Shown here: one piece after another, positions 1 to 64,000 of the stretch | Numbering within the stretch: the first letter of the stretch is position 1 | Layout: every line of letters begins with the position of its first letter | Assembly: GCF_008642335.1 (NCBI RefSeq) | Contig: NZ_CP029191.1 | Location: forward strand, 4,526,001 to 4,590,000 | Length of the DNA stretch: 64,000 bases | Direction of reading: 5' to 3' | Origin: Streptomyces venezuelae | GTDB taxonomy: Bacteria; Actinomycetota; Actinomycetes; Streptomycetales; Streptomycetaceae | Translations under genes and position numbers: made by a program | The notes under the pieces: generated by a model | The model's input: the letters and a program-made list of their open reading frames with translations, nothing else | Databases searched by the model: none | What the model was told of the DNA's origin: nothing

Positions 1-44
1 CGTACGCCCTTTTTGTTGCGGAAGTTCCAGAAATTGGGCGTACG
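1..44. repeat. Inverted repeat at left edge
   Basis: CGTACGCCC at 1-9 is matched by its reverse complement GGGCGTACG at 36-44, with a 26-base loop. It sits between whatever gene lies left of the window and the BlaI-family gene. It could be an upstream gene's terminator or a protein site; the long loop makes a strong terminator unlikely. Confidence 0.4.
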
Positions 45-66
45 CCACGTCCCTCACGCATCACGC

Positions 67-90
67 CAATAGTGACGTCTCCCACTATTG
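67..90. promoter_or_regulatory. Candidate BlaI-family operator
   Basis: A perfect 8-bp inverted repeat, CAATAGTG (67-74) and CACTATTG (83-90), is separated by 8 bp and ends 7 bp before the GTG start of the BlaI-family gene. BlaI/MecI repressors bind dyads of this size and often autoregulate. The assignment is inferred from position and symmetry. Confidence 0.5.
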
Positions 91-97
91 TTCTGCT

Positions 98-586
98 GTG
101 CCTCGTCCATTGGGAGAACTCGAAGACTCAGTCATGACGCGGGTGTGGAAGTGGAACCGCCCCGTGACCGTTCGAGAAGTCCTGGAAGACCTTCAGGAGG
201 AACGGTCCATCGCGTACACCACCGTGATGACCGTTTTGGACAATCTCCATCAGAAGGGCTGGGTGCGCCGCGAAGCGGAAGGCCGCGCCTATCGATATGA
301 GGCGGTCTCCACTCGTGCCGCCTACGCAGCCGCACTGATGAACGAAGCCTGGTCGCGGAGCGACAACCCCGCCGCCGCACTCGTCGCCTTCTTCGGCATG
401 ATGTCGGCGGAACAGCGGGAAGCGCTGAGCGACGCGATGCGTATCGTCCAAGGCCCCGAAGTCGCGCAACGCTCCGAACCCGCACAACGCCCCGAAGTCG
501 CGCAACGCTCCGAAGTCGTCCAACCCCCCGAAGTCACCCGACCCCCCGAGAACCCCGCCTCCGTCGAGCGCGATGCAGAGCGATAG
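98..586 (+). CDS. BlaI/MecI/CopY-family transcriptional repressor
   Basis: Winged-helix DNA-binding repressor of 162 residues starting at GTG. The N-terminal 120 or so residues carry the BlaI fold, including the segment IAYTTVMTVLDNLHQKGWVRR that forms the recognition helix and wing. Members of this family are usually released from DNA by proteolysis or signal-dependent dissociation; no BlaR-type sensor lies in the visible neighbourhood. The C-terminus is unusual: about five imperfect six-residue repeats of the type PEVAQR, followed by a charged end, are encoded by 18-bp DNA repeats. The stop overlaps the first possible ATG of the next gene, suggesting coupling with the acetyltransferase. Family is clear; target is unknown. 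Confidence 0.85.
   Translation: MPRPLGELEDSVMTRVWKWNRPVTVREVLEDLQEERSIAYTTVMTVLDNLHQKGWVRREAEGRAYRYEAVSTRAAYAAALMNEAWSRSDNPAAALVAFFGMMSAEQREALSDAMRIVQGPEVAQRSEPAQRPEVAQRSEVVQPPEVTRPPENPASVERDAER
454..545 (+). repeat. 18-bp tandem repeats in 3' end of blaI-like gene
   Basis: About five imperfect copies of an 18-bp unit beginning CCCGAAGTCGCGCAACGC encode PEVAQR-like hexapeptides. The block CCCCGAAGTCGCGCAACGC recurs at about 454 and 490, two units apart. The array is in frame, so copy-number change would lengthen or shorten the protein tail without a frameshift. Confidence 0.75.
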
Positions 587-1148
587 CGTCCGCTTCATGC
601 CAGCAGAGGTCCCCGAACGCAACGAACTCAGCGAACTCAGCGCAAAAGCAGTCTCCGTCCGGAGGGCGCGAACCTCCGATGTGCCGGGCGTCCGCCGCCT
701 CCTCGACTCCTACGTCCGCGAGCGGATCCTCCTGGACAAAGCGACGGTGACGCTTTACGAGGACATCCAGGAGTTCTGGGTGGCGGAACGCGACGACAAC
801 GCGGAGTTGGTCGGCTGCGGCGCTCTGCACGTCATGTGGGAAGACCTCGCCGAAGTGCGCACTCTCGCGGTGAATCCCGAGGTCAGGGGCGCCGGAGTGG
901 GGCATCAGCTGTTGGGCAAGTTGCTGCAGACCGCCGGGTGGCTCGGCGTCCGCAAGGTTTTCTGTCTCACCTTCGAAGTCGACTTCTTCGCGAAGCACGG
1001 CTTCGTGGAGATCGGCGAGACTCCGGTCGACGGAGATGTCTACAGCGAGCTCCTGCGTTCCTATGACGAGGGCGTCGCCGAGTTCCTGGGCCTCGAACGA
1101 GTGAAACCGAACACCTTGGGCAACAGCCGGATGCTTCTGCATCTGTGA
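573..1148 (+). CDS. GNAT-family amino-acid N-acetyltransferase (N-acetylglutamate synthase-like)
   Basis: Acetyl-CoA-dependent N-acetyltransferase. The GNAT core spans roughly residues 28-150, with the acetyl-CoA-binding motif VRGAGVGHQLLGKLL after a beta strand LAEVRTLAVNP. The sequence resembles the short actinobacterial amino-acid N-acetyltransferases annotated as ArgA-like, which make N-acetylglutamate for arginine synthesis. The start is uncertain: ATG 573 overlaps the upstream stop codon, and ATG 597 is the alternative; the first 25 residues look poorly conserved, so the later start is plausible. No arginine genes are adjacent, so substrate assignment rests on family resemblance only. 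Confidence 0.8.
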   Translation: MQSDSVRFMPAEVPERNELSELSAKAVSVRRARTSDVPGVRRLLDSYVRERILLDKATVTLYEDIQEFWVAERDDNAELVGCGALHVMWEDLAEVRTLAVNPEVRGAGVGHQLLGKLLQTAGWLGVRKVFCLTFEVDFFAKHGFVEIGETPVDGDVYSELLRSYDEGVAEFLGLERVKPNTLGNSRMLLHL

Positions 1149-1283
1149 TCGTCACCCGGTATTCCCGACCGTCCCCTGCCCAGGTGGGCTATGTCCGAAA
1201 CGCGCACGTTTCCAGGGTTCTAGGGGTACCCGGTCTCTCCCAGGGGTTTGTGTTTTTCCAGCAAAAGCGGTTTGCTTTCCGAC

Positions 1284-1305
1284 GTACTGCAGTACTGCAT
1301 ATAAC
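1284..1305 (+). promoter_or_regulatory. Tandem palindromic repeat and -10-like element upstream of lsr2
   Basis: GTACTGCA occurs twice in tandem (1284-1299), which also creates the perfect palindrome GTACTGCAGTAC at 1284-1295. It runs directly into TATAAC at 1300-1305, a good -10 hexamer. The block is AT-rich for this genome and lies about 75 bp before the lsr2 start, so it looks like the lsr2 promoter with an overlapping operator. Confidence 0.45.
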
Positions 1306-1380
1306 AGGGGCCGGTGAATCGACGGCGCGTGTCGTGCGGCTTGCGGCCCGGTCTCACAGTTATCGATGAAAGGAAATCCG

Positions 1381-1716
1381 GTGGCACAGAAGGTTCAGGT
1401 CCTTCTTGTCGATGACCTCGACGGTGGCGAGGCAGACGAGACCGTGACGTTTGCGCTGGACGGCAAGTCGTACGAGATCGACCTCACCACGGCCAACGCG
1501 GACAAGCTCCGCGGTGCCCTTGAGGACTTCGTGAAGGCCGGCCGGCGTACCGGTGGCCGCGCGGGCGGTCGCGGCAAGGCGCGCGCCGCCGCGACGAGCG
1601 GTGGCCAGGACACGGCCGCCATTCGCGCCTGGGCGAAGGAGAACGGTTTCGAGGTCAACGACCGCGGCCGCGTTCCCGCGTCCATTCGTGAGGCCTACGA
1701 GAAGGCCAACGGCTGA
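1381..1716 (+). CDS. lsr2: Lsr2 nucleoid-associated protein
   Basis: H-NS-like xenogeneic silencer of Actinobacteria. It is an 111-residue protein whose N-terminal dimerisation domain begins AQKVQVLLVDDLDGGEAD. A basic Gly/Arg linker follows, and then the C-terminal AT-hook-like domain with the minor-groove motif RGR in NDRGRVPASIREAY. The start is GTG 1381, preceded by AAAGGAA at proper spacing; the ATG at 1366 would place the Shine-Dalgarno inside the gene. Lsr2 binds AT-rich DNA, so it may silence AT-rich accessory promoters in the same region. The gene's 3' end overlaps the convergent SCO3374-family gene by 22 bp. Confidence 0.95.
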   Translation: MAQKVQVLLVDDLDGGEADETVTFALDGKSYEIDLTTANADKLRGALEDFVKAGRRTGGRAGGRGKARAAATSGGQDTAAIRAWAKENGFEVNDRGRVPASIREAYEKANG

Positions 1717-2285
1717 CGGCTGCGACGCCGCAGCCGGACCCGGTGGCACTGCGTCGCCGCCGTGTCCACGAGTCGTACGAGACCGGAGCCCACGGCGGGA
1801 TCGCTGTGCTGCGCAGTCCCTCCTCCCCCCACCCCGGGCAGGGACGGGAGCGCCGGCAGCGTCGGCTCCACCTCACAGCCGGGCTCCGGGGGTCGCAGCC
1901 AGACGGCGGCCCCCCGCGAGCCGGACCACCCCGGGGGCGTCGGCGCGACGATCCGCCCGCCCGCCCCGATCGCGGTGAGCCCGAGGGGGATGTGCCCCCA
2001 CTCCAGCCAGTCGAGCAGCCCCGGCAGCTCGTCCGCGCTGCCCGCGCTCACCAGGAGGCGCATCGTTTCCCCGCGCAGCGCCACCGGTGCCTTCGGCCCG
2101 AGGTGGCGCAGCACCGCGAAACCGGCCTCCGCGGGAAGTTCCAGGACGTCGAAGCGCAGCCCCGTCAGGAGCCGCGCGGGGCCGGGCCCGGGGGCGGTCG
2201 CCCAGCCGAGCTCGTTCTCGTACCACTGCCGCACCGGGTCGCTCTGCTCGACCGGTACCCGGGGCTGAGGAACTGTGAGGGCCAT
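1695..2285 (-). CDS. SCO3374-family protein, function unknown
   Basis: Protein of 196 residues that I recognise as the conserved Streptomyces protein encoded between lsr2 and clpC. The N-terminal half contains the conserved stretch QWYENELGWATAPG followed by LLTGLRFDVLELPAEAG, which resembles the N-terminal part of bifunctional primase/polymerase-like proteins. No catalytic residues can be assigned. The last 35 residues are basic and low in complexity. It is convergent with lsr2 and divergent from clpC. No function is claimed. Confidence 0.8.
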   Translation of the reverse strand: MALTVPQPRVPVEQSDPVRQWYENELGWATAPGPGPARLLTGLRFDVLELPAEAGFAVLRHLGPKAPVALRGETMRLLVSAGSADELPGLLDWLEWGHIPLGLTAIGAGGRIVAPTPPGWSGSRGAAVWLRPPEPGCEVEPTLPALPSLPGVGGGGTAQHSDPAVGSGLVRLVDTAATQCHRVRLRRRSRQPLAFS

Positions 2286-2726
2286 GCCGGAGCAACAGCC
2301 GGGACGGCGCTCGGGTTACGCAGGGTGGCGGCATGAACGCGCTGCGTACCCGGAAAGAGGGCGTAAGGACGTGTTCGGCGACGCAAGGGTGTTCGCCCGT
2401 AGCTGAGGGAACCGGGGCGCGCCGCATGGAGTGTCAGTCCTTACGGGTAAGACATCCCTAGTGGGGAGGGGCGACACGCGGTCCCGGGCGCCACACGTTC
2501 GCCATCGGCGTAGTGCTGGTGGGGGTAACTGCCTGGCCTGCGGGAACATCGTCTCGCACCATCGGGTTGGAGCAGTTGTCGGCGTTCGGGGTCAGGAGAT
2601 CCTCCGAGTTGGGGTCCGGGTGTCGGCAGTTGGAATGAGCGGTCCCCGCTTGCGGGACTAAGCTGCGGAAGGACAGGGAGGGGACCGACCCCTTTACTGC
2701 CTGACCGCTCTGAGGAGCGATTAACG
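2286..2726 (+). promoter_or_regulatory. clpC upstream region
   Basis: This 441-bp gap separates the SCO3374-family start from clpC. It contains a ClgR-type box (annotated separately) about 215 bp before the clpC ATG, leaving a long 5' leader. No convincing small gene was found. The clpC start is preceded by GAGGAG about 8 bases upstream. Confidence 0.6.
2498..2512 (+). promoter_or_regulatory. Candidate ClgR-binding box
   Basis: TTCGCCATCGGCGTA contains the CGC-N5-GCG core of the ClgR operator known from Streptomyces and Corynebacterium clp promoters, with the expected Y/R flanks of the spacer and a TA after GCG. Its position upstream of clpC fits the known activation of clp genes by ClgR. 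It was identified by eye only. Confidence 0.55.
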
Positions 2727-5255
<2,529 letters not shown>

Positions 5256-5279
5256 CGCTCGCGCTGAGCTGATTGTGTG

Positions 5280-5324
5280 AAGGGCTGCCCCGGACCGTCT
5301 GAGTACGGTTCCGGGGCAGCCCTT
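5280..5324. terminator. Bidirectional terminator between clpC and NACHT gene 1
   Basis: AAGGGCTGCCCCGG (5280-5293) pairs perfectly with CCGGGGCAGCCCTT (5311-5324), and the stem is extended inward by CCGT/ACGG. TTT follows on the plus strand. It serves clpC and probably the convergent NACHT operon. Confidence 0.9.
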
Positions 5325-5354
5325 TCTCCGCGTGCGGGGTTATGACACAGGCTC

Positions 5355-7934
5355 TTACGCCGTGATCGTCACGCCCTCCGGTACGTTCCGTACGCGCGGC
5401 AGGCGCGGGTTGACGCGCAGGACGCGCAGGCCGGGGAAGCGGGCCAGCCACGCCATGTCCGGGTCGGGCAGCTCCGCGTTGATCCACAGGTGGGTGAGCC
5501 GCTCGGGGAGGAGGCCCGCGAGGAGTTCGTCGGTGCGCATGACGCCGGCCACCTGGATGCGGGGCCGTCCGCCGAGACCGCGCAGGGCGGCCAGCTCGGC
5601 CGCGTCGGACACCGGGAAGTACAGGCCCGCCGGATCGAGGTGGGCGATGATCTCCCGCGCGTACCGCTCGGTGTCGAAGTGCCGCCAGGGGCGGGCCAGC
5701 TCGGTGCGGATGGCGAGGGAGGAGCGGCCGCGCAGCCGGGAGAGGTAGTCGATCGCCGCGTCCTCCTGGACGCGGGTCGCCGTGATGGCGAGGAGCAGCG
5801 CCTGCTGGTCGCCGGGCACCTGCTCGGGGTCGGGCAGCTGCTCCAGGACGATGGGTCCGACCCAGCCGAGGCTGCGGGCACCCTGTTCGGTCGTGGGCCG
5901 CAGCAGGTTCTTCGTGCGGCGGTGGACGAGTTCCTGGACGGCCGGGTCGAGCTCGCTGACGTGTTCCAGGCAGGCCGCGGCCATCAGCCGCCGGTGGTTG
6001 ACGTGCGGCCTGCGCAGGCCGGGGGCGGCGGCGAGCAGGCGCTCCAGGAAGGCCGCGCACTCGTCAGGACGAGCGTGGGCGGCGGACATCCGGATGACCT
6101 CCTCCCACTCCGGCTGGTGGGCGTGGTCGACGAGGGTGTTGAGGCGGCCGCGCGCCACGATCTCCTTAGCGGCCAGATAGTCCTGGAACGTGCGGTGGAT
6201 GAAGTCGACGGAGACGCCCGCCTGCTCGCGCAGCAACCCGGTGCGGTGCAGCAGATGCCGGAAGATCTTCTCGCCGTCGCCCGCGGTACGGGCGGACGGG
6301 ATGGCGGGCAGGGCGCCGTTCAGGACGTCGATGACGCGGTGCCGGGGCAGCTCCGACAGTCCCTCGTCGAGCATGGCGTGGGCGAGCTTGCGCAGAAGCA
6401 GCTCCCGGGCGCCCTGCTGGAGCCGTACGTCATCGGCGTACAGCACGTCCCTTTCGGGGTCGCGGCGCTGGAGCAGCATCTCCAGGGCGGCGTCGTAGAG
6501 CTCCTTGCGCCCTTTGGGCAGAGAACCGGAGCGATCCCGGTTGAGGGCGCATATGAGGCCGCACATCAGGGGGTTGGTGGCGAGCCGCCGCAGCTCGCGA
6601 TAGATGCGTACGGAGTGCAGCAGCCGCTGCTCGTACTCCTTGAGGGCGTCCCGGTCCCGCTGCTCCCTGCACTGCTCGTCGCCCATGGCCGCGGTGTGCC
6701 AGTCGCGGATGAAGTGGGTGACCTGATCACGGGACATGGGGGCGAGCGACAGCTCCGTGAACCCCTCCTCGGCGAGGCGTTCCTGCGAGAGCCAGCCGTC
6801 CTCGACGGCGGAGGGCCGCGAGGTGACCAGGCAGGCGGTGCCGGAGAAGATGCGCAGGAGCCGCCGGAGCTGGTCGCGCAGGGCGCCGCGGGTCTCCTCG
6901 GGCGCCTCGTCGATCCCGTCGACGAGGAGCAGGGCGCGGCCGGCGAGAAGGGTCCGTACGACCCACCCTTCGGGCGCCTGGTCGGCCAGGGGATGGCGGA
7001 TGGCGTGCAGGAAGTCATCGGGTGCGGGAAAGCCCTCCCGCGCGAAGCGGCGTACGGGCAGGACGAACGGCACGCGGGCGCCGTCCCGGGCCGCGTCCAC
7101 GGCCAGCCACTGCACGAGCGTCGTCTTCCCGGAGCCCGCGACACCGCGCAGCAGCACCCGCTCGTGCCCTTCCAGGGCCCGGTCGGCGAGCAGCACGGTG
7201 CGCTGCTGCCCGCCGACGGCGTCCGTGGCGGGCCCGCCGCTGCTCTCCTCCGCCTGGAGGCTGAGATACGTGTCCTCCAGGGGCCACCGGTCGGGCGCAT
7301 TGGCGAAGTCGACGCCCACGATGGTCAGCCACCCGTGCTGCCGCACGACTTCTTGCGCGTACGCGACTTCGAACTCGGCGTCTTCGCGGGACGGTTCGTT
7401 GCGCCGGGCGGCGGCCGCCACCTCGGCGTCGTTGAGATCGACGAGCTGCCGGACGCGGCTGGCGCGCTCGGGCATGTGGCGCTGGATGTACGGGGAGCGG
7501 CGCACGAAGTGGTGCAGTACGTGCAGACAGACGGCGACGAGCAGTTCGTCGTGGAACCAGGCGGCGTCGGGGCTCAGCCCGCGGTCCGCACCCTGCACGG
7601 CGCCGCGCAGCCGCCGCGCGTAGTCCTGCGGGCCGAGGCGCACGGCGTCGGCGTCGGTGAGGTCGAGCTCGCCGATGGCCAGGAGGGTGCGGGTCAGCAC
7701 GTCTGCGACGGCGGGCAGTTCGGTCGTTGGTGCGGTGTGCCGTTCGGCGGCGAGCTGGATGAAGTCGGCGGCGGTGCGGTGGACGTGGTCCGGGTCGGTG
7801 GTGGCGTCGGGACCGCGCCAGGTGGTGAGGGCGGCGATCAGGTCGGGGGTGGTGGGGGGTCGGGAGGGGGTGCGGAAGAACCGTTGTACGAGGGGCATGG
7901 TGCGGGCCGAAGGGGTGCGTACTACGGGCTCCAT
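5355..7934 (-). CDS. NACHT NTPase 1 (bacterial NLR-like)
   Basis: STAND-class NTPase of 859 residues. It has a helical N-terminal domain (about 1-200), a conserved linker ending PLEDTYLSLQAEE, then the NACHT module. Walker A is GVAGSGKTT near residue 264, Walker B is LLLVDGIDEAPEE, and the sensor segment is LVTSRPSAVEDGW. The winged-helix part carries RLATNPLMCGLICALNRDR and DFIHRTFQDYLAAKEI. A HEAT-like helical region and a short LRR-like C-terminus (LTHLWINAELPDPDMAWLARFPGLRVLRV) follow. The ATG at 7934 lies 17 bp after the stop of NACHT gene 2, so the two form an operon; a longer reading would overlap that gene. Related bNACHT proteins protect against phage, but this role is inferred here. 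Confidence 0.88.
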   Translation of the reverse strand: MEPVVRTPSARTMPLVQRFFRTPSRPPTTPDLIAALTTWRGPDATTDPDHVHRTAADFIQLAAERHTAPTTELPAVADVLTRTLLAIGELDLTDADAVRLGPQDYARRLRGAVQGADRGLSPDAAWFHDELLVAVCLHVLHHFVRRSPYIQRHMPERASRVRQLVDLNDAEVAAAARRNEPSREDAEFEVAYAQEVVRQHGWLTIVGVDFANAPDRWPLEDTYLSLQAEESSGGPATDAVGGQQRTVLLADRALEGHERVLLRGVAGSGKTTLVQWLAVDAARDGARVPFVLPVRRFAREGFPAPDDFLHAIRHPLADQAPEGWVVRTLLAGRALLLVDGIDEAPEETRGALRDQLRRLLRIFSGTACLVTSRPSAVEDGWLSQERLAEEGFTELSLAPMSRDQVTHFIRDWHTAAMGDEQCREQRDRDALKEYEQRLLHSVRIYRELRRLATNPLMCGLICALNRDRSGSLPKGRKELYDAALEMLLQRRDPERDVLYADDVRLQQGARELLLRKLAHAMLDEGLSELPRHRVIDVLNGALPAIPSARTAGDGEKIFRHLLHRTGLLREQAGVSVDFIHRTFQDYLAAKEIVARGRLNTLVDHAHQPEWEEVIRMSAAHARPDECAAFLERLLAAAPGLRRPHVNHRRLMAAACLEHVSELDPAVQELVHRRTKNLLRPTTEQGARSLGWVGPIVLEQLPDPEQVPGDQQALLLAITATRVQEDAAIDYLSRLRGRSSLAIRTELARPWRHFDTERYAREIIAHLDPAGLYFPVSDAAELAALRGLGGRPRIQVAGVMRTDELLAGLLPERLTHLWINAELPDPDMAWLARFPGLRVLRVNPRLPRVRNVPEGVTITA

Positions 7935-7950
7935 GGTTATGAAGGGTAGG

Positions 7951-10506
7951 TCAAGTGGCCGTTGCGGGCGGGCTGTTGAGACGTACGCCGGACGGGACCT
8001 GTCGGGCTGTGTCCGCATCCACTGCTGTGGCCACGAGCAGGTCCGTGAGGCGTGGGAAGGCCGAGAGCCAGGCGAACCCTTCGACGGGGTGGGGTGCGTC
8101 CAGCGATAGACAGAGGAGCTGTTCGGGCACGATGAGTTCAGTGAGGTCCTCTACGCGGTAGGCGCCGACGACATGGATGTCCGGCCAGCCGCCGATGGAG
8201 CGCAGGGCGAGAAGGTCCTCCCGTCCGTGTACGAAGACCGGGGGGCTGAGAGACAGGTGCGCGATGATCTCCCGCAGATAGAGGTGGCGGTCGAAAGCCG
8301 GCCAGGACGAGGCCAGAACCAGCTGGACCTGCGGATCGTGATGGTCGCGAAAGCGGCTCAGGAAATGCAGCGCCGGAGTGCTGCCGATCGTGGCGGCCAC
8401 CAGCGGCACCAGGTATGCGAGCTCGTCGCGGACTTCCTCGGGGCCGGGCAACAGCGAAAGCACCAGATCGCCGCCCGCCTCCGCCAGCGCGTACGCGTCC
8501 TGCCTCGTCCGCGGCGGAATCAGCGACCGTACGCCCTCCTCCACGCCCTGCCGCACCGCCGGCGCCAGCTCCGCCGCGTACGAGGCCGCAGCCGCCGCGA
8601 GCAGCTTCCCCCGCGCCGTCCCGCTCCCCACCAACCGCTGAAGCATCCGCTCGGCCTCCCTGGGCCGCGCGTGCGCGACCGCGAGCAGGATGACGTCCTC
8701 CCACTCCGTCCGGTCCGCGTTGTTCAGGAGCAGGTCGAAGTCCAGCTCCTGTACGGCCAGACGGGCGCCCAAGTAGTCCTGGAACGTGCGGTGCAGGAAG
8801 TGCACGCGTCCGTCAGCCGGTTCTCGCAGCAGCCCCGACCGCAGCAGCAGCCAGCCGTACACCTCCTCGCCGCTGCCGTCGAGGTTCATCGCGGGGGCGG
8901 CCTCCCCGAGGATGTGTACTGCCTCCGAACGGTCCATCTCCGCGCGGCTGTTGCGGATCAGCCACCAGGCGAGCTTCTGCAGGAGCTGCACCTGCGTGGC
9001 GAACGGCAGCCGTGTCGTGGCCCTGACGTCCCGCTCGACGTCCCTGCGTTCGAGCAGCATCGTCAGGGCGGCCTCGTACAGGGACTTCCTGTCCTGCGGC
9101 AGGAACCCGCGCCGCTCGCGGTGGAGGGCGCAGAGCATGCCGCACATCAGCGGGTTGGTGGCGAGCCGGTTCAGCTCGGAGGCGCCCCGCACGGCCTCCA
9201 GGAGAGCAGTCCCGATGACCTCATCGGCGCCTGCCGCACGGTGCCAGCGACGTACGAACGTCTCGACGTCGTCGCGGGTCATCGGCGACAGCGTGAGCTC
9301 GGCGAAGCCGGTGGTGTCCAGCCAGCGGTCCGGGACGGCGGAGGGGCGGGTGGTGATGAGCCACAGGTTGCCGGGGAAGGTCCGCGTCAGATCGCGCAGC
9401 CACCGTTTCGCCGACTCGCGCCGGTCCTCGGAGATCTCGTCGAGCCCGTCCACGAGGAGGACACCGCGCCCCGCCCGCAGTACGCGGTCCACCCACCCGG
9501 GCGGCTGCCCTCCGGCGACCAGGCATCCGACAGCGGACAGGAAGTCGGCCGGAATGGGGAGCTCCGAGCCCGGCCGTACGATCCGCCGCATCGGCAGCAC
9601 GAACGGCACGCGCCCGATGAGGTGGGTCAGCCCGTGTTCGTACGTCCGGTCGGCCGCCGTCACGGCGAGCCACTGCACGAGCGTCGTCTTGCCGGATCCG
9701 GCGACTCCGCGCAGCAGCACGTGGTCGTGCTGGGCGAGGACTTGTTCGGCGGCGACCTGCGTGGCGCCCTCGCCGGGGCGGTCCCTGGTCGCCTCCAGGC
9801 TGAGGTAGGCCGTGTCGAGGGGCCACTCGCTGGTGCCGGCGTAGACGTCGAGGCCGTAGATGGTGAGGGTGCCGTGGTGCGAGGCGATGTACGACGCGTA
9901 CTGCGCTTCGAACGCGGCGTCCTCGGCCGACTGTGACGGGAGCCGTTCGAGGAGTACGTCGACGGCTTTGACCAGCTGTGCGAGCTGTTGGCTCTGGTGT
10001 GTCTGCTGCCGGGCTATGTACGTGGAGCGCTGCGTGAAGAAGTTCAGGATGTGCAGGGACGCGGTGTGCAGCAGCCGGTCGAGGAACAGTTCGGCGTCGC
10101 GGCTGAGCGCGAAGGTCGCGACGGCCACGGCCGACTGCGAGCGCAGGGTCCGCGCGAACTCGTCGGGGCCGAGGGCGACGGCTTCGTAGTCCTCGATGGT
10201 GAGGGTGCCGAGTGCGCTGAGTGCGTGGGCGAGGGCGGACCTGACCGCGACGGCTTCGGTGGCGTCGACGGGGAGTTCGCCGGGTCCGGCGGCCTTGAGC
10301 GCCCTGCGGACGAGTTCGTCGGCGATCTTCTCGACGTCCTTCGGGGTGACGTCCCGCTTCTCGCCCTTGAACGAGACGAGCCCGGAGATCCGCACCGGCT
10401 TGGTGACCAGCGCGGCGCCCGGCTGGTCCTTCACGAAGAGCTTCTTCACGAGAGGCGCGACCGCGCTGGACGCGAGCCGGGCGCCGAGTGCGCTGGGGTC
10501 GACCAT
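7951..10506 (-). CDS. NACHT NTPase 2 (bacterial NLR-like)
   Basis: STAND NTPase of 851 residues and first gene of a two-gene NACHT operon. The helical N-terminus starts VDPSALGARLASSAVAPLVKK and closely matches that of NACHT protein 3. Walker A GVAGSGKTT is at 267-275, Walker B VLLVDGLDE near 349, and sensor LITTRPSAVPDRW near 383. NACHT-associated motifs RLATNPLMCGMLCALHRER and HFLHRTFQDYLGARLA follow, then a helical repeat region and a short LRR-like tail. Paralogy with proteins 1 and 3 covers the whole length. The upstream 290 bp holds a strong dyad that may be its operator. The protein probably oligomerises on sensing a trigger; no separate effector domain is visible. Confidence 0.88.
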   Translation of the reverse strand: MVDPSALGARLASSAVAPLVKKLFVKDQPGAALVTKPVRISGLVSFKGEKRDVTPKDVEKIADELVRRALKAAGPGELPVDATEAVAVRSALAHALSALGTLTIEDYEAVALGPDEFARTLRSQSAVAVATFALSRDAELFLDRLLHTASLHILNFFTQRSTYIARQQTHQSQQLAQLVKAVDVLLERLPSQSAEDAAFEAQYASYIASHHGTLTIYGLDVYAGTSEWPLDTAYLSLEATRDRPGEGATQVAAEQVLAQHDHVLLRGVAGSGKTTLVQWLAVTAADRTYEHGLTHLIGRVPFVLPMRRIVRPGSELPIPADFLSAVGCLVAGGQPPGWVDRVLRAGRGVLLVDGLDEISEDRRESAKRWLRDLTRTFPGNLWLITTRPSAVPDRWLDTTGFAELTLSPMTRDDVETFVRRWHRAAGADEVIGTALLEAVRGASELNRLATNPLMCGMLCALHRERRGFLPQDRKSLYEAALTMLLERRDVERDVRATTRLPFATQVQLLQKLAWWLIRNSRAEMDRSEAVHILGEAAPAMNLDGSGEEVYGWLLLRSGLLREPADGRVHFLHRTFQDYLGARLAVQELDFDLLLNNADRTEWEDVILLAVAHARPREAERMLQRLVGSGTARGKLLAAAAASYAAELAPAVRQGVEEGVRSLIPPRTRQDAYALAEAGGDLVLSLLPGPEEVRDELAYLVPLVAATIGSTPALHFLSRFRDHHDPQVQLVLASSWPAFDRHLYLREIIAHLSLSPPVFVHGREDLLALRSIGGWPDIHVVGAYRVEDLTELIVPEQLLCLSLDAPHPVEGFAWLSAFPRLTDLLVATAVDADTARQVPSGVRLNSPPATAT

Positions 10507-10545
10507 GGGTCGAGGTTAGGTCAACGGGCCTATCCAGACAGGGGT

Positions 10546-10635
10546 TTAGGAGTCACCGAGACGGCCGGCCTCCGCCTGCTCGATGCCGTCGATGGCTTCC
10601 TGGACGACCCGGGACAGGTCCTCTTCGGTGGGGAA
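10546..10635 (-). other. Possible coding remnant between NACHT gene 2 and DUF397 genes
   Basis: The minus strand reads a 29-residue open stretch with good codon bias, FPTEEDLSRVVQEAIDGI and then EQAEAGRLGDS before TAA. It is cut by an in-frame TGA just upstream, without a start codon. A second short open stretch (containing IIPAPDKAPYAIVGAMSKN) follows the third DUF397 stop. They look like debris of small genes, but I cannot identify a parent family. Confidence 0.3.
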
Positions 10636-10670
10636 TCAGCTCATGCAAGGACGGTGATGTGTCACCAGGG

Positions 10671-10699
10671 CAATTGTGCAACGGCCTGTTGCGCAATTG
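10671..10699. promoter_or_regulatory. Dyad operator candidate upstream of the NACHT operon
   Basis: CAATTGTGCAAC (10671-10682) and GTTGCGCAATTG (10688-10699) form a 12-bp inverted repeat with one mismatch around GGCCT. The site is AT-rich in a GC-rich region and lies 165 bp upstream of NACHT gene 2, transcribed leftward. Its half-site GTTGCAC also occurs in the XRE/HATPase divergent promoter. Confidence 0.45.
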
Positions 10700-10797
10700 G
10701 TCCCGGCCACGGGGATCGCTGTTCTGGCCTCGGTGTTCTTGCTCATGGCGCCGACGATCGCGTAGGGCGCCTTGTCCGGGGCGGGAATGATGTCACG

Positions 10798-10988
10798 TCA
10801 CCCGAACGTGTGGTCGGGCGAGGTGAGGGTGCGTATGAGGGCGGCGAAGGCGGTGGGGCTTGTGGTGAGTGTGGTGGTGGGGGCGTCGCTCTCTTGGAGG
10901 TGGATCCGGCCGGTGGGGTGCGCTGCCACGTAGACGCAGTTCGCTTGGTCGCCGCTGAAGGAGGACTTCTGCCAGTCGGCGTACTCAT
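10798..10988 (-). pseudogene. Third DUF397 gene, start frameshifted
   Basis: A clear DUF397 domain (ADWQKSSFSGDQANCVYVA, then HLQESDAPTTTLTTSP and FAALIRTLTS) ends at 10798. The family reading frame has no ATG, GTG or TTG between the upstream in-frame stop and the domain. The expected start ATGAGTAC at 10988 is one base out of frame with the rest. A single-base indel after the start codon would explain this. Either the copy is broken, or there is a sequencing error, or an unusual start is used. It is the third tandem copy after two intact DUF397 genes. Confidence 0.7.
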
Positions 10989-10993
10989 GCCGG

Positions 10994-11206
10994 TCACCGC
11001 GGTCGGTCGGTGCCGGTTGCCGTGGTTGTGCGGGCGGTGAGTGTGCGCATGAGGTTGGCCAGAGCTACTGGGGTGGTGGTCAGGATCGTGGCGGGGTGGT
11101 CGCTTTCGTGGAGGTGGACAGTGCCGTCGGGGGCGGCGGCGAGGTAGACGCAGTTGGCGCCTGCTCCCTCGCTGAAGGAGGACTTCTGCCAGGTGAGAGT
11201 GCTCAT
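10994..11206 (-). CDS. DUF397 small protein (second copy)
   Basis: A 70-residue protein with the complete DUF397 signature: STLTWQKSSFSEGAGANCVY, then VHLHESDHPATILTTTP and LANLMRTLTA. DUF397 proteins occur in Streptomyces beside XRE/DUF5753 regulators and have been described in the Scr1/Scr2 pair as toxin-antitoxin-like partners. The ATG overlaps the stop of the preceding DUF397 gene in an ATGA arrangement, so translation is coupled. The start is supported by this overlap and by the family N-terminus. Confidence 0.9.
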   Translation of the reverse strand: MSTLTWQKSSFSEGAGANCVYLAAAPDGTVHLHESDHPATILTTTPVALANLMRTLTARTTTATGTDRPR

Positions 11207-11412
11207 TTCGGGGCTCCCTGGAGGGGGCGAGAAGTGGTGGTGAGGGTTCGTATGAGTGCGGCGAACGTAGCGGGGTGGGTGGTGAGGGTTGTGGCGGGGG
11301 CGTCGCTCTCCCGGAGGTGGACTGTTTCGGCATTGTGGCTCGCCGCGACGTAGAGGCAATTGACGCCTGCCCCGTCGCTGAAGGAAGACTTCTGCCAGAT
11401 GAGTTCAGTCAT
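11203..11412 (-). CDS. DUF397 small protein (first copy)
   Basis: A 69-residue DUF397 protein starting TELIWQKSSFSDGAGVNCLYVA and containing VHLRESDAPATTLTTHPATF. It overlaps the end of the XRE regulator gene by 4 bp and overlaps the next DUF397 gene through ATGA, so regulator and DUF397 genes form one transcription unit. The family role is as a small partner of the XRE/DUF5753 protein; biochemical activity is unknown. The close similarity of the tandem copies points to local duplication. Confidence 0.9.
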   Translation of the reverse strand: MTELIWQKSSFSDGAGVNCLYVAASHNAETVHLRESDAPATTLTTHPATFAALIRTLTTTSRPLQGAPK

Positions 11413-12311
11413 CGTCGGGCTCCGCTGTGGGCGTAGTGGATGTGCTGGACGAGACCCAGGGAGTCTCGGTCTTCGAGGCGGTCCGGTGTGCTCTCGTTCA
11501 CGATGGGCGCCAGTGCGCTGGCGCCCAGAGCGGCGATGGTCGCTCGGTACTGGGAGATCGCTTCACTGTCGTGCAGGGTCATGCCGGCGGCGGGGTGCTC
11601 GACGAAGACGGTTTCCAGTCCCGGCACTCCCGGGGAGAGGAGGAGGAACGGGGCGCTGCGCCAGGCCTGTGTCCCCTGGTCGAACGATAGGACCTGGATG
11701 GTGACGTGGGGGTTGTTGGAGCTACGGATCAGGTGCGCCAGTTGGTTGCGCATGACCTGAGGGTTGCCGACGACCATGCGTAGGGCCGCCTCGTGGATGA
11801 CGGCGTGGAGGTGGGGCGGGTGTTCGCCGGTGAGGATGCGCTGGCGCGCGAGGCGGAAGCGCACCAACGTGTCGATCTCGGCGGGCCTGGCGCTGGGCCG
11901 AGCGTTCTGGAAGAGCGTGCGCATGTACGACTCGGTCTGGAGCAGGCCGGGGATGAGCAGCGTCTCGTAACTCGCGATGCTGGTCGCCCGGTCCTCCAAC
12001 TCGGCAAGATCGAGCAGCTGCTGGGGCAGCTCCTTGCGGTACTCGGACCACCACCCCTTGCCGTTGCTTTCCGACAGGCGCACCAGTTCGTCGATGTAGG
12101 TACCACTAGTGCACCCGTACCGGGTTGCAAGGGTGTGGATGCGTTCCGTTGAGATGCCGGTTCTGGCCGCCTCGATGTGCGTCATGTGGGGTCGTCCCAC
12201 GCCGATCAACGCGGCCGCCTCGATGAGGTTGAGCCCCGCGTTCTCGCGCAACTTTCGGAGCTCGACGCCGAGTCGTCGCTGGCGCTCGGTGATGTGCTGC
12301 CGCAGTGCCAA
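11409..12311 (-). CDS. XRE-family regulator with DUF5753 domain
   Basis: Helix-turn-helix regulator of about 300 residues. The HTH_31/XRE domain covers roughly residues 10-70 (LGVELRKLRENAGLNLIEAAALIGVGRPHMTHIEA in two parts). The DUF5753 domain then runs to the C-terminus, starting near YETLLIPGLLQTESYMR and including FLLLSPGVPGLETVFVEH. TTG 12311 was chosen as start because GGGAGG lies 7 bases upstream; a longer reading to 12404 would enter the divergent promoter. In Streptomyces this family is encoded with DUF397 and HATPase partners and affects development or growth. An 11-bp motif shared with its promoter lies inside its own coding sequence. Confidence 0.88.
   Translation of the reverse strand: MALRQHITERQRRLGVELRKLRENAGLNLIEAAALIGVGRPHMTHIEAARTGISTERIHTLATRYGCTSGTYIDELVRLSESNGKGWWSEYRKELPQQLLDLAELEDRATSIASYETLLIPGLLQTESYMRTLFQNARPSARPAEIDTLVRFRLARQRILTGEHPPHLHAVIHEAALRMVVGNPQVMRNQLAHLIRSSNNPHVTIQVLSFDQGTQAWRSAPFLLLSPGVPGLETVFVEHPAAGMTLHDSEAISQYRATIAALGASALAPIVNESTPDRLEDRDSLGLVQHIHYAHSGARR
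12103..12113. promoter_or_regulatory. Intragenic copy of the promoter motif
   Basis: CCACTAGTGCA inside the XRE coding sequence is the exact reverse complement of TGCACTAGTGG at 12387-12397 in the promoter. An exact 11-bp match 284 bp away could allow looping between operator copies. It could also be chance, because the codons encode ordinary residues. Confidence 0.35.
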
Positions 12312-12383
12312 GGGTGGACCTCCCGGGAGTTCGGGCTCAGTTTGACGCCTCAAGGGTGAAGGTTCCACCGATTCAGGCAAGAA

Positions 12384-12401
12384 GGTTGCACTAGTGGCAC
12401 C
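12384..12401. promoter_or_regulatory. Operator candidate between XRE gene and HATPase gene
   Basis: GGTTGCACTAGTGGCACC is an imperfect palindrome around CACTAGTG in the divergent promoter region, 73 bp upstream of the XRE start and about 145 bp upstream of the HATPase gene. CACTAG-centred dyads flanking XRE/DUF5753 genes suggest autoregulation. Inferred from position and symmetry. Confidence 0.5.
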
Positions 12402-12543
12402 CACTCCCTACGTTGAGTGAGGCGACGCTCACGTCGGAAGCATCGCTGTCGACGCATTCCCCCGCCCTGCCCGCCCGCAAGGGCCACGTGGGGTCGGTCA
12501 TCCACCAGGCGAAACAGCGACCCCAACGCCATGGAGGCGTCTC

Positions 12544-12948
12544 ATGGGCGTACCCCCGCATGACCTCACGTCGGACAGACAAGACACCTACACCCTGTTC
12601 ACCCCCGGCAACGCCCACTCCGCCAAGATCTGCCGTGACTTCGTCCAGCGCACCTTGGAAACCCTCGGCCTCGGCCACCTCGGGGACACCGCCGCCCTCT
12701 GCACCTCAGAACTCGTGACCAACGTGCACCAGCACACGAAGAGCGACGTCCACCTGAGAGCCGCCGTCGCCACCACCCACGTACGCATCGCCGTGTACGA
12801 CGACGGCGACCAACTGCCCACGCCCCGCAGGCCCGACGCGGAGGAAGAGGGCGGTCGGGGGCTCTTCCTCGTGACCGCGCTGTCGGACGTGTGCGGGGTG
12901 ACGCCCGTGAGCGCGGGCAAAGGCGTGTGGTTTCAGCTCAATCGGTGA
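12544..12948 (+). CDS. HATPase_c-type ATP-binding protein (RsbW/SpoIIAB-like)
   Basis: A 134-residue GHKL-fold protein of the anti-sigma/serine-kinase-like group common in Streptomyces. The N box is CTSELVTNVHQHT, the G1 region is VAVYDDG-like (RIAVYDDGDQ), and the G2 loop is EEGGRGLFLVTALSDVCGV. These proteins may phosphorylate or sequester partners of alternative sigma factors. It is divergent from the XRE/DUF5753 gene, the usual neighbour of such proteins, and shares the promoter region with it. The 3' end overlaps the convergent NACHT gene 3 by 11 bp. Confidence 0.88.
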   Translation: MGVPPHDLTSDRQDTYTLFTPGNAHSAKICRDFVQRTLETLGLGHLGDTAALCTSELVTNVHQHTKSDVHLRAAVATTHVRIAVYDDGDQLPTPRRPDAEEEGGRGLFLVTALSDVCGVTPVSAGKGVWFQLNR

Positions 12949-15900
12949 GTGAGCCGTAGACATGTACGTCGATGTGGGCGGGGAGGTCGTCCACGCCTAC
13001 CGCCGCCGCGGGGACCGTCAGCTCCGTCAGGCTCGGGTGGTGGGCCAGGGCGGAGACGTCGATGGGGGTGTTCCGGTCCGGGTTGCCCTCGGGGCGGTTC
13101 TGCAGGAACAGCCGCTTCAGCTCCGGCGCCAGCGCACGCAGGCGTGCGACCGCCGCCGTCCAGGACGGATCGGGGCGGAGCTGGAGGTCGACCAGGCCGG
13201 GCACCGTCAGGTCCGGCGGGGCGAGCGTGAGGGCGTTCGCCGGCAGGTGCAGGGCCAGGGGGCCCGGCAGGGCGGCGAACACCTCCCAGTCCGTCGCGGA
13301 CAGCACATCGTCGTCGTCGAACGTCACCCGCTCCAGCGTCGGCCACCGGGTCGCGAGGTGCAGGTCGGTGAGGGAGGCCCGGGATTCCACGAGGCCGAGG
13401 AACCGCAAGGGGGCCTCGGCGGGGAACGGTGCCAGGCTCCACGGCTCCAGCGCGCCGACGACGCTGAGCCCGTCGAGGTGGCCGAGGGCACGCAGCGCCT
13501 CCGGCGTCAGCAAGGTCGGCGGGAACCTGTTGAGCAGCAGGAAGGTTGGCTCACAGGCCGCTATGAAGCGGGAGGCCACCGCAGGGGTGACGCCCGGCCT
13601 GATGTCCAGTTTTCGCGGACGCAGGCCCAGCCGGTCCAGCTCGGCGACCTGTTCGTCGGTGCGCAGGGTGAAGTGGATTCCGGTGCCGTCGAGTTGGGTG
13701 ATGATCTGCTCCGCGTACGCACGGCGGTCGTACCGTTGCCACCCCCACATCAGCTGACTGCGGACCCCGATACTCCGGTGCCGGGCGAACCGGGCGAGGA
13801 AGGGGATCGCCGCGTCGGAGTCCACGCGCGTCCCGGTGATCGTCACGTGCGTGGCCTCCTCGTCGGTCAGGCCGTCCGGCCCCGGCAGCAGGTCGAGCAC
13901 CATCGGCCCGACCTTCGCCAGCGCCTTCGCGTCCGCCACGTCGCGCGGCGGAATCAGCGCCGCCGTCCGCCGCTCCACCTCCTCCCGCACCGCGGGCGCC
14001 AACTCCGCCGCGTGTTCCAGGCAGGCGGCTGCCAACAAGTGGATCCGCTTGCGGGCCTGCTCCTCCGGGTGGCGGTCCCCGTGCGCGAGCAGGTCGCCCA
14101 GGATCTCCGCACGTTCACGCGGCCGCGCCTGCGCCACGGCCATGCGGATGACGTCCTCCCACTGGTCGTCCGCCGCATGCCCGGCGAGTACGCCGAAGTC
14201 GCCCTCGTCGACCGCCGCCCGCGCCCCCAGGAAGTCCTGGAATGTGCGGTGGACGAAGTCGACCGTGCCGGGTCCGGGTTCGCGCAGGAGGCCGCTGCGG
14301 TGCAGGAAGTGGGTGTAGACGGTTTGCGCGTCACCGAGGAGGGCCAGCTCCGGAACCGCGGGCAGCGCGTCCGCGATGATGGACTCGGCGCGCGAACGGT
14401 CCATCACCGTACGGCCGTTGCGGATCAGCCAGTACGCCAGCCGCTGGAGCAGCTGGAGCTGCGGCTCCTCGCGCAGCTCCGGGACCGCCATGTGGCGCTC
14501 CCGGTCCCGGCGGACCAGCAGCATGGACAGAGCCGCCGTGTACAGATCCTTGCGGCCCAGCGGCAGGAAGCCACGCCGGTCCCTGTGCAGGGCACAGATC
14601 AGGCCGCACATGAGCGGATTCGTGGCGAGGCGGCCCAGATCCGGCTTCGACCGCACCGCCTCCACGAGCTGACTCTCGTACGCGACGAGTTCCGCGTCCT
14701 CCTCCTGGACCCCCGTGGCCGCAGCCGCGTGCCAGCGCTCGATGAACGCCGCCACCTCCTCCTCCCGCATCGCGGAGAGTGTCAGCTCCGTGAAGCCCTC
14801 CTCGGTGAGCCAGTCCACGCGTACGGCCGACGGGCGGGACGTCACCAGCCAGCGGTTGCCCGGGAACGTGTCGATGAGGTCGCTCAGCCAGGCCCGGGTC
14901 CGGTCGCGTTCGGCGTCCGGGATCTCGTCGATGCCGTCGATGAGGACGAGGGCGCGGCCGGCCGACAGGACACGCGCCTCCCAGCCCTTCGGCTGGGTCC
15001 CCGCGAGCGGGCAGCCGACGGCGGCCAGGAAGTCCGCGGGGGCGGGCAGGCGCTCGCCGTGGCGGGTGAGGGTGCGCAGGGGGAGTACGTAGGGGACGCG
15101 GTCGTCGAGGTACGCCATGGACGGGTGTGTCGAAGACGGGGTCGGGCCCGCCACGTCCCTCCGCGTCGCGCTCACCGCAAGCCACTGCACGAGCGTGGTC
15201 TTGCCGGAACCCGCCTCGCCCCGGAGGAGGACGCGGTCGTGCGTGGCGAGGGCCTGGTCCGCGGGGAGCGGCGGCGCGTGCTCGGCGATCCCCAGCTCTT
15301 CCGCGTCGTGCCCCGTTTCCAGAAAGCGACGCTCCGCTTGCGTCAGATGGCGGAACGTCTGCGTGTGCGCCGGATCCACCGCCTCCAGCGACATATACGC
15401 CGCGTCCAGCGGCCACTTCCCCGGCGAGCCCGTCAGATCGATGCCGAAGATCGTCAGCTTGGAGTGCTTCTTCGCCACGTACGCCAGATAGCGCCGCTCG
15501 AAGGCGACGTCCTCCGAACCACCGGCGACCGGGGTGCGGGCGATCAACGCGTCGACCTTCGCGATCAGCTCGTCCTGCCCCCGGCTCTGCGCGACCAGCG
15601 TCGCCGCGACGAACGTGGAGCGCTGGGTGAAGAACTGCAGGATGTGCAGGCACGCCCACTCGGTGACCGAGTCGAGGTAGCGGGCGGCGTCCGCGGAGAG
15701 CCGCGAGTCCGGGGCCGCGCGAACAAGCTTCCGGGCCAGCTTCTCGTGGCCGAGCCGGACCGCCTGCACGTCGTTCATGTCGAGGTCGCCGAGCGACAGG
15801 AGCGCCCGGGTCAGGGCGTCGATGACCGCCTCGGTCTCGTCCGGCGGGAAGGGGCGCTCGCCGGGGGAGGCGAGGGAGGCCGCCACGAGCCGCTCCGCGA

Positions 15901-16078
15901 GGCGCCGCACGTCCCGGCCGCCCAGCGTGCGCTGCTCACCCCTGAACGACACCAGGGAGGAGAGCCGTACCGGCTTCTCCACCAGGCCCGCGCCGGGGCC
16001 CTCCCGTACGAACAGACGCTTGATCAGAGGGGCGACGGCACTCGACGCCAGGCGTGTGCCGATGACCGCGGGATCCAT
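12938..16078 (-). CDS. NACHT NTPase 3 with expanded LRR-like C-terminus
   Basis: The largest of the three paralogues, 1046 residues from ATG 16078 (DPAVIGTRLASSAVAPLIKRL matches protein 2). Walker A GEAGSGKTT is at 287-295, Walker B is ALVLIDGIDEIPD, and the sensor is LVTSRPSAVRVDW. RLATNPLMCGLICALHRDRRG and VDFVHRTFQDFLGARAA follow. It differs from 1 and 2 by an insertion before Walker A (residues 235-275) and by a C-terminus about 190 residues longer, with repeated short strand-turn units such as LRFLGLV, LTDLHLA, LERVTFD, LVDLQLR, LKRLFLQ and LTELTVP. That tail is LRR-like and is the likely sensor. It is transcribed alone, with its own upstream region. Confidence 0.88.
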   Translation of the reverse strand: MDPAVIGTRLASSAVAPLIKRLFVREGPGAGLVEKPVRLSSLVSFRGEQRTLGGRDVRRLAERLVAASLASPGERPFPPDETEAVIDALTRALLSLGDLDMNDVQAVRLGHEKLARKLVRAAPDSRLSADAARYLDSVTEWACLHILQFFTQRSTFVAATLVAQSRGQDELIAKVDALIARTPVAGGSEDVAFERRYLAYVAKKHSKLTIFGIDLTGSPGKWPLDAAYMSLEAVDPAHTQTFRHLTQAERRFLETGHDAEELGIAEHAPPLPADQALATHDRVLLRGEAGSGKTTLVQWLAVSATRRDVAGPTPSSTHPSMAYLDDRVPYVLPLRTLTRHGERLPAPADFLAAVGCPLAGTQPKGWEARVLSAGRALVLIDGIDEIPDAERDRTRAWLSDLIDTFPGNRWLVTSRPSAVRVDWLTEEGFTELTLSAMREEEVAAFIERWHAAAATGVQEEDAELVAYESQLVEAVRSKPDLGRLATNPLMCGLICALHRDRRGFLPLGRKDLYTAALSMLLVRRDRERHMAVPELREEPQLQLLQRLAYWLIRNGRTVMDRSRAESIIADALPAVPELALLGDAQTVYTHFLHRSGLLREPGPGTVDFVHRTFQDFLGARAAVDEGDFGVLAGHAADDQWEDVIRMAVAQARPRERAEILGDLLAHGDRHPEEQARKRIHLLAAACLEHAAELAPAVREEVERRTAALIPPRDVADAKALAKVGPMVLDLLPGPDGLTDEEATHVTITGTRVDSDAAIPFLARFARHRSIGVRSQLMWGWQRYDRRAYAEQIITQLDGTGIHFTLRTDEQVAELDRLGLRPRKLDIRPGVTPAVASRFIAACEPTFLLLNRFPPTLLTPEALRALGHLDGLSVVGALEPWSLAPFPAEAPLRFLGLVESRASLTDLHLATRWPTLERVTFDDDDVLSATDWEVFAALPGPLALHLPANALTLAPPDLTVPGLVDLQLRPDPSWTAAVARLRALAPELKRLFLQNRPEGNPDRNTPIDVSALAHHPSLTELTVPAAAVGVDDLPAHIDVHVYGSLTD

Positions 16079-16628
16079 GGGCGGGAGCGTAGTCCGGGTC
16101 ACATTCGCCGCGGGGTGGATCTAGAGGACCGGTGACATGCCGCACAGGCGATTTGACCGGTACTACGCGGAATAGTGGATATGCCGGTACGCCCGCCCGG
16201 GACCTTCGGCCCGCAACCTCCGGGACCTTGGACGCGTCCGGGCCCCACAGGCGGGGTCCGGCCGCGGACGCGGGTCAAGAGCGGCTGCGACGTGCGGTTA
16301 AACGTACGGATCCGGATGAAATTCTGTTACCAGGCCGTGGGGTAATTGTCCGGATTTCGAGGTGTCAAGCGGTCTAAATCCCTGCCTCGCGCTACGGCTT
16401 TCGTTAGTAGATGGGGGGTTTGGGCCCCGGGGCGGGTGGGGGTTACCAAGGGATGGCCGACCCGGCGATGCGTGGTCAGCGGGTGATCGATTCGCCCGCC
16501 CCGCCTGCCGGGTCCGTTCATGCCCCCCTCGGTCGTACGCGTCAGGCGTCGCCGCAGTCGTCATCGCAGTCGTCACGTCATCGCAGCCGTCACGGCACCG
16601 CGGTCGTCACACCCCGGAGGACATCCCC
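16079..16628 (+). promoter_or_regulatory. Long leader/promoter region of the M23 peptidase gene
   Basis: This 550-bp stretch has no convincing gene. It holds a stem-loop at 16238-16261 (CCGGGCCCC / GGGGTCCGG, one G-U pair) and a second at 16479-16499 (GCGGGTGA / TCGCCCGC). It also has an AT-richer patch around 16298-16400 and a repeat block at 16548-16610. I looked for the conserved blocks of the ydaO c-di-AMP riboswitch, common before Streptomyces wall hydrolase genes, and did not find them. Confidence 0.45.
16548..16610 (+). repeat. Short tandem repeats before the M23 peptidase gene
   Basis: Imperfect repeats of a 12-base unit GTCATCGCAGTC, interspersed with GTCAC, give an approximate 17-bp period (GTCATCGCAGCCGTCAC). 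The block ends about 10 bp before the GGAGG of the peptidase gene and would be part of its 5' leader. Confidence 0.55.
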
Positions 16629-17285
16629 ATGTCGAAGCGCACCAAGTCCCACCGTCCCGGCCCGTCGTTCTTCCGTACCCGCGTGGCCTTCGTCGTCGCG
16701 GGCGTCGGGATGTCGACGGCCCTCGGCGCCGGGGTCTCGGTCGCCGCCGGTGACACCAAGAGCGGTGGCGCCCTGCCCGGCGTCGCCGTGAACTCCGTCC
16801 AGGCCCAGGCCGCCGCCCAGGCGAAGAAGGCCGCGGACGTCAAGAAGGCCGCCGCCGCGAAGGTCGCCGCCTGGGTCGACCCGGTCAAGAACTACACGCT
16901 CTCCGCGAGCTTCGGCCTCGGCGGCACCATGTGGTCGCACAAGCACTCCGGCCAGGACTTCGCCGTGCCGGTCGGCACCGCGGTCGGCGCCGTGCACGGC
17001 GGCACCGTCGTCAAGGCCGGCCCGAACGGCGCCGGTGACGGCCCCGCGTACGGCAACGCCGTCGTGATCAAGCACAGCAACGGCACGTACTCCCAGTACG
17101 CGCACCTCTCGCAGGTCGACGTCCGGGTGGGCCAGGCCGTGGGCACCGGCCAGCGCATCGCTCTCTCCGGCAACACCGGCAACTCCAGCGGTCCGCACCT
17201 GCACTTCGAGATCCGTACGACGCCGAACTACGGCACGGCCGTGGACCCGGTCAAGTTCCTCGCGTCGGTGGGCGTGAAGGTCTGA
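16629..17285 (+). CDS. Secreted M23-family peptidoglycan endopeptidase
   Basis: LytM/M23 metalloendopeptidase of 218 residues, expected to cut peptidoglycan cross-bridges outside the cell. It has a basic N-terminus and a hydrophobic signal segment (VAFVVAGVGMSTALGAGVSVAA), then an Ala/Lys-rich helix (residues 55-75). The M23 domain follows, with zinc ligands in HSGQDFAVPVGT (HxxxD) and GPHLHFEIR (HxH). The ATG at 16629 is preceded by GGAGG with 8-base spacing; the longer upstream reading lacks this and has no signal peptide. It is the first core gene to the right of the NACHT island. Confidence 0.93.
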   Translation: MSKRTKSHRPGPSFFRTRVAFVVAGVGMSTALGAGVSVAAGDTKSGGALPGVAVNSVQAQAAAQAKKAADVKKAAAAKVAAWVDPVKNYTLSASFGLGGTMWSHKHSGQDFAVPVGTAVGAVHGGTVVKAGPNGAGDGPAYGNAVVIKHSNGTYSQYAHLSQVDVRVGQAVGTGQRIALSGNTGNSSGPHLHFEIRTTPNYGTAVDPVKFLASVGVKV

Positions 17286-17307
17286 CACCCGGGTCCACCG
17301 GGACCGC

Positions 17308-17901
17308 TCAGGCGCCCGTGTGCGCCCGCGTCACCAGATCGATGGCGACCTCCAGGATGGCCTTGCGCTTCTCCTCGGGGTCGCCTTCGACGTCCTTGAG
17401 CACGAACATCCCGCCGTGCATGGTGAAGAGCGCGCTGAAGCAGCGCACCTGGTCGGACATCGGTGCCTGCGGCTCCTTGAGGATCTCGTAGATCCCGAGC
17501 ATGCGGTCCTTGAAGCTCTCGCCGATCTTCAGGTCGCGGACCGTCGCCTGGTTCTCCTGCATGAAGCGGAAGAGCGGCGCGGCCTTGATGAGGATCTCGC
17601 TGTACCGGGTGAGGGTCTTCTGTTTGGTCTCAAGGGGGATCGGCCGCAGCTGCTCGTGACCCCAGGCGATCAGCTCGTCGATGGGCCTGGTGTGGTCATC
17701 GAAGATGCTGGTCAGGATGTCTTCCTTGGTCTTGAAGTGGTAGTAGAGCGCCGCCTTCGTGACCTCGAGGCGCTCGGAGATCTCGCGCAGCGACGTCTTC
17801 TCGTACCCCTGCTCGGCGAAGAGTTCGAGAGCCACGTCCTGGATGCGCTGGCGCGTGTTCCCGCGGCGGTGCTGCTTGCTCGTGCCTGTGCCCGTGCCCA
17901 T
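17308..17901 (-). CDS. TetR-family repressor of the adjacent efflux gene
   Basis: A 197-residue TetR protein. The N-terminal HTH (RIQDVALELFAEQGYEKTSLREISERLEVTKAALYYHF in parts) is followed by the ligand-binding helices. ATG 17901 is preferred because GAGGAG precedes it; an in-frame ATG at 17946 would give 15 more residues. It is divergent from a DHA2-type exporter, and the intergenic region contains two large operators, so repression of the exporter and of itself is likely. The inducer is unknown. Confidence 0.92.
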   Translation of the reverse strand: MGTGTGTSKQHRRGNTRQRIQDVALELFAEQGYEKTSLREISERLEVTKAALYYHFKTKEDILTSIFDDHTRPIDELIAWGHEQLRPIPLETKQKTLTRYSEILIKAAPLFRFMQENQATVRDLKIGESFKDRMLGIYEILKEPQAPMSDQVRCFSALFTMHGGMFVLKDVEGDPEEKRKAILEVAIDLVTRAHTGA

Positions 17902-17950
17902 CGGGGTGCTCCTCGGCTCCACTGAACTGGCTCCACTGAACTTCAAAGAA

Positions 17951-18022
17951 ACTTACTTGACGCCCGGCTAGTTACGGGTCTACCTTCCCCAGTGTAATCA
18001 ACTAGCCGGGCGGCAAGTAAGT
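17951..18022. promoter_or_regulatory. Paired TetR operators in tetR/MFS intergenic region
   Basis: Two 23-bp arms, 17951-17973 and 18000-18022, are reverse complements with a single mismatch, separated by 26 bp. Each arm is itself an imperfect dyad, TTACTTG with CTAGTTA (pattern TWACTWG), as expected for a TetR dimer site. The layout gives one operator for each divergent promoter. Confidence 0.75.
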
Positions 18023-18058
18023 ATCGGGGCCCCGGCATCGTACGGGGAGTGGGGAAAC

Positions 18059-19681
18059 ATGCCGGAGAAACCGACCGGGGCCGTCCTGGAGAAGGCGGAG
18101 CCACAGCCGCGCAGCGTGCGCGTCGTGCTGATGGCCCTGATGATCACGATGCTGCTCGCGATGCTCGACAACATGATCGTGGGCCCCGCGATGCCGACGA
18201 TCGTCGGCGACCTCGGCGGCATGGAACACCTCTCGTGGGTCGTGACCGCCTACACGCTCGCGACCGCCGCCTCCACCCCCATCTGGGGCAAGCTCGGCGA
18301 CATGTACGGGCGGAAGGGCTCCTTCCTCACCGCCATCGTCATCTTCCTCGCCGGCTCCGCGCTGAGCGGCATGGCGCAGAGCATGGGCCAGCTCATCGGC
18401 TTCCGGGGCATCCAGGGGCTCGGCGCGGGCGGTCTGATGGTCGGCGTCATGGCGATCATCGGTGACCTGGTGCCGCCGCGGGACCGCGGCAAGTACATGG
18501 GCATGATGACCGGCGTCATGGCGGTCGCGATGATCGGCGGCCCGCTGGTCGGCGGCTCCATCACCGACCACTTCGGCTGGCGCTGGGCCTTCTACATCAA
18601 CCTGCCGCTGGGCGCCGTCGCCCTCGCCATGGTGACCTCCGTCCTGCACCTGCCCAAGAAGAAGGCGCAGGGACGCATCGACTACCTCGGCGCGGCCCTG
18701 CTCACCGTGGGCATCAGCGCGCTCGTGCTCGTCACCACGTGGGGCGGTTCGGAGTACGCGTGGGGCTCGGCCGTGATCATGGAGCTCATCGGCATCGGCG
18801 TCGCCTCGCTCATCGGCTTCCTCTTCGTGCAGAAGAAGGCCGCCGAACCGATTCTGCCGCTGCACATCTTCCAGAACCTCAACTTCACGCTGATGGCCGT
18901 GATCGGCTTCATCACCGGCTTCGTGATGTTCGGCGCGATGCTGTTCCTGCCGCTCTTCCAGCAGTCGGTGCAGGGCGCGTCCGCGACCAACTCCGGTCTG
19001 CTGCTCCTGCCGATGCTGCTCTCGATGATGGCCGTCTCGATGGTCGCGGGCCGCGTCACCACCTCGACCGGCAAGTACCGCCTCTTCCCGATCGCGGGCA
19101 CGGTCCTGATGGTCACCGGCTTCTATCTGCTCGCCCAGATGGACACCGGCACCTCCCGCCTCACCTCGGGCCTGTACATGGCGGTGCTCGGCGCCGGCAT
19201 GGGCTTCCTGATGCAGATCACGATGCTCGTCGCGCAGAACAGCGTCGAGATGAAGGACATGGGCGTCGCGTCGTCCTCGGCCACGCTCTTCCGTACGCTC
19301 GGCTCCTCCTTCGGCGTCGCGATCATGGGCGCGCTCTTCAACAACCGCGTCCACGACGTGATGGCCGAGCGTGCGGGCAAGCTCGGCGGCAAGGTCACCG
19401 AGACGTCCGCGCAGCTCGACGCCGAGCACCTGAAGATGCTGCCGGCGGCCATCCGGGACGCCTACCAGCACGCGGTGTCGGCCGGTACGCACTCGGCCTT
19501 CCTGCTCGGCGCCGCCATCAGCGTCGTGGCCCTCATCGCCTCGTTCTTCGTGAAGGAGGTCCCGCTGCGCGGCTCGGGCCCCGCCGACAAGCCTGCCGGA
19601 GACTCGGACAAGCCTGCCGGGAACGCGGACGGGGACTCCGCGCGGGCGGCCGGACAGACGACGGTCGCGGAGCCGGTCTGA
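18059..19681 (+). CDS. DHA2-family (14-TM) MFS drug/proton antiporter
   Basis: Integral membrane exporter of 540 residues, EmrB/QacA type. It has motif A (GKLGDMYGRKGS) after TM2 and the antiporter motif C region GVMAVAMIGGPLVGG in TM5. The length allows 14 transmembrane helices and a hydrophilic Asp/Ala/Gly-rich C-terminal tail of about 40 residues. It is expected to expel cationic or hydrophobic compounds using the proton gradient. It is divergent from the tetR gene with the paired operators in front. The substrate is unknown. Confidence 0.93.
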   Translation: MPEKPTGAVLEKAEPQPRSVRVVLMALMITMLLAMLDNMIVGPAMPTIVGDLGGMEHLSWVVTAYTLATAASTPIWGKLGDMYGRKGSFLTAIVIFLAGSALSGMAQSMGQLIGFRGIQGLGAGGLMVGVMAIIGDLVPPRDRGKYMGMMTGVMAVAMIGGPLVGGSITDHFGWRWAFYINLPLGAVALAMVTSVLHLPKKKAQGRIDYLGAALLTVGISALVLVTTWGGSEYAWGSAVIMELIGIGVASLIGFLFVQKKAAEPILPLHIFQNLNFTLMAVIGFITGFVMFGAMLFLPLFQQSVQGASATNSGLLLLPMLLSMMAVSMVAGRVTTSTGKYRLFPIAGTVLMVTGFYLLAQMDTGTSRLTSGLYMAVLGAGMGFLMQITMLVAQNSVEMKDMGVASSSATLFRTLGSSFGVAIMGALFNNRVHDVMAERAGKLGGKVTETSAQLDAEHLKMLPAAIRDAYQHAVSAGTHSAFLLGAAISVVALIASFFVKEVPLRGSGPADKPAGDSDKPAGNADGDSARAAGQTTVAEPV

Positions 19682-19701
19682 TCCCACCCCCGCCCCGGCG
19701 G

Positions 19702-19740
19702 ACGACGGCCCCCGACGCATCGCGCGCCGGGGGCCGTCGT
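19702..19740. terminator. Bidirectional terminator between MFS and cseC
   Basis: ACGACGGCCCCCG (19702-19714) pairs perfectly with CGGGGGCCGTCGT (19728-19740) over 13 bp with a 13-base loop, between convergent genes. Confidence 0.85.
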
Positions 19741-19756
19741 ACGTGTACGTGCGTCC

Positions 19757-21151
19757 TCAGAGGTTGTCGGGGAGCTTCAGCACCGGGTAGCTGCCCGTGT
19801 TCGTGGGCGCGTGCTCCGGCAACCAGAGGACCGCGACCGCACCCTCGGACGGCACCTCGGGGGCCGCGCCCGCGGGGCGTACGTTGCGGAAGGTGAGCCG
19901 CGCCCCCAGCACCCGCGCCTGGCCCGCCGCGATCGTCAGACCCAGGCCGTGGCCGTGGCCCGCGCGGTCGGCGCTGCCCGTGCGGAACCGGCTCGGGCCC
20001 TCGTCCAGGAGCGCTTCGGGGAAGCCGGGGCCGTGGTCGCGCACCCGGACCACGCGGCCCTCGACGCTGACCTCGATGGGCGGCTTGCCGTGCTTGCTCG
20101 CGTTGGCGACGAGGTTGCCGAGGATGCGCTCCAGGCGGCGCGGGTCGGTGGTGACCTCCGACTCGTGCACCACCGTCACCGTCACGTCCGTGGACAGGAC
20201 GGCCATGCGCCGCGACACGAACTCGCCCAGCGTGATGTCCTGCAGCTCCGCGCGCTCGGCGGCGGAGTCCAGACGCGCCACTTCGAGCACGTCCTCGACG
20301 AGCGTGCGCATGGCCTGCGCGCGGTCCCTGACCAGCTCGGTCGGCCGGCCGGGCGGAAGCAGCTCGGCGGCCGTGAGCAGCCCGGTCACCGGGGTGCGCA
20401 GCTCGTGCGCGATGTCCGCGGTGACGCGCCGCTCGGCCTCCAGGCGCTGCTTGAGCGCGTCGGCCATGGCGTCCACGGCGCTCGCCACGTCGTCGGTCTC
20501 GTCCTTCACGACACCGCCGATCGCCTCGCGCACGCTCACGTCCGTCTGGCCCTGCGCCACCTCGCTCGCCGCCGTCGCCGCCTTGCGCAGGCGCCGTGAC
20601 AGCTGCCCGCCGATCAGCACGCCGAGGGCGCAGCCGCCGAAGACGACCGCGATCGAACCGATGACCAGGGCCTGGTCGAGGTCCTTCATCACGGTGGCGC
20701 TGCGGTCGGTGAAGCGGGAGTGCAGCGACAGGACGTGGCCGTCCGCGAGCGGCACGGCGGCCCAGATGTCGGGCACGCCGTCCGGCTTCTGCTCGACGTA
20801 CGTGGCGCGGCGGCCGGTGAGGACCTTCTGCCGCAGCTCCTGCGGCAGCTCGGGGTCGTCGACCTTCGTGCCGAACTGCAGCGTCTGGCGCTGGGACGCG
20901 GAGGAATACAGGCGCAGCGCGAACTGGATGCGCTCGTCCTGCACGTCGCGCGCGTTGTCCAGCATCGAGACGCGCGCGGCGTTGTGCACGACCAGGCTCA
21001 GGGCGATCGCGACGAGCGCGCCGACCAGGGCGATCGCGGCCGCGATCTTCCAACGCACACCGGTGCGCAGCGGTACGCCGCGACCGCGCAGCCGCCCCCC
21101 GGAGCGGAACACCTCGCGGACGCGGCCGATCGCCCTGCGCCCCCCGTTCAT
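19757..21151 (-). CDS. cseC: CseC sensor histidine kinase of the SigE envelope-stress system
   Basis: Membrane sensor kinase of 464 residues. TM1 is about residues 34-56, an extracytoplasmic domain spans about 57-160, and TM2 about 161-183. HAMP follows, then HisKA with the phospho-acceptor His249 in DIAHELRTP, and HATPase_c with N box NLVANASKHG and G boxes DHGPGFP and GHGLGLTIA. It is the last gene of sigE-cseA-cseB-cseC, 13 bp after cseB. In S. coelicolor CseC senses cell-wall damage and phosphorylates CseB to activate sigE transcription; order and sequence agree. Confidence 0.95.
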   Translation of the reverse strand: MNGGRRAIGRVREVFRSGGRLRGRGVPLRTGVRWKIAAAIALVGALVAIALSLVVHNAARVSMLDNARDVQDERIQFALRLYSSASQRQTLQFGTKVDDPELPQELRQKVLTGRRATYVEQKPDGVPDIWAAVPLADGHVLSLHSRFTDRSATVMKDLDQALVIGSIAVVFGGCALGVLIGGQLSRRLRKAATAASEVAQGQTDVSVREAIGGVVKDETDDVASAVDAMADALKQRLEAERRVTADIAHELRTPVTGLLTAAELLPPGRPTELVRDRAQAMRTLVEDVLEVARLDSAAERAELQDITLGEFVSRRMAVLSTDVTVTVVHESEVTTDPRRLERILGNLVANASKHGKPPIEVSVEGRVVRVRDHGPGFPEALLDEGPSRFRTGSADRAGHGHGLGLTIAAGQARVLGARLTFRNVRPAGAAPEVPSEGAVAVLWLPEHAPTNTGSYPVLKLPDNL

Positions 21152-21164
21152 ATGCGCGGTCCCC

Positions 21165-21878
21165 TCATGCCTTGAGCTTGTAACCGAAGCCGCGGACCGT
21201 TTCGATGCGGTCCTGGCCCACCTTCGTGCGCAGCCGCTGCACGTGGACGTCGACGACGCGCGTGTCGCCGCCCCAGCCGTAGTCCCACACCCGCTCCAGA
21301 AGCTTGTCGCGGGAGAGGACCGTGCCGGGCGCGGACGAGAATTCGAGCAGCAGCCGCATCTCGGTCGGTGTCAGCGCCACCGGCGCCCCGCCCCGGTGGA
21401 CCTCCATACCGACCGTGTCGATCTCCAGGTCGCCGAAGGTCAGCACCCCGCCGTCCTCGGCCCCGCCGTGCTCCTGGCCCGACCCCGCCGAACCGGGCCC
21501 GCTGGCGTGCCCGAAGCGGCGCAGGACGGCGCGTATGCGGGCGACCAGGACGGCACCGTCGAACGGCTTCGTCACGTAGTCGTCGGCGCCCGCCTCCAGG
21601 CCGAGCACGACGTCGATGGAGTCGGCGCGGGCCGACAGCATGATGACCGGGACGGTCGACTCCTCGCGGATGCGGCGGCACAGCGAGACGCCGTCCATGC
21701 CGGGCACCATCACGTCGAGCAGGGCGATGTCCGGCTGGTCGGCGCGGAACGCCTCCAGGCCCGCGAGGCCGTCCGGCATGGCGGTCACGGCGAAACCGTC
21801 GCGCTCCAGGGCGAGCTGGGTGGCCTCACGGATGACGTCGTCGTCCTCGACGAACAGGACGTGGGTCTGCTCTGCCAT
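21165..21878 (-). CDS. cseB: CseB response regulator (OmpR/PhoB type)
   Basis: Response regulator of 237 residues. The receiver domain has acidic pocket EDDD, phospho-acceptor Asp55 in LLDVMVPG, and the conserved Lys in DDYVTKPF. A Gly/Ser-rich linker is followed by the winged-helix domain (LTPTEMRLLLEF, VVDVHVQRLRTKVG). The ATG at 21878 starts at the receiver domain (AEQTHVLFVEDDD). An upstream in-frame ATG at 21953 would add a low-complexity His/Pro peptide encoded by tandem repeats and is rejected. It activates sigE when phosphorylated by CseC (known in S. coelicolor). Confidence 0.95.
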   Translation of the reverse strand: MAEQTHVLFVEDDDVIREATQLALERDGFAVTAMPDGLAGLEAFRADQPDIALLDVMVPGMDGVSLCRRIREESTVPVIMLSARADSIDVVLGLEAGADDYVTKPFDGAVLVARIRAVLRRFGHASGPGSAGSGQEHGGAEDGGVLTFGDLEIDTVGMEVHRGGAPVALTPTEMRLLLEFSSAPGTVLSRDKLLERVWDYGWGGDTRVVDVHVQRLRTKVGQDRIETVRGFGYKLKA

Positions 21879-21899
21879 CGGGTGTCTCAGTCCTTCTCG

Positions 21900-21952
21900 G
21901 TGCGTCGGGTGCGTCGGGTGCGTCGGGCGCGGCGGGTGCGGCGAGTGCGTCA
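21900..21952. repeat. 9-bp tandem repeats between cseA and cseB
   Basis: Six near-identical 9-bp units of GTGCGTCGG type run from 21900 to 21952, degenerating in the later copies. They lie in the 95-bp gap between the cseA stop and the cseB start on the minus strand. Confidence 0.75.
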
Positions 21953-21973
21953 TGAACGGTCGTTACGGGTGCG

Positions 21974-22618
21974 TCAGTCGACGGACGGCTCGGTCGGCCC
22001 GTCGCCCACCGCGTTTCCGAAGTCGTTGCGCGTACGCCCCGACTCCGTGAAACGGTTCGCCGACCAGCGGTACGTGATCACTTCCTCGCCGGAGGGATAG
22101 GCCACCGAGTCGCCCGACTCGTACAACTGCTTCGTCACGACCAGGTCGCCCCGGTCGATCTCGGCGTAGACGGAGGCGGGCTCCTCGGCCTGGAAGACAT
22201 TCTCGTACTTATCGCCCTGGGCGCGATAGACGTAACTGCCGATCCCCACGGCATCGCCGCAGGTCAGCACGTTCACGACAACATCCGACGCGGATCCTCC
22301 GGTCAGGTTCCCGTACGACACGTCGACCGGGTACGCCTTGCCCACGCACGGCTTCAGGTCCCGCTTGATCGACGGGCTGACCTTGGGGTCCTCCTTGACG
22401 AGCCGCACCGCGTCGATCTTCTTCGCGGGCGCGGGCGCCGAGGGCGAGGGGGACGGGGCGGTGGAGACGACGGGCTCGCTGCGGGCCGGGCCCTCGTCGC
22501 GCGCACCGGATCCGCCCGTCGAACAGGCGGTGAGCAAAAGGCCGAGGGCGGCGAACCCGGCCGTCGCCGTGCTCACCGCCTGCACGCTGTGTCTGACCCG
22601 GGGGCCTAGGCCGCGCAA
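21974..22618 (-). CDS. cseA: CseA lipoprotein, negative modulator of the SigE system
   Basis: A 214-residue predicted lipoprotein. The signal peptide ends in the lipobox LLTAC (Cys near residue 32), followed by a Ser/Pro/Ala-rich linker and a folded domain with two further cysteines (KPCVGK and LTCGDA). In S. coelicolor CseA sits on the outer face of the membrane and reduces SigE-system activity. Its start overlaps the end of sigE by 13 bp, so translation is coupled. Confidence 0.93.
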   Translation of the reverse strand: MRGLGPRVRHSVQAVSTATAGFAALGLLLTACSTGGSGARDEGPARSEPVVSTAPSPSPSAPAPAKKIDAVRLVKEDPKVSPSIKRDLKPCVGKAYPVDVSYGNLTGGSASDVVVNVLTCGDAVGIGSYVYRAQGDKYENVFQAEEPASVYAEIDRGDLVVTKQLYESGDSVAYPSGEEVITYRWSANRFTESGRTRNDFGNAVGDGPTEPSVD

Positions 22619-23145
22619 CTCTCCCGCTCCTCACGTTCGAGCGCGCGCGCGTCCAGGTCACGGCTCTCCAGCTCCTGACGGAGCCGGGCGAGCGCCCGGT
22701 GCAGCGTGCTCTTGACCGTTCCGGCCGACATGCCGAGGGCGGCGGCCGTCTCCTCCGTGGACATCTGCTCCCAGTGTCGCAGCACGACCACGCTGCGCTG
22801 CTTGGGTGCGAGCACCTTCATGATGTCCATCAGCAGCGCGCGGTCCGCGTGCTGCTCGGTGGAGTCTTCCACGCTCGCGTCGGGCAGCTGCTCGGTGGGC
22901 ACCTCTTCGAGCTTGCGGGCGCGCCACCACTCCGTACGGGTGTTGATCATGACGCGGCGCAGGTAGGCGTCCGCGAGCCGCTTGTCGGCTATGCCGTCCC
23001 AGCGGCCGTACGTCCGCACGAGAGCGGTCTGCAGCAGGTCCTGGGCGTCCACGGGGTCCGGGACCAGGCGCCGGGCACTGCGCAGCAGGGCATCCTGCCG
23101 AGTGCGGACGTACTCTTCGAACTCGAGCACCTCGCCGTGCGCCAT
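22606..23145 (-). CDS. sigE: SigE, ECF sigma factor for cell-envelope stress
   Basis: ECF sigma factor of 179 residues with region 2 (LVPDPVDAQDLLQTALVRTYGRW and the WWRARKLEEV end) and region 4 (LAPKQRSVVVLRHWEQMSTEETAAALGMSAGTVKSTLHRALARLR in parts). SigE drives cell-wall genes in Streptomyces and is controlled at transcription by CseBC rather than by an anti-sigma factor. ATG 23145 has GGAGG upstream with about 9-base spacing; the longer reading to 23172 is less likely. It is the first gene of the operon. Confidence 0.95.
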   Translation of the reverse strand: MAHGEVLEFEEYVRTRQDALLRSARRLVPDPVDAQDLLQTALVRTYGRWDGIADKRLADAYLRRVMINTRTEWWRARKLEEVPTEQLPDASVEDSTEQHADRALLMDIMKVLAPKQRSVVVLRHWEQMSTEETAAALGMSAGTVKSTLHRALARLRQELESRDLDARALEREERESCAA

Positions 23146-23230
23146 ATCAAACCGCCTCCGTTCCGTCCCCATTGCCGACCGCCGTCCCTGCTGTGCGGTA
23201 CAGGTAAGAAGCTACGGAGGGCGTGTCACG

Positions 23231-23280
23231 AGGTTGTGCGGAGCAGCCAGCGGCGGACGCACGGCTGTACGTAGGTTGTG
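23231..23280 (-). promoter_or_regulatory. Direct repeats in the sigE promoter region
   Basis: AGGTTGTG occurs at 23231-23238 and 23273-23280, 42 bp or about four helical turns apart, upstream of sigE. On the coding strand they read CACAACCT. They may be CseB sites or a promoter -35-like element; no assignment can be made without binding data. Confidence 0.3.
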
Positions 23281-23291
23281 TAACAGAAGTA

Positions 23292-23324
23292 GGCCCTGAG
23301 TAAATGCCTGTGTTTACCAGGGCC
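23292..23324 (-). terminator. Probable mutY terminator
   Basis: GGCCCTG (23292-23298) pairs with CAGGGCC (23318-23324) and GTAAA (23300-23304) with TTTAC (23313-23317), a 12-bp stem with one bulged base. It lies directly downstream of mutY and upstream of the sigE promoter. Confidence 0.6.
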
Positions 23325-23398
23325 CCAGAGGCCCCAGCCATGGGGTCGAAGGCGGACAAGCCGGAGGAACGAGTAAAAACCTACCGGTTCCGGTCAGG

Positions 23399-24334
23399 TC
23401 AGGTCTGAGGCAGCCGGTACAGCCCGTCCGGCAGCGGCTCCACGAGCCCGTCCGCGACGAGCCCGTCCAGCGCGCGGGCCCGCTGCACGGGCTCGTCCCA
23501 CACGCGGTCGAGCACGGCCTGCGGTACGGGCGCGACGGCCTCGCGCAGCACGGCGAGCAGCTTGCCCCGCACCTGACGGTCCGTTCCCGCGTACGTCTGA
23601 CCGCGGCGGGCCGGGCCCTCGTGCGCGGGCTTCCCCGCCGTGCGCCAGGCGCACTGCGCGGCGATCGGGCACTGCGCGCAGTTCTCGTTCTTCGCCGTGC
23701 AGACGAGGGCGCCCAGCTCCATGGAGGCGGCCGCCCAGCGGGACGCGGTCTCCTCGTCCTCGGGGAGGAGCGCGCGGGCGAGCTTGCGCTCGGCGGCGGT
23801 GGTCGCGTTGGGCGGGTACTGCACGCCGGTCACGGCCCGCGCGAAGACGCGGCGCACGTTGGTGTCGAGCACGGCGTGCCGCTGCCCGTACGCGAACGAG
23901 GCCACGGCCGCCGCGGTGTACTCCCCGATGCCGGGCAGCGCGAGCAGCTGGGCGTGCTGGCGCGGTACGTCGCCGCCGTGTCGTTCCGTTATGGCGACGG
24001 CCGCGCCGTGCAGGCGCAGGGCGCGACGCGGATACCCGAGCCGCCCCCAGGCGCGCACGGCCTCGCCGGGCGCCTCCTTGGCGAGGTCGGCGGGGCGGGG
24101 CCAGCGGGCGAGCCACTGCTCGTACACGGGCAGGACGCGGCTGACGGGCGTCTGCTGGAGCATGAACTCGCTGACCATCACGCCCCACGGCCCGGCGTCC
24201 TCACGACGCCACGGCAGATCACGGGCATGCGTGTCGAACCACGCGATGACGGGACGGTGCAGGGACTCGCCTGCGGGCTCGGGGGCGTCCCCGGGGACGG
24301 GGCTGTTCGGCAGGGGCTTCGTGGGCGCAGTCAT
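23399..24334 (-). CDS. mutY: MutY A/G-specific adenine DNA glycosylase
   Basis: A 311-residue base-excision repair enzyme that removes adenine opposite 8-oxoguanine. It has the catalytic Glu region VSEFMLQQTPVSRV, the helix-hairpin-helix LPGIGEYTAAAVASFAYG, and the catalytic Asp in VLDTNVRRV. The [4Fe-4S] cysteine loop CTAKNENCAQCPIAAQC follows (C-x6-C-x2-C-x5-C). The C-terminus is short and lacks an obvious MutT-like domain; its end resembles a winged helix. Start ATG 24334 fits the family N-terminus. A much longer reading through the divergent kinase gene is an artefact of codon bias. Confidence 0.95.
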   Translation of the reverse strand: MTAPTKPLPNSPVPGDAPEPAGESLHRPVIAWFDTHARDLPWRREDAGPWGVMVSEFMLQQTPVSRVLPVYEQWLARWPRPADLAKEAPGEAVRAWGRLGYPRRALRLHGAAVAITERHGGDVPRQHAQLLALPGIGEYTAAAVASFAYGQRHAVLDTNVRRVFARAVTGVQYPPNATTAAERKLARALLPEDEETASRWAAASMELGALVCTAKNENCAQCPIAAQCAWRTAGKPAHEGPARRGQTYAGTDRQVRGKLLAVLREAVAPVPQAVLDRVWDEPVQRARALDGLVADGLVEPLPDGLYRLPQT

Positions 24335-24457
24335 GGCACGTCCGATCCTGCCACGCCCCCACCGACACACGAGCCAACCGCGCGGCCCGCGCCGCGGGTT
24401 TCGCCCCCCGGCTGCCGGTACGCCGTGGCCGCTCCGTCCCCCCGGTACCGGTGCGTC

Positions 24458-24587
24458 GTGGCTGGCCGCGCAGTTCCCCGCGCCCCTGAAGACCCCGGCG
24501 CCGGGGCCGCCGCAGCTCGTAGCGCGGGCTGCCGCGCCCTGGTGCGGGGGGCTGTTTGGGGGCGCGGGGAACTGCGCGATCAGCCAC
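24458..24587. repeat. Long inverted repeat of the common Streptomyces type
   Basis: Arms 24458-24486 and 24559-24587 match as reverse complements at 27 of 29 positions, sharing the core CGCGCAGTTCCCCGCGCCCC. The loop contains a second perfect palindrome, CCCCGGCGCCGGGG, at 24493-24506. The core resembles an intergenic hairpin sequence found many times in Streptomyces genomes. It occupies most of the 345-bp gap between mutY and the kinase gene. Confidence 0.7.
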
Positions 24588-24679
24588 CGAGGACCCGCAC
24601 TCGGCGACGAAAGCCACCGTGGCGAGACCTGACGATCGGCAGAGGCGGGGGCCCATCCGCGGCCAGTAGCGTCGGCGGG

Positions 24680-26329
24680 GTGGATCAGGGAACAGGGACG
24701 CGCGCCGGGAGACATCTCGCAGGACACAGCAGAGGCGCGCTGCTGTGGGCCGCACTCGCCGCACCCGCCGTGAGCGTGGACCGACTGGGGCTCAACGAAC
24801 CCCGCTCCGCGGGGCAACAGCTCGCCGGGATCACCGTTCTCGCCGCCGCCGTCACCCTCCGCCGCTCCCACCCCCTCCCCGCCTTCCTCCTCGCCGCCAC
24901 CCTGGGCCTCGCCACCGCCCCCTCCCTCTTCACCCTCGCCTACGGCCCCGCCCTCGCCGTCCTCGCGCTCCTCCTCGGCCGCCGCGCCGACCGCGCGAGG
25001 ACCGCGCTCATCGGCTTCGGCGGCATCGCCGTCGCCGGCACCGTCAAGATCGCCGTGCGCGACGTCGACCCGACCGTCGAGTGGGCCGTCCTCATGGCGA
25101 CCCTCGTCTTCGGCGCGGTCTTCCCCTGGCTCACGGGCCGCTACTGGCGCCAGGGCCGCGAACTGGCCGCCGCCGGCTGGGCCCGCGCCGACCAGCTGGA
25201 GCGCGAACAGCGCATCGTCGCCGACCGCGCCCGGCTCCGCGAACGGGCCCGCATCGCCCAGGACATGCACGACTCCCTGGGACACGAACTGAGCCTGATC
25301 GCCGTACGGGCAGGCGCACTCCAGGTCGCCCCCGACCTGCCCGACCCGCACCGCGAGGCCGCCGCCGACCTCCGCGCGGCCGCCTCGCAGGCCACCGACC
25401 GGCTGCACACCATCATCGGCCTGCTCCGCGAGGAGGGCGACGAACAGGCACCGCTGGCCCCGGCGGGCGAGAGCATCGACGCACTGGTCGCGCGCGCCAA
25501 GGAGTCGGGACTGCGCATCACGTACGCAGATGAGAGGGACCACCCCGAAGCACAGGCACGAGCACAGACGGAGGCCCAGCGTGACCCGGCGCGCCGGGAG
25601 TTGATCGACGGCACCGTCCACCGCGTCGTCCAGGAAGCCCTGACCAACGCCGCGAAGCACGCGCCGGGCGCCCACGTCACCGTCACGCTCACGCGGGACG
25701 GCCCCGCGACGACGGTGACCGTCACCAACGGACGTAGCGGCGGGGAAGGTTCCCACGCGTCCCCGTCCCCGGCAGGCGGCGGCTCCGGCCTCCACGCCCT
25801 CCGCACCCGCGTCACGGACCTCGACGGCACGCTCTCCGCGGGACCGCACGGCGACGGCTTCCGGGTCACCGCCCGCCTCCCCGACCGGGGCGTCGCCCCA
25901 CGGCCCGCCGCGCCCCGCCTCACCGAGGCCCGCCGCCGCACCGCCCTGGCCTTCGGCGCCGCCGTCGCCGCGGGAGCCCTGCTCGTCGGAGGCACCTTCG
26001 CCTGGTACGCGTACACCCGCACGCACTCCGTCCTCGACCCCGCCGACTACGCGCGCCTCCGCGTCGGCGACCCCCGCGCCGACGTCGAACGCGTGCTCCC
26101 CGACCGGACCGTCGCCGACCCGCCCCTCGAACGCGCCCCGACCCCGCCGCCACGGGGCGCCGACTGCGCGTACTACCGGTCGAGCGGCGAACTCTTCACC
26201 TCCGTCGCGCACTTCAGGCTGTGTTTCGGGGGCAACGACGGGGAGGCCCGCCTCGTGGACAAGGTGGTCATCCCGACGGCACAGGACCAAGACCACCACA
26301 ACCACCACAACAGGGAGCGTGTGCGATGA
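24680..26329 (+). CDS. NarL-type sensor histidine kinase with C-terminal membrane extension
   Basis: Histidine kinase of 549 residues from GTG 24680. There are four to five hydrophobic segments in residues 15-150, then HisKA_3 with the acceptor His197 in AQDMHDSLGHELSL, and HATPase_c (N box VVQEALTNAAKHAPG, G2 GGGSGLHALRTRV). Unlike ordinary family members it continues after the kinase domain. A transmembrane helix (ALAFGAAVAAGALLVGGTFAW) leads to about 100 residues with LRVGDPRADVERVLP and two cysteines (DCAYY, RLCFGG). This tail would be extracytoplasmic and resembles small SmpA/BamE-like folds. It ends ATGA-coupled to its response regulator. Confidence 0.88.
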   Translation: MDQGTGTRAGRHLAGHSRGALLWAALAAPAVSVDRLGLNEPRSAGQQLAGITVLAAAVTLRRSHPLPAFLLAATLGLATAPSLFTLAYGPALAVLALLLGRRADRARTALIGFGGIAVAGTVKIAVRDVDPTVEWAVLMATLVFGAVFPWLTGRYWRQGRELAAAGWARADQLEREQRIVADRARLRERARIAQDMHDSLGHELSLIAVRAGALQVAPDLPDPHREAAADLRAAASQATDRLHTIIGLLREEGDEQAPLAPAGESIDALVARAKESGLRITYADERDHPEAQARAQTEAQRDPARRELIDGTVHRVVQEALTNAAKHAPGAHVTVTLTRDGPATTVTVTNGRSGGEGSHASPSPAGGGSGLHALRTRVTDLDGTLSAGPHGDGFRVTARLPDRGVAPRPAAPRLTEARRRTALAFGAAVAAGALLVGGTFAWYAYTRTHSVLDPADYARLRVGDPRADVERVLPDRTVADPPLERAPTPPPRGADCAYYRSSGELFTSVAHFRLCFGGNDGEARLVDKVVIPTAQDQDHHNHHNRERVR

Positions 26330-27036
26330 ACGAGGTGCGAGCGGACGAGGTGCTGATGGACAAGGGCCCCACCCCCGCCATCCGCGTCCTCCTCGCCGAC
26401 GACGAAGCCATGATCAGGGCCGGCGTGCGCGCCATCCTCGCCGCGGGACGGGACATCGAGGTCGTCGCGGAGGCCGGTGACGGGCGCGAGGCCGTGGCGC
26501 TGGCCCAGGCCCACCGGCCCGACGTCGCGCTGCTCGACATCCGCATGCCGCTCCTCGACGGCCTGTCCGCGGGGGAGGAGATCGTACGGACGGCGCCCGG
26601 CACCGCGGTGGCGATGCTGACGACGTTCTCCGAGGACGCCTACATCGCACGCGCCCTCGCCGGCGGCGCCACCGGCTTCCTGCTGAAGTCCGGCGACCCG
26701 CACGAACTCATCGCGGGCGTACGGGCGGTGGCGGACGGCGCCGCCTTCCTCTCCCCGAAGGTCGCCCGGCACGTCATCGACGGCTTCGGCGCCCGGCGCA
26801 TGGGCCGCGGCGCCACCGCCCGCGCCCGCGTCGGGGCGCTCACGCCACGCGAACGCGAGGTGCTCGGCCTGGTCGGCGCGGGCCTGTCCAACCCGGAGAT
26901 CGCCGCGCGCCTGCACCTCGTCGAGGGCACGGTCAAGGCGTACGTGAGCGCGGTCCTCGACCGGCTCGGGGTCAAGAACCGCGTTCAGGCGGCGATCGTC
27001 GCGTACGAGGCGGAACTCGTCCCGGAGACGGACTGA
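26326..27036 (+). CDS. NarL/FixJ-family response regulator
   Basis: A 236-residue partner of the upstream kinase. The receiver domain has acidic residues DDE, phospho-acceptor Asp71 in LLDIRMP, and Lys in FLLKSGDPHE. A LuxR-type HTH is at the C-terminus (LTPREREVLGLVGAGLSNPEIAARL in parts, then VEGTVKAYVSAVLDRLGVKNR). The ATG overlaps the kinase stop (ATGA), so the two are co-translated. Target genes are unknown. Confidence 0.93.
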   Translation: MNEVRADEVLMDKGPTPAIRVLLADDEAMIRAGVRAILAAGRDIEVVAEAGDGREAVALAQAHRPDVALLDIRMPLLDGLSAGEEIVRTAPGTAVAMLTTFSEDAYIARALAGGATGFLLKSGDPHELIAGVRAVADGAAFLSPKVARHVIDGFGARRMGRGATARARVGALTPREREVLGLVGAGLSNPEIAARLHLVEGTVKAYVSAVLDRLGVKNRVQAAIVAYEAELVPETD

Positions 27037-27058
27037 CCCCGGGACCGAGCTGTTCGGT

Positions 27059-27814
27059 TCAGTAAGGCCGCTGCGTGTCGTCCCGGCGGATCGTCATGGT
27101 GGGCGGATCGTACGCGGCGGGGTCGTACACCGGCGGCTGAGCGGTCGGCGCCTGCGACGGGGCGGGCACGGGAGCCGGTACGTGCGTACGGCCGCGACCG
27201 CGTCCCCGGCCGGGACCCGGGCCCGCGAACCACGTCACGATCCCCGTGGACGACCCGCGCATCGCCAGCGTGATCCGCGCCACCGGACGCGTCGTGAGCC
27301 GTACGAGCAGGAACACGATCAGCGCGCCGAAGACGAGACCCACCGCCACGTCGTGCGGGTAGTGGACGCCGACGAAGACCCGCGAGAAGGCCATGAGCAC
27401 GGCCATCGGCACGGTCAGCGCCGCGATGCGCGGCCAGGCGAGCGCGAGGCCGATGGCGGCGGCGCCCGCGATCGTCGAGTGGTTGCTGGGGAAGGACCAG
27501 TCACCGTGCGGCGGGCACTCGACGAGTGGCCTCAGCGCGCCGGACACCGCCCGGCACGGGCGCTCCTCGTCGATCGCGGACTTGGCCAGTTCGCTGCACA
27601 CGTACGCCACCGCCGTGGCGAGAGGAGCGAGCACCGCGACCGCCAGGGCACGGGGGTCCCCGCGCCTGGCCCGCCACCAGGCGACGATGAAGAGCACCCC
27701 GAACAGCAGCAGTCCGAGCTCCGTCCACACCTCGGCGAGGTGCTGGAACCACGAGGGAGTGTCGTGGGCGAACTCGGTGATATCGCGGTAGAGATCGTCG
27801 GTCATGGTGTCCAT
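27059..27814 (-). CDS. PAP2-superfamily membrane phosphatase
   Basis: A 251-residue integral membrane phosphatase of the PAP2/undecaprenyl-pyrophosphatase-like group. The three catalytic motifs are visible: KSAIDEERPCR, PSNHST and SRVFVGVHYPHDV. About five transmembrane segments are followed by a cytosolic Pro/Ala-rich tail. The start is ATG 27814; a longer reading adds 72 residues of low-complexity sequence without a Shine-Dalgarno. It likely dephosphorylates a lipid pyrophosphate; the exact substrate cannot be told from sequence. Confidence 0.9.
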   Translation of the reverse strand: MDTMTDDLYRDITEFAHDTPSWFQHLAEVWTELGLLLFGVLFIVAWWRARRGDPRALAVAVLAPLATAVAYVCSELAKSAIDEERPCRAVSGALRPLVECPPHGDWSFPSNHSTIAGAAAIGLALAWPRIAALTVPMAVLMAFSRVFVGVHYPHDVAVGLVFGALIVFLLVRLTTRPVARITLAMRGSSTGIVTWFAGPGPGRGRGRGRTHVPAPVPAPSQAPTAQPPVYDPAAYDPPTMTIRRDDTQRPY

Positions 27815-27986
27815 GATTACGGACGGTACGTAGTGTGGCCCAATCGTCACATCTGGCGATCGTCCGATCACACACCTGACGATGGGCAGGGGTGAAGAGG
27901 CGTCCCGGGATGATGATCCGGAAACTTTGTCGCTCAAGGCGGCGGGTGGGGCGGGAGAAGCGGCGGTTCTCTCGTAAGGTTTGGGC

Positions 27987-28802
27987 GTGGGATCTCTGCG
28001 CAATCCGGTCGGGCCGCTTCCCTCCACCATCTACTGGCGTCGGAGGGCCGTTCTGCTGTCCGTACTGGGCCTCCTGGTGCTCCTCGTCGTCTGGATCGTC
28101 ACCTCGGGTGGCGGAGGCGGCGGCAACAACGCGGACGGGCCGGGCGGCAACGGCCCCGCCACGTCCATCACCCCGGGCCCGAGCGATTCGGGCCCCGCGA
28201 TCAGTGAACACCCGGGCGGACGGGACGAGTCGAGCGAGGGCTCAGGGTCCGGCTCGGGCGGCTCCGGCGGCGGCTCGGGCTCCGGCGGTTCCGGCGGTTC
28301 GGGTGGCTCAGGCGGCGCGGAGGGCTCCGGCGGCGGCTCCGGTGACGACGCGAAGGGCGGCGGAGGCTCGGGCGACCGGCTCCCGGCCGGTACACGGCTG
28401 CCCAACTGCACCGGTGGCGACGTCAAGTTGAAGGTGCGCAGCATCGAGAACCGGTACGCGGTCGACGAGAAGCCGAAGTTCGAGCTGATCGCCGAGAACA
28501 GCGGCGGCAAGGCGTGCAAGGTCGATCTCGGCGGCAAGGGCACGGTGCTGACGATCACTCAGGCCGAGGGCGACGACGAGTTCTGGTCCTCGGCGGACTG
28601 CCCCGAGGGCAACGGGAGCCTGCTGCTGCGCGTGCCGGCGGAGGGTCGGGTCACGCACTCCGTGCAGTGGGACCGGCGGGCCAGCGAGCCGCAGTGCGCC
28701 ACGCCTTCGGCGGGAACGGCGGCGCCCGGCACGTACCTGGTCGAGGCGAAGGCCCCCGGCCTCGGCAAGGCCCAGGCCTCCTTCGTCCTCGAGAAGGACT
28801 AG
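27987..28802 (+). CDS. Membrane-anchored protein with Gly/Ser-rich linker
   Basis: A 271-residue protein from GTG 27987 (AAGG upstream). One N-terminal transmembrane helix (VLLSVLGLLVLLVVWIVTS) is followed by about 90 residues dominated by Gly and Ser. The compact C-terminal domain (about 135-271) starts LPNCTGGDVKLKVRSIENRY and has four cysteines. The fold is probably an Ig-like beta sandwich exposed outside the membrane. I recognise it as a conserved Streptomyces protein next to disA, without known function. Confidence 0.85.
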   Translation: MGSLRNPVGPLPSTIYWRRRAVLLSVLGLLVLLVVWIVTSGGGGGGNNADGPGGNGPATSITPGPSDSGPAISEHPGGRDESSEGSGSGSGGSGGGSGSGGSGGSGGSGGAEGSGGGSGDDAKGGGGSGDRLPAGTRLPNCTGGDVKLKVRSIENRYAVDEKPKFELIAENSGGKACKVDLGGKGTVLTITQAEGDDEFWSSADCPEGNGSLLLRVPAEGRVTHSVQWDRRASEPQCATPSAGTAAPGTYLVEAKAPGLGKAQASFVLEKD

Positions 28803-28823
28803 CGGCACCAGAGCGGTGCCGCT
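28801..28823. terminator. Terminator between convergent membrane protein gene and disA
   Basis: AGCGGCACC (28801-28809) and GGTGCCGCT (28815-28823) form a perfect 9-bp stem with a 5-base loop. It lies between the stops of two convergent genes. Confidence 0.75.
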
Positions 28824-28832
28824 CGCCGGAAC

Positions 28833-29957
28833 CTAGACGTACCGCTCCAGGATCGACGACTCCGCCAAGCGCGACAGACCCTCGCGGACGCTCCGCGCAC
28901 GGGCCTCGCCGACGCCGTCGACCGTCTGGAGGTCGTCCACGCTCGCGGCGAGGAGCTTCTGGAGGCCGCCGAAGTGCTCGACCAGGCGGTCGATGATCGC
29001 GCCGGGGAGCCGGGGGACCTTCGCCAGGAGGCGGAAGCCGCGCGGGGAGACCGCGGAGTCCAGCGCCTCGGGGGAGCCCGTGTAACCCAGGGCCCGCGCC
29101 ACCGTGGGGAGTTCGAGGAGCTCCGCGTGCGTGAGGGAGTCCAGCTCGGCCAGCGCCTCGTCGACCGTGCGGGACCGCTTGGCCGTGGGCTCGGGCACGT
29201 AGTCCCGCACGACCAGCTCGCGCTCGGGCTCGACGCCCGCGATCAACTCGTCCAGCTGGAGGGCGAGGAGACGCCCGTCCGTGCCGAGCTCGACCACGTA
29301 CTCCGCGATCTCCGTCGCGATGCGGCGCACCATCTCCAGGCGCTGGGCGACGGCCGTGACGTCCCGGACCGTCACCAGGTCCTCGATCTCCAGCGCCGAC
29401 AGCGTGCCCGCGACCTCGTCGAGCCGCAGCTTGTACCGCTCAAGGGTGGCGAGCGCCTGGTTCGCGCGGGACAGGATCGCCGCCGAGTCCTCAAGGACGC
29501 GCCGCTGGCCGTCCACGTACAGCGCGATCAGCCGCATGGACTGGGAGACGGAGACCACCGGGAAGCCGACCTGCTTGCTCACGCGGTCCGCCGTGCGGTG
29601 CCGCGTGCCCGTCTCCTCCGTGGGGATCGTCGGATCCGGCACGAGCTGCACACCGGCACGGAGGATCTTCGTGATGTCCTTGTCGAGGACGATGCCGCCG
29701 TCGAGCTTGCACAGCTCACGCAGCCGCGTCGCCGTGAACTCGACGTCCAGGATGAAGCCGCCCGTACACATCGACTCGACCGTCTTGTCCCAGCCGAGGA
29801 CGATCAGTCCGCCCGTGTTGCCGCGGAGGATGCGCTCCAGGCCGTCCCGCAGTGCCATCCCTGGCGCGACGGCGCTCAGGGAGGCGCGCATCAGCCCATC
29901 GGCACCGGAGCCCGAACCCGGCTTGCCGGGAACCGATGCCCGGTCGTTGGCTGCCAC
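28833..29957 (-). CDS. disA: DisA, diadenylate cyclase / DNA integrity scanning protein
   Basis: A 374-residue enzyme that makes c-di-AMP from two ATP. The N-terminal DAC domain contains the DGA-type motif ([11 protein letters not shown]) and the RHR motif (GTRHRTADR). A helical linker and C-terminal HhH domain ([19 protein letters not shown]) bind branched DNA. The GTG at 29957 follows GGGAG at good spacing and begins [11 protein letters not shown]. It is downstream of radA with a 78-bp gap, the conserved arrangement. It is expected to be the main c-di-AMP source in Streptomyces. Confidence 0.96.
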
Positions 29958-30035
29958 TGCACTCCCTCGGTCGCAGGTTCTCCAGGCCTTCGCCGGCACC
30001 CTGCTTCGTACGGATGGGCGAGACCAGGGCAAAGT

Positions 30036-31445
30036 CTACCGGCGCTCTTCCTCCTCCCGTGGGGCCTCTCGGCGACGCGACCTCGGAAGGACACGGAGGG
30101 CGTCCCCCATGTCGGCGACTTCGATGACCTTCATACCGGTGGGGATCTTCCCGGGATCGGCCGGCACGAGGGCGTGGGTGAAGCCCAGACGGTGGGCCTC
30201 GGCGAGTCTGCGCTGGACACCGGTGACCCGTCTGACCTCGCCCGCCAGGCCCACTTCACCGATCGCCACGAGGTTCTTCGGCAGCGGAGTGTCACTCGCG
30301 GCGCTGGCCAGGGCGAGGGCGACGGCGAGGTCCGCCGCGGGTTCGGAGAGCTTCACGCCGCCGACCGTCGCGCTGTAGATGTCGCGCTTGCCGAGCGCGG
30401 TGATCCGGCCGCGCTGTTCCAGGACGGCCAGCATCATCGAGACGCGGGAGGTCTCCAGGCCGGACGTGGTGCGGCGGGGGGAGGGGATCTGCGAGTCGAC
30501 GGTGAGCGCCTGGACCTCGGCCACCAGCGGGCGGCGGCCCTCCAGGGTGACGGTCAGACAGGTGCCCGGAACGGGCTCTGCGCGGCGGGTGAGGAAGAGG
30601 CCGCTGGGGTCGGCGAGTCCGGTGATGCCCTCGTCGTGCAGTTCAAAGCAGCCGACCTCGTCCGTCGTCCCGTAACGGTTCTTGACGCCTCGTACGAGAC
30701 GCAGGCGCGCGTGGCGGTCGCCCTCGAACTGCAGGACCACGTCGACGAGGTGCTCCAGGAGGCGGGGGCCCGCGATGGCGCCGTCCTTGGTGACGTGTCC
30801 GACCAGGAGCGTGGACATGCCCCGCTCCTTGGACGCGCGGATCAGCGCGCCCGCGACCTCGCGGACCTGCGCCATGCCGCCGGGCGCCCCGTCGATCTCG
30901 GGGGAGGCGACCGTCTGGACGGAGTCGAGGATCAGGAGGGACGGCTTGACCGCGTCCAAGTGCCCGAGGACGGCGGCGAGATCGGTCTCGGCGGCCAGGT
31001 ACAGATGGTCGTCGATGGCGCCGATGCGGTCGGCACGCAGCCGCACCTGGCTCGCTGACTCCTCACCGGTCACATAGAGCGTGCGGTGCGCGTCGCTCGC
31101 CGCCTTCGCCGCGACGTCCAGGAGCAGCGTGGACTTGCCGACGCCCGGCTCGCCCGCGAGCAGCACGACGGCGCCGGGGACCAGTCCGCCGCCGAGCACC
31201 CGGTCCAGCTCGGGCACGCCGGTGGAGCGCGCGGTGGCCTGCCGCCCGTCGACCTCGCCGATCGGGACGGCGGAGGAGGTCACGCGGCCGGGAGCGGTCG
31301 TGCGGACCGCGGGCGCGCCGTACTCCTCGACCGTCCCCCACGCCTGGCATTCGGGGCAGCGGCCGAGCCACTTGGCCGTCTGCCAGCCGCACTCCGTGCA
31401 GCGGTAGGACGGACGGTCCTTGGTGGATTTCGTACGGGCAGCCAT
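30036..31445 (-). CDS. radA: RadA/Sms DNA repair ATPase
   Basis: A 469-residue recombination helper ATPase. The N-terminal C4 zinc finger is CTECGWQTAKWLGRCPEC. The RecA-like ATPase follows with Walker A GEPGVGKST, Walker B LLILDSVQT and the RadA-specific motif KNRYG. A Lon-like C-terminal domain completes it. ATG 31445 gives the standard N-terminus AARTKSTKDRPSYRC. It is first in the radA-disA unit. In other bacteria RadA interacts functionally with DisA and inhibits its cyclase activity. Confidence 0.96.
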   Translation of the reverse strand: MAARTKSTKDRPSYRCTECGWQTAKWLGRCPECQAWGTVEEYGAPAVRTTAPGRVTSSAVPIGEVDGRQATARSTGVPELDRVLGGGLVPGAVVLLAGEPGVGKSTLLLDVAAKAASDAHRTLYVTGEESASQVRLRADRIGAIDDHLYLAAETDLAAVLGHLDAVKPSLLILDSVQTVASPEIDGAPGGMAQVREVAGALIRASKERGMSTLLVGHVTKDGAIAGPRLLEHLVDVVLQFEGDRHARLRLVRGVKNRYGTTDEVGCFELHDEGITGLADPSGLFLTRRAEPVPGTCLTVTLEGRRPLVAEVQALTVDSQIPSPRRTTSGLETSRVSMMLAVLEQRGRITALGKRDIYSATVGGVKLSEPAADLAVALALASAASDTPLPKNLVAIGEVGLAGEVRRVTGVQRRLAEAHRLGFTHALVPADPGKIPTGMKVIEVADMGDALRVLPRSRRREAPREEEERR

Positions 31446-31607
31446 GGTCGAAACCGTAGCCGAGCCCACTGACAACGCACCGAGTCCTCGGACAGGGCCA
31501 CGGAATCGGGGCTTCCTGTCCCCTTTTGAGGGATCTGTTCACCCGTAAGGATTAAATGAGCTCAAGGGGGAGGAAGCGAGCTGCATCATCCGCATAACTT
31601 CGCACGG

Positions 31608-33422
31608 GTGATGAGCAGCAGTCCGGAATCTCCCACGAACACGACCGGCGCACACCGGGCGCACCGTGACGCGCGCAAGGGTGCGCGCAAGCGCGTGGTG
31701 CCCCGCCCGGCGCCCCGGACCATGCCTCCCGCGCGCTACGAACCGTGTCTGGACGGCCTGTTCACGTACTGCCTGTCCGTCCTCTGCGACCACGACGCGG
31801 CGACGGCGGCGCTGGGCGACGTGCTCCACCACGCCGAGCGCCGCGGCACCCGCGGCCCCGCGGCGGAGAGCGAGCTGAAGACCTGGCTCTACGCCCTCGC
31901 CCGCTGGGTCTGCCTGCGCCGACTGGCCGAGGCGAAGCGCAGCCGGGAGGGCGGCGGCAGACACGCGCAAGGGGCGGCCAAGCCAACCTCGGACAGTGGC
32001 TCCGGAGCCACAGAGACCCCGGCAGCCTCCACCGCCCCCGCCTCCACCGCAGACACGGAAGCCGCTCCCGCCCCAGAAGAAACCACTCGCCAGCACCGCC
32101 GCGAACTCGCCCAGCTCGCCTGGCCGGAGGCCGCGGGCACCACCCCCGAGCAGCGCGAGGCCCTCGAACTGGCCGTCCGCCACCAGCTCACCCCCGCCCA
32201 GGTCGCCGCCGTCCTCGGCATGGAGCCCACCAAGGCCCGCGGCCTGCTCGCCTCAGCCGCCTGCGAGGTGGAGCGCACCCGCGCCGCCCTCGCCGTCGTG
32301 GAGACCGGCAGCTGCCCCATCGTGGCCCGCCTCACCGGCGACAACCAGCTCCTGCTCGGCACCGCCCTGCGCCGCGAGCTCGTCCGGCACGTCGACGACT
32401 GCCCGCGCTGCCGTCGCACCGCCGAGCGCGCCGGCGCGACCGCCTGGCCCGGCACGGCCGTCAGCCCGGCCGCGCTCCCCGTGATCGAGGCCCCGCGCGC
32501 CGCGCTGCACATGGCGATGGCGCACGTCCCACGCGCGCGTGGCGGCGGCCCCCGCTACGACCGGCGTGGTTTCCCGATGGACCCCAAGGATCACGCGGCC
32601 CGCCGCGACCGCCTCCGCGCGCGTGCCGTCACGACGACCGTCGTCGCCACCGTGGTGGCCGCCCCGGTGCTGGCCCTCTGGGCCGCGTACCGGGGAGCGC
32701 CGCTCACCGGTGAGGGTCACGACGGCCGTTCGGTCACCGCGAGCGAGGACGGCGGCGTCGGCGGCCTCGGCGGCGACCGCGTGGACGGGTACGAGAACGC
32801 GGGCAACGCCCGCAAGGGCCCCGAGCCCCGCTTCACCAAGGGCAGCCACTCGCCCGACGTCTCCGTGGAGGTCATCAGCGGCGGGTCGGGCTCGTCGACC
32901 GGTCCGGGCCGTCTGACCGTCGAGGCGCAGCCCAGCGGTGACACGACGCTCATCACGCTGACGGCGTCCGGTGGTTCACCGGTCCACTGGTCGGCGGCCG
33001 AGAGCGCGTCGTGGCTCTATCTGAGCCGCTCGTCGGGGACGCTCGCGCCGGGCCGGTCGGTCACCATCCAGGTGTACGTCGACCACAACCGCGAACCGGC
33101 CGGGCACTGGCGTGCGCGGGTGTCGATCGCCCCGTCGGGCGCGATCATCGCCATCGACGGGTACGGGGACGGGCGCCCGCCGACCCGCCCCGGACCGGGC
33201 CCGCGGCCCACGGACCCCCGCCCGTCCGACCCCGGCCCCTCGAACCCGGGCCCCTCCGACCCCGGACCCTCGGACCCCGGCCCCTCGGACCCTGGTCCGT
33301 CCGACCCGGACCCCACACCGACCCCGACGGACCCGACGCCCGCCCCGTCGGACCCGGGCCCGGGCTCGGGCGACACGTCACCGCCGCAGGGCGACGGCGG
33401 CGGAGGATCGAGCCCGAGCTGA
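31608..33422 (+). CDS. Sigma-70-like / BACON-domain membrane protein
   Basis: A 604-residue multidomain protein. Residues 40-110 resemble sigma region 2 (FTYCLSVLCDHDAATAALGDVLHHAERR, KTWLYALARWVCLRRL). Residues 170-230 resemble sigma region 4 (TPEQREALELAVRHQLTPAQVAAVLGM). A Cys-containing CPRCRRT segment follows, then a transmembrane helix (TVVATVVAAPVLALWAAY, about 345-365). Next is an extracytoplasmic BACON-type beta domain (VHWSAAESASWLYLSRSSGTLAPGRSVTIQVYVD in parts) and a C-terminus of SDPGP repeats. A sigma-like module fused across the membrane to an adhesion-type domain suggests a sensor. Start is ATG 31608 or 31611. Confidence 0.8.
   Translation: MMSSSPESPTNTTGAHRAHRDARKGARKRVVPRPAPRTMPPARYEPCLDGLFTYCLSVLCDHDAATAALGDVLHHAERRGTRGPAAESELKTWLYALARWVCLRRLAEAKRSREGGGRHAQGAAKPTSDSGSGATETPAASTAPASTADTEAAPAPEETTRQHRRELAQLAWPEAAGTTPEQREALELAVRHQLTPAQVAAVLGMEPTKARGLLASAACEVERTRAALAVVETGSCPIVARLTGDNQLLLGTALRRELVRHVDDCPRCRRTAERAGATAWPGTAVSPAALPVIEAPRAALHMAMAHVPRARGGGPRYDRRGFPMDPKDHAARRDRLRARAVTTTVVATVVAAPVLALWAAYRGAPLTGEGHDGRSVTASEDGGVGGLGGDRVDGYENAGNARKGPEPRFTKGSHSPDVSVEVISGGSGSSTGPGRLTVEAQPSGDTTLITLTASGGSPVHWSAAESASWLYLSRSSGTLAPGRSVTIQVYVDHNREPAGHWRARVSIAPSGAIIAIDGYGDGRPPTRPGPGPRPTDPRPSDPGPSNPGPSDPGPSDPGPSDPGPSDPDPTPTPTDPTPAPSDPGPGSGDTSPPQGDGGGGSSPS
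33215..33308 (+). repeat. SDPGP-encoding tandem repeats
   Basis: Repeats of the unit CCGGACCCTCGGACC or close variants encode Ser-Asp-Pro-Gly-Pro runs at the C-terminus of the BACON-domain protein. The array is 15-bp periodic and keeps the frame. It probably makes a stiff, wall-spanning stalk. Confidence 0.7.
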
Positions 33423-33456
33423 ACCGGTGCCTGGCATGCCGCCTGACCCACAGGCC

Positions 33457-34371
33457 CTAGCGAGCCGCCGGACGCACCGGATCCGCCGGATGCGGTGCGA
33501 GCAGCGGCAGCTGGGAGGCGAGGCGCTCCTCGCACAGCTCGACGAGCCGGTCGTACCCCTCGCTGCCCATCAGCTCGATCAGCTCGGGCCGATAGGAGAC
33601 GTACACCGGGTCGCCCGCGCCGTGCGCCGACGTCGCCGACGTGCACCACCAGTGCAGATCGTGGCCGCCGGGACCCCAGCCCCGCCGGTCGTACTCACCG
33701 ATCGACACCTGCAGCACGCGCGTGTCGTCGGGCCGGTCGATCCACTCGTACGTCCGGCGCACCGGCAGCTGCCAGCACACGTCCGGCTTCGTCTCCAGCG
33801 GTTCGCGGCCCTCCCGCAGCGCCAGGATGTGCAGCGAACAGCCGGCGCCGCCCTCGAAGCCGGGTCGGTTCTGGAAGATGCACGACCCCTTGTACGGACG
33901 GGTCTGGCGCTCCCCGTCCTCGTCCGTGGAGACCCAGCCGGTCTCCCGGCCCACGTCGTGGTGCTGCCAGATGTCGGGCGTGAGCCGCTCGACGTACCCG
34001 GCGACCCGTTTCTCGTCGTCATCGTCCGAGAAATGGGCACCCAGCGTGCAGCAGCCGTCGGCGGCCCGACCCGGCTGGATGCCCTGGCAGCCACTGCCGA
34101 AGATGCAGTTCCACCGAGAGGTCAGCCATGTCAGATCGCAGCGGAACGTCTGCTCGTCGTCCGCGGGATCAGGGAACTCCACCCAGGCACGGGCGAAGTC
34201 GAGCCCCTTCTCGTCCGGTTCGGCCGGCGCCACCTCCGCCGGCCTCCCGGACTTCCCCGGCTTCTCCCTCTTCGCCGCCTTCCCCGGCTTCGCCGTCTTC
34301 TCCGGCTTCGCTACCTTCTCCGGCTTCCCCGACTTCGATTTGTCGGTCTTCGCCTTTTTCGTCTTTGGCAC
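33457..34371 (-). CDS. Cysteine-rich protein of unknown function with Lys-rich N-terminus
   Basis: A 304-residue protein. The first 45 residues are Lys/Pro-rich with a KPEKxAKPxK repeat and are likely disordered. The folded part has a cysteine pattern: [43 protein letters not shown] and DVCWQLP. The spacing of CC with downstream C-x-F and C-x-L suggests a metal- or cluster-binding protein similar to the YkgJ-like zinc/iron-chelating group. This is a resemblance only. The gene is divergent from ppx/gppA with a short shared promoter region. Confidence 0.75.
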
Positions 34372-34442
34372 GTCTCCAGGGTATGCGTGCGGCCGACCGG
34401 CCGAGGCCAGCCGATCGCCCCATCCGGCGTAGCGTTCCGTAC

Positions 34443-35375
34443 ATGAGACTCGGTGTCCTCGACGTGGGGTCGAACACGGTGCATCTGCTCGTGGTCGACG
34501 CCCACCCCGGCGCGCGCCCCCTGCCCGCGCACTCCCACAAGGCCGACCTGCGCCTGGCCCAACTGCTCGACCCCGCCGGTGCGATCGGTCCCGAGGGCGT
34601 CGACCGCCTGGTGACCGTCGTCCGCGAGGCGATGGTGGCCGCGGAGGACAAGGGCGTGGAAGAAGTCCTGCCCTTCGCCACGTCCGCGGTGCGCGAGGCG
34701 AGCAACGCCGACGCGGTGCTCGCCAGGGTCAAGGACGAGACCGGCGTCGACCTGCGGGTCCTGACCGGCGAGGAGGAGGCCCGGCTGACGTTCCTGGCCG
34801 CCCGGCGGTGGTTCGGCTGGTCCGCGGGCAAGCTCCTCGTCCTCGACATCGGCGGCGGCTCCCTGGAGATCGCGTACGGCATGGACGAGGAGCCCGACGC
34901 GGCGGCCAGCCTGCCCCTCGGCGCGGGCCGCCTCACCGCCGCCTGGCTCCCGACGGACCCGCCGGACCCGGCCGACGTGAAGGCGCTCCGCCGGCACGTG
35001 CGCGCGCAGATCGCCCGGACGGTCGGCGAGTTCAGCAGGTTCGGCGCCCCCGACCACATCGTGGCGACGTCGAAGACGTTCAAGCAGCTCGCCCGGCTCG
35101 CGGGCGCCGCGCGCTCGGCCGACGGTCTCTACGTACAACGCGAACTGAAGCGCAAATCCCTGGAGGACTGGGTTCCGCAGCTCGCGGCGATGACCACGCA
35201 GGAGCGCTCCGAGCTGCCCGGCGTCTCCGAGGGGCGGGCCGGACAACTGCTCGCGGGGGCGCTCGTCGCGGAGGGCGCGATGGACCTCTTCGGCGTGGAG
35301 ACCCTGGAGATCTGCCCGTGGGCGCTGCGCGAGGGCGTGATCCTGCGCAAGCTCGACCACCTCCCGGCATCGTGA
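34443..35375 (+). CDS. Ppx/GppA-family exopolyphosphatase/pppGpp phosphohydrolase
   Basis: A 310-residue member of the ASKHA-fold Ppx/GppA family. Phosphate-binding motifs are [15 protein letters not shown] at the N-terminus and [15 protein letters not shown] near residue 140, with [12 protein letters not shown] between. The length matches the short actinobacterial Ppx2-like form without the C-terminal HD domain. It hydrolyses polyphosphate and/or pppGpp; which one cannot be read from sequence. It is followed closely by the sugar isomerase gene. Confidence 0.92.
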
Positions 35376-35446
35376 GCGCGGGCCCCGACCAGGGCGGTAC
35401 GAGGCCACCTCCCCGGCGCCCGGACGCGGCCCGTACGCTGTCCCTC

Positions 35447-36271
35447 GTGGCAGAACCAGTGGTGCGCATCCCGGATGCGAAGGTCGCCCTGTCGACCGCC
35501 TCGGTCTATCCGGAGTCGACGGCGACGGCCTTCGAGATCGCCGCGCGCCTGGGCTACGACGGTGTCGAGGTCATGGTGTGGACCGACCCCGTCAGCCAGG
35601 ACATCGAGGCCCTGCGCAGACTCAGCGACTACCACCGGATCCCGATCCTCGCCGTCCACGCGCCCTGCCTGCTCATCACCCAGCGCGTCTGGTCCACCGA
35701 CCCGTGGGTCAAGCTGCAGCGCGCCAAGGCCGCCGCGGAGAAGCTCGACGCGTCGACGGTCGTCGTCCACCCGCCGTTCCGCTGGCAGCGGCAGTACGCC
35801 CGCGACTTCGTCGACGGGATCTGGCGCATGGCCGACGAGACAGACGTACGGTTCGCCGTCGAGAACATGTACCCCTGGCGCTACCGCGACCGCGAGATGC
35901 TGGCGTACGCACCCGACTGGGACGTCACCAAGGACGACTACCGCCACTTCACCGTCGACCTCTCGCACACCGCGACCGCCCGCGCCGACGCGATGGACAT
36001 GGTCGACCGCATGGGCGACCGGCTCGGCCACGTCCACCTCGCCGACGGCAAGGGCTCCGCCAAGGACGAACACCTCGTCCCCGGGCGCGGTACGCAGCCC
36101 TGCGCCGAGCTCCTGGAGCGCCTCGCGGTCAACGGCTTCGACGGGCACGTCGTCATCGAGGTCAACACGCGCCGCGCGATGTCCAGCGCCGAGCGGGAGG
36201 CCGACCTCGCCGAGGCCCTCGCCTTCACGCGGCTGCACCTGGCGTCCGCCGTGAAGGTGCCGCGCTCATGA
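35447..36271 (+). CDS. Sugar phosphate isomerase/epimerase (AP endonuclease 2-like TIM barrel)
   Basis: A 274-residue xylose-isomerase-like TIM barrel from GTG 35447. Features are [11 protein letters not shown], the metal-site-like [23 protein letters not shown] and [21 protein letters not shown]. This subfamily contains epimerases and metal-dependent sugar isomerases; the substrate is unknown. Its stop overlaps the start of the tetR gene (ATGA), and it follows ppx/gppA by 71 bp, so the three may be one unit. Confidence 0.85.
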
Positions 36272-36903
36272 CCGCCACCGGCACGCCGTCGGAGGCCGCG
36301 GCCCCGCGGCGCCGGGGCCGCCCGTCCCGTACGCAGACGGAGACCGGCCCCGCGACGCGCGACCAGATCCTGCGCGCGGCCCGCGAGGAATTCTCCGAAC
36401 GCGGCTACGAGAAGACGTCCGTACGCGGCATCGCGAAGGCCGCGGGCGTGGACTCGGCCCTCGTACACCACTACTTCGGTACGAAGGAGCAGGTTTTCGA
36501 GGCGGCCATCACCGTCGACTTCGCCCCCGCGCTGGAAGCGCCCGCCGCGATCGACGAGGGCCCGCTCGACGGCGTCGGCGAGCGCCTCACCCGGTTCGTC
36601 CTCGGCGTCTGGGAGAACCCCGCGACGCGCGCCCCCCTGCTCGCCATCGTGCGCTCGGCGGTCGACAACGAAACGGCCGCAGCGATCTTCCGGCGGCTCA
36701 TCTCCACCCAGCTCCTCGGGCGCATCGCGGGCCGCCTCGGCCTGCCGGACGCGGAACTGCGGGCCGAGCTCGCGGCCGCGCAGCTGGTGGGCATCGCGAT
36801 GCTGCGGTACGTGATCCAGGTGGAGCCGCTGGCCTCGGCGGATGTGGAGCACCTCGTGGCGCGGGTGGCGCCGGTGGTGCAGGGGCATCTGACGGGGGCG
36901 TGA
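36268..36903 (+). CDS. TetR-family regulator
   Basis: A 211-residue TetR protein. A short basic arm ([10 protein letters not shown]) precedes the HTH ([31 protein letters not shown], then [15 protein letters not shown]). The C-terminal helical domain resembles the TetR_C group with [15 protein letters not shown]. It is translationally coupled to the isomerase gene through ATGA. No clear operator was found nearby, so the regulon is unknown. Confidence 0.92.
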
Positions 36904-37003
36904 GCGCGGGGCCCGTACGCCCCGGAGGGGTGAGACAGCCGTCCCGCGATCCGGACAGCCTGTCCAGATCCTGGAGCCGCGGCGTACGCTCGACAGCAGT
37001 CAT

Positions 37004-37055
37004 ATCTCTCCGTAGAACGCACATCTCTCCAGAACGCGTATCTCTCGTAGATCGC
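37004..37055 (+). repeat. Three direct repeats in the ilvD leader
   Basis: ATCTCTC recurs at 37004, 37023 and 37040, each followed by an AGAACGC or AGATCGC block, giving three imperfect repeats of 17-19 bp. They lie 27 bp before the ilvD start and within its probable leader. Confidence 0.55.
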
Positions 37056-37081
37056 TGAAATCCCTGAAGGAGCGAGCGACC

Positions 37082-38935
37082 ATGCCCGAGCTCAGGTCCC
37101 GCACAGTCACCCACGGCCGCAACATGGCGGGCGCCCGCGCCCTTATGCGCGCCTCCGGTGTACCCGGGGCCGACATCGGGCGGAAGCCGATCATCGCCGT
37201 GGCCAACTCCTTCACGGAGTTCGTCCCCGGCCACACGCACCTGCAGCCGGTCGGCCGCATCGTCTCCGAGGCGATCCGCGAGGCCGGCGGCATCCCGCGC
37301 GAGTTCAACACCATCGCCGTGGACGACGGCATCGCGATGGGCCACGGCGGCATGCTGTACTCGCTGCCGTCCCGCGACCTGATCGCGGACTCCGTGGAGT
37401 ACATGGTCGAGGCCCACTGCGCCGACGCCCTGATCTGCATCTCCAACTGCGACAAGATCACCCCCGGCATGCTGATGGCCGCCCTGCGCCTCAACATCCC
37501 GACGGTCTTCGTCTCCGGCGGCCCGATGGAGGCCGGCAAGGCCACCCTGGTCGACGGCACGGTCCGCAAGCTCGACCTGGTCAACGCGATCAGCGACGCC
37601 GTCGACGAGAGCATCTCGGACGAGGACATCCTCCGCATCGAGGAGAACGCCTGCCCGACCTGCGGCTCCTGTTCCGGCATGTTCACCGCCAACTCGATGA
37701 ACTGCCTGACCGAGGCCATCGGCCTCTCCCTGCCGGGCAACGGCTCGGTCCTCGCCACGCACACCGCCCGCAAGGCGCTGTACGAGAAGGCGGGCCAGAC
37801 GGTCGTCGACATCACGAAGCGCTACTACGACGGCGACGACGCCTCCGTCCTGCCGCGCAGCATCGCCACCCACGCGGCCTTCGAGAACGCCATGGCCCTG
37901 GACATCGCCATGGGCGGCTCGACGAACACGATCCTGCACCTGCTCGCCGCCGCCCGCGAGGCCGAGGTCGACTACGACCTGAACGACATCGACGCCGTCT
38001 CCCGCCGCGTCCCCTGCCTCGCCAAGGTCGCCCCGAACGCCGCGCCCACGACGACGTACTACATGGAGGACGTGCACCGCGCGGGCGGCATCCCCGCGCT
38101 CCTCGGCGAGCTGTACCGCGGCGGACTCCTCAACGAGGACGTGCACACCGTCCACTCGCCCTCCATCAAGGAGTGGCTGGACACCTGGGACATCCGCTCC
38201 GGCTCCGCGTCCGAAGAGGCCGTCGACCTGTGGCACGCGGCGCCCGGCTGCAAGCGGTCCGCCGAGGCCTTCTCGCAGTCCGAGCGCTGGGACACCCTCG
38301 ACACGGACGCGGCGGGCGGCTGCATCCGCGACGTCGCGCACGCCTACTCCAAGGACGGCGGTCTCGGCGTCCTCAAGGGCAACATCGCCGTGGACGGCTG
38401 CGTCGTGAAGACCGCGGGCGTCGACGAGTCGATCTGGACCTTCGAGGGCCCCGCGGTCGTCTGCGACTCGCAGGAAGAGGCCGTCGAGAAGATCCTCAAC
38501 AAGGTCGTGAAGGACGGCGACGTGGTCGTCATCCGCTACGAAGGCCCCAAGGGCGGCCCCGGCATGCAGGAGATGCTCTACCCGACCTCCTTCCTGAAGG
38601 GCCGCGGCCTCGGCAAGACCTGCGCCCTGGTCACCGACGGCCGCTTCTCCGGCGGTACGTCGGGTCTGTCCATCGGCCACGCGTCCCCCGAGGCGGCGGC
38701 CGGCGGCACGATCGCGCTCGTCGAGGACGGCGACCGCATCCGCATCGACATCCCCGGCCGCTCGATCGAACTCCTCGTCCCCGAGGAGGAGCTGACCGCA
38801 CGCCGCGCGGCGCTCGGCGGCGTGTACGCGCCGAAGGCCCGCGAGCGCAAGGTCTCCGCCGCCCTGCGCGCGTACGCGGCGATGGCGACCAGCGCCGACA
38901 AGGGCGCGGTCCGGGACGTGTCGAAGCTCGGCTGA
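37082..38935 (+). CDS. ilvD: IlvD dihydroxy-acid dehydratase
   Basis: A 617-residue Fe-S enzyme that converts dihydroxy-acids to 2-oxo acids in isoleucine, valine and pantothenate synthesis. Cluster cysteines are visible in [10 protein letters not shown] and [16 protein letters not shown]. The C-terminal motif [20 protein letters not shown] is typical. Full family length and canonical start [19 protein letters not shown] with GAAGGAG upstream. It is a single-gene unit with its own terminator. Confidence 0.97.
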
Positions 38936-38953
38936 CCCACGGAAACTTTTCGG

Positions 38954-39004
38954 GGCGCGGGCGCGTCCTTGGTGTGAGACACGCACCGAGGGCGCGCCCG
39001 CGCC
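38954..39004 (+). terminator. ilvD terminator
   Basis: GGCGCGGGCGCG (38954-38965) pairs with CGCGCCCGCGCC (38993-39004), and the stem continues inward through CCTTGGTG and CACCGAGG with one G-U pair. It lies 19 bp after the ilvD stop. Confidence 0.85.
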
Positions 39005-39044
39005 TTCGTGTACGGGGTGCGTACGGGGTACGGGGGAGAGCACT

Positions 39045-39365
39045 GTGAGCGAGAACGTCATGGCGCCGGAAGCGGTCGGGACGGTCGAGGCCGTCGAGCC
39101 GGAGGGGGCTGTCGAGGAGGCGGCCGCGAGGAGCTACCCGATCGTCGCGGACGTCAACGTCCGGTCAGGGCCTGGCACGTCGTACCGCAAGGTCGGCCGT
39201 CTCAGCGCGGGCTCACGCGTCACCATCGCCTGCCAGAAACCGGGCGAGACGGTGACGGGTCCGACCGGCACGTCGAACATCTGGGACCGCATCGGCAGCG
39301 GCCGGTACGTCTCGGACACGTACGTGCGCACGGGAAGCAGCGGGTACGTGGCACCGCGCTGCTGA
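39045..39365 (+). CDS. SH3-domain protein (bacterial SH3b)
   Basis: A 106-residue protein from GTG 39045, with an acidic N-terminus (about 30 residues) and one SH3_3 domain. The domain starts VNVRSGPGTSYRKVGRL and ends WDRIGSGRYVSDTYVRTGSS. Such domains bind peptidoglycan or mediate envelope contacts. No signal peptide is visible, which is odd for a wall-binding domain. Confidence 0.85.
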   Translation: MSENVMAPEAVGTVEAVEPEGAVEEAAARSYPIVADVNVRSGPGTSYRKVGRLSAGSRVTIACQKPGETVTGPTGTSNIWDRIGSGRYVSDTYVRTGSSGYVAPRC

Positions 39366-39388
39366 CGCCTGATCCTGCCCTCGGAGTT

Positions 39389-39428
39389 CGGCCGGACGTC
39401 AGCGTTCAGCCGGACGTCAGCGTTCAGC
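39389..39428. repeat. 18-bp direct repeats after the kinase gene
   Basis: The unit CCGGACGTCAGCGTTCAG is repeated in tandem with a partial third copy, between the SH3 gene and the end of the convergent kinase gene. The last partial copy overlaps the kinase stop region. Confidence 0.7.
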
Positions 39429-41727
39429 CGGACTTCGGCGGCTTCGTCGCGTCGAAGGCGAACACCGTGTTCTTGGCGGCCGCCACGACCACCACGCTTC
39501 CCTCGACGCGCACGCGCGGGCTGGCGCCCACCTCGCCCGCGAGGCCGTCGGCCCGCGGGTTCGTGGACCACCGCTGCTCGCCCTTGCGGGAGGTCAGCGC
39601 GGTGACGCGGCCGCTCGCCGAGCTGAAGTACAGCAGCCCGTCGCCGTCCCCGGACACCGGTCCGGACAGTCCCTCCACGCCCGTCTGCCGGGACCACTTC
39701 TTCCTGCCGGTCGCCGGGTCGAGCGCGGTGACGAGCCCGGTCTGCCCGGCCACGAAGACGGTGCCGTCCGCCATCCCGGGCGTCCCGTCGTACGTCTTCG
39801 GCAGCCGCGTGTACGTGGCCTCGTGCGCGTCCCGGTCGACCCGCGTCACCCCGTCGTAGCCCACCATCGCGGGCCCGTCACGACGCTCGTGCAGGAGTAC
39901 GAGGCTGTCGCCCGAGGTGCCGACCGGCACGGCGGGCCCCCGGACGGCGACGGGCTTGCCGAGCCGGCCCGACGCGAGGTCGACGGGGCGCAGGTCGGGG
40001 TGGCGCACATCGGTGGCGGCCACTTCGGCGCGCGGCGCGCACATCGCGTACAGCCGCGTGCCCGCCGTGACCGGGGCGCACTGCCTGCCCGCGGGGAACG
40101 GCTGCTTCCAGGCGACCTTGCCGCTGTGCGCCCGGCGCGCCTCGAAGCGGCTGTTGGACGCGTCGATCGTCACGACGGTCGAGCCGACGACGACGGCGTC
40201 CCGCGTACGGTTCGTCACGGCCGTCGACTGGGCGCCGGACGGCACCGACCACAGCTCCCTGCCCTTGTCCGCGTCGATGGCGACCACTTCGGTGGCGGGG
40301 CCGGCGGGGTCGTCCTGGGCGGCGATGCGGTAGCCGAGCACGGTGTCGTCGGTGACGCCCACCATGTGCATGCCCTGCGCGGGCACGCCGGGGCTCTTCT
40401 CCGTCCACACGCGGGAGCCGTCGGAGAGCCTGATCCGGGTGGCGACGACACCGCCGCCCCCGCAGAACAGCGCGTCGCCGCGTGCCTCGCAGCGCAGCTC
40501 GTCCGGGATGTCGGCGCGGCCACCCGGCACGGTCTTGCGCCACGGCTCGAACCCGCCGGGCAGCCGCGCCCCCGCGGCCGCGATGTCCCGCCCTTCGCCC
40601 CTTGTGCCGCCGGACCCGCCCGAGTCCTTCGCCCCCATCACCGCGACCCCGCCACCGATGGCGGCGACGGCGACGGCGGCGGCGAGCGCGGGGCGCCAGC
40701 GGCGACGCAGCCGACCCCCGAGGGCCGTGTTCCCGGTCTCCTGGGCATCCGGCGCGGCGTCAGGTGCGGCGGTCGGCACAGCAGCGGGCGCCGGAGCGGG
40801 CACGGGAGCGGGCACCGAGGCTGCCACCGGGGTGTCGTCGTCCGCGGGCAGATGGTGCTGCGTGTCGGTCTCGCGCGTACAGCGCGGCTTCGCGGCGGCC
40901 GCCCCCGCCGTACCGCCGAGATCGGACGGCAGATCCCGCAGCCGTACGAGAAGTTCGTCCGCGGAGGGCCGGTCGGCGGGATCCTTCGCGAGACACGGCT
41001 CGACGACCTGGCGCAGGGCACCCGGCACCTCACCCAGCGACGGCGGCTCGTGCACGACTTGATACGCCGTCATGTACGGGCTGTCCGCGTCGAAGGGCCC
41101 CTGCCCCGTCGCCGCGTACACCAGCAGCGTGGCCAGCGAGAAGACGTCGGAGCGCGGCCCGACGCCGCGCGGCGTCTGCAGCTGCTCGGGCGACATGAAC
41201 GGGGGCGTGCCGATGACGCGGCCCGTCATCGTCAGCGTCTGCTGGTCGGCGGCGCGCGAGATGCCGAAGTCGATGACGCGGGGGCCCTCGGGGGAGAGGA
41301 CCACGTTGGACGGCTTGAGGTCCCGGTGCACGACACCGGCGCGGTGGATGTCGCGCAGCGCCTCGGTGAGCCCGATGGCCAGCCTGCGCAGCTCGGCACC
41401 GTCGAACGGGCCGTGCTCGGCGATGCGCTGGGCGAGGGTGGGGCCCTCGATGAACGTGGTCGCCATCCACGGGTGCTGCGCCTCGGGGTCGGCGTCGATG
41501 ACGGCGGCGGTGAAGGCGCCGCTGACCCGGCGGGCCGCGGCGACCTCCTGCCGGAAGCGGATCCGGAACTCGTCGTCGTCGGCGAACTGCTGGTGGATCA
41601 GCTTGATCGCGACAGGCCGTCCGGAGGCCGAACGGCCCAGGAACACGGTTCCCATGCCGCCCGAACCGAGACGTGCTTCGAGCGGGTATCCGCCGATTTC
41701 CTCCGGATCCCCTCCACGGAGCGACAT
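39424..41727 (-). CDS. Membrane Ser/Thr protein kinase with PQQ-like repeats
   Basis: A 767-residue eukaryotic-type kinase. The N-terminal kinase domain (about 12-275) has Gly loop LGSGGMGTVFLG, the ATP Lys in VAIKLIH, HRDLKPSNVV, VIDFGIS and SPEQ. A Pro/Ala-rich linker and a transmembrane helix (LAAAVAVAAIGGGVAVMGA, about 350-370) follow. The extracytoplasmic part has PQQ/beta-propeller-like repeats such as VVAIDADKGRELWSVPSG, RRAHSGKVAWKQPF, ALDPATGRKKWSRQTG and ALTSRKGEQRWSTNP. The propeller is the likely sensor. All catalytic residues are present. Confidence 0.93.
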   Translation of the reverse strand: MSLRGGDPEEIGGYPLEARLGSGGMGTVFLGRSASGRPVAIKLIHQQFADDDEFRIRFRQEVAAARRVSGAFTAAVIDADPEAQHPWMATTFIEGPTLAQRIAEHGPFDGAELRRLAIGLTEALRDIHRAGVVHRDLKPSNVVLSPEGPRVIDFGISRAADQQTLTMTGRVIGTPPFMSPEQLQTPRGVGPRSDVFSLATLLVYAATGQGPFDADSPYMTAYQVVHEPPSLGEVPGALRQVVEPCLAKDPADRPSADELLVRLRDLPSDLGGTAGAAAAKPRCTRETDTQHHLPADDDTPVAASVPAPVPAPAPAAVPTAAPDAAPDAQETGNTALGGRLRRRWRPALAAAVAVAAIGGGVAVMGAKDSGGSGGTRGEGRDIAAAGARLPGGFEPWRKTVPGGRADIPDELRCEARGDALFCGGGGVVATRIRLSDGSRVWTEKSPGVPAQGMHMVGVTDDTVLGYRIAAQDDPAGPATEVVAIDADKGRELWSVPSGAQSTAVTNRTRDAVVVGSTVVTIDASNSRFEARRAHSGKVAWKQPFPAGRQCAPVTAGTRLYAMCAPRAEVAATDVRHPDLRPVDLASGRLGKPVAVRGPAVPVGTSGDSLVLLHERRDGPAMVGYDGVTRVDRDAHEATYTRLPKTYDGTPGMADGTVFVAGQTGLVTALDPATGRKKWSRQTGVEGLSGPVSGDGDGLLYFSSASGRVTALTSRKGEQRWSTNPRADGLAGEVGASPRVRVEGSVVVVAAAKNTVFAFDATKPPKSG

Positions 41728-41874
41728 GCTGACCGACCTCCCCCGCGTTCACCGATGCAACGTTTCGCTGCCCAAACTAGCGGCCGGGCCGTGCGCCCTG
41801 GCAAGGCGGGGGACGAATAGGGCGTGCCTGCACACATGCGGGGCCCTCGGGGCGCGTCAGGCAATAATCAAAGG

Positions 41875-42414
41875 GTGACCGAAGACCCCGCTCCCCAGCC
41901 CTCCTCAGGCGCAGCCACCACTCCCGGCACGGCCACCACTCCGGGCACGGCTCCGGGCCCGCAACCGGAACCCCTCCGCTTCTTCGGGACGACCTGGGTG
42001 GCCCACGACGGCGGCTACGGCGCCCGCCGCGTCGGCGTGGCCGTCGGCTCGCTCGTGGCGGCGGCAGCGGGCTGCTTCGTGCTGCGCTTCGCCTACGAGG
42101 GCCTGGCCATCGCGGCGGTCGGCACGTTCGTGAACCTCCTCGTGGTCATCATGTTCGCGATCTGCAGCGCCCTCGCCTTCCGCCGCACGTGGGAAGGCTT
42201 CACCCGCCGCCACGACCCGGCGTCCCAGTCCTCGACCCGCGGCCTGATGACGATCGGCTTCGTCGGCACGCTCCTCGCGTACTTCTTCCGCTCCCTCTCC
42301 GAGGCACCGGGCGAAAAACTGCACCGCCAGGAATACGAAACGGCACGCACCCAATACAAAAAGCGCACATCCCGCCGCACAGGCAACCCGTCCCGCAAAA
42401 ACCGCAACCACTAA
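41875..42414 (+). CDS. Small membrane protein, unknown function
   Basis: A 179-residue protein from GTG 41875 (AAAGG upstream). The N-terminus is Pro/Thr-rich, then LRFFGTTWVAHDGGYGARRVG, then three hydrophobic segments (LVAAAAGCFVLRFAYEGL, VNLLVVIMFAICSALAF, IGFVGTLLAYFFRSL). The C-terminus is strongly basic and cytosolic. I recognise no family; the gene lies alone between the kinase and methyltransferase genes. Confidence 0.8.
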   Translation: MTEDPAPQPSSGAATTPGTATTPGTAPGPQPEPLRFFGTTWVAHDGGYGARRVGVAVGSLVAAAAGCFVLRFAYEGLAIAAVGTFVNLLVVIMFAICSALAFRRTWEGFTRRHDPASQSSTRGLMTIGFVGTLLAYFFRSLSEAPGEKLHRQEYETARTQYKKRTSRRTGNPSRKNRNH

Positions 42415-42620
42415 CCCAAACCTGACGAACCGGCCACCGCTTGGCTTGGTGGGACCTGGGAGGGGCTAAGGCCGCCCAAGCAGAACCGGCACGGCTTCCG
42501 CCCCACCCGGGCCCCTCTGCCTGGGCCTTCGCCCCGCCCGGGCCCCCGCCCGGGCCCAGTGGCTCCCGCACGGCCCAAGCGCCCCTGGCGGCCCCACCCC
42601 CCGCGCGTCACGATCCCCCC

Positions 42621-43418
42621 ATGACTGCCACCCCTTCCCGTGGCCACCGCGCCCACCGCGACCACCGCGCCCACTCCTTCAACGCGGCCGCCGCCCAGTA
42701 CGCGGCCTACCGGCCCTCCTATCCCGCCGCCCTCTTCGACGCCCTCGAACGCCTGGCGGGCCGCTCCCTCGTCGGCGCCCGCGTCGTGGACGTCGGCGCC
42801 GGCACCGGAATCGCCACCGCACTGCTCGCCGAGCGCGGCGCGAACGTCGTCGCGGTCGAGCCGGGGGACGGCATGGCGGACCAGTTCCGCAGCACGCTCC
42901 CGCACATCCCCCTCGTACGCGGCAACGGCAACGCCCTGCCCCTGGCCGACAGCTCGGCCGACCTCATCACCTACGCCCAGGCTTGGCACTGGACCGAACA
43001 GGAACGGTCCGTCCCCGAAGCCCTCCGCGTCCTGCGCCCCGGCGGCGCCCTCGCCCTGTGGTGGAACTTCCCGGACCACCTGGACCCCGAGACCCCCTGG
43101 CTCGGCGAGCAGACCTCCCGCATCGCCCGCTTCCTCGGCACGGACGACCAGGCCCACCGCGCGGCCGACCCCGCATCGAGCCGCGTCGGCGAGCCGGCGA
43201 CCACCCTCGACTTCCGCCGCGACCGCCTCCACTGGAGCCGCCGCGTCCCCCTCGACGCCCACCTCGCCAACCTCGCCACGCACTCCGCGTTCCTCGTCCT
43301 CGACCACCGGCGCACGGCGGCCTTCCTCGCGCAGGAGCGCGCGGAGCTCCTGAAGGTCTTCCCGGATGCCGTGGTCGAGGAGCGCTACGCGGTCGACCTC
43401 TTGGTTGCGACCCCCTGA
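42621..43418 (+). CDS. Class I SAM-dependent methyltransferase
   Basis: A 265-residue methyltransferase of the UbiE/COQ5-like group. Motif I is VVDVGAGTGIATALLAERG, motif II is the acidic end VAVEPGDGM, and LPLADSSADLITYAQAWHW is the post-motif region. LRVLRPGGALALWWN follows. The start at ATG 42621 precedes the usual FNAAAAQYAAYRPSYP entry. The 200-bp gap upstream is C-rich repeats without a gene. The substrate is unknown. Confidence 0.88.
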   Translation: MTATPSRGHRAHRDHRAHSFNAAAAQYAAYRPSYPAALFDALERLAGRSLVGARVVDVGAGTGIATALLAERGANVVAVEPGDGMADQFRSTLPHIPLVRGNGNALPLADSSADLITYAQAWHWTEQERSVPEALRVLRPGGALALWWNFPDHLDPETPWLGEQTSRIARFLGTDDQAHRAADPASSRVGEPATTLDFRRDRLHWSRRVPLDAHLANLATHSAFLVLDHRRTAAFLAQERAELLKVFPDAVVEERYAVDLLVATP

Positions 43419-43470
43419 TTCCACCTCGACACCCACCGAACCGGGTTGACGACCCCGGCCGCCGGGAGGA

Positions 43471-43492
43471 TTATTCATCACATGATGAATAA
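43471..43492. promoter_or_regulatory. Perfect 22-bp palindrome over the ABC-transporter start codon
   Basis: TTATTCATCA (43471-43480) and TGATGAATAA (43483-43492) are exact reverse complements around CA. The site is strikingly AT-rich for this genome and covers the start ATG at 43482 and bases between it and the GGGAGG at 43464-43469. A dimeric repressor bound here would block the exporter genes. No regulator gene lies adjacent. Confidence 0.7.
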
Positions 43493-44366
43493 GAGGAGCC
43501 CGGCGGCGAGCCCCACGGCTTCGGAGCCCCGCCCGGCCGACCACGCCCCCCGAGCCACCGCACCCACACCCACACCCGCACCCTCGACCACCGCCATCCA
43601 GGCCCGTGACCTCACCGTCGTCCGAGGCCCCCGCACCGTCCTGCGCGGCCTCGACTTCACCGTCCCGCGAGGCCAGATCACCGGGCTCCTCGGCCCCTCC
43701 GGCTGCGGCAAGTCCACGCTCATGCGCGCGATCGTCGGCACCCAGGCCAAGGTCACCGGGACACTCCAGGTCCTCGACCACCCCGCCGGCGCCCCCGCCC
43801 TCCGCTCCCGCATCGGCTACGTCACCCAGAGCCCGTCCGTCTACGACGACCTCACCGTCCGCCAGAACCTCGACTACTTCGCCGCCGTCCTCGACCCCGG
43901 CACGGGCACCGCCGCCGACCGCCGCCGCGACCAGGTCACCCGCGTACTCGACGACGTCGCCCTCACCACGCACGCCGACTCCCTCGCCGGACACCTCTCC
44001 GGCGGCCAGCGCAGCCGCGTCTCACTCGGCGTCGCCCTCCTCGGCGCCCCCGAACTCCTCGTGCTCGACGAGCCGACCGTCGGCCTCGACCCCGTACTCC
44101 GCCGCGACCTCTGGCAGCTCTTCCACACCATCGCCACCGACCGCGCCGCCACCCTCCTCGTCTCGTCCCACGTCATGGACGAGGCCGAACGCTGCCACCG
44201 CCTCCTCCTCATGCGGAACGGCGAACTCCTCGCCGACGACACCCCCGACGCCCTCCGCACCCGCACCCACTCCGACACCGTCGAAGAGGCCTTCCTCCAC
44301 CTCGTCGACGAAGCCGACGCACGCCACACGGCCCCCGGCAACACCACGCCCAGGAGCACCCCATGA
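43482..44366 (+). CDS. ABC exporter ATP-binding subunit
   Basis: About 294 residues starting at ATG 43482 or 43485, inside the palindrome. An Ala/Pro/Thr-rich leader of 35 residues precedes the ATPase: Walker A LLGPSGCGKST, Q-loop VTQSPSVYDD, signature LSGGQRSRVSLG, Walker B LLVLDEPTVGLD, and H-loop LVSSHVMDE. It is the DrrA/CcmA type that pairs with ABC-2 permeases. It is ATGA-coupled to the permease gene. The start is uncertain; another start at 43446 lies before the Shine-Dalgarno. Confidence 0.92.
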   Translation: MMNKRSPAASPTASEPRPADHAPRATAPTPTPAPSTTAIQARDLTVVRGPRTVLRGLDFTVPRGQITGLLGPSGCGKSTLMRAIVGTQAKVTGTLQVLDHPAGAPALRSRIGYVTQSPSVYDDLTVRQNLDYFAAVLDPGTGTAADRRRDQVTRVLDDVALTTHADSLAGHLSGGQRSRVSLGVALLGAPELLVLDEPTVGLDPVLRRDLWQLFHTIATDRAATLLVSSHVMDEAERCHRLLLMRNGELLADDTPDALRTRTHSDTVEEAFLHLVDEADARHTAPGNTTPRSTP

Positions 44367-45100
44367 ACGCCTACCGCACCTTCGCCACCGCCGCGCGAGT
44401 CCTGCGCCAGCTCCGCCACGACCCGCGCTCCATCGCGCTGATGATCCTGGTCCCCTGCGTGATGCTGCTCCTCCTGCGCTACGTCTTCGACGGCAGCCCG
44501 CGGACCTTCGACTCCATCGGCGCCTCACTCCTCGGCATCTTCCCGCTCATCACGATGTTCCTGGTCACCTCCATCGCCACCCTGCGCGAACGCACCTCCG
44601 GCACCCTCGAACGCCTCCTCGCCATGCCACTGGGCAAAGGCGACCTCATCGCCGGCTACGCCCTCGCCTTCGGCGCCCTCGCCGTCGTCCAGTCCGTCCT
44701 CGCCACCGGACTCGCCCTCTGGGCCCTCGGCCTCGAAGTCACCGGCTCCGCCTGGCTGCTCCTCCTGATCGCCCTGCTCGACGCCCTCCTCGGCACCGCA
44801 CTCGGCCTCTTCGTCTCGGCCTTCGCCGCCTCCGAATTCCAGGCCGTCCAGTTCATGCCGGCCGTGATCTTCCCGCAGCTCCTCCTCTGCGGCCTGTTCG
44901 CCGCCCGCGACACCATGCAGCCGATCCTGGAGTGGACCTCCAACGCCCTCCCCATGTCGTACGCCGTCGACGGCATGAACCAAGTCCTCCACAACCCCGA
45001 CGTCACGGGGAACTTCATCCGCGACGTCGTCATCGTCGCCGGCAGCGCACTCCTGGTCCTCGCCCTCGGCGCCGCCACCCTCCGCCGCCGCACGACCTGA
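44363..45100 (+). CDS. ABC-2 type exporter permease
   Basis: A 245-residue membrane protein with six hydrophobic segments, including SIALMILVPCVMLLLLRYVF, FPLITMFLVTSIATL and the C-terminal VIVAGSALLVLALGAATL. Features of ABC-2 permeases are RERTSGTLERLLAMPLGKGDLI and LPMSYAVDGMNQVL. It forms the exporter with the preceding ATPase and overlaps it by 4 bp. The substrate is unknown; drugs or lipids are typical for the family. Confidence 0.92.
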   Translation: MNAYRTFATAARVLRQLRHDPRSIALMILVPCVMLLLLRYVFDGSPRTFDSIGASLLGIFPLITMFLVTSIATLRERTSGTLERLLAMPLGKGDLIAGYALAFGALAVVQSVLATGLALWALGLEVTGSAWLLLLIALLDALLGTALGLFVSAFAASEFQAVQFMPAVIFPQLLLCGLFAARDTMQPILEWTSNALPMSYAVDGMNQVLHNPDVTGNFIRDVVIVAGSALLVLALGAATLRRRTT

Positions 45101-45210
45101 CCCCTCGCACACCCGGCCGCCTCATCCCGCCCACCGGACACCGCCCCCTCCCTCCACCGCACCGATGCGAGGATGGCCCCCGGACGAAGCAACCCCGGAG
45201 GCCCCCGTTC

Positions 45211-46035
45211 ATGAGCAGCAACACGAGCCAGAAAGTCGCCGTCCTCGGCACCGGAAAGATCGGTGAAGCCCTGCTCAGCGGCATGATCCGCGGCGGCTGG
45301 GCGCCCGCCGACCTCCTGGTCACCACCCGCCGCCAGGAACGCGCCGACGAACTCCGCACCCGCTACGGCGTCACCCCCGTCACCAACGCCGAAGCCGCCA
45401 AGCAGGCCGACACCCTTATCCTCGCCTGCAAGCCGCAGGACATGGCCAAGCTGCTCGACGAACTCGCCCCCCACGTCACCCCCGACCGCCTCGTCATCAG
45501 CGCCGCCGCAGGTATCACCACCGCCTTCATCGAAGAGCGCCTGACCGAAGCCACCCCCGTCGTCCGCGTCATGCCGAACACGCCCGTCCTCGTCGACGAG
45601 GGCATGTCCGTCATCTCGGCCGGCAGTCACGCCTCCTCCGCCGCCCTGGCCCACGCGGAGGCCATCTTCGGCGCCGTCGGCAAGACCCTCCGCGTCCCCG
45701 AGACCCAGCAGGACGCCTGCACCGCCCTCTCAGGCTCCGGCCCGGCCTACTTCTACTTCCTCGTCGAAGCCATGACGGACGCCGGCATCCTCCTCGGTCT
45801 GCCCCGCGACAAGGCCCACGACCTCATCGTCCAGGCCGCGATCGGCGCATCCGTGATGCTCCGCGACAGCGGCGAACACCCCGTGAAACTCCGCGAGAAC
45901 GTCACGTCCCCCGCGGGCACCACGATCAACGCCATCCGCGAACTCGAGAACCACGGAGTGCGCGCCGCCCTCATCGCCGCCCTGGAAGCCGCCCGCGACC
46001 GCAGCCGCGAACTGGCCTCCGGCAACAACACCTGA
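45211..46035 (+). CDS. proC: ProC pyrroline-5-carboxylate reductase
   Basis: A 274-residue enzyme that reduces pyrroline-5-carboxylate to proline with NAD(P)H. The Rossmann entry is VAVLGTGKIGEALLSGMIRGG. The C-terminal dimer domain has the family signature in DACTALSGSGPAYFYFLVEAM and VTSPAGTTINAIRELENHGVRAALIAA. Full length and ATG 45211 with GGAG upstream. It lies 110 bp after the ABC genes; a shared transcript is possible but not shown. Confidence 0.96.
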   Translation: MSSNTSQKVAVLGTGKIGEALLSGMIRGGWAPADLLVTTRRQERADELRTRYGVTPVTNAEAAKQADTLILACKPQDMAKLLDELAPHVTPDRLVISAAAGITTAFIEERLTEATPVVRVMPNTPVLVDEGMSVISAGSHASSAALAHAEAIFGAVGKTLRVPETQQDACTALSGSGPAYFYFLVEAMTDAGILLGLPRDKAHDLIVQAAIGASVMLRDSGEHPVKLRENVTSPAGTTINAIRELENHGVRAALIAALEAARDRSRELASGNNT

Positions 46036-46053
46036 CCGACGGTCGGCCGCCCC

Positions 46054-46641
46054 CTACCGCGCGGCCGCACCTCGCACCATCTCCGCCGTCACCACCTGCG
46101 CGAAGCCCCCACCGTGCAGGGAAACCGCCGTGGCCTGCGCCAACTCCTCCGCCGCACGCCGCCAGCCGAAGGGCCCCGCCAGGTCGAAGGTGTACGTCGC
46201 GTCCAGCGCGAACACCACCTCGTACCCGAGGTTCCCGCCCATCCGTGCCGTCGTCTCCGCGCACATGTTGGTCTGGATCCCGGCCACCACGAACTGCGTG
46301 ATGCCCTCGGCCTTGAACCAGGCGTCCAGATCCGGCGTCCCGTAGAACGCCGAGTTCACGGTCTTGGTCACCAACAGCTCGGCCCCCGCCCCCTTCCCAC
46401 GCCGCTCCTCGACGTACTCCTTGAAGCCGTTGCCCTCATACCCCGGCCGCAGCGGCGACTCCGGCTTCGACGAGTCATGCCGTACGAAGACCACCGGCCG
46501 CCCCGTCGCCTGCCACACGTCGATCAACGACGCGATGTTGTCGTCGGCCTCCGGGTTGTTCCGCGTCCCCCAGAACTCCTCCTCCTCGAACCCCTTCTGT
46601 ACGTCCACCACGACCAGCGCTGCGTTCTCTGCGATCTCCAT
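46054..46641 (-). CDS. Isochorismatase-like cysteine hydrolase
   Basis: A 195-residue hydrolase of the isochorismatase/nicotinamidase fold. The catalytic triad residues are visible: Asp in LVVVDVQKGF, Lys in VTKTVNSAF and Cys in AGIQTNMCAETTARMG. The start ATG 46641 (EIAENAALVVV) fits the family. It is divergent from the GlxA-like regulator with a 74-bp shared promoter, a common pairing. The substrate is unknown. Confidence 0.9.
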   Translation of the reverse strand: MEIAENAALVVVDVQKGFEEEEFWGTRNNPEADDNIASLIDVWQATGRPVVFVRHDSSKPESPLRPGYEGNGFKEYVEERRGKGAGAELLVTKTVNSAFYGTPDLDAWFKAEGITQFVVAGIQTNMCAETTARMGGNLGYEVVFALDATYTFDLAGPFGWRRAAEELAQATAVSLHGGGFAQVVTAEMVRGAAAR

Positions 46642-46715
46642 GACCCCGATGCTGCCGCCCCGCACCCCAACGCCCCAGGGGTACAAAAGACAGCGATCGA
46701 TGGTTTACTGCCAAG

Positions 46716-47732
46716 GTGCCGCGTCACCCCGCCCCAGCGCGTGAACCAGCCCCCCAGCGCATCGCCCTCCTCACCTTTCCCGGCATCCGCGCGTTCGACA
46801 TCTCCGTCATCACCGAGGTCTGGGGCACCGACCGCACCGACCGAGGCGCACCCGCCTTCGACCTCCGCCGCGTCGCGGCCGACCCCGCGCCCGTACCGAT
46901 CCGCGGCGGCCTGACCCTCACCCCCGACCGCACCCTCGACTGGCTGACCGGCCTCACCGGTACGGACCTGATCGTCGTCCCGGGCCTGGACGACCACCTC
47001 ACGCCCGCCCCACAGCCCGTCCTCGCAGCCCTACGCGAGGCGCACGCCCGAGGGATCACCGTCGCCGCACTCTGCGGCGGCGCCTTCACCCTCGCCCAGG
47101 CGGGACTGCTCGACGGCCGCCGAGCCATCACCCACTGGAACCTCGTCGACCTGCTCCGCGCCCATCACCCCCTCGTCACCGTCGAACCCGACGCCCTCTT
47201 CATCGAGGACGACAACATCTGGACCGCCGCGGGCACAGCCGCCGGCATCGATCTGTGCCTGCACCTCGTCCGCACCACCCACGGCTCCGAAGCCGCCGCG
47301 ACCATCGCCCGATCGATGGTCACCGCCCCCTTCCGCTCCGGCACCCAGGCCCAGTTCATCGAGCACCCCACCCCGCGCGCCGACCGCGACGCCGATGCCC
47401 TCGCCTCCGTCCGCGAATACGCCCTGCGTCATCTCCACGAACCGCTCACCGTCACTGACCTCGCCGCCCGCGCGGGCATGTCGGCACGCTCCTTCGCCCG
47501 CCACTTCACGGCGGCCACCGGCACGACCCCGCTCCGCTGGCTCCTGGACCAGCGCATCGCGGCCGCGCAGAAACTCCTGGAGCGAACCGACCTCCCCATG
47601 CCCGAGATCGCCCGCCGCGCGGGCTTCGGCAGCGAGGTCACGATGCGCCAGCACTTCGCATCGCGCCTCGCCACCAGCCCCCGCGCCTACCGCGCCTCGT
47701 TCACCGGCGGCAGCAGTCCGATCGCCCGATAG
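46716..47732 (+). CDS. GlxA-like AraC-family regulator (DJ-1/PfpI plus AraC HTH)
   Basis: A 338-residue two-domain regulator. The N-terminal DJ-1/PfpI domain runs from ALLTFPGIRAFDISVITEVWG to the elbow Cys in VAALCGGAFTLAQAGLLDGRRAITHW. The C-terminal AraC domain has two HTH motifs (VTDLAARAGMSARSFARHF and MPEIARRAGFGSEVTMRQHF). The start GTG 46716 is preceded by a weak AAGG. It is probably the regulator of the divergent cysteine hydrolase. Its 3' end overlaps trpS by 46 bp. Confidence 0.92.
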   Translation: MPRHPAPAREPAPQRIALLTFPGIRAFDISVITEVWGTDRTDRGAPAFDLRRVAADPAPVPIRGGLTLTPDRTLDWLTGLTGTDLIVVPGLDDHLTPAPQPVLAALREAHARGITVAALCGGAFTLAQAGLLDGRRAITHWNLVDLLRAHHPLVTVEPDALFIEDDNIWTAAGTAAGIDLCLHLVRTTHGSEAAATIARSMVTAPFRSGTQAQFIEHPTPRADRDADALASVREYALRHLHEPLTVTDLAARAGMSARSFARHFTAATGTTPLRWLLDQRIAAAQKLLERTDLPMPEIARRAGFGSEVTMRQHFASRLATSPRAYRASFTGGSSPIAR

Positions 47733-48697
47733 GCCCCGTCCACCGTCGGCTTGGCCATGCCCCGCGCCCGCTCGGCCCCCCGCCGCAACACCCCCTCCAA
47801 GTACCCGGGGTCAGCCACCAGTTCCTTGTGCCGTTGCTGTACGGGCCTGAGCAGTTCCACCACGGCGTCCGCGGTGTCCTTCTTCAGCGCGCTATACGAC
47901 TCGTAAACGCCGCTCAGAGCTTCCGGGTTCCCACCCTGACAAGCCGCGAGGATCTCCAGCAGGTTCGAGATCCCGGGCTTGGACTCGGGGTCGAACACGA
48001 TCTCGGTTCCGCTGTCCGTGACGGCCCGCATGATCTTCTTCCGCACCACGTCCGGCTCGTCGAGCAGATAGACGATGCCCGCCCCGGCTTCGTGGGACTT
48101 GCCCATCTTCGACGTCGGGTCCTGCAGGTCCATGACCCGCGCGGCCACCTTGGGCGGCGTGGCCCGCGGCACGACGAATGTCTGCCCGTAGCGCTGGTTG
48201 AACCGCACCGCGAGATCCCGCGTCAGCTCGACGTGCTGGGTCTGGTCCTCGCCGACCGGCACCTCGTCCGCGTCGTACGCCAGGATGTCCGCGGCCATCA
48301 GCACGGGATAGGTGAGGAGCGAAAGCCGCACGCTCCCTCCCCGCGCCCGCTCGAGGACGGACTTCTCCTTGTACTGGATCATCCGCCGCATCTCGCCGTC
48401 GGTCGCGACGCACTCCAGCAGATACGAGAGCCGAGCGTGCTCGTCCACATGGCTCTGGACGAAGACGGTCGCCCGCTCGGGATCGATCCCCGACGCGAGC
48501 AGCAGCGTCGCCGCCTGCCGACTGAGCCTGCGCACCCGCCCCGGATCGTGGTCCACGGTCAGGGCGTGCAGGTCGACGATGCTGAAGAGGGAGTCGGCCC
48601 GGAACTGGTCGACCTCGGCCCACTGCCGGACGGCCCCCAGGTAGTTCCCCAAGGTCAGGTGCCCGGTCGGCTTGACCCCACTGAAGATCCTCGTCAT
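47687..48697 (-). CDS. trpS: TrpS tryptophanyl-tRNA synthetase
   Basis: A 336-residue class I synthetase that charges tRNA-Trp. The HIGH-type motif is PTGHLTLGNYLG, the KMSKS-type motif is SKMGKS, and VGEDQTQHVELTRDLA is the conserved substrate-binding segment. GGAGG lies just upstream of ATG 48697. A complete attenuator with a Trp-Trp leader peptide precedes it, so expression should rise when charged tRNA-Trp falls. Streptomyces commonly carry two trpS genes; the regulated copy may be the inducible or indolmycin-tolerant type. Confidence 0.95.
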   Translation of the reverse strand: MTRIFSGVKPTGHLTLGNYLGAVRQWAEVDQFRADSLFSIVDLHALTVDHDPGRVRRLSRQAATLLLASGIDPERATVFVQSHVDEHARLSYLLECVATDGEMRRMIQYKEKSVLERARGGSVRLSLLTYPVLMAADILAYDADEVPVGEDQTQHVELTRDLAVRFNQRYGQTFVVPRATPPKVAARVMDLQDPTSKMGKSHEAGAGIVYLLDEPDVVRKKIMRAVTDSGTEIVFDPESKPGISNLLEILAACQGGNPEALSGVYESYSALKKDTADAVVELLRPVQQRHKELVADPGYLEGVLRRGAERARGMAKPTVDGAYRAIGLLPPVNEAR

Positions 48698-48767
48698 TTC
48701 TCCGCCTCCTGGTCAGGACCGCCGGCCCGGCGACCGGGCTCCGGATCCTCCAGGGGGAGAACGAGAA

Positions 48768-48790
48768 ACGGCCGCCGAGGCGGCGGCCGT
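48768..48790 (-). terminator. Intrinsic terminator of the trpS attenuator (segments 3:4)
   Basis: On the minus strand ACGGCCGCC and GGCGGCCGT form a perfect 9-bp stem with a 5-base loop, followed by TTTCTCGTT. It lies 70 bp before the trpS ATG. Confidence 0.8.
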
Positions 48791-48817
48791 CGAGTACATG
48801 CGTATGTACGGCCGCCC

Positions 48818-48859
48818 TCAGGCGGCCCACCACAGTTGGGCGTACGCACGTGTAGTCAC
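48818..48859 (-). CDS. trpS leader peptide with tandem Trp codons
   Basis: A 13-codon reading frame on the minus strand, GTG to TGA, encodes MTTRAYAQLWWAA with adjacent TGG TGG codons. It is followed at once by the attenuator segments. No Shine-Dalgarno is visible, and a TACTCT element ends 7 bases upstream, so the peptide may be translated from a leaderless message. Trp is rare, so two in a row in a 13-residue peptide before trpS is unlikely to be chance. Confidence 0.8.
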   Translation of the reverse strand: MTTRAYAQLWWAA

Positions 48860-49560
48860 GTCACCCAGAGTAGACCTGGCGGAGGCCCGTCGTCATGAGT
48901 TGACACTCCGGTGGGGCCTACGTAGTGTTCTCCGAGTTGCCCGACGTGAGCGTCGACCACATGGTCGGTCCCCGGGCAGCCATTCCGCAAGAACCATTAC
49001 AACGATCGACGTCGTGCGCCCTCCTGGGTCTCGCCTTCGGCTCGTTTTCATGCGTATTTGCGAAATGAGGAATCCGCGTTCGAAAGGACGCCCCCGATTA
49101 GGTCGGGAGCCAGGGTTCCGCTAAAGTCTCACTCGTCGGAACGGCCCAACAGCCGCAAAGACAAACCCCGCTGACTGGGAGTCAGACCCGAAAGGATCTG
49201 ATAGAGTCGGAACCGCCGGAAAGGGAAACGCGAAAGCCGAAAGGCCGGAGCGGGAACCGGAAAGGCACCGAGGAAATCGGACACGAAAGAGTCTGATAGA
49301 GTCGGAAACGCAAGAACAAAAGAAACACCGAAGGGAAGCGCCCGGAGGAAAGCCCGAGAGGGTGAGTACAAAGGAAGCGTCCGTTCCTTGAGAACTCAAC
49401 AGCGTGCCAAAAGTCAACGCCAGATATGTTGATAACCCCGGCTCACTTCGGTGAGTTGGAGGTTCCTTTGAAAAAACACAGCGAGGACGCTGTGAACGGA
49501 CGGGATTATTCCTCCCGACCGTTCCGCTCTCGTGCTGTGTCACCGGATTACCGGTACACA
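48860..49560 (+). promoter_or_regulatory. rRNA operon promoter and leader region
   Basis: This 700-bp region lies between the trpS leader and 16S rRNA. It contains repeated promoter-like units: TCTGATAGAGTCGGAA occurs at 49196 and again at 49292, each with TAGAGT as a -10 element, 95 bp apart. A further TAAAGT is at 49122. Near 49386 the leader has TTGAGAACTCAACAGCGTG, a boxA-like antitermination region. A hairpin ACAGCG / CGCTGT around 49480 may belong to RNA processing. No gene was seen. Confidence 0.65.
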
Positions 49561-54520
<4,960 letters not shown>

Positions 54521-54603
54521 GTTGCTCGCGTCCACTGTGTTGGTTCTGAAACCACGAACAACCCCATGCAAGGTCACGCATGGTGCGGTTGACAGTTTCA
54601 TAG

Positions 54604-54723
54604 TGTTTCGGTGGTCATAGCGTGAGGGAAACGCCCGGTTACATTCCGAACCCGGAAGCTAAGCCTCACAGCGCCGATGGTACTGCAGGGGGGACCCTGT
54701 GGGAGAGTAGGACGCCGCCGAAC
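54604..54723 (+). rRNA. rrf: 5S ribosomal RNA
   Basis: A 120-base 5S gene from GTTTCGGTGGTCATAGCG to GGACGCCGCCGAAC. The ends pair (GTTCGGCGG with the start), and it follows the 23S gene by about 83 bp, in the usual 16S-23S-5S order. Confidence 0.95.
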
Positions 54724-54733
54724 TTTTTTTGGA

Positions 54734-54767
54734 GAAAACCCCCGCACCGTTTGGTGCGGGGGTTTTC
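54734..54767 (+). terminator. Strong terminator of the rRNA operon
   Basis: GAAAACCCCCGCACC (54734-54748) and GGTGCGGGGGTTTTC (54753-54767) form a perfect 15-bp stem with a 4-base loop. A run of T (54724-54730) sits just before it at the 5S end, and the stem ends in TTTT. Confidence 0.93.
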
Positions 54768-54810
54768 TGCGTTCCAGGGGCAGTCCACGTAAAAGGCTTA
54801 GGGTCGGGAT

Positions 54811-55455
54811 ATGCGATACGACCTCGTCATCTTCGACAACGACGGTGTCCTGGTGGACAGCGAGCCGATCTCCAATACGATCCTGGCCGCCTATCTGACC
54901 GAGCTCGGGCACCCCACCTCGTACAAGGACTCCTTGCGCGATTACATGGGGGGTGCCATGCACCGCGTACACGATCTGGTTCTCGAGCGGAGTGGGCAGC
55001 GGCTTCCCGAGGACTTCGACGAGGTATTTCACGGGCGGGTGTTCGCCGCGTTCGAGCGGGAGCTGCAGCCCGTGGACGGTGCCGTGGAAGTGCTGGAGAA
55101 GCTGACCGGGGACGGTACCGCGTATTGTCTGGCCTCTTCCGGGAGCCACGAGCGGATTCGGGTCGGGCACCGGAAGGCCGGGCTCGACAAGTGGTTCGGC
55201 GAGGACCGGGTCTTCAGCTCGCAGGACGTGGGGCGGGGCAAGCCGGCGCCCGACCTCTTCCTGTATGCCGCCGAGCGTATGGGCGTCGCGCCGGAAAAGT
55301 GTGTCGTGGTCGAGGACAGTCCGCTCGGGGTGCAGGCCGCGATCGCCGCCGGAATGGATGTCCTCGGGTACACCGCCATGACGCCCGCCGAACGGCTCGT
55401 GGGGGCGAATGAACTCTTCAGTGATCTGCGGGAGTTGCCTGACCTGCTCGTATGA
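54811..55455 (+). CDS. HAD-superfamily hydrolase (beta-phosphoglucomutase/phosphatase-like)
   Basis: A 214-residue HAD hydrolase. Motif I is FDNDGVLVDSEP with the nucleophile Asp and acid/base Asp; motif II Ser is in CLASSGSHERI; Lys is in RGKPAPDLFLYAA; motif IV is VVVEDSPLGVQAA. The cap is the four-helix type seen in beta-phosphoglucomutases and sugar phosphatases. It follows the rRNA terminator and has its own ATG 54811. The substrate is unknown. Confidence 0.93.
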   Translation: MRYDLVIFDNDGVLVDSEPISNTILAAYLTELGHPTSYKDSLRDYMGGAMHRVHDLVLERSGQRLPEDFDEVFHGRVFAAFERELQPVDGAVEVLEKLTGDGTAYCLASSGSHERIRVGHRKAGLDKWFGEDRVFSSQDVGRGKPAPDLFLYAAERMGVAPEKCVVVEDSPLGVQAAIAAGMDVLGYTAMTPAERLVGANELFSDLRELPDLLV

Positions 55456-55595
55456 CGGCGGCCGGGTCGCAGGGCTGACATTTGTCACGAGGAGCTCCGG
55501 ACGATCGTTTCTGTCGGCGGGTGGGTCGTGGAGGCGAAGCTGAGGTCGTCGCGAAGGAACCCGACACACACCGCAGCCCGACGGAGGAACCGACC

Positions 55596-56342
55596 ATGAG
55601 CCAGCTCGCCACCGACGCCCCTGTCGCGGTCCAGCCCCGTAACCACTCCGCCGATGACGCCGGCGACGTACGCAAAGCGCGTGTCGAGTCGCTGAAGCCG
55701 CTCGTGCTCGACGCGCTCGTGCCCACCGCCTCGTACTACCTGCTCAGCAAGGGGTTCGGGATGGGCACCATGGCGGCGCTCGCCTGGAGCAGCGTCGTTC
55801 CCGCCGGGCGGACGGCGTGGGGGCTGGTCAAGGAGCGGCGGGTCAACGGGCTCGCGGCGCTCATCCTGACCGCCAACGTCGTCGGGCTGCTGATGAGCCT
55901 GATCGCCGGGGACCCGCGGCTGATGCTCGCCAAGGACAGCGCCATCACCGCGACCGTGGGCATCGCCGTCCTGCTGTCAGTGGTGGCCGGGCGGCCGTTG
56001 ATGACCGCTGCTTTGAAGCCCTGGGTGACCAAGGGGAAGGCGGAGCGGGTCGAGGCCTGGGAGCTGCTGAGCGCCGGGCGGGGGCGGTTCGTGCGCATGG
56101 AGCGGATGTTCTCGGTCGTGTGGGGTGCGGCGCTGTTCGGGGAGGCCCTGCTGCGGGTCGTGGGGGCCTACACGCTGCCCGTCGACACGATGGTGTGGCT
56201 CGGTGGGGTGATCGCGGCCGTGACGATCACGCTCACCATGTCGGTCAGTGGCGGCCTGGTGGTCGCGCCCATGGAGAGGATGGTCGGGGAGACGGTCGAG
56301 AAGACGGCAGGCGCGTGCGCCGAGGGGCGCGACGGCTGCTGA
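55596..56342 (+). CDS. VC0807-family membrane protein
   Basis: A 248-residue integral membrane protein from ATG 55596, with GGAGGAA upstream. Hydrophobic segments include LVLDALVPTASYYLLSKGFG, LILTANVVGLLMSLIAG, ATVGIAVLLSVVAG, MFSVVWGAALFGEALLRVVG and VIAAVTITLTMSVSGGLVV. The motif PLMTAALKPWVTKG in the middle is typical of the VC0807 group. The function of the family is unknown. It is a stand-alone gene upstream of an MFS gene. Confidence 0.8.
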   Translation: MSQLATDAPVAVQPRNHSADDAGDVRKARVESLKPLVLDALVPTASYYLLSKGFGMGTMAALAWSSVVPAGRTAWGLVKERRVNGLAALILTANVVGLLMSLIAGDPRLMLAKDSAITATVGIAVLLSVVAGRPLMTAALKPWVTKGKAERVEAWELLSAGRGRFVRMERMFSVVWGAALFGEALLRVVGAYTLPVDTMVWLGGVIAAVTITLTMSVSGGLVVAPMERMVGETVEKTAGACAEGRDGC

Positions 56343-56398
56343 ATTGGTTGAGTGATCCATCTACCCACGGGTAGTCCGGGGCCCTACGCTCTCCAGCC

Positions 56399-57616
56399 AT
56401 GACCGAATGGCTGCGGCGCGGCAGGGCCTCGCTGGCGTTCGCGTTCCTGGTGCAGGGCGTGACCTTTGCTCTGCTCGTGACGCGGATCCCGGCGATCCAG
56501 GACCGGTACGGGATATCCGACGGGCTGCTGCCCCTCTTCCTCGCGGCGGTGCCGATCCTGGCGGGGGTCGGGAGCGTGGGCACCGAGCAGCTGGTCAAGA
56601 AGGTGCCGCCGAGCTTGGTGCTGCGGTGGTCGCAGCCCGTCGTGCTGCTTGCGCTGCTGGGGGTGGGTGCAGGCGACGCGCTGTGGCAGGTCGCCGTGGC
56701 GCTCGGGGCGTTCGGGTTCGCGGTGGGTGCGCTGGACGCCTCCATGAACATGCTCGGGGTGAGTCTTCAGCGGGCGTACGGGCGGAGCATCATGCTCGGG
56801 TTTCACGCCGCGTACAGCCTGGGCGGGATCGTGGGGGCGTCGCTGGCCTGGGCGGGGGCGCACTGGGACCTGTCGCTGTTCGTCTCCTATGTGCCGGTCG
56901 TGGGCGTGCTGCTGCCGGCCGCGTTGATCGGAAGCCGGTGGTACGTCGACGCGGAGGGCGCCGAGGCGGGGGCGGCCGAGGCGGGCGGGCGGGGGCACGG
57001 CGTCGTCTTCAAGGTGCTGCTTCCGCTCTGCCTGGTGATGACCTTCGCCTATATCGGGGACTCGACCGTCTCCAACTGGAGCGCCAAGTATCTGGAGGAC
57101 GTGCTGGGGAGCTCGGAGGAGGTCTCCACCGTTCCGTACAACGTCTACATGGTCATGACGCTGGTGGGGCGAGGGCTCGGGGATCTGGGGGTGCGGCGCT
57201 TCGGGGCCGTGGCGGTGGTGCGGGCCGGGTCCGTGGTGGCGGCGCTGGGGTTCGCGGTCGTGGCGGTGGCGCCGGGTGCGTGGGTCGGTATCGCCGGGTT
57301 CACGGTCCTCGGCCTCGGGCTGTGCGTGATCGTTCCGCAGACGTTCGCCGCAGCGGGGAGGCTGTTCCCGGGGGCCTCGGATGCGGCCGTCGCGCGACTG
57401 AATATCTTCAACTATGTGGGCTTTCTGATCGGTTCGCCGCTGGTGGGAGCACTTGGGGACGCCTGGAACTACCGCGGGGCCATGGTCGTTCCCATGGTGT
57501 TGGTGCTCTTGACCTTGCTGTATGCCCGTTCCTTCGCCCCGGGACCGGACCGGTACGGTGACGGGCATGAGTGGCCGCGCACAGCTGATGTGGGACGAGG
57601 CAGTAACGGGCTATGA
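56399..57616 (+). CDS. MFS transporter
   Basis: A 405-residue major facilitator with about 12 hydrophobic segments. The N-terminal half has FAFLVQGVTFALLVTRIPAI and the conserved GALDASMNMLGV and GFHAAYSLGGIVGA stretches of the FucP/YbjJ-like group. The C-terminal half has LPLCLVMTFAYIGDSTVSNWSAKYL and a motif-A-like DLGVRRFG. The gene overlaps acuC by 50 bp, so the two are co-transcribed. The substrate is unknown. Confidence 0.88.
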   Translation: MTEWLRRGRASLAFAFLVQGVTFALLVTRIPAIQDRYGISDGLLPLFLAAVPILAGVGSVGTEQLVKKVPPSLVLRWSQPVVLLALLGVGAGDALWQVAVALGAFGFAVGALDASMNMLGVSLQRAYGRSIMLGFHAAYSLGGIVGASLAWAGAHWDLSLFVSYVPVVGVLLPAALIGSRWYVDAEGAEAGAAEAGGRGHGVVFKVLLPLCLVMTFAYIGDSTVSNWSAKYLEDVLGSSEEVSTVPYNVYMVMTLVGRGLGDLGVRRFGAVAVVRAGSVVAALGFAVVAVAPGAWVGIAGFTVLGLGLCVIVPQTFAAAGRLFPGASDAAVARLNIFNYVGFLIGSPLVGALGDAWNYRGAMVVPMVLVLLTLLYARSFAPGPDRYGDGHEWPRTADVGRGSNGL

Positions 57617-58742
57617 CTTCGGCCCGGGTCACCCGATGGACCCGGTCCGGCTCGGGCTGACCCGAAGTCTGGTCGGCGCCTTCGGGCTCGACCGGGATCT
57701 GGAGGTGGTCTCGGCCAAGCGTGCCGGTGACTCGACGCTGCGGCTCGTGCACCGCGGGGACTACGTGGACGCGGTGAAGGCCGCTTCCGTGGATCCGGCG
57801 TCCGCGCGGGGGGAGTACGGGCTCGGCACGGAGGACGACCCGGCCTTCGCCGGGATGCACGACGTGTCGGCGCTCATCGCGGGTCAGTCCGTCGGCGCGG
57901 CCGAGGCCGTGTGGCGCGGGGACGCGCTGCACGCGGTGAACTTCGCGGGCGGACTGCACCACGCGATGCCCGGCGGCGCCTCCGGGTTCTGCATCTACAA
58001 CGACGCCGCGCTGGCCGTCGCCCGGCTCCTGGAACTGGGCGCGGAGCGCGTGGCGTACGTGGATGTCGACGTGCATCACGGCGACGGGGTGCAGGCCGCC
58101 TTCTGGGAGGACCCACGGGTTCTCACGGTCTCGCTCCACGAACATCCGCGGACGCTCTTCCCGCAGACCGGCTGGCCCGAGGAGACGGGTGCGGACGGAG
58201 CGGCGGAGGGGACGGCCGCGAACGTCGCGCTGCCCGCCGGCACGGGGGACGCGGGGTGGCTGCGGGCCTTCCATGCCGTGGTGCCCGAGCTGCTCGCCGA
58301 GTTCCGGCCGCAGGTCCTCGTCACGCAGCACGGTGCGGACACGCACTTCGAGGACCCGCTGGCACACCTCGCGGTCTCGCTCGACGCGCAGCGGGCCGTG
58401 CAGGTGGCGTGCCACGAGCTGGCCCACGAGTACGCGGACGGGCGGTGGGTCGCGCTCGGCGGCGGGGGATACGCGGTGGTGGACGTGGTGCCGAGGTCCT
58501 GGACGCATCTCGTCGCCGTCGCCGCGGGGCGGCCCGTCGAGCCGACCGCGGAGATCCCCGAGTCCTGGCGGCAGGAAGTCTTCGCGCGGACGCGGCAGTT
58601 GGCGCCGGGGCGGATGACGGACGGCCGGTGGCCGGTGGACTGGAAGGGGTGGGAGTCGGGGTACGACCCCGCCGACCGGCTCGACCAGGCGGTGCTCGCC
58701 GCGCGGCGCGCCGTGTTTCCGCTGCGGGGGCTGCTGGCGTAG
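57567..58742 (+). CDS. acuC: AcuC-type acetoin utilisation / histone-deacetylase-like protein
   Basis: A 391-residue zinc deacetylase of the class I/II HDAC-like superfamily. Metal and catalytic residues are visible: FAGGLHHAMPGGASGFCIYND, VAYVDVDVHHGDGVQAAFWED (Asp-x-His ligands) and TQHGADTHFEDPLAHL, with LGGGGYAVVDVVPRSW at the end. The start ATG 57567 (SGRAQLMWDEAVTGYDFGPGHPMDP) is the family N-terminus and lies inside the MFS gene. In other bacteria AcuC deacetylates acetyl-CoA synthetase. Confidence 0.93.
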   Translation: MSGRAQLMWDEAVTGYDFGPGHPMDPVRLGLTRSLVGAFGLDRDLEVVSAKRAGDSTLRLVHRGDYVDAVKAASVDPASARGEYGLGTEDDPAFAGMHDVSALIAGQSVGAAEAVWRGDALHAVNFAGGLHHAMPGGASGFCIYNDAALAVARLLELGAERVAYVDVDVHHGDGVQAAFWEDPRVLTVSLHEHPRTLFPQTGWPEETGADGAAEGTAANVALPAGTGDAGWLRAFHAVVPELLAEFRPQVLVTQHGADTHFEDPLAHLAVSLDAQRAVQVACHELAHEYADGRWVALGGGGYAVVDVVPRSWTHLVAVAAGRPVEPTAEIPESWRQEVFARTRQLAPGRMTDGRWPVDWKGWESGYDPADRLDQAVLAARRAVFPLRGLLA

Positions 58743-58871
58743 CGGCGCGCCCGAGACCTGGGGCGCGCCTCAGTGGAGAGGCCCGTCCCCATTGTGCCCG
58801 TGTTAGCCCAACTGTGGGGGTTTTCCGGGGTTTTGGGGACGGGTGGCCGTGGATGCGTCAGCATCGGCAGC

Positions 58872-59687
58872 GTGTTGAGCACCGGCGCGCTGCGTGCGCA
58901 TCTGTTGGCGGCTCGGTTGGCCGGGCCCGTGGCCACCTCCCGGGAGGAGAGCCTGCGGAGTTATCGGCTCTTCGCGGCCCGCGACCCGCGGATACTTCTC
59001 GGGCTCGACCCCGAGTGGAGCTGGGGCTCGGGCGACCTGTTGCGCCTGATGTCGGACAAGTGTGGAGTGTCGGCCGATCCGCGGTGCACCTCGGGAGCCG
59101 ACGTCATCGATCCGGAACGGACGTTGGCGGCGCTCGACGCCTTCGCGGAACGGCTCGCGGCCGCCGCGCGGAGGCGGCTCCCCGTGCTCTTCGGGACCGG
59201 TCACCCGCATCGGCTGCTCGGGTTCTACGCCGCGTTGGCGGACGCCTTGTCGGCGGCCGGATGTCCCGTCCTCACCCCCGCGCAGGGTGACAGTGTCGAC
59301 ATAACGACCCGGTTTGGCCTACGCACGTACAACCTTGACTACGTACAAGGAGTCGCGCTGGTGCGCGAACCCGGCGTGCGTCCGACCGGGAGTGAGACCG
59401 GCGCACACACCCACTCACCGCTCCCGGTTCGAGCCGCTCTGGATGCCGCGGCGGAGGCCGGCGGACCGCTTCCGGGGTTGGTCGTGGGGGACCACGGATG
59501 GGTCTGCGGAGCAGGTCAGCTGGGGTTTGAGGCGATCGGTCTGGCGGATACGGACGATCCCGCGCTGTTCGTCGGAGAGGCCGAGGGGCGGGTGTCCGTC
59601 GTCGTTCCGCTTGATGACGCTGTGCGGTCTGATTACTACCGACCGCTTACTCGCTATGTACTCAATCGAGCGTGTCTGTCACAGTAG
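58872..59687 (+). CDS. Phosphatase-annotated actinobacterial protein
   Basis: About 271 residues. I recognise it as the conserved protein usually annotated as a phosphatase and encoded between acuC and the BdtA-like gene in Streptomyces. Features are GALRAHLLAARLAGPVATSREES, DVIDPERTLAALDAF, VLFGTGHPHRLLGFY and HSPLPVRAALDAA, with VVGDHGWVCGAGQLGFEAIGLADTDDPAL near the end. GTG 58872 is preferred as start since homologues begin near LSTGALR; a GTG at 58773 would extend it by 33 residues. No catalytic mechanism can be assigned. Confidence 0.75.
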   Translation: MLSTGALRAHLLAARLAGPVATSREESLRSYRLFAARDPRILLGLDPEWSWGSGDLLRLMSDKCGVSADPRCTSGADVIDPERTLAALDAFAERLAAAARRRLPVLFGTGHPHRLLGFYAALADALSAAGCPVLTPAQGDSVDITTRFGLRTYNLDYVQGVALVREPGVRPTGSETGAHTHSPLPVRAALDAAAEAGGPLPGLVVGDHGWVCGAGQLGFEAIGLADTDDPALFVGEAEGRVSVVVPLDDAVRSDYYRPLTRYVLNRACLSQ

Positions 59688-59819
59688 GCGGCCGATGGCT
59701 GCTCCTCTTCCCCACTCGCATCATCCGCCCCTAGTCTGGGGAGTGAGCGCGCAGCGACGAAGAGTCACCGGAAGGGGAAGCCGGTGCCCGTCATGTGCGG
59801 AAGGTTCAGGTGGGGTGTC

Positions 59820-60029
59820 ATGGCTGCAGACCAGAGGCCGCTGAACGAGGTTCAGTTTCTGACCGTGGCGGAAGTCGCCTCGGTGATGCGAGTGTCCAAG
59901 ATGACCGTGTACCGGCTGGTGCACAGCGGTCATCTGCCCGCCATCCGGGTCGGAAGGTCCTTCCGGGTTCCGGAGCAGGCGGTTCACGAGTACCTCCGCG
60001 AGTCCTATGTGGGGGTCGAAGCAGGTTGA
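59820..60029 (+). CDS. bdtA: MerR/excisionase-type HTH protein (BdtA-like)
   Basis: A 69-residue single-domain DNA-binding protein with FLTVAEVASVMRVSKMTVYRLVHSG and LPAIRVGRSFRVPEQAVHEYL, a winged HTH of the BldC/excisionase type. It is the conserved gene upstream of the bS22 gene in Streptomyces, called bdtA in S. coelicolor as a BldD target. The gene symbol is given from context and sequence memory, so it is tentative. The start ATG 59820 has GGTGG upstream. Confidence 0.82.
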   Translation: MAADQRPLNEVQFLTVAEVASVMRVSKMTVYRLVHSGHLPAIRVGRSFRVPEQAVHEYLRESYVGVEAG

Positions 60030-60176
60030 GCGAGGGGTCCCGAGGGCCCGTCGCGCAGGGGTCATGGCCCCTCGATTACGTCCCTCACGCGGGGACGGGT
60101 AGGCTAGGCCGACGTAGGTCGTGTGGGCCCAGTCTGCTGCCCCGCACCGAGTGAAGAGAAGTGAGCGAGGGTAGTC

Positions 60177-60275
60177 GTGGGCTCTGTTATCAAGAAGCGG
60201 CGTAAGCGGATGGCCAAGAAGAAGCACCGCAAGCTGCTGAAGCGCACCCGCGTTCAGCGTCGCAACAAGAAGTAG
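60177..60275 (+). CDS. bS22 small ribosomal protein (AURKAIP1/COX24 domain)
   Basis: A 32-residue, highly basic protein from GTG 60177: [20 protein letters not shown], then [11 protein letters not shown]. This is the actinobacterial bS22 protein, a universal small component of the 30S subunit in this phylum. GAGCGAGGG lies upstream. It is followed by a strong terminator. Confidence 0.95.
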
Positions 60276-60298
60276 GCGACCGCTGTAACAGCGTGTTT

Positions 60299-60332
60299 CG
60301 AAGCCCTCCCGTCATCCGACGGGAGGGCTTCG
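60299..60332 (+). terminator. Terminator after bS22 gene
   Basis: CGAAGCCCTCCCGTC (60299-60313) and GACGGGAGGGCTTCG (60318-60332) form a perfect 15-bp stem with a 4-base loop, followed by GTGTTTTC. Confidence 0.92.
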
Positions 60333-60450
60333 GTGTTTTCGGCCGTCTCCGGGTGCACGGACATCACACCGCAACGTCCACCCGATAGCGTGGTCCGGAA
60401 CACAGCCGACAGCGGCGCGGCGAGGGTTTGGGGAAAGGCAGGCGCTGATC

Positions 60451-61506
60451 TTGGGCAAGGTCGTGCTCGTGACCGGGGTGGCCCGACAGCTGGGCGGACG
60501 GTTCGTCCGGCGCATCCAGCGAGACCCGGACGTCGACCGGGTGGTCGCCGTCGACGCGGTACCGCCCGAGCACCATCTGGGCGGAGCCGACTTCGTCCAG
60601 GCCGACATCCGCCAGCCCACGATCGCCAGAGTCCTCGCCGAGCACGGCGTCGACACGGTCGTGCACATGGACGTCACGGCGACAGCGCTCGGCGGGCGCG
60701 GCGGCGGGCGCGGGTCCGTCAAGGAGACCAACGTCATCGGCACCATGCAGCTGCTCGGCGCCTGCCAGAAGTCGCCGACGGTGAAGCGGCTCGTGGTGAA
60801 GTCGAGCACCAGCGTGTACGGGTCGGCGCCCAAGGACCCCGCGGTCTTCACGGAGACGACGCCGCCCAAGTCGCTGCCCAGCGGTGGCTTCGCCAAGGAC
60901 ACCGTCGAGGTCGAGGGGTATGTGCGCGGCTTCGCGCGGCGCCGCCCGGACGTCGCGGTGTGCGTGCTGCGCTTCGCGAACATCCTCGGCCCCGCCGCGG
61001 ACTCCCCGCTCGCCGAGTACTTCTCGCTGCCGGTCCTGCCGACCGTGTTCGGCTATGACCCGCGCCTCCAGTTCGTCCACGAGGACGACGCGGTCGAGGT
61101 GCTGCGGCTCGCCTCGCACGAGCCGCGGCGCGGGACGCTCAACAGCGGCACGTTCAACATCGCGGGCGACGGCCAGCTGCTCCTGTCCCAGTGCTCGCGG
61201 CGGCTCGGCCGCCCCACCGTGCCGATGTTCCTGCCGGCCGTCACCTGGGTCGGCTCGGCGCTGCGCACGCTCGGCGCGACGGATTTCTCGCCCGAGCAGA
61301 TCCGGCTGCTCACCCACGGGCGGGTCGTCGCCACCCGGCAGATGCGCGAGACACTGGGGTTCGAGCCGAAGTACACGACCGCGGAGACCTTCGCGGACTT
61401 CGTACGCAGCCGGGGCCCCGGGCTGCTGCCACCAGGTGCCCTCGCGGGGGCAGTCGACCGGATCGCCGCGCTGCCCCTCGCGGGCGGCCACCCGAGCGCC
61501 AACTGA
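60451..61506 (+). CDS. NAD-dependent epimerase/dehydratase (extended SDR)
   Basis: A 351-residue extended short-chain dehydrogenase-like protein from TTG 60451. The nucleotide-binding start is VVLVTGVARQLGGRFVRR; VHMDVTATAL and the active-site-like STSVYGSA (Ser/Tyr) follow, with FANILGP in the substrate domain. The Gly motif is altered from GxxGxxG to GVARQLGG, which suggests a divergent function. It is encoded 14 bp before the acyltransferase gene. The pair is conserved next to bldN in Streptomyces. Confidence 0.88.
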   Translation: MGKVVLVTGVARQLGGRFVRRIQRDPDVDRVVAVDAVPPEHHLGGADFVQADIRQPTIARVLAEHGVDTVVHMDVTATALGGRGGGRGSVKETNVIGTMQLLGACQKSPTVKRLVVKSSTSVYGSAPKDPAVFTETTPPKSLPSGGFAKDTVEVEGYVRGFARRRPDVAVCVLRFANILGPAADSPLAEYFSLPVLPTVFGYDPRLQFVHEDDAVEVLRLASHEPRRGTLNSGTFNIAGDGQLLLSQCSRRLGRPTVPMFLPAVTWVGSALRTLGATDFSPEQIRLLTHGRVVATRQMRETLGFEPKYTTAETFADFVRSRGPGLLPPGALAGAVDRIAALPLAGGHPSAN

Positions 61507-61520
61507 GGAGAGCGTCAACG

Positions 61521-62591
61521 ATGGCGGACGCCAAGGTCATTCCGTTCGACGACGACCGGTCGCGCGGGAGCGCGCAGCGCACCTCGCGCCGCAGGTCCGC
61601 GCCCCGGCGCAAGGGCGACCCCGTGGCCGGGGTCAAGGCGCTGCCCGGGCAGCAGGAGGGCCGGCCCCAGGACGTGCAGCAGACCGCGGAGCCGCAGCCG
61701 GCGCCCGCGGAGGAGCGGGGCCGGGTGCCGGGCCCGCGGGCCGGTGGCGGCGGAGGCTGGGACCGGCGCATCGCGGGCGGCCTGGCGTTCCTGCGGCGGC
61801 GGCTGACGGGTGAGTACGAGGTCGACGACTTCGGTTACGACGAGGAGCTCACCGACCAGGTCCTGATGTCGATGCTCCGGCCCTTCTACGAGAAGTACTT
61901 CCGGGTCGAGGTGAAGGGCATCGAGAACATCCCCGCCGACGGCGGGGCGCTGATCGTTGCCAACCATTCGGGGACGCTTCCGCTGGACGGCCTGATGATG
62001 CAGGTCGCGGTGCACGACAACCACCCCGACGGCCGGCATCTGCGGCTGCTCGCCGCTGACCTCGTCTTCATGCTGCCGGTCATCAACGAACTGGCCCGCA
62101 AGGCGGGGCACACACTGGCGTGCGCGGAGGACGCCGAGCGGCTCCTGGAGCGGGGCGAGCTGGTGGGCGTGATGCCGGAGGGCTTCAAGGGCATAGGGAA
62201 GCCTTTCAGCGAGCGCTACAAGCTGCAGCGGTTCGGCCGCGGCGGCTTCGTGTCGACGGCGCTGCGGACGGGCTCGCCGATCGTGCCGTGCTCGATCGTC
62301 GGGGCGGAGGAGATCTACCCCATGATCGGCAACGCCAAGACGCTGGCGCGGGTCCTCGGTATTCCGTACTTCCCGATCACGCCCACGTTCCCGTGGCTCG
62401 GTCCGCTGGGTGCGGTGCCATTGCCGACGAAGTGGACGATCCAGTTCGGCGAGCCGATCCCGACGGACGGCTATCCGCCGGAGGCCGCGGAGGACCCGAT
62501 GCTGATGTTCAACCTGACGGACCAGGTGCGGGAGCAGATCCAGCATTCGCTGTACAAGCTGCTCGTGCAGCGGCGGTCGGTGTTCTTCTAG
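61521..62591 (+). CDS. Lysophospholipid acyltransferase family protein (PlsC-like)
   Basis: A 356-residue acyltransferase. The first 75 residues are basic, Pro/Ala/Gln-rich and probably disordered. The PlsC domain (about 125-330) has the catalytic NHSGTLPLD (a variant of NHxxxxD), MPEGFKGIGKPF for substrate binding, and SPIVPCSIVGAEEIYP. It probably acylates a glycerol-phosphate or related lipid. It is co-transcribed with the upstream epimerase and ends in a 23-bp terminator hairpin. Confidence 0.9.
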   Translation: MADAKVIPFDDDRSRGSAQRTSRRRSAPRRKGDPVAGVKALPGQQEGRPQDVQQTAEPQPAPAEERGRVPGPRAGGGGGWDRRIAGGLAFLRRRLTGEYEVDDFGYDEELTDQVLMSMLRPFYEKYFRVEVKGIENIPADGGALIVANHSGTLPLDGLMMQVAVHDNHPDGRHLRLLAADLVFMLPVINELARKAGHTLACAEDAERLLERGELVGVMPEGFKGIGKPFSERYKLQRFGRGGFVSTALRTGSPIVPCSIVGAEEIYPMIGNAKTLARVLGIPYFPITPTFPWLGPLGAVPLPTKWTIQFGEPIPTDGYPPEAAEDPMLMFNLTDQVREQIQHSLYKLLVQRRSVFF

Positions 62592-62612
62592 GCCGTGTTC
62601 TTTTGAGTGTGG

Positions 62613-62664
62613 GTACGCGGCTGGGGGCGCCCTCCCGGTGTGGAGGGCGCCCCCAGCCGCGTAC
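62613..62664. terminator. 23-bp perfect hairpin between convergent genes
   Basis: Arms 62613-62635 and 62642-62664 are exact reverse complements over 23 bp with a 6-base loop. The hairpin lies between the acyltransferase stop and the stop of the convergent DUF5667 gene and should terminate both. Confidence 0.93.
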
Positions 62665-62673
62665 GGGTGGGGA

Positions 62674-63927
62674 CTAGTCCGCGTCCTCGCCCTTGATGCC
62701 GAGCTCCGGGAGCTGGAGGCCGGGCAGGAGCGGGGGCAGCGTCACGTCCGGCTCTTCCGGATCGCTGTGCCGGCCGGGTTTGCTCTTGCCGTCCGAGGGC
62801 TCCGGGCTGGTCTTGTCATCCGGTGGTTCGAGGAGACCGCCGGTGGTGCCGCCGAGGAGGCCGTCGTCCTTGCGGTGCGACGTGGAGGGCTTCGGCCTGC
62901 TGTCGCCGCCCGGACCGCTGCTGTGCGAGCTGCCGCCACCGGAGGGGTGGGAGGTCCGGCCGTCGGCGCTGTCGGAGCCGCTGGGGCTCTGTGACGTACG
63001 TCCGCCGGAGCCGCCCTTCTCCGGTGCGCTGGGCAGGAGGGAGCGCAGCGGGTCGACCTCTTCGTCTATGGCGTCGAAGACGGAGTTCACCTCCTCTCCG
63101 ACGTCGCCCAGCTGGACGGGCAGGCGGCCCTGGAGGTCGGTCCAGGCCTCGCGGTGCGACCGGGAGAACGCGGAGAGCGCCTGGATGGGGCCCAGGGAGC
63201 CGTCGCGTTCGTACGCCTCGAGGAGCAGGCGGTGGCCTTCCGCGGCGTCGTGCCGCATGCCGGAGAGGGCTCGCCTGACCTCGCCGAGGGACTCGTGGTC
63301 GAGAGGGCCCGATCGGCCTCGCTCCATGAGCCTGCGGGCCTCGTTCAGGCGGGTCGATGCGTGGTCCAGATAGATCTGGCCGCGGTCGGTGTCGTCGTCG
63401 GCAAGGCCCAGCTTGAAGTCCTCCATGCCGCGCTTGAGGCCGTACAACGAATCGCCGGGGAGTGCGTCGGAGCTGGCCGCGGCCACTCCGCCGAACGCGC
63501 CGGCGGCGACGCCGACCGTGAGGCCGCCCGCCGCGATGCCCTTGGACAGACGGGTGCGCGGCCGCAACTTCCGCAGGGCACCCGCTCGGTGGGCACCCTT
63601 GCGGGACCGCTGCGCGGGCACGGAAGGACTGCCGCCCTCGAGGAGCATGGCTTCCATCGCGGCCACGAGCTGGGCGCGCTGGACGACCTTGACCTCGGGG
63701 TCCAGGGCGGGCTTGGGCAGCGCGTCGAGACCGTCCGCCAGGGCCAGCAGGTGGCTCTGCTCGGACGGTTCGGCGCGGCCGGTGGTTTCGGGGGACTCCA
63801 CGGGTGCGGCCGCGGGTACGGGCGCGGAGTCCACGGACTGCTCGGCCGCCGGACCCTGGTCGGAATGCTCCTCCAGGGCCTGGGCGAAGGCGTTCGCCCG
63901 CCGGTGGGCCGATACGTTCGCGATCAC
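62674..63927 (-). CDS. rsbN: DUF5667 transmembrane protein, probable anti-sigma factor RsbN
   Basis: About 417 residues. The start is probably GTG 63927, which has GGAGG 8 bases upstream; a GTG at 63936 overlaps that Shine-Dalgarno. The cytosolic N-terminus (about 1-125) has a helical FAQALEEHSD segment. One transmembrane helix follows (GIAAGGLTVGVAAGAFGGVAAAS, about 130-152), then the DUF5667 domain (DALPGDSLYGLKRGMEDFKLGLADDD, ARRLMERGRSG) and a long Ser/Gly/Pro-rich extracellular tail. In Streptomyces the gene just downstream of bldN encodes RsbN, the BldN anti-sigma factor. The orientation here fits bldN lying to the right, outside the window. The symbol is inferred. Confidence 0.7.
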   Translation of the reverse strand: MIANVSAHRRANAFAQALEEHSDQGPAAEQSVDSAPVPAAAPVESPETTGRAEPSEQSHLLALADGLDALPKPALDPEVKVVQRAQLVAAMEAMLLEGGSPSVPAQRSRKGAHRAGALRKLRPRTRLSKGIAAGGLTVGVAAGAFGGVAAASSDALPGDSLYGLKRGMEDFKLGLADDDTDRGQIYLDHASTRLNEARRLMERGRSGPLDHESLGEVRRALSGMRHDAAEGHRLLLEAYERDGSLGPIQALSAFSRSHREAWTDLQGRLPVQLGDVGEEVNSVFDAIDEEVDPLRSLLPSAPEKGGSGGRTSQSPSGSDSADGRTSHPSGGGSSHSSGPGGDSRPKPSTSHRKDDGLLGGTTGGLLEPPDDKTSPEPSDGKSKPGRHSDPEEPDVTLPPLLPGLQLPELGIKGEDAD

Positions 63928-64000
63928 TGGCGGCACCTCCTCTCGTCAAGACGGTCGACTCCCCAGGGGGTCCTGAGGGTTGCATGTCCTGACCATTTCC

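Follow-up and report, generated by a model that had tools for sequence, protein, structure and literature searches.

In the 64-kb window (the whole stretch of Streptomyces venezuelae DNA that was analysed), three NACHT genes lie on the minus strand in an interval bordered on the left by clpC (2727–5255, plus strand) and on the right by an M23 peptidase gene (16629–17285, plus strand). NLR1 (5355–7934) encodes an NNH1-NACHT protein of 859 aa when read from the ATG at 7934 (887 aa in the longest open frame), and belongs to type C, which displays a constrained C-terminus and a diverged N-terminal motif. NLR2 (7951–10506), located upstream and separated from NLR1 by 16 bp, encodes an NNH1-NACHT protein of 851 aa belonging to type B, in which the C-terminus is variable and the motif is kept; NLR2 and NLR1 are probably transcribed as an operon. 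NLR3 (12938–16078), of type A, encodes an NNH1-NACHT-LRR protein of 1046 aa (longest frame 1054 aa). The ORFs and Pfam confirm the three intact genes of these lengths that the first-pass annotation had placed between clpC and the M23 gene.

Domain architecture

All three proteins belong to the NNH1-NACHT family, with PF22733 and PF05729 above the curated cut-offs. Their NACHT domains score 102–111 bits (Pfam cut-off 26.7) and their NNH1 domains 93 bits in NLR1 (scanned in its 887-aa form), 154 in NLR2 and 190 in NLR3 (cut-off 27). The helical N-terminal domain previously described as shared is thus present in all three but clearly diverged in the 859-aa NLR1. The Walker A, Walker B, NPLMCG and HRTFQD[YF]L motifs, also reported from the first reading, are all found in NLR1, NLR2 and NLR3. 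Across the A, B and C proteins, counting NLR1, NLR2 and NLR3, Walker A is present in 118 of 118 and Walker B in 117 of 118, both being intact in all 43 type C proteins.

NLR3 carries an NNH1 domain (aa 7–180, 15539–16060, minus strand), a NACHT domain (aa 282–452, 14723–15235, minus strand) and an LRR domain (aa 801–1046, 12941–13678, minus strand) that is the hypervariable part of type A. Its C-terminus matches internalin LRRs in a profile search (E 4.6e-20), and the LRR is also visible in the AF2 model (mean pLDDT 85.2, the first 50 residues being of low confidence). NLR3, one of the two proteins modelled (the other being NLR1), therefore combines NACHT and a C-terminal LRR, as strictly defined NLRs do, and type A is a complete NLR with helical N-terminus, NACHT and LRR. 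For NLR1, the search gave no LRR match and the AF2 model (mean pLDDT 86.4) shows just a short LRR-like end. The nearest solved folds of both models are alike, namely the animal NLRs NLRC4, NOD2 and NLRP3, at about 13–21 % sequence identity and with the N-terminal domain left unmatched. Avs structures rank below animal NLRs as matches of the NLR1 model, in VIA lists from which a missing family is not thereby excluded.

Neighbouring genes, mobility and defence catalogues

The "regulator module" of the first reading corresponds to an XRE-DUF5753 regulator gene (11409–12404, minus strand), at least one DUF397 gene (11203–11412, minus strand; PF04149, E 7.6e-12) and a divergent HATPase_c_2 gene (12544–12948, plus strand; PF13581, E 1e-10), whose 3' end overlaps that of NLR3. 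A second small gene (10994–11202, minus strand) was recognised as DUF397-like by its motif, by eye. Among the loci listed, an XRE-like gene occurs in or beside the interval in only a few (L023, L042, L048, L050, L085 and L131), in a tally based on gene calling that overlooked some genes or placed them wrongly (L037, L089). This genome holds 22 DUF5753 matches, the regulator of the locus being one of them. On these two grounds, the regulator was rejected as a core part and is treated as accessory. A sigma-70 promoter scan and a terminator scan found nothing.

A mobile element was also considered and rejected: the 64-kb window carries no tRNA gene, NLR3 has no match in the phage collection, and plasmids hold more distant relatives, the best-ranked being 49 % identical over 87 %. 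No integrase is found among the genes identified in the window (a count made without a profile search for it). Catalogued defence systems (PADLOC, NCBIfam) give no specific model above cut-off and only partial, weak matches, such as NCBIfam EruA, which reaches 43 bits where the cut-off is 1000, or a best PADLOC E of 3.2e-5 over a short stretch, PADLOC giving no cut-offs. Avs has 0 matches in a defence-profile scan whose library may hold no Avs models.

The clpC-M23 interval across Streptomyces

The clpC-M23 interval is a recurrent, fixed NLR site of Streptomyces. Among the matches listed for 150 genomes, NNH1-NACHT genes or remnants adjoin the M23 gene in 54 of the 138 M23-marked genomes (in three of the 54, only as fragments), a recurrence of one gene type at one site that is not due to chance. 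All 72 NNH1 matches at the site share one orientation. Of the 80 fetched loci, 73 include clpC on the piece retrieved, and it is the other border wherever the sequence covers it; the distances between NACHT genes of the interval follow those between clpC genes. The NNH1-NACHT gene type is nearly restricted to Streptomyces. The term "island" is hence misleading for a fixed site whose NACHT genes track clpC, in a window devoid of any tRNA gene. Comparison of the interval likewise departs from the situation that the first-pass annotation had named as contrary to its proposal, i.e. genes present at this place in almost every Streptomyces and little diverged, since 54 of 138 genomes are occupied and divergence is high.

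The fetched loci (L005–L084) comprise 53 occupied loci (every one but the window's own) plus 27 taken from the 86 listed unoccupied M23 matches, one further G027 match having been dropped; because of this selection, locus shares do not equal genus frequencies. Loci L085–L116 were picked by similarity to NLR1. Among the 72 fetched intervals of L005–L084 with a near-complete clpC, type A is the sole NACHT type in 28, A occurs with C in 4, and a B-C pair is present in 3. C was therefore rejected as a general helper of A, most A genes living without it.

Linkage and co-inheritance of B and C

In 392 genomes, with at most two candidates scored per genome, C is found in 13 of the 13 genomes carrying a close B, and B in 13 of the 14 carrying a close C. 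In G081 and G220, two of these 13 genomes, the two genes are on separate contigs, so that adjacency is not visible there. In all 11 readable B loci, C is directly downstream of B, at 3–56 bp. In a second set, which shares part of its loci with the first, C directly follows B in 15 of 16 readable loci. The gene orders A-B-C and B-C-A indicate that the B-C pair moves as a block. The two genes are thus adjacent and co-inherited, as in paired NLRs, with one exception each way: strict obligate pairing was rejected, as the draft genome of Streptomyces scabichelini carries B without C, and G280, which also carries A, has C without B. Co-inherited neighbour genes can stay together without interacting.

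The N-terminal motif of partnered C proteins

The motif RLASS..PLVKKLF..GPGAGL is kept in all 12 A proteins displayed (of 61). Of 14 B proteins, 13 retain it, one sequence being truncated at the end of its contig, and so do 5 of 7 solo C-like proteins. The motif is lost or eroded in C proteins with a linked partner, such as NLR1, whose N-terminal stretch (aa 1–56, 7767–7934, minus strand) lacks it. Some C proteins with a linked partner nevertheless retain part of it (L026, L106, L100), and that of G391 has diverged although the genome encodes no other NNH1 protein. The median NNH1 score is 151 where C is the sole NNH1 protein (7 genomes) versus 99 where it has a linked partner (17 genomes), in a comparison that is not phylogenetically independent and excludes at least eight unscored C genomes (G353, G246, G277, G215, G239, G280, G195, G220 and others). 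In G366, G090 and G059, C-like proteins score high despite another, unlinked NNH1 protein.

Uneven diversification

In sister pairs at a tree distance of up to 0.6 (more distant ones being left out), the C-terminal/N-terminal dN ratio has a median of 3.25 in type A (above 1 in 27 of 27 pairs), 2.02 in type B (above 1 in 4 of 6 pairs, with no excess in 2) and 1.13 in type C (20 pairs). Taken alone, B versus C is not significant (6 versus 20 pairs, p 0.14); when B and C are compared within one set of 11 genomes, 54 of the 55 pairs show C to be the better conserved, these pairs not being phylogenetically independent. The C-terminus is therefore hypervariable in A and, less firmly, in B, where the variable part corresponds to aa 641–851 of NLR2 (7954–8586, minus strand). 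These variable ends are probably the recognition ends of both types.

Median C-terminal dN/dS is 0.56 in A and 0.42 in B, neither exceeding 1, and the median C-terminal dS ratio is raised in A (1.48; 0.89 in B). Diversification, and not proven positive selection, is accordingly claimed, and the raised dS of A points to a contribution of allelic replacement. In type C, a hand-grouped comparison omitting two mixed pairs of the 20 gives a median C-terminal dN/dS of 0.12 when a partner is present at the locus (11 pairs) versus 0.36 without one (7 pairs; p 0.03), which fits a pair model without being its main evidence. The rapid diversification suspected from the first reading is thus strong but confined to the C-terminal part of A and B, C being constrained there. 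Its other suggestion, a multi-sensor locus, lacks support in that form, since the three are not equivalent sensors: C combines a constrained C-terminus with a diverged N-terminus.

Proposed functions and alternatives

The evolutionary asymmetry suggests, at the level of the genes, a division of labour between B and C. In the preferred reading, to which we give a probability of about 0.5, A works autonomously as an NLR, B both recognises and executes, and C serves B as an NTPase-competent regulatory partner. NLR3 would act as a single-chain NLR in which a helical N-terminus signals, NACHT serves as the switch and the C-terminal array of LRRs varies, perhaps because it recognises changing invader proteins. 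NLR2 and NLR1 would be a B-C pair made from one operon, putatively as a physical complex. As B combines the conserved motif at its N-terminus with a C-terminus that varies, it is proposed to recognise and execute; as C has no such motif but retains NTPase motifs together with a constant C-terminus, it may be a dedicated regulatory or co-assembly partner that helps or restrains B, rather than a third sensor. Upon infection, the NACHT proteins would oligomerise, leading to growth arrest or death; the output of NNH1 and the signalling direction are putative in this scheme.

Three independent NLR sensors at a permissive site, with C constrained by an unchanging trigger such as a host factor or a conserved phage feature, would account for A being the sole NACHT type in many occupied loci, for the 7 genomes whose sole NNH1 protein is C-like and for NTPase motifs kept by all three. 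This is rather doubtful, as it predicts neither the nearly constant presence of C next to B nor the decay of the motif in C proteins with a linked partner. C could also be a brake on an autoactive, harmful B, as in a toxin-antitoxin-like NLR pair. Indeed, B is very rarely without C whereas C can lack B, and C has intact NTPase motifs and a diverged N-terminus; B apparently occurs without C in S. scabichelini, and we regard the brake as unlikely, its odds overlapping those of the preferred reading, of which it is the restraining form.

Fungal NLR incompatibility genes offer a parallel for self/non-self recognition between mycelia, which, or else developmental cell death, might replace phage defence as the role of the locus. 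Near restriction to Streptomyces, inheritance tracking clpC at a core site, hypervariable C-termini and the lack of a specific match among catalogued defence models would suit such a role, which is nevertheless improbable given that bacterial NACHT proteins protect against both DNA and RNA phages (PMC12169576); an antiphage role of the locus is nonetheless putative. Equally improbable is C as a helper/executor through which A and B signal, in the manner of NLRC4 or the plant NRC proteins. In its favour, conservation is highest in C while the C-termini of A and B vary, B almost never lacks C and the folds resemble NLRC4. Against it, the motif persists in A and B but is lost or eroded in C proteins that have a partner, the opposite of what an executor should show, and A is usually found without C.

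Relationships with known systems

Like the bNACHTs or bona fide bacterial NLRs described in PMC12169576, the proteins of the window have a central NACHT with intact motifs, an N-terminal domain and a sensor-like C-terminal part, and type A has a true LRR as the bona fide NLRs do. They differ from bNACHT25, whose N-terminus is a nuclease, by NNH1, and from the bNACHTs of that text by clustering at a recurrent chromosomal site and by including, in two of the three genes, a conserved asymmetric pair, in a comparison made on architecture and location. Paired or networked NLRs (NAIP/NLRC4, plant sensor/helper; PMC9975940) resemble the present genes in being linked receptors with unequal rates of change. 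Unlike in those NLRs, the motif-less partner here also has a constant C-terminus, and a complex of the two is putative.

Plants and animals both have paired and networked NLRs, and plant sensor NLRs have lost N-terminal motifs, as C has here. Among the papers searched, none describes a paired, specialised NLR from bacteria. We tentatively suggest, at somewhat less than even odds, that bacteria evolved paired NLRs independently, C having given up its N-terminal signalling segment to become the fixed partner of a fast-changing B, beside an autonomous NACHT-LRR A, at one site comparable to plant NLR clusters. If so, NLR specialisation may have arisen more than once, and the bacterial pair would be a simple, genetically tractable model of one receptor becoming two. 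The interval is also a source of many natural LRR variants for finding the targets of bacterial NLRs.

More largely, a stable core chromosomal site can house NLR-like genes. In other species, the same clpC-M23 interval is occupied by a gene encoding a trypsin-NACHT protein, Pfam-confirmed in L072 and L056 and assigned by similarity in six more members of the tree branch. Unlike the NLRs of the window, it has a trypsin-like N-terminus, a small accompanying Trypco2 gene and no NNH1 match; these proteins are about 36–40 % identical to those of the window over the aligned part.

The clpC–M23 interval as an NLR site

The clpC–M23 interval is a fixed NLR site in Streptomyces. As proposed by the first-pass annotation, three intact NACHT genes lie between clpC (2727–5255, plus strand) and the M23 peptidase gene (16629–17285, plus strand), and gene calls and Pfam matches bear this out. 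All three, NLR1 (5355–7934, 859 aa), NLR2 (7951–10506, 851 aa) and NLR3 (12938–16078, 1046 aa), are on the minus strand and encode proteins that match NACHT and NNH1 above the Pfam cut-off, NLR1 scoring only 93 bits for NNH1 versus 154 and 190 for the other two. NLR2 and NLR1 are 16 bp apart, and the gap between NLR2 and NLR3 contains a DUF397 gene, an XRE-DUF5753 regulator, a divergent HATPase gene and a second DUF397-like gene, this last recognized by eye. Some 256 kb from the cluster, the same genome carries a fourth NNH1-NACHT gene (G000:C1:4796225–4798312). A more distant NACHT gene (G000:C1:5630164–5632658) adjoins a further DUF5753 gene, which makes two neighbourhoods of this kind in the genome; its DUF5753 matches number 22 in all.

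NNH1 is present in 93 of 150 Streptomyces genomes, and the M23 gene, used as site marker, in 138. Among the matches listed, NNH1 is found just upstream of the M23 gene in 54 of these 138 genomes, and all 72 NNH1 matches beside this gene are oriented away from it; of the 150 matches listed, the remaining 78 are located elsewhere. NNH1 is reduced to fragments in three of the 54 occupied genomes (L027, L049, L051). Eighty loci were fetched, 53 occupied (window apart) and 27 unoccupied; clpC is the opposite border in 73, the seven others being pieces that stop at a contig edge or at the 20-kb limit, or rearranged loci. The interval measures 0.5–3.1 kb when devoid of any NACHT trace (n=19) and reaches at least 12.4 kb when occupied. 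A near-complete clpC is available for 72 of the fetched loci: 28 of them harbour a type A (NLR3-like) gene as sole NACHT, 22 lack a NACHT frame (L027, L066 and L083 among these carrying remnants) and the remaining ones harbour combinations, remnants or a different NACHT.

This different NACHT is a trypsin-like-NACHT protein encoded together with a small Trypco2 gene, as confirmed by Pfam for L072 (2599–6308) and L056 (10467–13576). The one site thus accommodates two distinct NACHT architectures. Broken or decayed remnants of NACHT genes in L049, L051, L070, L100, L115, L027, L066 and L083 suggest repeated loss. Other small occupants include a HAD-type acid phosphatase-like gene (L012:5794–6426, about 210 aa), with similar ORFs seen by eye in many fetched loci, and an S13 D-Ala-D-Ala carboxypeptidase gene (L062:2739–4337).

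Types and history of the NACHT proteins

In a tree, the 126 NACHT proteins taken from the fetched loci, from the window and from 32 additional loci picked by similarity to NLR1 separate into types A (NLR3-like, n=61), B (NLR2-like, n=14) and C (NLR1-like, n=43), eight trypsin-NACHT-type proteins standing outside. For three proteins of type C (L098, L113, L114), no adjoining clpC or M23 was seen. NACHT distances track clpC distances (Spearman 0.56 for A, 0.89 for B and 0.67 for C, with none of 500 permutations as high) and therefore much of the NACHT history is vertical. One lineage has a split site, with C adjoining clpC and A adjoining M23 in another part of the genome (in G055, L104 and L023; in G096, L109 and L042); A and C are both retained there, at distant places on the same chromosome. 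C-like proteins of L103, L104, L108–L112 and L116 are about 58–60% identical to NLR1 from about residue 183 onward, their N-terminus being shortened or different.

Types B and C as a unit

B and C form a unit. Using thresholds of at least 68% identity for a close B (next matches falling to 54%) and 79% for a close C (next 63%), 13 of 392 Streptomyces genomes carry a close B and 14 a close C: both occur in 13, and C without B in one. C follows B by 3–56 bp in all 11 readable loci, B and C being on different contigs in two further genomes. In a scan of named genomes, whose set overlaps the former, 15 of the 16 readable loci have C immediately downstream of B; the exception is Streptomyces scabichelini, with B then A, in whose draft genome no C was found. 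As the B–C block lies after A in the window and L048 and before A in, for example, L052, L086 and L087, B and C stay together while their place relative to A shifts.

Opposite patterns at the two ends

Nei–Gojobori counts on sister pairs gave a median C-terminal/N-terminal dN ratio of 3.25 for A (above 1 in 27/27 pairs), 2.02 for B (4/6 pairs) and 1.13 for C (20 pairs). The difference from C is significant for A and B together (p = 3.5e-7) and for A alone (p = 5.5e-8) but not for B alone (p = 0.14, 6 versus 20 pairs). Compared over one set of 11 genomes, C shows stronger conservation than B in 54 of the 55 comparisons, which are not independent; median identity in the C-terminal part is 82% for C versus 62% for B, and NNH1 identities are similar (73% and 71%). 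L089 and L052 provide a clear individual example: between them, dN in the last part of the protein is 0.33 in B, 0.26 in A and 0.004 in C. As dS is raised in the C-terminal part too, some of this divergence looks due to allelic replacement.

The N-terminal pattern is the reverse. Scored by eye, the motif MDP..IG.RLASS.V.PLVKKLFV.EGPGAGLV is carried by the 12 A proteins displayed out of 61, by 13 of 14 B proteins (the last being cut by a contig end) and by five of the seven C-like proteins from genomes with no other NNH1 protein (solo); of the two other solo proteins, L103 retains it partly and L094 (G391) has lost it. In C proteins with a linked partner, it is gone, or partial in L026, L036, L100, L101 and L106. 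Median NNH1 scores are 151 for solo C (118–185, n=7), 147 with an unlinked NNH1 protein (107–201, n=4), 102 in the split lineage (n=7) and 99 with a linked partner (86–139, n=17 genomes). Against this trend, G391 is solo yet low-scoring, and G366, G090 and G059 score high despite another NNH1 protein elsewhere in the genome. Walker A and Walker B are intact in all 43 C proteins.

Proposed mechanism

Antiphage NACHT proteins and NACHT-LRR proteins are already known in bacteria (consulted part of PMC12169576). By analogy with the tested proteins described there, NNH1 would provide the output and the locus may have an antiphage role. Type A would be an autonomous NLR, its LRR recognizing invaders and NNH1 signalling. 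Within the pair, B would ensure recognition and execution, and C would be a regulatory or co-assembly partner; its intact NTPase motifs, diverged N-terminus and constant C-terminus argue for a partner rather than a recogniser. C may help or restrain B: either way B would rarely occur without C, the two options being equivalent at the sequence level. Among titles and beginnings of abstracts, mostly outside subscription journals, no paper dealt with pairing or specialisation in bacterial NACHT systems or with the clpC–M23 site, and the same coverage of journals gave no relevant paper on NNH1 or NNH2; PMC8195603 and PMC10907252 were included in this comparison.

Distribution outside Streptomyces and on a plasmid

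NNH1 looks rare outside Streptomyces: only seven of 296 sampled genomes of the phylum exceed the cut-off, six of them Streptomyces. One B–C–A locus (L138) is catalogued as Kitasatospora aureofaciens. On a 709-kb plasmid from Streptomyces lies a NACHT relative with 49% identity to NLR3 (H1, NZ_CP108307.1:303135–305902); spread by this route is possible.
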